The notes under the pieces are model-generated. The model had not been told where the DNA came from, made no database searches, and saw only the letters and a list, made by a program, of their open reading frames with translations. The translations under genes were made by a program, and so were the position numbers. From a virus, in IMG/VR virus record IMGVR_UViG_3300032893_000303, positions 1 to 20,581 of that record: a DNA stretch of 20,581 nt, one strand, 5' to 3'. Shown one piece after another: positions 1 to 20,581 of this stretch; position 1 is the first letter of the stretch; each line of letters begins with the position of its first letter.

Positions 1-323
1 ATCTCATATCGGCCACCATTCCAGATAACCCAGAACTCAGAAGTAATGTCTGGGATGTATCGGATGTAAAAACGATGGCTCACCACGCGGTCATTTACAC
101 CGTCAAACATCGTGATGCCTCCGGTCGTTTTAACCATAGCCCAGATGTCTCCCTCATTCATTCCCGAAGGGGTTGCCTCAATTTCCATCGTAGCAAATGT
201 TTTTATGTAATCAGGACTTCCCTGAACAGGGGGCTGAATATAAGCGTTCACTATATTGATTATTTGGTTCATGTCGCCAATGGCAACCTGACGTTTTTTG
301 CCCTGAATCTTGTCACTTTTCAT
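1..323 (-). CDS. Phage head closure / head-tail adaptor protein, 3' end cut off
   Basis: About 107 residues are visible before the window edge cuts the gene. The protein starts at an ATG 6 nt downstream of the connector stop. After a short basic leader it reads through IYTVxx-like beta strands, with the pattern EATPSGMNEGDIWAMV, then SHRFYIRYIPDI and FWVIWNGGRYEI. That spacing (a W-A turn, then a strand ending in IRY, then a W-G-RYEI strand) is typical of the SPP1 gp16 / HK97 gp7-like head closure family, which caps the connector after DNA packaging. The position directly after a gp6-like connector agrees. The family call rests on pattern and context; the C-terminus is not seen. Confidence 0.7.
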   Translation of the reverse strand, partial: MKSDKIQGKKRQVAIGDMNQIINIVNAYIQPPVQGSPDYIKTFATMEIEATPSGMNEGDIWAMVKTTGGITMFDGVNDRVVSHRFYIRYIPDITSEFWVIWNGGRYE

Positions 324-329
324 GTCGGA

Positions 330-1001
330 TTACGCTACGAAGTCGTAAATTCGATATTGGTTGTACGCTGAAAGTGATGCCGCTGGTGCAAGGGAATAAA
401 TATCTGCGTCGTTACCCACATCAACATCGCCACGATTGGTATACACAGCGGCAATATGGGCTAGCATCGCGCTGCGTAGAGCGGCGGGGATGTCTTTCTC
501 CTTCGCTCCGTATCCGGCATCAAAGGATATTTCGATAGCTTGGTAACGGTCTGCGGTAGATGGCCATGGGTTGTTATCCACCGAAGCAATCATACTGAAT
601 GCATCTTTCACGACCGTATAGTAAAGGCTTGGATCCATCGTCTGTTGCACGTTATTCAGGTCGTAATACTTCACTGAGTTAACGCCGATCAGCGGCGAGC
701 GACGCAATGTGATCGGCATCGAAAGCGCACCATAGCTCATTGACGGGTACCCCAAGTAGGCGGGGTCATCGTTAAAGTCGCCAAAGGTGTCGCGGAACGT
801 CTTGAAGGTTTTCTTTATAAAATCGCGCTTGGTGTATTTCTCTGCCTGATCAGCAACGCGGTCAATTATCAGTTGGAGCAAGGCATCATCCGCAGCCCCC
901 GGAGCTTTTACCCATGACTTTACCAGATTGACGCTCAGAGCTGACTCTGTGGCACCAGTCGTGATGATGTATGGTTGCGCTCCGGTTGCTGTGTAGGGCA
1001 T
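330..1001 (-). CDS. Head-tail connector protein (HK97 gp6-like)
   Basis: This 223-residue protein probably forms the adaptor ring bound below the portal. The N-terminal half shows the family's first helices: LVKSWVKAPGAADDALLQL at about 26-44, then RVADQAEKYTKRDF at about 48-61. The central part (about 90-150) is the beta region, and helix APAALRSAMLAHIAAVY-like sequence follows near the C-terminus. Length and helix order fit the DNA-packaging / gp6-like connector family, and long connectors of 200 or more residues are common outside HK97. It starts 3 nt after the preceding gene's stop and is followed 6 nt later by the head-closure gene, so the three are co-translated. Family assignment is fairly secure; exact relatives cannot be named. 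Confidence 0.8.
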   Translation of the reverse strand: MPYTATGAQPYIITTGATESALSVNLVKSWVKAPGAADDALLQLIIDRVADQAEKYTKRDFIKKTFKTFRDTFGDFNDDPAYLGYPSMSYGALSMPITLRRSPLIGVNSVKYYDLNNVQQTMDPSLYYTVVKDAFSMIASVDNNPWPSTADRYQAIEISFDAGYGAKEKDIPAALRSAMLAHIAAVYTNRGDVDVGNDADIYSLAPAASLSAYNQYRIYDFVA

Positions 1002-1004
1002 TTC

Positions 1005-1376
1005 TTACGCCTGTGGTGCCGCTTCTGTAGCTTGTGCGACTTCTGGAGCGGCGGGAGCATCGCTATGTCCAAAACCCAGTTTGGCGGCAATCTTCTCGCC
1101 AATCGTCTTTGCTTCCGCAACCACTTCGCCAATAACTTCCGTTACCTGTTCCTTGATCACTTCCGCTTCCTTTTCTATCTTTGTTTCGAGTCCGGCAATT
1201 TCAGAATCCACCACCTTGCGGATCAAACCAGACGCCAAACCCTCTTTCAAAGACTCGACACATTTTTCCAGTTCGGACGGAATCTTCTCGCCTTCTACCA
1301 ATGGAAAAACAGTGGCCATGTTGCTACCACGACCAGCTAAACCTGCATTCTTTGTTGCGACGTAAGTTACTGACAT
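1005..1376 (-). CDS. Helical virion-module protein of unknown function
   Basis: This is a 123-residue protein I do not recognise. Residues 1-35 are mixed and include FPLVEGEKIP. Residues 35-100 are a long charged helix rich in E, K, V and A (for example ETKIEKEAEVIKEQVTEVIG), likely coiled coil. The tail (about 103-123) is low-complexity Ala/Pro/Glu. It sits between a decoration-like gene with its own terminator and the connector, so it may start a separate transcript; a TATATTGTAGAAT stretch just upstream could supply a -10 but I see no clear -35. The start ATG has a modest AGGT ribosome site 9 nt upstream. A structural or scaffolding role is only inferred from position. Confidence 0.65.
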   Translation of the reverse strand: MSVTYVATKNAGLAGRGSNMATVFPLVEGEKIPSELEKCVESLKEGLASGLIRKVVDSEIAGLETKIEKEAEVIKEQVTEVIGEVVAEAKTIGEKIAAKLGFGHSDAPAAPEVAQATEAAPQA

Positions 1377-1414
1377 ATCAATTTACCTGTGGTGTTGATA
1401 AGACATTCTACAAT

Positions 1415-1443
1415 ATAAAAAAGGGGACTTTCGCCCCCTTTGT
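1415..1443 (-). terminator. Rho-independent terminator after the capsid/decoration genes
   Basis: On the minus strand AAGGGGGCGAAAGTCCCCTT forms a GC-rich stem with a short CGAAAG-type loop, followed directly by a run of six T. It lies 17 nt downstream of the decoration-like gene's stop and before the next gene, where a late-capsid terminator would be expected. It separates protease-capsid-decoration expression from the connector genes. Confidence 0.85.
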
Positions 1444-1460
1444 TATTTTTCAACCACCGA

Positions 1461-1889
1461 TTAAACAGTAGGTTGGATTTCTGTTTGTTGGGCAAACAAT
1501 ACTTGCAAAGTAGCGCCGGTTGTTACGCCGGTGCTTACTACTTTCGGGCGAACATAGCGAGCATGGCCGAATACCCCCAGTTTACCCAAGTTGCCGCCGT
1601 TCGTTACCGCTGCGGAAATTGTGAATGAACCGTTGGCTCCGGCTGTGTTGTTGCAGTAGTTCGCTGCAGGAATATCAGTCCATGTGCTGTTATCAGGAGA
1701 ATCCTGAAGGGTTACAACATAAGAACCGTCAGTCCATGCGCTTGCATAGGCGATCAACATCAACGCAATAGTTTGGAGCGCAGTGTTTGCTGTATCCAAA
1801 GAATTGCCGTAGGTAGTTGTGTTCGATGCAATTGCCAGCGAAGCATTTCGCTGTGCGTTTGTGTTGCTTACCATATCTTTTACTGACAT
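1461..1889 (-). CDS. Probable capsid decoration / head-associated beta-sandwich protein
   Basis: This 142-residue protein directly follows the major capsid gene. An N-terminal helix-forming part with the sequence MSVKDMVSNTNAQ, rich in polar residues, leads into a hydrophobic helix (TALQTIALMLIAYA, about 35-50). Beta strands follow: SYVVTLQDSPDNSTWTDIP and then HARYVRPKVVSTGV. A strand pattern of xxVTLQDSxDNSxWxD is common in small phage virion proteins encoded next to the major capsid protein. It has a good ribosome site (AGGAG) and is separated from the capsid gene by a strong hairpin without a T-run. Decoration of the capsid surface is inferred from position, length and beta content; a head fibre is the alternative. 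Confidence 0.6.
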   Translation of the reverse strand: MSVKDMVSNTNAQRNASLAIASNTTTYGNSLDTANTALQTIALMLIAYASAWTDGSYVVTLQDSPDNSTWTDIPAANYCNNTAGANGSFTISAAVTNGGNLGKLGVFGHARYVRPKVVSTGVTTGATLQVLFAQQTEIQPTV

Positions 1890-1917
1890 GTTTAGTACTC
1901 CTATTCTGGTTAAGTGG

Positions 1918-1939
1918 AAGGGGGATGTTACTCCCCCTT
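1918..1939 (-). other. Intercistronic hairpin between capsid and decoration genes
   Basis: A perfect 8-bp inverted repeat (AAGGGGGA / TCCCCCTT) with a 6-nt loop lies just downstream of the major capsid stop. No T-run follows, so it is more likely a 3'-end stabiliser or RNase-processing hairpin than a full terminator. It may adjust the ratio of capsid to downstream products. Confidence 0.6.
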
Positions 1940-1945
1940 ATCCGA

Positions 1946-3274
1946 TTACGGTTTAACTTTCAGGATTTTGATAGCGTCGTAATTGGTTACCGCGCCACCT
2001 ACACGTTTGGTCGTGTAGAACTGAATGTAAGGTTTGTTTGTAACATCATCACGGATTACTCGGAATCCGAAACGATCAACGATGGTGTACGCCAGTTTGA
2101 AGTTTGCGTATACAACTGACAAAGCAGAGTTGGTTACTGCTTGCATGTCATCCATAAAGTTCACTTCTTTGCCGAGCAGAACCATTTGATCCATTTCGTT
2201 AATGAAGCGGCTTTGGAAAACGTATTGGCCGTAGCTGTCTTTCAGGCTGATCAACGCACCGAAGGTTGCGCGTTTCATGCCCCAAGAAGCGCCGTTTTGG
2301 TATGGCTCTTTCAACAACCACTGTACAGATTTCAGGTCGTCTGCTTTATCAAGCAAGCCTGAAGTACCAGTAGATGTGAACTGGCCAATTGCGCCGCGCT
2401 GGTAAGTATCTGCGGCAGCAGCAGCGGGATAGCTCAGGAAGCCGATAGGCGCTAAACCACCAACGCCAGACACGAAGGCGGTGTTCTCAATACGTGACAT
2501 TTTGTCAACGATCTTGGCAGACAACCAGCTCTCCACATCGAAGCCAGCGTCGTCAAGCATTTTTTGCGTGGCGATAGGCATTGCGAACTGTTCTTGAACT
2601 GGGATTGTGATTTTACCAATATCAGGAGTTGCACTCTTAGTGCGTGATGCAACTTCACCAACCCATCCACCGCTCGTTGCTTCGTTGTCATCAATGATGA
2701 CTTCCAAAGAATCGCCAGCTACCGAAGTAACATTGGCCAAACGGCGCAATGGTGATGTTTCGAAAATGCGCGTTGCCATGAAATTAGCGCGTTGTGGGCG
2801 AATCCAGTAGCCGCCACCGGGGTTAGAACCTGCTACCAAGTCCTTAACGATCATTGGCATGTTGCCGTCATCGCCTTCAATGTAGACTTTTTCAGCGATA
2901 GAACGGCAAACGTCATCAAGCAGATTCACATCCACCGCTTGACCGCGACGTGCATAGCGGCTGAATTGCTTGCGGTATTGTTTGTCCTGCTCGGACATTT
3001 CGTTTACATCGCCAGAAGTACCAGCACCGCCAGTGCGCGCCAGTTTCTTTTCCATCAATTTAATAGTGGTTTCCATTTCGGCTACTTTCGCAGCAGACTC
3101 CTGTTTCATTGCTTGAACAGCAGCCATGCCGTCAGTTGCGTCCTTGATAGCCTTGTCAATTGCAGCCTTGTCGATCGCATTGATTTTGGTTTCAAGTTCA
3201 CCGGCTTTGCTTTGAATCGCTTTTACAGCATCCAAAACTTTGTCAACATTTTGACCTAATTCTTTAACGTCCAT
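1946..3274 (-). CDS. Major capsid protein, HK97 gp5 fold
   Basis: This 442-residue protein is the main shell subunit. Residues 1-80 are a lysine/alanine/glutamate-rich coiled coil, the delta domain that acts as internal scaffold and is removed by the prohead protease. After a Gly-rich hinge (about 82-88) comes the N-arm (SEQDKQYRKQFSRYARRGQ, about 94-112). The E-loop/P-domain region shows the family hallmark GGWVGEVASR at about 202-211, then ITIPVQEQFAMPIATQKMLDD. The C-terminal A-domain ends in GGAVTNYDAIKILK. The length fits delta-domain-containing members. It lies 12 nt downstream of the protease gene and has a strong AGGAG site, as expected for the most abundant virion protein. Confidence 0.95.
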   Translation of the reverse strand: MDVKELGQNVDKVLDAVKAIQSKAGELETKINAIDKAAIDKAIKDATDGMAAVQAMKQESAAKVAEMETTIKLMEKKLARTGGAGTSGDVNEMSEQDKQYRKQFSRYARRGQAVDVNLLDDVCRSIAEKVYIEGDDGNMPMIVKDLVAGSNPGGGYWIRPQRANFMATRIFETSPLRRLANVTSVAGDSLEVIIDDNEATSGGWVGEVASRTKSATPDIGKITIPVQEQFAMPIATQKMLDDAGFDVESWLSAKIVDKMSRIENTAFVSGVGGLAPIGFLSYPAAAAADTYQRGAIGQFTSTGTSGLLDKADDLKSVQWLLKEPYQNGASWGMKRATFGALISLKDSYGQYVFQSRFINEMDQMVLLGKEVNFMDDMQAVTNSALSVVYANFKLAYTIVDRFGFRVIRDDVTNKPYIQFYTTKRVGGAVTNYDAIKILKVKP

Positions 3275-3286
3275 CGTAAACTCCTA

Positions 3287-4132
3287 TCAAGTGTTACGCA
3301 TAATTTCGTTTAACGCGAGTTCAGTACGAAACGCCCTGAGCTTGCTACCAATGGCAGCCAATTCTGCCTCTTGACCCTTATGCTCATCGTCACGATGGCC
3401 TTCTGGGTTCTCCTCTGTTGCGTCACGCATTTCGGAGCTTTTAATCAATGAAATCAGTTTTTTTCGTGCTTTCTGACTGAATCCACCCAACTTCAGTAAG
3501 TTTTCCACATCTGCAATCGTTTTGCAAGTATCTACAACACTTCCGCTGATTCGAACGGCTAACTGGTGGTCGTTAGAATCAAGCGCCGTTTTGACTGCAA
3601 GAATTTGTGCTTCTGGATTCATCGGTTCAGTTACTGGTGAAATTTCCCAGAGGTTCAGATTTTTTATGTAGCGGATCATTGATCCGTCGTCATTTTCTTT
3701 GTACTCGAAATCATCCATGGACGGTATCGAAAAACCAATACTCATGTCACTGATCACACCCTGCTTGGCGAGAGAGTAAACAAACTCCCCTTTATGTGAT
3801 GGTGTCAGATTGATTTCACCACGTACAAAAAGACCTTTGGAGTCCTCTTTGCAGAATTCGATTGGGTACCCACCGATCATATCCTTTGAATTGTGCTGCC
3901 AGAACATGCGAATAGGGCGGTTTGCCTTGCGGTGGTCGGCTAGCGTTTTGGTAAAGGCTCCCGGGAGGATAACATCGTCGCCACGATCAAGATCGAACGT
4001 AGCACCGTAACCTTCAATTATCCCAACTGGAACGCCGTTGCGCTCCTCGGTTTTGACTTCAGTCGTTTTGAATTCAACAACTTTCGTTTCCATTTTGGCC
4101 TTTGGTGCCACCGCTTGATTGCCTTTGGTCAT
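3287..4132 (-). CDS. Prohead protease, HK97 family (peptidase S78)
   Basis: This 281-residue protease processes the capsid delta domain inside the prohead. Strand GIIEGYGATFDLDRGDDVILPGAF (about 37-60) is the classic start of the fold; only part is quoted here as EGYGATFD. The probable catalytic histidine is H80 in MFWQHNSKDMIGGY, and the nucleophile serine is in SDMSIGFS (S131 most likely). An acidic residue near LWEISPVTEP (E164) could complete the triad, as in HK97 gp4. Residues after about 175 form a helical C-terminal region that is probably self-cleaved. It sits immediately upstream of the capsid gene, the usual order. The ATG is preceded by AGAGG. Confidence 0.93.
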   Translation of the reverse strand: MTKGNQAVAPKAKMETKVVEFKTTEVKTEERNGVPVGIIEGYGATFDLDRGDDVILPGAFTKTLADHRKANRPIRMFWQHNSKDMIGGYPIEFCKEDSKGLFVRGEINLTPSHKGEFVYSLAKQGVISDMSIGFSIPSMDDFEYKENDDGSMIRYIKNLNLWEISPVTEPMNPEAQILAVKTALDSNDHQLAVRISGSVVDTCKTIADVENLLKLGGFSQKARKKLISLIKSSEMRDATEENPEGHRDDEHKGQEAELAAIGSKLRAFRTELALNEIMRNT

Positions 4133-4158
4133 AACTGCCTCTGCAAATTTTTTCCAGT

Positions 4159-5676
4159 TTAGCTTACTTGAAGAATTGCGTCAGTAACATTTAATGAAAT
4201 GCCACCGTTAGTGGCTTGGATTTTCAACTCAAGCACGTCGTTAGTAGTCAAAGTGGTTTCACAGCACATCGCATTGGCGCTGGTTGTGCCTGTAGGAACA
4301 GAGTCAGTGACTTGGTGGTTAACCGGCAGACCGGCCACTATGGTTCCGGTTCCGCTTGCGCCGGGATCGCTTACCATGGTGTAGTCAAAAGTTGTATTGC
4401 CGCCACCGATATTAGTAATTACAAAAGTACCGTTATATTGAGAAGGAGTTGCGCCTGAAATAGTTACTGTACAACCATTAGTCAAGCCGTTAAACGCGCT
4501 TGGTAAAACTGCATGTGCGGTGACTGTCGTACTGGTCAATGTAACTCCAGACATCAAGTACGTTTCGGAAAGCAGAACCCCGTTTTTATGGATACCTATT
4601 TTTGTAGTCTGCGTTGAACCAGTTGCGTTTGAAATTGAAGCGGTTGCAGAAATTCTTCCACGGTAAGTCTCATTCCCAACGTATTTTAATTGCAGGGAGC
4701 CGTTTCTTGTAAATCTGGTTGCAAGTGGTGACAAAACATCCTGCGAATTGCCGGCGATTGAATACCAAGTATTTGCTGTTGTTATTGTTGTATTCGCTGT
4801 GTTGGAAGCCATGGTTAATGAGCCGCCAACGGAAGTATTTGCTATCCCAGAATTTGCAATAAAAGTGAATGTTACTGAGGTATTTGTAACTCCCGTTATA
4901 AATGTTGCTCCCGGCGCGGCTGTGCAATTAGTAATACTTCCCGTCGTAGCGCCGGAATCTCCATTAGTTACGTTGAACATTGCAAAACTAGCGGCGTTAT
5001 AACAATTGCTAATTCTTAAGTTAGAAAATGTGCCTTGAATATCGTATTGAACAGCTGCGTTTAAACCAGAACGAACTCCATCAAATACTAAATTGCCACC
5101 AGAACCAGTAAATTGTATGGAGCCATTCGTGAAAAAATTTATACACCTGTCTACAAAATACACTTCACCGGCAGATCCACTAAAAGAAATTGTACCCATG
5201 CTTCCTGAGCTTGCGAAAAAACACTCAGAAAAAATGAGCACGGAGGGCTGGTCTGCACTAATTATCGTCCCAGAAGTCCCTAATGAAGACAGCGTAATAG
5301 ATCGAACAGTAAAGGCTTGTGAAATTGCATTACTGTTTAATAATGCAACTGCTCCAGCGGAATTATCCAATGAAAGCCAGTCAGTATTATACGATCCTGA
5401 TAAGCCAACGATCGTTACGTTTGTTCCATAGTAAATAGGCGAAGTAACCGTTACCGCGCCGTTAATAACCCATATTGTGTTGTCAGGAAGTGTTATTTTT
5501 CCTGCTACTGCGTCCGGAAATTTATTCCCGTTTATATTTCCGGGCTTTACTACAGTCCAGTTATCGTATTTCAACTCAACAGAGTCTATGAAATCGCGCA
5601 TATTCATCGGCGTAATTAATCCGGTGACGTTATCTGGAAACGCCGCGTCGAGTTGGTCTTTGTTAAGTTGCGTCAT
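4159..5676 (-). CDS. Beta-rich spike or fibre protein, candidate head spike
   Basis: This 505-residue appendage protein has a short N-terminal motif (MTQLNKDQLDAAFP, then TPMNMRDFIDS at about 22-32) of the type that anchors phage fibres. Residues 60-290 repeat short strands rich in S, T, N and G, with TITNC-like turns resembling a right-handed beta-helix. Residues about 390-450 contain a recognisable insert module (VTISGATPSQYNGTF, then FDYTMVSDPGASGTGTI) that recurs in unrelated phage fibres. Its start lies 1 nt after the spike-base stop (TAAAATG), with hardly any ribosome site, so translation is probably coupled. Pairing with a GTA-like spike base makes a head spike fibre plausible; a tail spike is the alternative. 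No catalytic residues can be assigned. Confidence 0.7.
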   Translation of the reverse strand: MTQLNKDQLDAAFPDNVTGLITPMNMRDFIDSVELKYDNWTVVKPGNINGNKFPDAVAGKITLPDNTIWVINGAVTVTSPIYYGTNVTIVGLSGSYNTDWLSLDNSAGAVALLNSNAISQAFTVRSITLSSLGTSGTIISADQPSVLIFSECFFASSGSMGTISFSGSAGEVYFVDRCINFFTNGSIQFTGSGGNLVFDGVRSGLNAAVQYDIQGTFSNLRISNCYNAASFAMFNVTNGDSGATTGSITNCTAAPGATFITGVTNTSVTFTFIANSGIANTSVGGSLTMASNTANTTITTANTWYSIAGNSQDVLSPLATRFTRNGSLQLKYVGNETYRGRISATASISNATGSTQTTKIGIHKNGVLLSETYLMSGVTLTSTTVTAHAVLPSAFNGLTNGCTVTISGATPSQYNGTFVITNIGGGNTTFDYTMVSDPGASGTGTIVAGLPVNHQVTDSVPTGTTSANAMCCETTLTTNDVLELKIQATNGGISLNVTDAILQVS

Positions 5677-5677
5677 T

Positions 5678-5944
5678 TTAGTTGTAGAGCGCAGTTAATC
5701 CGGTTGCGGTTGTTCCCGTTGCTTTTACTCTGGTGACGACATACGGGTTGAATCCAACTGAAAGAGCAATGGTTACGCTGTTTCCATAGTAATCAATTAC
5801 CGCAGCGTTTCCTGCAACTTGGCAGTTGATACCAAAACATGCACCATTAGGAAGGTCTGAGCCGTCGGCGGGTGTGATCGGAGCCAGTTGTCTAAACGGC
5901 GCTTGAAGCGAAGGAACAACTTTTGTTATGTCTACGTTTGGCAT
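5678..5944 (-). CDS. Spike base protein, RcGTA Rcc01079-like
   Basis: This is an 88-residue beta-rich protein. The central APITPADGSDLPNG (about 21-34) and the C-terminal VTRVKATGTTATGLTALYN (about 70-88) match the signature of the small spike-base family named after Rcc01079 of the Rhodobacter gene transfer agent, where the protein sits at capsid vertices and carries the head-spike fibre. Here it lies directly upstream of a large beta-rich fibre gene and between a minor head protein and the protease, which fits a head location. It has a good AGGAAG ribosome site. The family call is from motif memory; the vertex location is inference. Confidence 0.75.
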   Translation of the reverse strand: MPNVDITKVVPSLQAPFRQLAPITPADGSDLPNGACFGINCQVAGNAAVIDYYGNSVTIALSVGFNPYVVTRVKATGTTATGLTALYN

Positions 5945-5993
5945 CTTGGCTTCCTATTGGTTACAGACGAAGTGAGTGTACCAGAGTTTTTTT

Positions 5994-6929
5994 TCATCCA
6001 CCAACTGAAAAACCTGTGTCATCTTCGGCTGTTACCGTTCTGAGAGTTTCACCTTCAAAAGAGTATTCAGCGGTGCATCGGCAGTTGATCGTATTTCCGG
6101 GGCTTGCTCCTAATGAAGTGTCCCCGGGATTAAGCATTAATTCCCCATCGACCACGAAAGCATCATCAATGGATTGCTGCTGGCCATCTGCCTCGCGGTG
6201 CGCTTCCCGTACCTTGTCATCACCCACAGTCCACCATGTTTTTATGGCTGCCACGTCGGTTAAGCCTTGCTGCCTTGCTTCGTTCAGGTGGTCGTCAATC
6301 GTCTCTGCTTCGATCAGTTTTCCCGATTCTGCGCCATCCTGAGTGGCATCTGTGGCGATCATGTCTCCTCGGTAAAGATTTGAGTCCTCGAAGTGCTGTC
6401 CTGCCATTTCTGCTATCTGGTGCTGACTTGGGTAATTATCCATCAAGGCTGCAGCTCCTAGAGCCGCAGCAATAGACTCTCCGATACGCACTCGGTTTGT
6501 ATTGGTGATTTGGTCTGTTTTTTCAGGAACAACTTCATTGACATACTCATGGATGTTGGCATCCTTTTTGACCTTTATTTGCTGAATCTGGTTTTCAACT
6601 GTTGTTTTCTTTTGAACAGCTAGAAGGTATAGAGCAGCAATTAACGGGTCTTTGTCATCCTTTGAGTTCTTGGATAATTGGTCAGTTATGTCAGAGCTGA
6701 AAACTGTACTGGCTCGACGGTAAGCGTTCCTTAGTATCCCTGAAATGTCATCACGATACGAGTCAGGATTAACTGCATGTCCTGTAGCAGAATAAACATT
6801 AGTAAGGTCTTTTGCTATATTGCGAAACATCGTCCGTAATTTTGCTGCAACCGGCTGTTCAAGTTTCAGCTTTACTGCCAAGTCCTCGGCAATTTTGGTA
6901 GCCCTACTTTCCTCTGTAGATGTGGCCAT
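5994..6929 (-). CDS. Minor head / head morphogenesis protein (Mu gpF-like C-terminal domain)
   Basis: This 311-residue protein has a helical N-terminal half (about 1-210). The C-terminal domain (about 228-290) carries the conserved Mu gpF / SPP1 gp7 pattern: KTWWTVGDDKVREAHREADGQ, then LMLNPGD, then the cysteine motif INCRCTAEY at about 281-289. Such proteins bind the portal and a few copies enter the virion. In most phages they follow the portal gene, but here spike and fibre genes separate it from the protease. The ribosome site is weak: AAGGT lies about 13 nt before the ATG. The assignment to the family is firm; the precise role (portal-bound ejection or assembly factor) is general family knowledge. 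Confidence 0.88.
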   Translation of the reverse strand: MATSTEESRATKIAEDLAVKLKLEQPVAAKLRTMFRNIAKDLTNVYSATGHAVNPDSYRDDISGILRNAYRRASTVFSSDITDQLSKNSKDDKDPLIAALYLLAVQKKTTVENQIQQIKVKKDANIHEYVNEVVPEKTDQITNTNRVRIGESIAAALGAAALMDNYPSQHQIAEMAGQHFEDSNLYRGDMIATDATQDGAESGKLIEAETIDDHLNEARQQGLTDVAAIKTWWTVGDDKVREAHREADGQQQSIDDAFVVDGELMLNPGDTSLGASPGNTINCRCTAEYSFEGETLRTVTAEDDTGFSVGG

Positions 6930-6952
6930 TGATTTCAGGCTACCTTGAATCG

Positions 6953-7288
6953 TTACTTTGGAGCGTCAGCGGTGACTGATTTTACTTCATCAACAACCTG
7001 CTTTGCAGCTTCGATACGGTCACTCAGGGGCTTGCTATCATCAACTACTACTTGCGTAGTCGTAGCAATCGTTTCAGCTTCCTTGATCGCGGCAACTGCC
7101 GCAGTGTTGCCGACCGCACCGGCAATAGCCTCTGCCTCTGGTGCGTATTTAACGATCCCATCAATCAGCTTGTGAAATGCTTTGATAGCATCGTCCTTTG
7201 CAGCTGAGGCGCTTGGTTCGTGAATCAATTCAAGAACCTTGCGCCAGCCTACCGCTAAATCATTTTTTACAGTATCAGGTAAAGACAT
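6953..7288 (-). CDS. Small helical protein of unknown function in the head module
   Basis: This 111-residue protein is almost entirely alpha-helical by composition (Ala, Val, Lys, Asp, Glu). A region at about 50-75 is rich in Ala and beta-branched residues (EAEAIAGAVGNTAAVAAI) and could be a weak amphipathic or membrane-associated helix. I do not recognise the family. It has a strong AGGAG site, and its leader overlaps the end of the fibre C-terminus remnant, so the upstream rearrangement stops exactly at this gene. It lies 23 nt before the minor head gene and is probably co-expressed with it. A scaffold or internal head role is possible but unsupported by motif. Confidence 0.65.
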   Translation of the reverse strand: MSLPDTVKNDLAVGWRKVLELIHEPSASAAKDDAIKAFHKLIDGIVKYAPEAEAIAGAVGNTAAVAAIKEAETIATTTQVVVDDSKPLSDRIEAAKQVVDEVKSVTADAPK

Positions 7289-7304
7289 AACGTTCTCCTA
7301 AGTA

Positions 7305-7417
7305 AGGTGCCTGTGTGTAGTATATCACGCCACTCAATGCTGTCGAGTTTGTTGTCTGGCTTTGCGTGATGCAGAGCGCGTTACCAGCGATTGCCATCTG
7401 CACGCCGACTATAGATT
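7305..7417 (-). pseudogene. Out-of-frame remnant of a second fibre C-terminus
   Basis: Directly after the fibre stop, in the -1 frame, the minus strand reads SIVGVQMAIAGNALC, then SQTTNSTALSGVIYYTQAP. This parallels the true C-terminus of the fibre (LATAANALCVLGVAT, then TTNITINGFTAP): both have a basic/aliphatic strand, (A/G)NALC, T-rich spacing and a final aromatic strand ending in AP. It has no start codon or ribosome site of its own. The likeliest reading is a leftover of a tail tip replaced by recombination; a frameshift-accessible alternative end is less likely because no slippery heptamer in the right phase is visible. Confidence 0.6.
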
Positions 7418-10400
7418 TCAAGGCGCTGTAAACCCGTTGATAGTGATGTTTGTGGTGTTTGTTGCTACGCCGAGCACGCACAAGGCGTTTGCGGCTGTGG
7501 CAAGTTTTAGAGGTACGCTGAAGCTGATAACAGTGGGCGCGGCTGTATTGGCAGGCGCTGCCATTGATACTGCCGTACTGTTGGCAAATATCGCGGTATT
7601 ACCTGTGCCGCAGTTTGTGCCTGTGCCGTAGGTGAGCGTGAACTGGCCTGCTGTGCCGGTGCTTGATTGAGCCACGATGCTGCTGATGTACAGGAACAGT
7701 CCAGCACCCGGAGCGGCCTGGCATTGCGTGAGCGTTGTGCCAACAGCGTTAAGGCCGCATGTCCACGTTACCGGGCCTCCTTGGCGCGTGTAGAGGACGT
7801 GATCGAGGCCAGCTACCACGCTGCCGACCTGACCTGCGGTACCAACCGAGGCGCTTGCACTAGATTGTAATTGTGCGCCAGTCACAAAAACGTTTGACGG
7901 TGCTGTACCATTATTTGCAGCATCTAATGAAACTCCTCCATTACCAACAATACGAGCCGTCCAGTTGCCTGATTGTGCAACCGATGGCGTGTTGGTTACA
8001 GCAACCGGCGCTTGTGATCCTGCGCCTTGCGCTTTCACATCGTTGATCACTACGGGTGTTGCAGCGTAGTTCTCGACGGATGACATGCCAATTGTCCATG
8101 TTGTGGTACTGGCAGGCGCGCTGGTTCCATTTACCGCGCGGATTTGCAAATAGAGCGGCGTGTTTTCCTCAGGCAGGTTTACAACACGCGATGCACGCTG
8201 TGTGGTTTGAACAGTACCGGCAACTGATGCCACAAGCTGATCTGCAAGATATGCGGCACCATCATTGTTTGAAAGTATCGCCATGTGTCCGGGCGATGCG
8301 GTTGTGTTGATGGTTGCCGTTGTGGTGCCTGAGTTCCAACCCTTGCGCTGTGCGTCATAAAGCACGTTTGTCGCAGTGGTTGAGTTATAGGTCAGCTGGT
8401 AATAGTTCCAACCCGAAAGCGTACAGGTGCCTGAACCACTGGCAGGCCAACCGGCAACAGTGAGCGTTACGTTGTTGCCAGATACTGATGCGATTGTTGC
8501 CCGCATCGGTACTGCTGATGCGGAGATGTTCTGCACATTGTCAACATCAATGCCCTGCCCTACGTTTGCGGATGTAAATGGGTTGCTGGGGATTGTTACC
8601 GTGATTGATGTTGCGCTGTTGACAGTAGTCGAAAGGTTGTCACCAATTACATCGACCAGCTCAACAATAAAGTTGTTGTTGGCAATACGCTGCGAGAGCG
8701 TTGTCTGGATTCTGGCCAGCATTGAGCCAGTAAAAGACTGAGTAGAACGGATTACCGTTGCAGCGTTGGCCGTTGTGCCGGTAGTGATAACAAGGTTACC
8801 GCCGGATTGGCTGATTGCCTGTCCGCTGCCAGTTTGCAACAGTGTGAAAAAGTTTGTATCAACACCGCTTGCGATAACAGATGCAAAAGTGGATTTGAAA
8901 TACTTTTGTTGAATTGGTGTTACCGGGATGGCGGTGGTAGTCCTTGCGGCTGGCTGTAAGGTATTGCCGTTAGGTGAAAGCGCGACAACCAAAGCAGGGT
9001 CGGCGGCAACTGGTGCTGTAGATGCAGCCTTTACTGTTACGCCACGATATTTATATGTCGCATCCCGAATGTCTACATGCTGCTGACCAGTATCCCCTAG
9101 TGCCAAAGCTTTCACATTAAACGTCGGAGTGCCGCTCAGCGTAGACGCGCCGTTTAGCATGGCGATTCTAATTGGGGTATTGTTATCTGACGGATCAGAA
9201 AACGGCTGGGTTAATGCGTTACTGGCAGATGCAACAGGGCTGCCATCGACATATACCCACATCGCATCATCGCGCCATATAATCGTATAGCTGTGATAAT
9301 AACCGTCTGTTGGCATCGTTAGGTTCGACGACCACAGAAGAGTATCTGCTCCGTAGATTACTGCGCGCAATACCCCTCCGGTTGTTTCCTCAATTCCCAC
9401 ACCGTTTTTAATTGGGTTTGTTGTTGAATAAGCTGTACCTGCAGTTCCTCTTCCGTAGAATTTATAGACACCCGTTACCGTGGAAGCCTCGAACTGGATG
9501 GCAGCCGACAACTGAAGTTGATTCAAGCCGTACGCGACAAACGTAGGCTGTGACGAAATAGCTACTGCGTTATTAGCTGTTGTACCCGTAGACAATGATA
9601 GAGCCGCAGATGTCACGGATTGCGTGCCACCACCGGCAGTAACCGGTGTATTCCAGTTGTTTGTCGTGTCAAGACTTGTTCCGTCAAACGAATCCTTAAA
9701 CAAGGCGGTCGTCGGAGGCGCGACTTGTAAATTACCATCGGTTCCGGTTCCGGCGCTTACACCATTAGCTGATGTCAGAATGACTTGATTACTATTGGGC
9801 GATATTGCGATTACCGCAGACGGGTCTGTAGCGGCGGCGGCGGTACTTGCCGCTTTTACAGCCATTGTATTCGTTCCGTCCGTTATGCGATTAGCCCATG
9901 TGCCACTTTGGGTTGATGCAAACGTAGTGTTGCCAATAGAACCACCAGACTGGAATGGCGTACCTAGCGTAGTATTGATTGTGCCTAACGCTGTAATCTC
10001 GGTAGATTGGTTGGCAGATGTTGCAGCACCGGTTGGCAGCGATACAGTACCGGATATATTGCTGATATTCCACGTGCCTGATTGTGTGACCGGGAACGGG
10101 TTATCCGCCATCACGGTAGCGGTGGTTTGTGATGCTATCCATGTTACAGCAGCAGTTCCGCTTGCAACCGTAGCGCCGCGTAACCGGACTGCAGTCAGCC
10201 CGGCGCAATTAACTTGGCCGATGGTGTTTGCTGAAAAGCTGCTTGCGATACCGCCGGATGCTAAAGCTACGTAGGTTGTGGTGATCCAGTTGGAGCCATC
10301 GACAGTACCCTCGACCGTGAGGGTTCCAGTCCATGTGCCAGTCACCTGAAACGTAGCAGTGCCATACCCGTTGCCAGATATTTGCACAGATTGAGTGCTA

Positions 10401-11155
10401 GTAATACTGCCGGATGCTGTGGTCGGAGGTGTGTTCACATATAGCGCATTATTTGCAGATGCAATTACATTGCCGCTACCGTCAACTATTTGGGTTTTTG
10501 AACTGGCGCTACTAACCGTCCGCAAGTCACCGGATGTTGTTTGAGATATAGGGTTGCTGGTACCGGCACTATAAGTAGGTGCACTGGTTGTGGTCGCCAC
10601 CAAAGCTAAATTACCCTTTTCCCCGGTGGTACTGTTACCTTGGGCTAGTGCAAGGTTTGCTGTGTTAGTCACTATTTGGTCAAGGTTGCCGCCAGTTTCA
10701 AGCGCCAGTTTGCTACTGTTATTTGGCGAAATTGTTACTACCAAGGCGGCATCGCCCACTCCCGGTGCCGTGGAACCACCAACCACTTTGGCAACGTTTG
10801 CGGCACCGTCACCGATTTTGATAGGCCACGCGCCGCTTAATAGCGCGTTAGTCCCCTGATTTGCTATAACAGGCAGTGGGTTTGCGGAGCTGATACCGGT
10901 CAAATTACCCGCAACAGATATGCCGAGATAGGTAGCAGATGCCGGTACAGATGCGCCGGTACTGCCGACGCTCGGGTTTGAAGCGGTTATCGAACCTGTT
11001 ATAGGAATAGGCGACTGATCGCTGGCAATAACAACAGGCTCGCTGTTCGCCATCGTGGTCTGGCCGTTCGGATTGGAAGGCACAAAGGAAAATGCTGGTT
11101 CACATCCCGGAATTACGAGTGCAAAAATAATTAAATACTTCAGAAAGTTTTTCAT
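7418..11155 (-). CDS. Giant modular fibre / appendage protein with lectin-like domains and N-terminal signal peptide
   Basis: This 1245-residue protein is the largest in the window. Residues 1-23 look like a Sec signal: MKNFLK, a hydrophobic YLIIFALVIPG core, and a possible cleavage after AFS. The body is Ser/Thr/Ala/Gly-rich with repeated modules: KAASTA-x-DP-x-VxxxSPN units at about 122-148, 433-460 and 707-733, and QSGTW units at about 357, 416 and again near 1090. Residues about 484-680 look like a concanavalin/LamG-type jelly roll (FKDSFDGTSLDTTNNW, then WRDDAMWVYVDGSPVA), and about 750-1030 a second diverged one. The C-terminal 90 residues form a compact end module with cysteines (WTCGLNA, NALCV). 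A host-binding fibre is inferred; cleavage by signal peptidase is not expected for a virion protein. Confidence 0.75.
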   Translation of the reverse strand: MKNFLKYLIIFALVIPGCEPAFSFVPSNPNGQTTMANSEPVVIASDQSPIPITGSITASNPSVGSTGASVPASATYLGISVAGNLTGISSANPLPVIANQGTNALLSGAWPIKIGDGAANVAKVVGGSTAPGVGDAALVVTISPNNSSKLALETGGNLDQIVTNTANLALAQGNSTTGEKGNLALVATTTSAPTYSAGTSNPISQTTSGDLRTVSSASSKTQIVDGSGNVIASANNALYVNTPPTTASGSITSTQSVQISGNGYGTATFQVTGTWTGTLTVEGTVDGSNWITTTYVALASGGIASSFSANTIGQVNCAGLTAVRLRGATVASGTAAVTWIASQTTATVMADNPFPVTQSGTWNISNISGTVSLPTGAATSANQSTEITALGTINTTLGTPFQSGGSIGNTTFASTQSGTWANRITDGTNTMAVKAASTAAAATDPSAVIAISPNSNQVILTSANGVSAGTGTDGNLQVAPPTTALFKDSFDGTSLDTTNNWNTPVTAGGGTQSVTSAALSLSTGTTANNAVAISSQPTFVAYGLNQLQLSAAIQFEASTVTGVYKFYGRGTAGTAYSTTNPIKNGVGIEETTGGVLRAVIYGADTLLWSSNLTMPTDGYYHSYTIIWRDDAMWVYVDGSPVASASNALTQPFSDPSDNNTPIRIAMLNGASTLSGTPTFNVKALALGDTGQQHVDIRDATYKYRGVTVKAASTAPVAADPALVVALSPNGNTLQPAARTTTAIPVTPIQQKYFKSTFASVIASGVDTNFFTLLQTGSGQAISQSGGNLVITTGTTANAATVIRSTQSFTGSMLARIQTTLSQRIANNNFIVELVDVIGDNLSTTVNSATSITVTIPSNPFTSANVGQGIDVDNVQNISASAVPMRATIASVSGNNVTLTVAGWPASGSGTCTLSGWNYYQLTYNSTTATNVLYDAQRKGWNSGTTTATINTTASPGHMAILSNNDGAAYLADQLVASVAGTVQTTQRASRVVNLPEENTPLYLQIRAVNGTSAPASTTTWTIGMSSVENYAATPVVINDVKAQGAGSQAPVAVTNTPSVAQSGNWTARIVGNGGVSLDAANNGTAPSNVFVTGAQLQSSASASVGTAGQVGSVVAGLDHVLYTRQGGPVTWTCGLNAVGTTLTQCQAAPGAGLFLYISSIVAQSSTGTAGQFTLTYGTGTNCGTGNTAIFANSTAVSMAAPANTAAPTVISFSVPLKLATAANALCVLGVATNTTNITINGFTAP

Positions 11156-11170
11156 AGTCTCACCTGTTTA

Positions 11171-11566
11171 TTAACAAATTTGTCGCCAGTCAGCACCATC
11201 AGAAAAAATAGTAATCGCTTCATTGTGCGTATTCAATGGTGCTGTATTTGACTCCTCAATCTTCTGTGTACCAAATGGTGTAACCACTGGTACGCCATTT
11301 CCGATATTTTTAATGGTGTAGATGTTTCCATTTCCTATCGCTGTTGGTAGTTGAGGAATTATATTACCAGTGCAGAAATAAAATAACCAAGTTGGTGCTG
11401 CCGGATTATTAAGTGTTTGGCTGCTTGAAATTGTGTGCCTCTCAAATGAAAACGCTGCTCCAGATGCACCTTGTGGCCCTTGCGTTATTACGTAGACAAT
11501 ATCTGGGTTGTCATCATCTACCTGAACAATAGTTTGTGGTTCTGAATTAACAATAACGTCTGTCAT
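11171..11566 (-). CDS. Short collar/fibre-like virion protein
   Basis: This 131-residue protein starts at an ATG that overlaps the preceding stop (ATGA). The N-terminus (DIVYVITQGPQGASG, about 22-36) ends in a brief collagen-like GPQGASG turn, a frequent linker in phage fibres. Residues 40-131 are a beta domain with GNGNIYTIKNIGN, TQKIEESNTAPL and an end strand ITIFSDGADWRQI, resembling trimerising tip domains where a final SDGxxW strand closes the fold. Its neighbours are a BppU-like protein and the giant fibre, so a baseplate or fibre component is likely. I cannot name a specific family. Confidence 0.65.
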   Translation of the reverse strand: MTDVIVNSEPQTIVQVDDDNPDIVYVITQGPQGASGAAFSFERHTISSSQTLNNPAAPTWLFYFCTGNIIPQLPTAIGNGNIYTIKNIGNGVPVVTPFGTQKIEESNTAPLNTHNEAITIFSDGADWRQIC

Positions 11567-11907
11567 TGGTCAGTCCATTGTAATTTCAGGCTTCCATTAC
11601 TGAATGATATTTTTTTTCCAGAGCCATTTACCAATGTCAGTCTGTAGGTTCCGGAATCAAATGTGAATGTGCTTGTAACGGAATTTGGTATAACTATCTG
11701 AACTGTTCCGAGCTGCCCGCCAAGTACGATCTCAGAATTTGCCGTGGAACTGGTATGAAGAATGTTCCCTTCGTAATCGTAAAAAACCAGAGTGGCCGTA
11801 TATCCAGTTAAATTTACTGGTACAGGGGGGTTTCCAGATAGCCATGTCAGTGTTTTGTTGAAGTCTATCCCTTGGAATAATGTGAAATTGATATTGGCGG
11901 GATTCAT
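11563..11907 (-). CDS. BppU-like N-terminal domain protein (virion appendage)
   Basis: This 114-residue protein shows the pattern of a common phage appendage domain. It has an N-terminal FTLFQGIDFNKTLTW (about 8-22), then PVNLTGYTATLVFYDYEG (about 30-47), then a strand pair around IVLGGQLGTVQIVIP, and a C-terminal DSGTYRLTLVNGSGK. QG-x-F, LTGYTA and the closing YxLxL strand are the recurrent landmarks in BppU N-terminal-like and related baseplate-attached proteins. It overlaps the next gene by 4 nt (ATGA), so the two are translationally coupled and probably assemble together. The role as baseplate or fibre adaptor is inferred from the family and neighbours. Confidence 0.65.
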   Translation of the reverse strand: MNPANINFTLFQGIDFNKTLTWLSGNPPVPVNLTGYTATLVFYDYEGNILHTSSTANSEIVLGGQLGTVQIVIPNSVTSTFTFDSGTYRLTLVNGSGKKISFSNGSLKLQWTDQ

Positions 11908-11962
11908 TTACCTGATTCCATAGAAGTCAGGAACCGAGTTTACCTATAAAACGTCCTGAGTG

Positions 11963-12343
11963 CTAATGGTGGATATGGAGCAAAATATCTTCTTTGTTTC
12001 CCCATGCTTCGAAAGCGTCGCAATCCGGCTCAGTGAGCATTACACAACCAAGCGATTCGTTTGGTGTCCAGTGTTTGTTTTGATCCAGCATGGCAGTTCT
12101 GTGAAAGAAACAACCACTTCGATTCGGTACATTTTGCAATAAATAATGCCAGTGGCCGGGATGGTCTTGCATTTCTGCCCACTTGAGAATGAAGTCTCCA
12201 TCGCAGATGCAAGAAGTCATTGGATGGTTATTCAGGTTTGGTAACTCAATCGTTACTCCTGCAAGCTCCATTTTGTCGCCGTAGGTCAACTTCCCCATGG
12301 TCTTATCGGGGAAGTCAATCCTAAGCAGGTCGGCTTTTTTCAT
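11963..12343 (-). CDS. DUF5675-family protein in the lysis group
   Basis: I place the start at the ATG of MKKADLL, because it overlaps the preceding stop as TGATG; a longer TTG start 33 nt upstream lacks such support. The 126-residue product shows the DUF5675 landmarks: VTIELPNLNNHPM then SCICDGDF (about 30-52), HWHYLLQNVPNRSGCFFH (about 64-81) and SLGCVML (about 97-103). The family's SC-I-x-x-G, NVPxRxGxxxH and GC elements recall L,D-transpeptidase-type geometry, but the family has no proven activity that I know of. It sits near a lytic transglycosylase gene, so a cell-wall role is an attractive guess. No signal peptide is visible. Confidence 0.75.
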   Translation of the reverse strand: MKKADLLRIDFPDKTMGKLTYGDKMELAGVTIELPNLNNHPMTSCICDGDFILKWAEMQDHPGHWHYLLQNVPNRSGCFFHRTAMLDQNKHWTPNESLGCVMLTEPDCDAFEAWGNKEDILLHIHH

Positions 12344-12588
12344 CACGCTGGCAGCAATTGGAGATATTGAGGGCAAGCACTATCCTCAACGATCGCAGCG
12401 GATATTGCCCCTACATTTACGTTCGGGGGATTAACCAAGGAAGTATTTGCAAACTCCAACGCCTTGCCACCGGAACAGTTATCGACCTCTGTATAGGTCA
12501 CGCCATTGTGAATAGTTACGCCGTTGTAGTGGCGACCGTCATGGCAAACAGGTACCGAAATATTAACAACTGGTTGAACTGGTGACAT
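12343..12588 (-). CDS. Small protein of unknown function upstream of the DUF5675 gene
   Basis: This 81-residue protein has a strong ribosome site (AGGAG, 6 nt before ATG) and a TGATG overlap with the next gene. The N-terminal VQPVVNISVPVCHDGRHYNG and YTEVDNCSGGKALEFAN suggest a compact beta fold with three cysteines. The C-terminus CPQYLQLLPA is hydrophobic. I do not recognise the family. Coupling to the DUF5675 gene suggests the two act together. It is the first gene downstream of the 26-bp tandem repeats, so it may head the transcript for the appendage genes. Confidence 0.65.
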   Translation of the reverse strand: MSPVQPVVNISVPVCHDGRHYNGVTIHNGVTYTEVDNCSGGKALEFANTSLVNPPNVNVGAISAAIVEDSACPQYLQLLPA

Positions 12589-12616
12589 AAAACTCTCCTG
12601 TGTGAGTTAATAAATA

Positions 12617-12668
12617 ATGAGCAGGCATGGTATCAAAAATCAATGAGCAGGCATGATATCAAAAATCA
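12617..12668. repeat. Two tandem 26-bp repeats in the lysis-gene gap
   Basis: Two head-to-tail units (12617-12642 and 12643-12668) differ at one base. Each has ATGAGCAGGCATG followed by (G/A)TATCAAAAATCA. The core TATCAA is the half-site also found in the two promoter operators at 14924 and 20014. The repeats lie in the 189-bp gap between the lytic transglycosylase gene and the small gene at 12588, so they may be a regulator-binding site for the genes downstream. The rest of the gap holds nothing I can support. Confidence 0.8.
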
Positions 12669-12777
12669 TCGCGCGTGTGAATTGCTATGAATATATGGAA
12701 CAGGTCACCAGAACATTGCCAGCTTTTGGGAACCGAACCTTCGCGGCACCATGAGGTATAGCTGCAACCATTGGATT

Positions 12778-13332
12778 CTATAAAGTGGAAATAAACTTTG
12801 GATAGTTGGTTATTATTGCTCTGCGTTCTTTGCTCACATTGTCGTAATAAATCTTTGCCGACCCCATGGCCTTTCCCTGTCGAAAGTGAGTTATACCTAT
12901 GTTGTAGGCCATTATTGCTTGCCGATCGGATTGCAGCTCGTTTTTGTAATTATGAAGCACCCACGCTCCGGCAAATACATTCTCGTACTTATCATGGATA
13001 TTGTATGGCTGCTTTCCATCCCAAGTCTCTGGTTTTACTTGCATCAAGCCGATTGCCCCGCAAGGCGATACAGCCTTTGGATCGAATTTTGACTCTACAG
13101 CCATTACTGAAATAATCGTTTCTACGGGTACGCTTTCCTGCTCTGAGGCGGTTTCAATTACCTTCGATAGAATATCAGCATACTCTGCATCAAGCCTGTA
13201 ACGCTGAATTAGTATGATTTCTGCCCATTGGCGGTTTGGCATCTTTTGAATATAAGGGGAACGGTTCGCGGCGATTACCGCAGACATCCATGCCAGAATA
13301 ATTACTCCTACGATCAATTTAAGTTTATTCAT
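12778..13332 (-). CDS. Lytic transglycosylase (SLT domain), probable endolysin
   Basis: This 184-residue enzyme should cleave the MurNAc-GlcNAc bond of peptidoglycan, forming 1,6-anhydro ends. Residues 1-22 (MNKLK, then IVGVIILAWMSAVIA) are a signal peptide or signal-anchor, which would let it reach the periplasm by Sec with or without a holin. The SLT core has the catalytic glutamate E80 in MAVESKFDPKAVS, then GAIGLMQVKPETW (about 92-104), and AYNIGITHF (about 142-150) supplies the AYN motif. All three family motifs are intact. It overlaps the upstream gene by 8 nt. A virion-associated lysin is the alternative, but size and signal segment favour lysis. Confidence 0.9.
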   Translation of the reverse strand: MNKLKLIVGVIILAWMSAVIAANRSPYIQKMPNRQWAEIILIQRYRLDAEYADILSKVIETASEQESVPVETIISVMAVESKFDPKAVSPCGAIGLMQVKPETWDGKQPYNIHDKYENVFAGAWVLHNYKNELQSDRQAIMAYNIGITHFRQGKAMGSAKIYYDNVSKERRAIITNYPKFISTL

Positions 13333-13519
13333 TTCCTGTGTCCTTGGTTCGTTTCTTTTTGCCTGCCTTTTTCTTTCTCGCTCCTTTGGTGGCTGAGTTT
13401 ATTACTCTATTGTGTTCCTTTTCAGGGAGGCCTGTGATTGGTGAGCAAGTGGTTTTACCCATTGGAATTATCTGGATAGTTTTACCACGCGCGAGAAATT
13501 CTTCTACAGTCTCCTTCAT
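13325..13519 (-). CDS. Small basic protein with lysine-rich tail
   Basis: This 64-residue protein starts at the ATG after a GTG that is in frame but less well placed for the GGGG ribosome site. The N-terminal MKETVEEFLARGKTIQIIP is a pattern seen in many short phage proteins of unknown role, and the C-terminal third is very basic (GARKKKAGKKKRTKD), suggesting nucleic-acid contact. It overlaps the lytic transglycosylase start by 8 nt. Function is unknown. Confidence 0.65.
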   Translation of the reverse strand: MKETVEEFLARGKTIQIIPMGKTTCSPITGLPEKEHNRVINSATKGARKKKAGKKKRTKDTGNE

Positions 13520-13555
13520 CACGACCCCATTACTACAAATACTGAGTGTACTGTA

Positions 13556-13921
13556 TTAGATTCCGGTCACTTTTCCTAGTTGGCGGCGTAAGGCTGGGTC
13601 ACTCATCATGGCTAAAAGCGCATTGGCATCCTCTACTGTTTTCTGCTCGAAGTTGTTCCTGCAGTATGGGCAATTCCTTATTTGAAGCAATAGCGAGCGA
13701 AGGGTGTTGATTAAAGCCCCTTTTTCGTCATTTAGCTCGGTTTTTGCTGTGTACTGCTTTGTTACCTCTTTGCTCTGGATTTCGAGCTGGTCGTTGTATT
13801 GCTGCTCAAGGGGACGAATAAGCAGCACTATCTGATCAACCACGGCAGCGGTTTCAGGAGCGGCCTTTTTCAAGTCATTCAGTCCTTGCTCAATAATGTG
13901 TACAACTTTTGGTTCGCTCAT
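13556..13921 (-). CDS. Coiled-coil protein with one CxxC motif, unknown function
   Basis: This 121-residue protein is helical through about residue 78, with heptad-like stretches such as LIRPLEQQYNDQLEIQSKEV. A CPYC pair (C84 and C87) follows, then a short helical tail (DANALLAMMSDPALRRQLG). A single CxxC could bind zinc only with a partner pair, for example in a dimer. The start has a GAGGAA ribosome site, and only 2 nt separate it from the upstream gene. I do not recognise the family. Confidence 0.65.
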   Translation of the reverse strand: MSEPKVVHIIEQGLNDLKKAAPETAAVVDQIVLLIRPLEQQYNDQLEIQSKEVTKQYTAKTELNDEKGALINTLRSLLLQIRNCPYCRNNFEQKTVEDANALLAMMSDPALRRQLGKVTGI

Positions 13922-13923
13922 GG

Positions 13924-14238
13924 TTAATTCCTCAGTGATTCAAGGAGCTGGTCAAAGGACTGCTCCGCTGGTACGTGGATGAGTTTAATGTCTTTTTCGT
14001 GAAAAGCGAAATTACGACCTGTTCTTGGATCGCGTTCTGCGGTGGTATAAAGCCATCCGGGAGGCACATGAATCAGCATCATGCCGTTGTCAGAAAGGAC
14101 AGACTGGTGTGATGGGTTATAGACACCCGCAACTATTACGGTATCAACTTCGTAGTCACCAAGGATGTTTTTGGTGCGGCATCTGACACTTTGGCCGCTC
14201 CTGAATTTTGGTAATGGATTACTGCTTGTCTGATTCAT
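13924..14238 (-). CDS. Small beta-rich protein of unknown function
   Basis: This 104-residue protein begins with a polar leader and then KFRSGQSVRCRTKNILGDYEVDT (about 11-33), an SH3-like barrel opening. MMLIHVPPGWLYTTAERDPRTG forms a second strand pair, followed by a short helical tail (EQSFDQLLESLRN). It overlaps the upstream gene by 20 nt and has an AAGGAAGG ribosome site inside it. The barrel-like layout resembles small phage regulators or DNA mimics, but nothing diagnostic is present. Confidence 0.65.
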   Translation of the reverse strand: MNQTSSNPLPKFRSGQSVRCRTKNILGDYEVDTVIVAGVYNPSHQSVLSDNGMMLIHVPPGWLYTTAERDPRTGRNFAFHEKDIKLIHVPAEQSFDQLLESLRN

Positions 14239-14416
14239 CCAATCCTTCCTTGTAATTTGGCGACATCATCATCATAGCGCGGTACGACCTGTTGAACTCT
14301 GTACCATTACTCATGTTTGCAAGGAAAGTAATACGCATTCGATCAGTAGCGACCAGCGGAACAATCAGGTTGTTTTTACCTGCCAGAAGTTGTGCCAGTT
14401 TTATTCTAACGCTCAT
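14219..14416 (-). CDS. Small protein of unknown function after the structured RNA
   Basis: I start the gene at MSVRIKLAQLL, which has an AAGGAA site 8 nt upstream; a longer reading would run into the structured RNA at 14438-14502. The 65-residue product has one hydrophobic strand region (NNLIVPLVATDRMRITFLANM) and a polar, acidic tail. No family is recognised. The 22 nt between it and the RNA element suggest that the element could control its translation. Confidence 0.6.
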   Translation of the reverse strand: MSVRIKLAQLLAGKNNLIVPLVATDRMRITFLANMSNGTEFNRSYRAMMMMSPNYKEGLDESDKQ

Positions 14417-14437
14417 TTTTATTCCTTTGAATAGAGT

Positions 14438-14502
14438 AGTGGGGTGCCTCGCCGTAGCTGCTATCGGCGTACCTTTCGGTTTCAAAACGCCGCGACCCCA
14501 CT
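14438..14502 (-). ncRNA. Compact structured RNA element in an intercistronic leader
   Basis: On the minus strand an 8-bp closing stem AGTGGGGT / ACCCCACT encloses nested hairpins. CGGCGT pairs with ACGCCG around an inner ACC-GAAA-GGT tetraloop hairpin. A second hairpin (GCCG, TAG-CAG-CTA, CGGC) competes for or stacks beside the ACGCCG strand. The mutually exclusive pairing is what a switching leader or regulatory RNA would show. There is no T-run, so it is not a simple terminator, and no tRNA T-loop is present. I do not recognise the class; it could be a riboswitch-like leader for the gene at 14416 or a small independent RNA processed from the operon. Confidence 0.5.
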
Positions 14503-14510
14503 TGGTTGAA

Positions 14511-14759
14511 TTACTTCAATGAAATTGATTTTACGTTGCTGTAGTGAACCCAGTCTTCAGCGCGTCCGATTACTTTCTGGTTTTCATTCAGCGCGAAATT
14601 AACGCAAGCAATTGAAGGCGCAAGAGCGGTTACTCTGCCGACCACATTTCGCGCTCCATTTGGAGCAAGAGTTACAAGCACCAGATCGTTAAATGCCAAC
14701 TTTTTAGGAGCTGGTTTCTTCACTTCTTTCTTTGCCTTTGCTGCCTTACGTTTTGCCAT
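14511..14759 (-). CDS. Small basic protein with KOW/SH3-like domain, unknown function
   Basis: The chosen start is the ATG with a GGAG site 7 nt upstream; a longer reading to 14843 would run through the tRNA-like sequence and is rejected. The 82-residue product has a very basic leader (MAKRKAAKAKKEVKKPAPKK) and then a small barrel: FNDLVLVTLAPNGARNVVGR, SIACVNFALNENQKVIGR and VHYSNVKSISLK. The barrel plus basic leader suggests nucleic-acid binding. It follows a tRNA-like element and precedes the structured RNA, all under the promoter at 14920-14948. Confidence 0.65.
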   Translation of the reverse strand: MAKRKAAKAKKEVKKPAPKKLAFNDLVLVTLAPNGARNVVGRVTALAPSIACVNFALNENQKVIGRAEDWVHYSNVKSISLK

Positions 14760-14780
14760 AACTTTCTCCGGTGATGAATT

Positions 14781-14857
14781 TGGAACGCGGCGGAAGGACT
14801 CGAACCGACATCTTTCGCTTCTTACGGCGACTGCATTAACCATTGTGCTACACCGCG
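14781..14857 (-). tRNA. tRNA-like sequence with degenerate stems and encoded CCA
   Basis: On the minus strand, acceptor CGCGGTG pairs with CGCCGCG (7 bp, one G-U), T8 and A9 follow, the D-arm has GCAC / ATGC with G18G19 in AATGGTTA, and the T-loop is a canonical TTCGAGT. CCA lies at 14783-14781, two T after the acceptor. The core is the right length for a tRNA. However, the T-stem GTCGG / CCTTC has two mismatches, and the anticodon arm only pairs as TCGC / GCGA, leaving an 8-nt loop CGTAAGAA instead of 7. No anticodon can be assigned safely; the best guess with T33 is AAG. It may be a decaying phage tRNA or one with an altered loop. Confidence 0.5.
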
Positions 14858-14919
14858 CATTGCAGTCAGTCTATCTGAGGACTTCAAACTCTCAAAGGCG
14901 ATAACCTGACAAGGTCTAT

Positions 14920-14948
14920 TTTATATCAAAATTGATAGTGGATGACAA
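14920..14948 (-). promoter_or_regulatory. Strong sigma70-type promoter for the tRNA-like/small-gene transcript
   Basis: TTGTCA (14943-14948) and TATAAA (14920-14925) lie exactly 17 nt apart on the minus strand, with transcription predicted to start near 14913. The -35 box lies just after the stop of the gene at 14949. The spacer and the first bases of the -10 box are covered by the dyad TATCAA-N2-TTGATA, so a bound regulator would block or guide polymerase. Confidence 0.7.
14924..14937. promoter_or_regulatory. Dyad operator TATCAA-N2-TTGATA overlapping the promoter
   Basis: The 14-bp sequence TATCAAAATTGATA has two perfect 6-bp arms around a 2-bp centre. The same dyad, with the other centre, lies at 20014-20027. 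In both cases the last TA is shared with the -10 box, giving TTGATATAA on the minus strand. The identical geometry argues for one regulator acting on both promoters. Confidence 0.65.
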
Positions 14949-15134
14949 CTATTTTTTACAGGCTTCTGAGCCATTATAAGCAGGCCATTTGCCGGACTCT
15001 ACTTTCTGGCAATACTCTTCTACATCACGGATACTATTTTTGTAATCCTCGTTGCTCACCCAAAGAATTCCGTAAATGATGATTGCCAAGCCTATCAATT
15101 GTAATGCTATCGCTTCGATCTGTTTTCTGTTCAT
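14949..15134 (-). CDS. Small single-pass membrane protein
   Basis: I place the start at MNRKQIEA because its ATG overlaps the preceding stop as TAATG; an in-frame ATG 15 nt upstream would overlap that gene. The 61-residue protein has one transmembrane helix near the N-terminus (IALQLIGLAIIIYGILWV, about 8-26) and a polar domain with YCQKVESGKWPAYNGSEAC, a Cys-spaced WPxY motif found in many short phage membrane proteins of unknown function. Holin or antiholin activity is possible, but one helix and a conserved cysteine domain do not decide it. The promoter at 14920-14948 begins just after its stop. Confidence 0.7.
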   Translation of the reverse strand: MNRKQIEAIALQLIGLAIIIYGILWVSNEDYKNSIRDVEEYCQKVESGKWPAYNGSEACKK

Positions 15135-15289
15135 TAGTGACTTATCCATCCAAATGCAAAACCTGTGAATGCTCCAAAAACAAACATAACGATTGCAAAA
15201 TACAATACCGCTGCCTTTTGGTCATCCTCATGCTGCTCGTCAAGCAAGTCCTGATACTGCTTCGAAAGTCTGTAATCGTCGTTAGACAT
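15134..15289 (-). CDS. Tiny membrane protein (51 residues)
   Basis: ATG follows the previous stop directly (TGAATG), and the TAA stop overlaps the next start (TAATG), so the gene is framed by coupled genes on both sides. The product begins with a charged helix (MSNDDYRLSKQYQDLLDEQH, then EDDQKAA) and ends in one transmembrane helix VLYFAIVMFVFGAFTGFAFGW (about 28-48, quoted in part as FAIVMFVFGAF) plus ISH. It may be a holin or a small regulator of the host envelope; nothing in the sequence settles this. Confidence 0.65.
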   Translation of the reverse strand: MSNDDYRLSKQYQDLLDEQHEDDQKAAVLYFAIVMFVFGAFTGFAFGWISH

Positions 15290-15667
15290 TCAACCGTCAC
15301 CCATCAAGTACTCTGGTACCGTTTGCCAAGTATACATTTTACTGGCTTCTTTGAATCCTAATACACGCGGTGCTCTGTTATCAAGCACAAAGTCACCATC
15401 GGTGGTAGATACGATCAGTACGGCATGAAGCTCTTTTGCGTCTGTAAGGCAAGTAGCTATGCCCAGACCGGCATCATTCACCCCGTTTTCCTTCAGCACG
15501 AGCATTTTGGTATAGGCGTAGTCCGAGCATACCCCTCCACCTGTTTTTCTCAAGTCATCGGCGTGTAACATCCCAACGACTCCCTGCTCTCGATAGGGAT
15601 AATGGTTTACCTCCTCGTTAACCACTTCAAGCAAGGCAAATAATTCAGCATTGAATTCTATTCGCAT
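15290..15667 (-). CDS. Bacterial transglutaminase-like cysteine peptidase (BTLCP-like)
   Basis: This 125-residue protein has the papain-like triad in the right order. C47 lies in GGGVCSDYAYTKMLVLKENG (about 43-62), H81 in ELHAVLIV, and D96 in FVLDNRAPRV. The surrounding features (C-x-DYA-x-K-x-x-x-LKENGV, then AxLxVxTxDGDFVLDN) match the BTLCP family, which in bacteria is often linked to LapG-type periplasmic proteolysis. Here there is no signal peptide, so the phage version is probably cytoplasmic. It overlaps the upstream gene by 10 nt and is fused by coupling to small membrane-protein genes. The substrate is unknown; deamidation or cross-linking activity is an alternative. Confidence 0.8.
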   Translation of the reverse strand: MRIEFNAELFALLEVVNEEVNHYPYREQGVVGMLHADDLRKTGGGVCSDYAYTKMLVLKENGVNDAGLGIATCLTDAKELHAVLIVSTTDGDFVLDNRAPRVLGFKEASKMYTWQTVPEYLMGDG

Positions 15668-16059
15668 ACATAGACCTTACAAAGTTCTTTGCATTGATAA
15701 AGCGACTGGTTCTTTTTGTCCTGACACATTTCTATCAAGAACACATCGCCCTGATCGTCACCAGCATGGCCAATGTTTGTATGATCAGGACTAGAACATC
15801 CAATTAGAATTACTGATAAGAATGCGACGATACACCCGGAAACCATAGCACCAAGTATCTGGGTAAACGAATTATTACGGCTAATCTTTTCACGAAAAAA
15901 AGCAAGTGAAATAAAGGCTACTGCTAGGCCGATTATAATGTGAATCACAAACCCTCCGAGGCTTTTCGTATGATGCAATTCAATGTCAAGCGCGAACTTT
16001 GTTTCTTGAAGCCGCGCTTCGAGGCGCTGGATTTCGTTATCCTTATCAGTGTTTGTCAT
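15658..16059 (-). CDS. Two-helix membrane protein with internal lipobox-like motif
   Basis: This is a 133-residue protein. Residues 1-33 are a charged helix (NEIQRLEARLQETKFALDIE), residues about 36-55 a first transmembrane helix (FVIHIIIGLAVAFISLAFF), and residues about 68-88 a second one ending in VILIGCSSPD. The LIGC-SSP segment looks like a lipoprotein processing site (C88) preceded by a possible internal start at MVSGC. The remaining 45 residues are polar with four cysteines. A spanin-like or embedded lipoprotein product is possible, but the order is not that of known i- or o-spanins. It overlaps the neighbour on each side (ATGA at its start). Confidence 0.65.
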   Translation of the reverse strand: MTNTDKDNEIQRLEARLQETKFALDIELHHTKSLGGFVIHIIIGLAVAFISLAFFREKISRNNSFTQILGAMVSGCIVAFLSVILIGCSSPDHTNIGHAGDDQGDVFLIEMCQDKKNQSLYQCKELCKVYVCE

Positions 16060-16247
16060 GTGAATTTTCTCTCTCCAGCAAAATGTATAAGCGGAACCTT
16101 AAACCAATAGTTTGTAAACACAATAACTGTCCCATCATCATAAGGCTCGGAAGTTAAATACTCTTGACCACGTTTTACTTGCGCGATGTTTTTATCAGCA
16201 TCTACTACTGTAAAATCCTCTATGCAAACTCTATTAAATGTTTTCAT
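16056..16247 (-). CDS. Small protein of unknown function
   Basis: This 63-residue protein starts at an ATG that overlaps the upstream stop (ATGA) after a very strong GGAGGGGGAG site. It reads MKTFNRVCIEDFTVVDADKN, then QVKRGQEYLTSEPYDDGTVIV, a small beta fold with a KRGQEYLT strand like those in SH3-type phage proteins. It ends in HFAGERKFT, overlapping the next gene by 4 nt. No family is recognised. Confidence 0.6.
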   Translation of the reverse strand: MKTFNRVCIEDFTVVDADKNIAQVKRGQEYLTSEPYDDGTVIVFTNYWFKVPLIHFAGERKFT

Positions 16248-16262
16248 TTCTCCCCCTCCTGC
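16244..16262. repeat. 19-bp direct repeat at a gene junction, copy 1
   Basis: The plus-strand sequence TCATTTCTCCCCCTCCTGC is identical here and at 16423-16441. In each copy, read on the minus strand, it supplies the end of one gene (residues QEGEK and a TGA), the ribosome site GGAGGGGGAG and the ATG of the next gene. The repetition suggests duplication of a translation-coupling junction. Confidence 0.85.
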
Positions 16263-16426
16263 CCTGAATAAGCATCAGTACGGGTAACTGCGGTGCGCGG
16301 TAGTATTGTATCAGCTACAATGTGTACACAAACTGGATGATATATCTTACCGTTTAAATGTATCGTTTGTGATCCCAGACATTCTCCGCAGTAAGCGCAA
16401 TAGGTTACTGACGATGTGCTACTCAT
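16244..16426 (-). CDS. Small zinc-ribbon-like protein
   Basis: The start at MSSTSS is supported by the same GGAGGGGGAG ribosome site that serves the next gene. This 60-residue protein has CAYCGEC (C10, C13, C16) and then HPVC (H30, C33), a C-x2-C-x16-H-x2-C arrangement fit for one zinc ion. The tail DAYSGQEGEK is shared in its last residues with the preceding gene product because the genes end in the same DNA repeat. It could bind nucleic acid or a host protein; no closer family is recognised. Confidence 0.65.
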   Translation of the reverse strand: MSSTSSVTYCAYCGECLGSQTIHLNGKIYHPVCVHIVADTILPRTAVTRTDAYSGQEGEK

Positions 16427-16441
16427 TTCTCCCCCTCCTGC
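16423..16441. repeat. 19-bp direct repeat at a gene junction, copy 2
   Basis: This is the second copy of the junction sequence at 16244-16262. It links the 49-residue membrane protein to the zinc-ribbon protein in the same ATGA stop/start fashion. Confidence 0.85.
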
Positions 16442-16572
16442 TTGGCTGTTTGATGTTTCTTTTCTTCGCTGCTTGCTCCCATGCAAAAGCCAATCATCCA
16501 GATAGTGAATATAAAAGCAACAACACCAAAGCAAGCAAAGAATATAATTACATTTACAGTTTCATTTTCCAT
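16423..16572 (-). CDS. Tiny membrane protein (49 residues)
   Basis: The gene starts at MENETVNV and overlaps the upstream coiled-coil gene by 11 nt, with GGAGG inside that gene as ribosome site. Residues about 7-30 (VIIFFACFGVVAFIFTIWMI) form one transmembrane helix, followed by FCMGASSEEKKHQTAK and QEGEK. The basic, polar C-terminus suggests that end is cytoplasmic. It ends in ATGA with the zinc-ribbon gene. It is one of at least four small membrane proteins in this operon. A holin-like or host-envelope role is possible. Confidence 0.65.
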   Translation of the reverse strand: MENETVNVIIFFACFGVVAFIFTIWMIGFCMGASSEEKKHQTAKQEGEK

Positions 16573-17500
16573 CACTCACCTCCAGCCCGAGGGCTTTGTC
16601 TGTTGACTCTCCGCGATTAACAAAAATTCCGTTTTCTGCAAGCAGGCTATACAAACCGTCATTCTGCTCCCGCAACTCCGCATTCTGGCGCTCAATCTCT
16701 TGCCACTTGTCATAGGCTGTTTTGCATGACGCCGCAGCAATGTTGTGGTTTGTAATCCACCGCGCAATAGTTTCATCTTTGGAGATAATGCTGCGATTAG
16801 CCTCGTCAAGCTGCGCCTCCAATCTCGAATGAACCCCGCACACTTGCAGCCTTTCTGCCGTCACGTCGCTGTAGATACAGCAGCAATGATGTCCACGAAT
16901 GTCATCAATCTCGTCAACTGGTAATAGCGCTTGTAATGCATCAAGCTGGCGCTTTGACTCTCGCAAGCCTAGTCGGTAAGCGCTGTCAATAACTTGTTTT
17001 AACGCGGATTCTTCCTGCTTGTCCAACCGGATATCACACCGCGCTATCTGGTACACTTCTTCCGGTGTTTTCAACGCGCACGCTTCTGCTTCGGCATCTA
17101 CCGCATCACGTTCGGAAAGCTCGTTGCGACACGCTTTCAACCGCTTGCACAAGTCGTCAAGCTTACGACCCATTTCCGCGCACTGTTCGCAATAGTTTGT
17201 TTTTCCGGATAGCGCAAGGTTGGCCGATGCAAGCTGGCGTTCAGCGTTTTTTAGTTTTTCGATTGTCTCAGCATGGCCAGATGACAAAGCAAATTCCAGT
17301 CTTTCAACGTCTAGGTTGCGCTCGCCAAGCCGCGTTTGTAGCTCGGCGATGCGTAGATCCAGGTATTGCCACGTAAGCCACGCGGACTCTATGGGATCAA
17401 GTGTATATCTGTCACCATCCCATACAATCAACCGTTTTGCCCGCGGATCCACATTAAGGAATGACTCAAAATCTTCTCGCTGTTTCGTATTCTCGCTCAT
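16562..17500 (-). CDS. Long coiled-coil protein with Cys/His clusters, unknown function
   Basis: This 312-residue protein begins with a mixed region (about 1-45, including LIVWDGDRYTLDP). It is then largely coiled coil, for example about 50-125 and 225-290, with polar heptads such as ERQNAELREQNDGLYSLLAE. Cysteine pairs appear in NYCEQCAEM (C104, C107) and a GHHCCC cluster (about 203-208) with CGVH (about 221-224), which could bind metal. The C-terminus ESTDKALGLEVSDGK resembles that of the smaller coiled-coil protein at 18257-18595 (DKALGQDGDHG). Both genes follow the same TTAACGAGGNCAGAGA leader, so they are probably related by duplication. Ea22-type phage proteins have a similar build, but I cannot assign one. 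Confidence 0.65.
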   Translation of the reverse strand: MSENTKQREDFESFLNVDPRAKRLIVWDGDRYTLDPIESAWLTWQYLDLRIAELQTRLGERNLDVERLEFALSSGHAETIEKLKNAERQLASANLALSGKTNYCEQCAEMGRKLDDLCKRLKACRNELSERDAVDAEAEACALKTPEEVYQIARCDIRLDKQEESALKQVIDSAYRLGLRESKRQLDALQALLPVDEIDDIRGHHCCCIYSDVTAERLQVCGVHSRLEAQLDEANRSIISKDETIARWITNHNIAAASCKTAYDKWQEIERQNAELREQNDGLYSLLAENGIFVNRGESTDKALGLEVSDGK

Positions 17501-17512
17501 ATCTCTGTCCTC

Positions 17513-17584
17513 GTTAAGTTATGCGGCGCGTGTCACGTTGAACTTTGTTCTGCGACACACATTCGCAGAATCCGGTGTTATGCG
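17513..17584. repeat. attC-like intergenic element, copy 6 (E6)
   Basis: GTTATGCG occurs at 17518-17525 and 17577-17584, in the same orientation and 59 bp apart. Between them an 8-bp hairpin TTCTGCGA / TCGCAGAA with a 7-nt loop is followed by CGTGACACG. The second GTTATGCG contains the TAA stop of the gene at 17578-17910. It is homologous to E3 (18608-18653) on both flanks, but has about 30 extra bases in the middle. It leads into the ribosome site of the coiled-coil gene. Confidence 0.6.
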
Positions 17585-17910
17585 AATAAATCCGGCTCAG
17601 TAGATACCGGCTTTACTTTGCCTCTCGCTAATGCTTTCTCGAACAGATCGACTATCGATTCAAATTCGCAATCGCCCCATCCGATAAATCCATTCTCATC
17701 TATCACGCGACCATAGCCTGCCATCATGGATGGTAGATGTGTTTTTTGTGCTATCGACAGATTTTTCTCTCCGACCATTGCAATGACGGCAGTCATGTTG
17801 ACGGCGTGGTATGCCTTGTGGCGAGTTGCGTCCAGGTGCGGACTGTGCCACGTCGCTATTTCTTGCCCGTCTATTATCATATTATTTTGTCCGCAATCTT
17901 TACACTTCAT
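17578..17910 (-). CDS. Small CxxC protein of unknown function
   Basis: The ATG is chosen over an in-frame GTG 6 nt upstream because AGAGGT is well spaced for it. The 110-residue product has an N-terminal MKCKDCGQN metal-type knuckle (C3, C6), then HSPHLDATRHKAYHAVNM (about 22-39), rich in His, and a C-terminal domain with GYGRVIDENGFIGWGDCEFESIVDLFEKALAR (quoted in part as FIGWGDCEFESIV). A His/Cys-rich N-terminus could bind zinc. The stop TAA is part of the GCATAAC end of attC-like element E6. No family is recognised. Confidence 0.65.
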   Translation of the reverse strand: MKCKDCGQNNMIIDGQEIATWHSPHLDATRHKAYHAVNMTAVIAMVGEKNLSIAQKTHLPSMMAGYGRVIDENGFIGWGDCEFESIVDLFEKALARGKVKPVSTEPDLFA

Positions 17911-17929
17911 AATCACCTCTCGTTAAATT

Positions 17930-17988
17930 CGCATAACAACTTGCTGTTGCTCGGACACCTTCGGTGCCGCAAAGCAACGGGTTATGCG
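17930..17988. repeat. attC-like intergenic element, best-formed copy (E5)
   Basis: The element begins CGCATAAC and ends GTTATGCG, an 8-bp perfect terminal inverted repeat. Inside are a second stem (AGCAAC / GTTGCT) and a central stem CGG-CACC / GGTG-T-CCG with one unpaired base and a GAA or TTCG-type tip. Overall length, outer R-like boxes, separated L-like stem, extrahelical base and tip match the architecture of integron attC sites, as does the terminal sequence GCATAACAACTTGCTG compared with the classical attC GCCTAACAATTCG-type end. The TAA stop of the gene at 17982 lies in its right terminal repeat. The 17 bases TAACAACTTGCTGTTGC recur exactly in E2. Confidence 0.65.
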
Positions 17989-18182
17989 CTGTACTCTTTC
18001 AAATCTTTATACGCCGCCATCATTTCAGCAACGTCACCAGCTGCGGCAGCTCTCTCAGCGCGAGCAAGCGACTGTCGCATCATTGTCGCTGCAAAAACAC
18101 CTGTCGGTATCTCATCGTAAAGTTTTATCAATTCGCGCACGCGCTTTTGTTCTTTCGGTAATGCTTCTGCCAGTGTTTCCAT
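17982..18182 (-). CDS. Small conserved helical phage protein
   Basis: This 66-residue protein begins METLAEALPKEQKRVRELI and continues through YDEIPTGVFAATMMRQSLARAERA to a short helix GDVAEMMAAYKDLKEY. I have seen near-identical openings and the IPTG-x-FA-xx-MM pattern in many proteobacterial prophages, without a known function. It is wholly helical, probably a small helical bundle. Its ribosome site is GAGGTGAAAC before the ATG. Its stop lies in the right terminal repeat of attC-like element E5, so gene and element make one cassette-like unit. Confidence 0.75.
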   Translation of the reverse strand: METLAEALPKEQKRVRELIKLYDEIPTGVFAATMMRQSLARAERAAAAGDVAEMMAAYKDLKEYSA

Positions 18183-18213
18183 GTTTCACCTCTGTTAGTT
18201 AAAGTTAAAATCC

Positions 18214-18263
18214 CGCATAACAACTTAAAGACAAATAAAACCCTTCACATGCAAGCTTAACCA
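18214..18263. repeat. Partial attC-like element (E4)
   Basis: It opens with CGCATAACAACTT, identical to the first 13 bases of E5, and ends in AAGCTTAACC beside the stop of the gene at 18257. The middle is A/T-rich and forms no convincing stem. It appears to be a decayed copy or one end of the repeat family. Confidence 0.45.
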
Positions 18264-18595
18264 TGATCACCATCCTGCCCGAGAGCTTTGTCTATATCAT
18301 CACGCATTTCGTGATTCATAATTCCATGCTTCGAAGTGCGGAGCAACGCTCGCAGCTCCCTGTTCTGGCGCTTCAATTCAATCACTTCATTATCCGCCGA
18401 CGACTCGGCATTGCTTAACCTGTCGATCAACGCTTGCCGGTGCGCGTTTGCTGATTCGGATAGGTCAAGCTGGCGCTCAAGGTCTGCAACCATAGTCCTG
18501 TAAATCCATCCAACTACAGCCTGTGCAAGGCGTAGCTCATCATCGGTTAATTCACCGCATGCCAGCAGTATCTCTTGTGTGGTCGGCTCTTTCAT
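18257..18595 (-). CDS. Small coiled-coil protein, likely paralogue of the protein at 16562
   Basis: This 112-residue protein opens with MKEPTTQEILLACGELTDDELRLAQ, then a helical region and a heptad-bearing coil (about 35-90, including VIELKRQNRELRALL). It ends in DIDKALGQDGDHG. The end matches TDKALGLEVSDGK of the larger coiled-coil protein encoded at 16562, and both are preceded by TTAACGAGGNCAGAGA. A shared cassette origin is likely. Role unknown; the coiled coil suggests oligomerisation. Confidence 0.65.
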   Translation of the reverse strand: MKEPTTQEILLACGELTDDELRLAQAVVGWIYRTMVADLERQLDLSESANAHRQALIDRLSNAESSADNEVIELKRQNRELRALLRTSKHGIMNHEMRDDIDKALGQDGDHG

Positions 18596-18607
18596 TTCTC
18601 TGCCCTC

Positions 18608-18653
18608 GTTAACTTGTTAATGCGGCGCGGTGTCGCAGAAGTCGGTGTTAAAT
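18608..18653. repeat. attC-like intergenic element (E3), overlapping a gene end
   Basis: Plus-strand ends are GTTAAC (18608-18613) and GTTAAAT (18647-18653; ATTTAAC on the minus strand fits the attC R'' consensus RYYYAAC exactly). The core GCGGCGCGGTGT (18622-18633) recurs in E1 at 19247-19258. Compared with E6, the flanks TCGCAGAA / CGGTGTTA and the ATGCGGCGCG core are shared, while about 30 bases of the hairpin are missing. The last codons and the TAA stop of the gene at 18617 run through the element. Confidence 0.55.
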
Positions 18654-18919
18654 GTCCTTATTCGAGTTCGCACACCATCTAACCCGTACCACTCAGCCGC
18701 GCTCAAGCAAGCGGCATGGTCAATAATAACGCCACTAAATTCCTGCCCGAGCCACCGCTCACTACTCAACCATGACGGCGGAACTATTTTCAGATCATCC
18801 CGCCCGTGTTTCCTTGACAATCGAATAGGGTAATCCAAATGACCATTACACCAGACAAAAATAGCGCCTTGTGGTGCATCTAGCATTTGTTTTGTAGTAG
18901 TTCCGGTTCCTCTTGCCAT
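18617..18919 (-). CDS. Small protein of unknown function ending inside element E3
   Basis: The start is the ATG of MARGTGTT, with GGAGGG 5 nt upstream; a TTG 12 nt earlier is not needed. The 100-residue protein reads QMLDAPQGAIFVWCNGH then LDYPIRLSRKHGRDDLKIV, PPSWLSSERWLGQEFSGVIIDHAACL and ends in a short basic stretch. The VFVW and GxxIDHAACL strands around a Rossmann-like alternation recall small phage proteins with a truncated nucleotide-binding-like fold, but no P-loop is present. Its last 14 codons are made from the attC-like element, which suggests that the reading frame was capped by the element's insertion. Confidence 0.65.
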   Translation of the reverse strand: MARGTGTTTKQMLDAPQGAIFVWCNGHLDYPIRLSRKHGRDDLKIVPPSWLSSERWLGQEFSGVIIDHAACLSAAEWYGLDGVRTRIRTFNTDFCDTAPH

Positions 18920-18936
18920 ATAGCCCTCCAAAGGCC

Positions 18937-19003
18937 AGTTAACAACTTGCTGTTGCGCGCGCTATCGCGCTGGATTCCTCACTTCGTTCGTCGCCGGTTA
19001 TTA
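18937..19003. repeat. attC-like intergenic element (E2)
   Basis: TAACAACTTGCTGTTGC (18940-18956) is identical to 17 bases of E5. It is followed by GCGCG-CTAT-CGCGC, a 5-bp hairpin, and the element ends in GGTTATTAC facing the gene at 19009. Terminal GTTAAC and GTTATT can pair only partly. It has the same gene-end position as E5. Confidence 0.6.
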
Positions 19004-19008
19004 CAGGT

Positions 19009-19200
19009 TTAATGTCTGTTATAACAAGCCGTCACGCCGGATTTAGGAGTTTGAGCCGTTTTGATCATTTTTTTGTCTTTTGTATTCAAACCAAGCAGCA
19101 CATGCTCTGGAGCAACATCAAGAGCCTGAGAACCAGTTTGAGCTCCACGTTTCTCTGCGTTTTCATAAACCCATTTCAGCGCTTCGTCTCTTGTCATCAT
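19009..19200 (-). CDS. Small Clp-N-like or helical protein, unknown function
   Basis: This 63-residue protein starts at the first of two adjacent ATG codons, with an AGGTGA site. It reads MMTRDEALKWVYENAEKRG, then ALDVAPEHVLLGLNTKD and a C-terminal basic stretch ending in CYNRH. The APEHVLLGL segment resembles one helix of a Clp-N repeat, but one repeat alone is not enough to assign it. It lies between attC-like elements E1 and E2, forming a cassette-like unit. Confidence 0.6.
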   Translation of the reverse strand: MMTRDEALKWVYENAEKRGAQTGSQALDVAPEHVLLGLNTKDKKMIKTAQTPKSGVTACYNRH

Positions 19201-19224
19201 AATTTCACCTTTTGTTTAAGTAAC

Positions 19225-19272
19225 ATTTAACAACCTGACCGCTATCGCGGCGCGGTGTGGCGATGGTTATAC
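19225..19272. repeat. attC-like intergenic element (E1)
   Basis: The plus-strand ends are ATTTAAC (an exact RYYYAAC R''-type box) and GTTATAC (GTTRRRY with one mismatch). AACC and GGTT extend the terminal pairing. The centre CCGC-TATC-GCGG forms a 4-bp hairpin, and GCGGCGCGGTGT is shared with E3. The TAA stop of the gene at 19267 lies in GTTATAC. Confidence 0.6.
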
Positions 19273-19476
19273 GCCTAGCTTTTTCAGCTCTTGAAAAGCC
19301 GCTTCTACACATTCATGTACAACCCGTGCAGCCTCAATATCACTAGGCAAGCCCATACAGCTTGCTATGTGCCACTTCCCTTGTATTGTTAAAAATACGA
19401 TAACGCTTTGCTCACCGCGCCAACCTGGGATATTACACCACCCATCTATCCTGTTTGGTTTTACATCAATTCTCAT
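19267..19476 (-). CDS. Small protein of unknown function
   Basis: I start at MRIDVKPNR, where AGG precedes the ATG and the overlap with the upstream gene is only 11 nt; a longer reading would overlap that gene almost entirely. The 69-residue product has CNIPGWRGEQSVIVFLTIQGKWHI (quoted in part as EQSVIVFLTIQG), three beta strands, then a helix with VVHECVEAAFQELKKLGV. A beta-beta-beta-alpha layout is seen; no family is recognised. The stop codon lies inside element E1. Confidence 0.6.
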   Translation of the reverse strand: MRIDVKPNRIDGWCNIPGWRGEQSVIVFLTIQGKWHIASCMGLPSDIEAARVVHECVEAAFQELKKLGV

Positions 19477-19639
19477 TTTGCCTACTCGGCATTTCAGTGT
19501 TGTGATACTCGACCAGCTTATCAATCGTTTCCTGATCAAGCTCAAAATCGCTTGCCATTACCTCTCTCGCTACCTCTACGCTGCAATTCTGCATAAGGTC
19601 TGCAATGTCGTATTCGATGTAGAGTTGTTTGATGCTCAT
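19466..19639 (-). CDS. Short acidic helical protein
   Basis: This 57-residue protein starts in an ATGA overlap with the upstream stop. It reads MSIKQLYIEYDIADLMQNCS, then VEVAREVMASDFELDQETID and KLVEYHNTEMPSRQNEN. The whole is helical and acidic, as in small phage antirepressor or host-takeover proteins, but nothing diagnostic is seen. It overlaps the next gene by 11 nt. Confidence 0.6.
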   Translation of the reverse strand: MSIKQLYIEYDIADLMQNCSVEVAREVMASDFELDQETIDKLVEYHNTEMPSRQNEN

Positions 19640-19980
19640 TTCGTGCCTGCCAGTGCTTTCCTTGCTATCTCAATGGGCTGAGTAACTGAGCCGTGCATGA
19701 TTGGATATTCGCTTATTTCTTTAAGCGCCTCCTCAAGCTCTGCGACTCGGGTGGAGTATTTCTCTACGCCGAAACAAAATACATCGAATGCGGAACTTTT
19801 AGCCATAGCTCCATCACAGCCGTACTCACGCCACAGATTTTCAAATACTTCATGCTTCAAAGGTTCTTTCATAACCTCCACCCCTGTATGCTCTGTGAAA
19901 ACCGGCGCAATACCGTTGTCTTGGCAATACTGGTTTGTAGTGTCGATGATTGTTTGTTTTAAAGTTTCTTCGATATTCAT
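19636..19980 (-). CDS. Small acidic helical protein of unknown function
   Basis: This 114-residue protein has a strong site (AGAGGAG) and heads the operon below the promoter at 20010-20038. MNIEETLKQTIIDTTNQYCQDNG leads into a helical region, KHEVFENLWREYGCDGAMAKSSAFDVFCFGVEKYSTRVAELEEALKEI (a coiled stretch near its end), and a short tail GSVTQPIEIARKALAG. The C-terminal AELEEALKE / IARKALAG motifs are shared by many short phage proteins attached to Ea-type genes. Function unknown. Confidence 0.65.
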   Translation of the reverse strand: MNIEETLKQTIIDTTNQYCQDNGIAPVFTEHTGVEVMKEPLKHEVFENLWREYGCDGAMAKSSAFDVFCFGVEKYSTRVAELEEALKEISEYPIMHGSVTQPIEIARKALAGTK

Positions 19981-20009
19981 TTTGCAGCTCCTCTGGTTAA
20001 TGAATGTTT

Positions 20010-20038
20010 ATTATATCAATTTTGATACAAAATAAAAG
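20010..20038 (-). promoter_or_regulatory. Promoter with perfect -10 and dyad operator for the small-gene operon
   Basis: TATAAT (20010-20015 on the minus strand) is followed by the leader of the gene at 19980. The -35 is weak: CTTTTA at 17-nt spacing, or ACTTTT / GACTTT one or two bases further upstream. The dyad TATCAATTTTGATA (20014-20027) overlaps the -10 box by TA, exactly as in the promoter at 14920. A weak -35 with an operator suggests activation or tight repression. Confidence 0.6.
20014..20027. promoter_or_regulatory. Second copy of the TATCAA-N2-TTGATA operator
   Basis: Its arms are identical to those at 14924-14937, with the centre inverted (TT in place of AA), which is the same site read on the other strand. 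Phase relative to the -10 box is the same in both promoters. Confidence 0.65.
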
Positions 20039-20090
20039 TCTTTTTTTATTTATTTTGTGCCTCTATGGTGCAGGGCGATGGGAATAGGTA

Positions 20091-20207
20091 CTACTTTCGT
20101 CTGATTCTTCTGTTTAGCATGAACTCAGAATATCGGTATCCGAGTGGCTTTTTCAGGCGTTTATGGGCTAATCGGTTAACATCTTTGAGCAGGATTGATT
20201 GAAGCAT
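20091..20207 (-). CDS. Very short basic peptide (38 residues)
   Basis: Its ATG follows AGAGGAA by a normal distance and the TAG stop ends a reading frame of MLQSILLKDVNRLAHKRL, then KKPLGYRYSEFMLNRRIRRK. It is strongly basic and helical, compatible with RNA or DNA contact or with binding a host enzyme. It lies in an otherwise empty gap between the genes at 20248 and 19980 and has its own -10-like TATAAT upstream. The only support is site, composition and gap position. Confidence 0.5.
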   Translation of the reverse strand: MLQSILLKDVNRLAHKRLKKPLGYRYSEFMLNRRIRRK

Positions 20208-20234
20208 TGGCAGTTCCTCTGATAATGAGCGTTG

Positions 20235-20240
20235 ATTATA
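20235..20240 (-). promoter_or_regulatory. TATAAT -10 box upstream of the 38-residue gene
   Basis: TATAAT is perfect and lies 28 nt before the start codon of the small basic gene. No good -35 is seen at 16-18 nt (the best is GCTTAT). It may be a weak or activator-dependent promoter. Confidence 0.4.
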
Positions 20241-20247
20241 TCGCAGT

Positions 20248-20481
20248 TTAACGCTTAATAAGCCCGGTCAGTTTAATGGCGTACATTGGCTCTGAATATG
20301 GGTCAAGTACGCTCCAAATCGCTACAAACAGCCCGAATACAGCCTCCGCAGCGTCTAGAACGAACTCTGGCACATACCATCTGGTGTCAATGATTGGCAG
20401 GTCTGGGTCTGTAAAATCGACGTATACCGGCACCCCATGGAGCCATCCATAATGGGTGAAATTGGCCGGTGGCTTGATCAT
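20248..20481 (-). CDS. Small conserved phage protein of unknown function
   Basis: This 77-residue protein starts in an ATGA overlap. MIKPPANFTHYGWLHGVPVYVDF then PDLPIIDTRWYVPEFVLDAAEAVFGLFVAIW (quoted in part as LPIIDTRWYVPEFVL) shows a small beta part and a hydrophobic helix (about 43-58) that could be amphipathic or membrane-adjacent. The HGVPVYVD strand followed by an aromatic helix is frequent in short phage proteins of unknown role. It has no assigned family here. Confidence 0.6.
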   Translation of the reverse strand: MIKPPANFTHYGWLHGVPVYVDFTDPDLPIIDTRWYVPEFVLDAAEAVFGLFVAIWSVLDPYSEPMYAIKLTGLIKR

Positions 20482-20581
20482 TTAAGTCCCATGTCGTCGG
20501 CCATCTGCTCGATAGCTTCGTCACTGAAAATGCGCTTGCCGTTTGCTACTGATTTCACTCGTCGGAGTTCTTCGGTGTATC
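20478..20581 (-). CDS. 3' end of a phage gene cut by the window edge
   Basis: The visible 33 residues read YTEELRRVKSVANGKRIFSD then EAIEQMADDMGLK, ending in a TGA that overlaps the next start by 4 nt (ATGA). The fragment is helical. A hydrophobic-face helix with GKRIFSDEAIEQMADDM is all that can be seen, and no function can be given. Confidence 0.6.
   Translation of the reverse strand, partial: YTEELRRVKSVANGKRIFSDEAIEQMADDMGLK

Follow-up and report, generated by a model that had tools for sequence, protein, structure and literature searches.

A probable scar of tip replacement behind a fibre-like gene in a viral genome fragment

Behind the stop codon of a gene encoding a fibre-like protein of 1245 aa, the -1 reading frame carries a short relic (7416-7305, minus strand) similar to the final two strands of the beta-sandwich tip domain with which that protein and its relatives end. 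The present tip of the fibre is complete and the fibre is a mosaic, and the relic is best explained (with a probability of roughly 0.6) as the scar of a tip replacement, a remnant of a YTQ-type 3' end left behind after recombination. The window, the whole stretch of DNA that was analysed, is 20,581 bases long and is identical in extent to its IMG/VR record, which is probably a fragment of the virus genome. All coordinates are those of the window.

Results

Position and reading frame of the relic

The fibre-like gene (7418-11155, minus strand) is complete, with a C-terminus of ...NALCVLGVATNTTNITINGFTAP followed by the stop TGA at 7420-7418. Past this stop, the -1 frame reads SIVGVQMAIAGNALCITQSQTTNSTALSGVIYYTQAP until 7305, where the final codon of ...KSIVGVQMAIAGNALCITQSQTTNSTALSGVIYYTQAP ends on the minus strand. 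A sequence-only reading of the same DNA had described this out-of-frame sequence, and it is present as described and beyond chance by the profiles and shuffles given below. Though that reading placed the relic at 7305-7481, only about 7416-7305 belongs to it; homology to the tip domain begins only past the fibre stop (about 7416), and 7481-7419 is mere fibre DNA read in another frame and lies outside every profile match. The open stretch of the frame itself extends from about 7598 to 7275. Rather than ending at the ribosome site of the next gene, as had been proposed, it runs on (7275-7304, minus strand) through the ribosome-binding site and four codons into that gene, to a TGA at 7277-7275. 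The relic had also been said to have no start of its own; a TTG at 7421 (in a TTGA overlap with the fibre stop) and an ATG at 7397 are in frame, while neither has a visible Shine-Dalgarno sequence before it, and to that extent the description holds.

Of the strands in the modelled domain, the relic spans just the last two. In the HMM alignment, its AGNALC sits at the family position of the NA[LI]C strand; the final strand of the family ends at the stop as Y[TVA]Q-x or as G[FY]xAP, and the relic has a YYTQAP strand with no stop after it. The first six strands, including GTGTxCxTG, are absent from the relic frame, which makes the relic a remnant and not a member of the domain family; on present evidence it is untranslated.

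Statistical support for the resemblance

Profiles were built, with the window left out, from 30 distinct family C-termini cut to their last 48 residues, and these ends were split by a regular expression into 18 of type A and 12 of type B, at least one B-like looking end (L029) falling into A. The relic scored 14.4 (A), 16.2 (B), and 16.8 bits (AB), and in a six-frame scan of the window it was the best match after the fibre itself (E = 0.0069, 0.0011, and 0.0017 for A, B, and AB, respectively). Its score was reached by one in 5000 residue shuffles for profile A and by none in 5000 for B and for AB, and dinucleotide-preserving shuffles of the DNA, taking the best of three frames, never reached it (0 of 3000 for each profile). 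When GNALC was held fixed, 32 (A), 116 (B), and 50 (AB) of 5000 shuffles succeeded, so that much of the signal comes from the NALC word, and the support beyond GNALC is real but modest.

In pairwise comparisons, the relic was closest to an Acidobacteria YTQF-type end (L059, z = 6.7); it gave z = 6.4 to L048, 5.3 to the fibre's own end, and 5.2 to the Synechococcus phage Ssp-JY42. Calling the relic a close parallel of the fibre end, as the sequence-only reading did, has a basis in the z of 5.3 but is generous, given the higher value for the YTQF-type end. Because L048 has an A-type end and the piece is so short, the assignment of the relic to the YTQ type is not firm. Several loci are near-copies or lie on the same contig (L004/L015, L005/L014, L008/L016, L009/L022, L020/L021, L031/L032, L036/L037, and L044/L045), and locus counts therefore overstate independence; the profiles took distinct ends only.

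The fibre, its tip domain, and its mosaic build

The name fibre is presumptive, since the 1245-aa protein has no PHROG family and its Pfam domain is borderline only. That match, to Glyco_hydro_16 at residues 613-670 (~9319-9146, minus strand; 22.4 against a cut-off of 22 bits), is possibly a concanavalin-like binding domain and not an enzyme. The A-type tip domain at the C-terminus (7421-7804, minus strand) is supported by the 33-row alignment A2, AlphaFold, and the search of the window's own record given below, and is modelled as an eight-stranded beta sandwich (pLDDT 82.8, pTM 0.77) with strands from E12-20 to the last two, E107-112 and E118-127. A2 shows invariant residues within GTGTxCxTG, and NALC keeps its A and C in every row. 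The end of the fibre is ordinary (GFTAP at the stop); among relatives whose end is covered, those of its type finish likewise, for example with NAICVRPSAATAFGATITGFIAP at the stop.

The domain that the relic resembles ends the fibre and its relatives in 36 viral loci; these were retrieved with an alignment, and a search with the last 170 residues of the fibre retrieved nine. The search of the window's own record matched the fibre's tip domain at E = 2.7e-32. Of 14 proteins, 12 match the fibre at E <= 1e-3 with composition statistics on; the exceptions, L014 and L058, both match with these statistics off, and L014 also by tblastn. Among predicted viral structures, Foldseek returned 55 proteins at E <= 0.001, mostly unnamed, with a few annotated as virion structural protein, whereas the tip domain had no Foldseek match in the PDB at E <= 0.001. 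By sequence the PDB gave chance-level matches only; one of them, chain 4il7 (E = 0.14), which we take to be an STIV protein, was absent on profile search. No match to the last 170 residues was found by tblastn in phage records, and genome contigs searched with the fibre end gave 254 pattern-matching stretches, none of them confirmed.

Fibre residues 734-1053 resemble a protein of the Microcystis phage Mae-JY24 (44%) that bears a different tip (ATGYTAP at the stop), and residues 543-729 match another locus (L001). The neck and tip match elsewhere, residues 1069-1245 to L022 and L024 and residues 1089-1245 to L015 and L016. As the body matches one phage and the neck plus tip match others, the fibre is a mosaic, and the fibre body appears to have received a module with its own stop between residues 1053 and ~1089 (window ~7999-7891). 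This mosaicism supports the earlier suggestion that the fibre C-terminus is a swap site. The G+C of the end domain is high for the fibre gene, a level reached in 4 of 113 fibre windows, which is a weak hint of foreign origin.

The N-terminus of the fibre-like protein, MKNFLKYLIIFALVIPGCEPAFS, resembles an export or lipoprotein signal, which is odd for a tail fibre. Signal-like N-termini also occur on the small tip-domain proteins L019, L025, L059, and that of Ssp-JY42, and for this reason the tip-domain family may comprise exported or cell-surface proteins.

Relatives with YTQ-type ends

A loose pattern, NALC[..]T...YTQ, retrieved 2 viral and 20 genomic loci, of which 3 of 22 proved to be family members; both viral loci were non-members and all three members were genomic. 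These three (L056, L058, and L059), on contigs labelled Acidobacteriia, Acidobacteria, and Bryobacterales, end in NALCVTNSA...YTQF directly at the stop and have a GTGT/S..C strand before it, a strand that formed no part of the search pattern. The relic aligns with their C-termini at NALC and at the final YTQ strand, a closeness that is partly built in, as they were fetched by a pattern derived from the relic. The tip domain of Ssp-JY42, which ends in YSQR at the stop, was found through L059 and independently of that pattern. L059 (186 aa) and the Ssp-JY42 protein (138 aa) are stand-alone tip-domain genes, both with an export-signal-like start, and in Ssp-JY42 two genes separate the tip-domain gene from a gene annotated as fiber protein. 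Of 297 genomes drawn from the phylum of L059's genome, two had a match, one of them L059's own.

Relic-type C-termini in frame, which the sequence-only reading had expected in relatives, thus exist in the form of the three YTQF ends, while an end in exactly YYTQAP was not found. The exact-type pattern NALC...YTQAP had no occurrence in viral contigs, tblastn of the relic against 50,697 phage records returned nothing, and the 68-aa relic frame gave 48 pattern-matching stretches in viral contigs, with none confirmed as a relative. A comparable relic behind the stop was seen at none of the 36 other closed family ends, and none of the 81 sequences searched held two copies of the domain (57 held one, 24 none). 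The searches found no relative with the same relic, and none that combined the same body with a YTQ tip.

The next gene and other features of the window

The gene that follows the relic (6953-7288, minus strand; 111 aa) has its own ribosome-binding site (GGAGAACGTTATG); its product matches no family at a useful E, and no viral relative of it was found. Inside the relic, 31 bases ahead of the ATG of this gene, lies a promoter-like sequence (TCGACA-16-TATACT with an extended -10; 7319-7346, minus strand). One such site was found in the scanned region against 0.7 expected by chance, and it could be a chance occurrence. The relic may still be kept because it leads into the 111-aa gene.

The gene order over 1946-11155 (minus strand) is unusual, with the fibre, the 111-aa gene, a MuF-type gene, an 88-aa gene, and a second fibre-like gene (4159-5676) just ahead of the prohead protease and the major capsid gene; the 88-aa gene resembles phrog_12296 (tail fiber). 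Elsewhere in the window are a small protein of the Peptidase_C93 family (bacterial transglutaminase-like; 15290-15667, minus strand; E = 9.8e-17) and, between the genes at 12588 and 12778, two tandem 26-base copies that are 85% alike (12609-12660).

Discussion

A tip replacement and its alternatives

If the relic is the scar of a tip replacement, 7416-7305 would be what is left, untranslated, of a YTQ-type tip-domain reading frame at its 3' end. Recombination would have imported the present neck-plus-tip module (~residues 1069-1245) together with its own stop, and the right-hand junction would have fallen at or just past that incoming stop, within the coding sequence of the old tip. The old tip would have lost its first six strands to the replacement and kept its last two, out of frame, ahead of the next ribosome-binding site. 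A junction at this place would leave such a piece, starting right behind the fibre stop and lacking strands one to six. Since the earlier state is seen in no relative, we infer the replacement step itself, and likewise the direction of the swap and the silence of the remnant; the old tip likely belonged to this fibre. The earlier proposal of a second tip C-terminus left by replacement therefore holds in so far as the relic is a domain-end remnant, by the profiles and by L056, L058, and L059; that it was the fibre's own earlier tip is likely rather than certain, because a stand-alone tip-domain gene nearby could leave the same scar.

Such a neighbour is the main rival to the tip-replacement scar, if a fairly unlikely one: the relic would be the surviving 3' end of a small, separate tip-domain gene between the fibre and the 111-aa gene, its first two thirds deleted, and the fibre tip would never have been swapped here. 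Small stand-alone genes of this kind exist (L059, Ssp-JY42), but the arrangement that this requires, an A-tip fibre with a YTQ gene behind it, was not seen, nor was a double domain in the 81 sequences. That the relic instead arose when the 3' end of the fibre was duplicated in tandem, and later diverged, is very improbable; NALC and TTN/AP words are common to both ends (z = 5.3), yet the region holds no direct DNA repeat of more than 15 bases, the DNA of the relic aligns poorly with that of the fibre end, and the relic is nearer to another organism's YTQF end. Own-end duplication was rejected on these grounds, and the lack of a long repeat and the poor DNA alignment argue against a recent copy in particular. 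A chance resemblance deserves equally little credence: although only about 26-28 residues align and 32-116 of 5000 shuffles suffice once GNALC is fixed, free residue shuffles (0-1 of 5000) and DNA shuffles (0 of 3000) do not, and the relic is the best non-fibre match in the six frames of the window, directly behind a gene with that very domain end.

It is also improbable that the relic is expressed, whether by a -1 frameshift fusing it to the fibre, a joining that the sequence-only reading had allowed for, or by reinitiation at TTGA. The -1 frame is open over the stop region, the TTG overlaps the fibre stop, and phages are known to make C-terminal Ig-like domains by frameshifting (PMC5009743). 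However, frame 0 contains no X XXY YYZ heptamer over 7610-7418, and the RNA around the fibre stop, folded without pseudoknots, is no more stable than shuffles (z = 0.20; 111 of 200 fold equally well). The two candidate starts have no visible Shine-Dalgarno sequence, two strands alone should not, going by the model, build a sandwich, and the arrangement occurs at none of the 36 other closed ends. The proline-stop CCU_UGA at the fibre end is reminiscent of the +1 sites CCC_UGA described for Listeria phages in PMC5009743, but it would serve a +1 slip, which stops after 12 codons and misses the relic. Frameshift expression was rejected for want of a heptamer, a stable RNA structure, and a conserved arrangement, and the sequence around the relic suggests that it is probably silent. 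Least credible of all is a reserve tip end, made to replace or to follow the present one by a rare deletion between the two NALC sites (~107 bases apart) or by a rare -1 slip; were it so, single particles or descendants would carry another tip.

Mosaicism of fibre ends is usually inferred by comparison between genomes. A scar of tip replacement would log a past swap within one genome, recording its right-hand junction (the stop of the incoming tip) and giving a hint of the earlier tip. The analysis further points to a phage tip domain that has been little described, the NALC / GTGTNCGTG sandwich, found on long fibre-like ends and as small proteins with export-signal-like N-termini. No paper on this remnant was found in the literature searched.

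Comparison with known systems

Invertible fibre tips of the Mu G and P1 C type have inverted repeats and an invertase. No inverted repeats were found in 7200-7800 or, window-wide, near the fibre end, no invertase was found among the window proteins scanned (20.6-kb fragment), and the relic lies on the same strand as the fibre; within this fragment, an invertible tip was rejected on this basis. The template of a diversity-generating retroelement was likewise rejected, with the longest direct repeats in 7200-7800 at 14-15 nt and a poor DNA alignment; among 20 window frames scanned with Pfam in this 20.6-kb fragment, there was no reverse transcriptase.

The relic shares with the Ig-like extensions made by frameshifting an out-of-frame, C-terminal beta-sandwich piece behind a structural gene (PMC5009743), but it consists of two strands and not a whole domain, and it is without a shift site or a supporting RNA structure. 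That review reports the suggestion that non-homologous domain movement lands some Ig-like copies out of frame. With the NALC...YTQF ends of L056, L058, and L059 and with the end of Ssp-JY42, the relic has in common the NALC strand, a serine/threonine-rich turn, and a final V.YTQ-like strand; it differs from the NALC...YTQF family in the missing first six strands, in a turn that is 2-3 residues longer, and in having no stop at the usual place. Closest in kind is the exchange of fibre 3' ends in phages and tailocins such as carotovoricin, for which PMC13195805 describes a conserved N-terminal part, exchangeable C-terminal parts, and recombination at the fibre locus, as in the window. The window differs in that a single record supplies the evidence, one leftover of ~110 bases lying out of frame, and in that neither a flanking homology block nor an invertase was found in it. 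Exchange of fibre ends is well known, and the remnant adds a further instance to a known kind.
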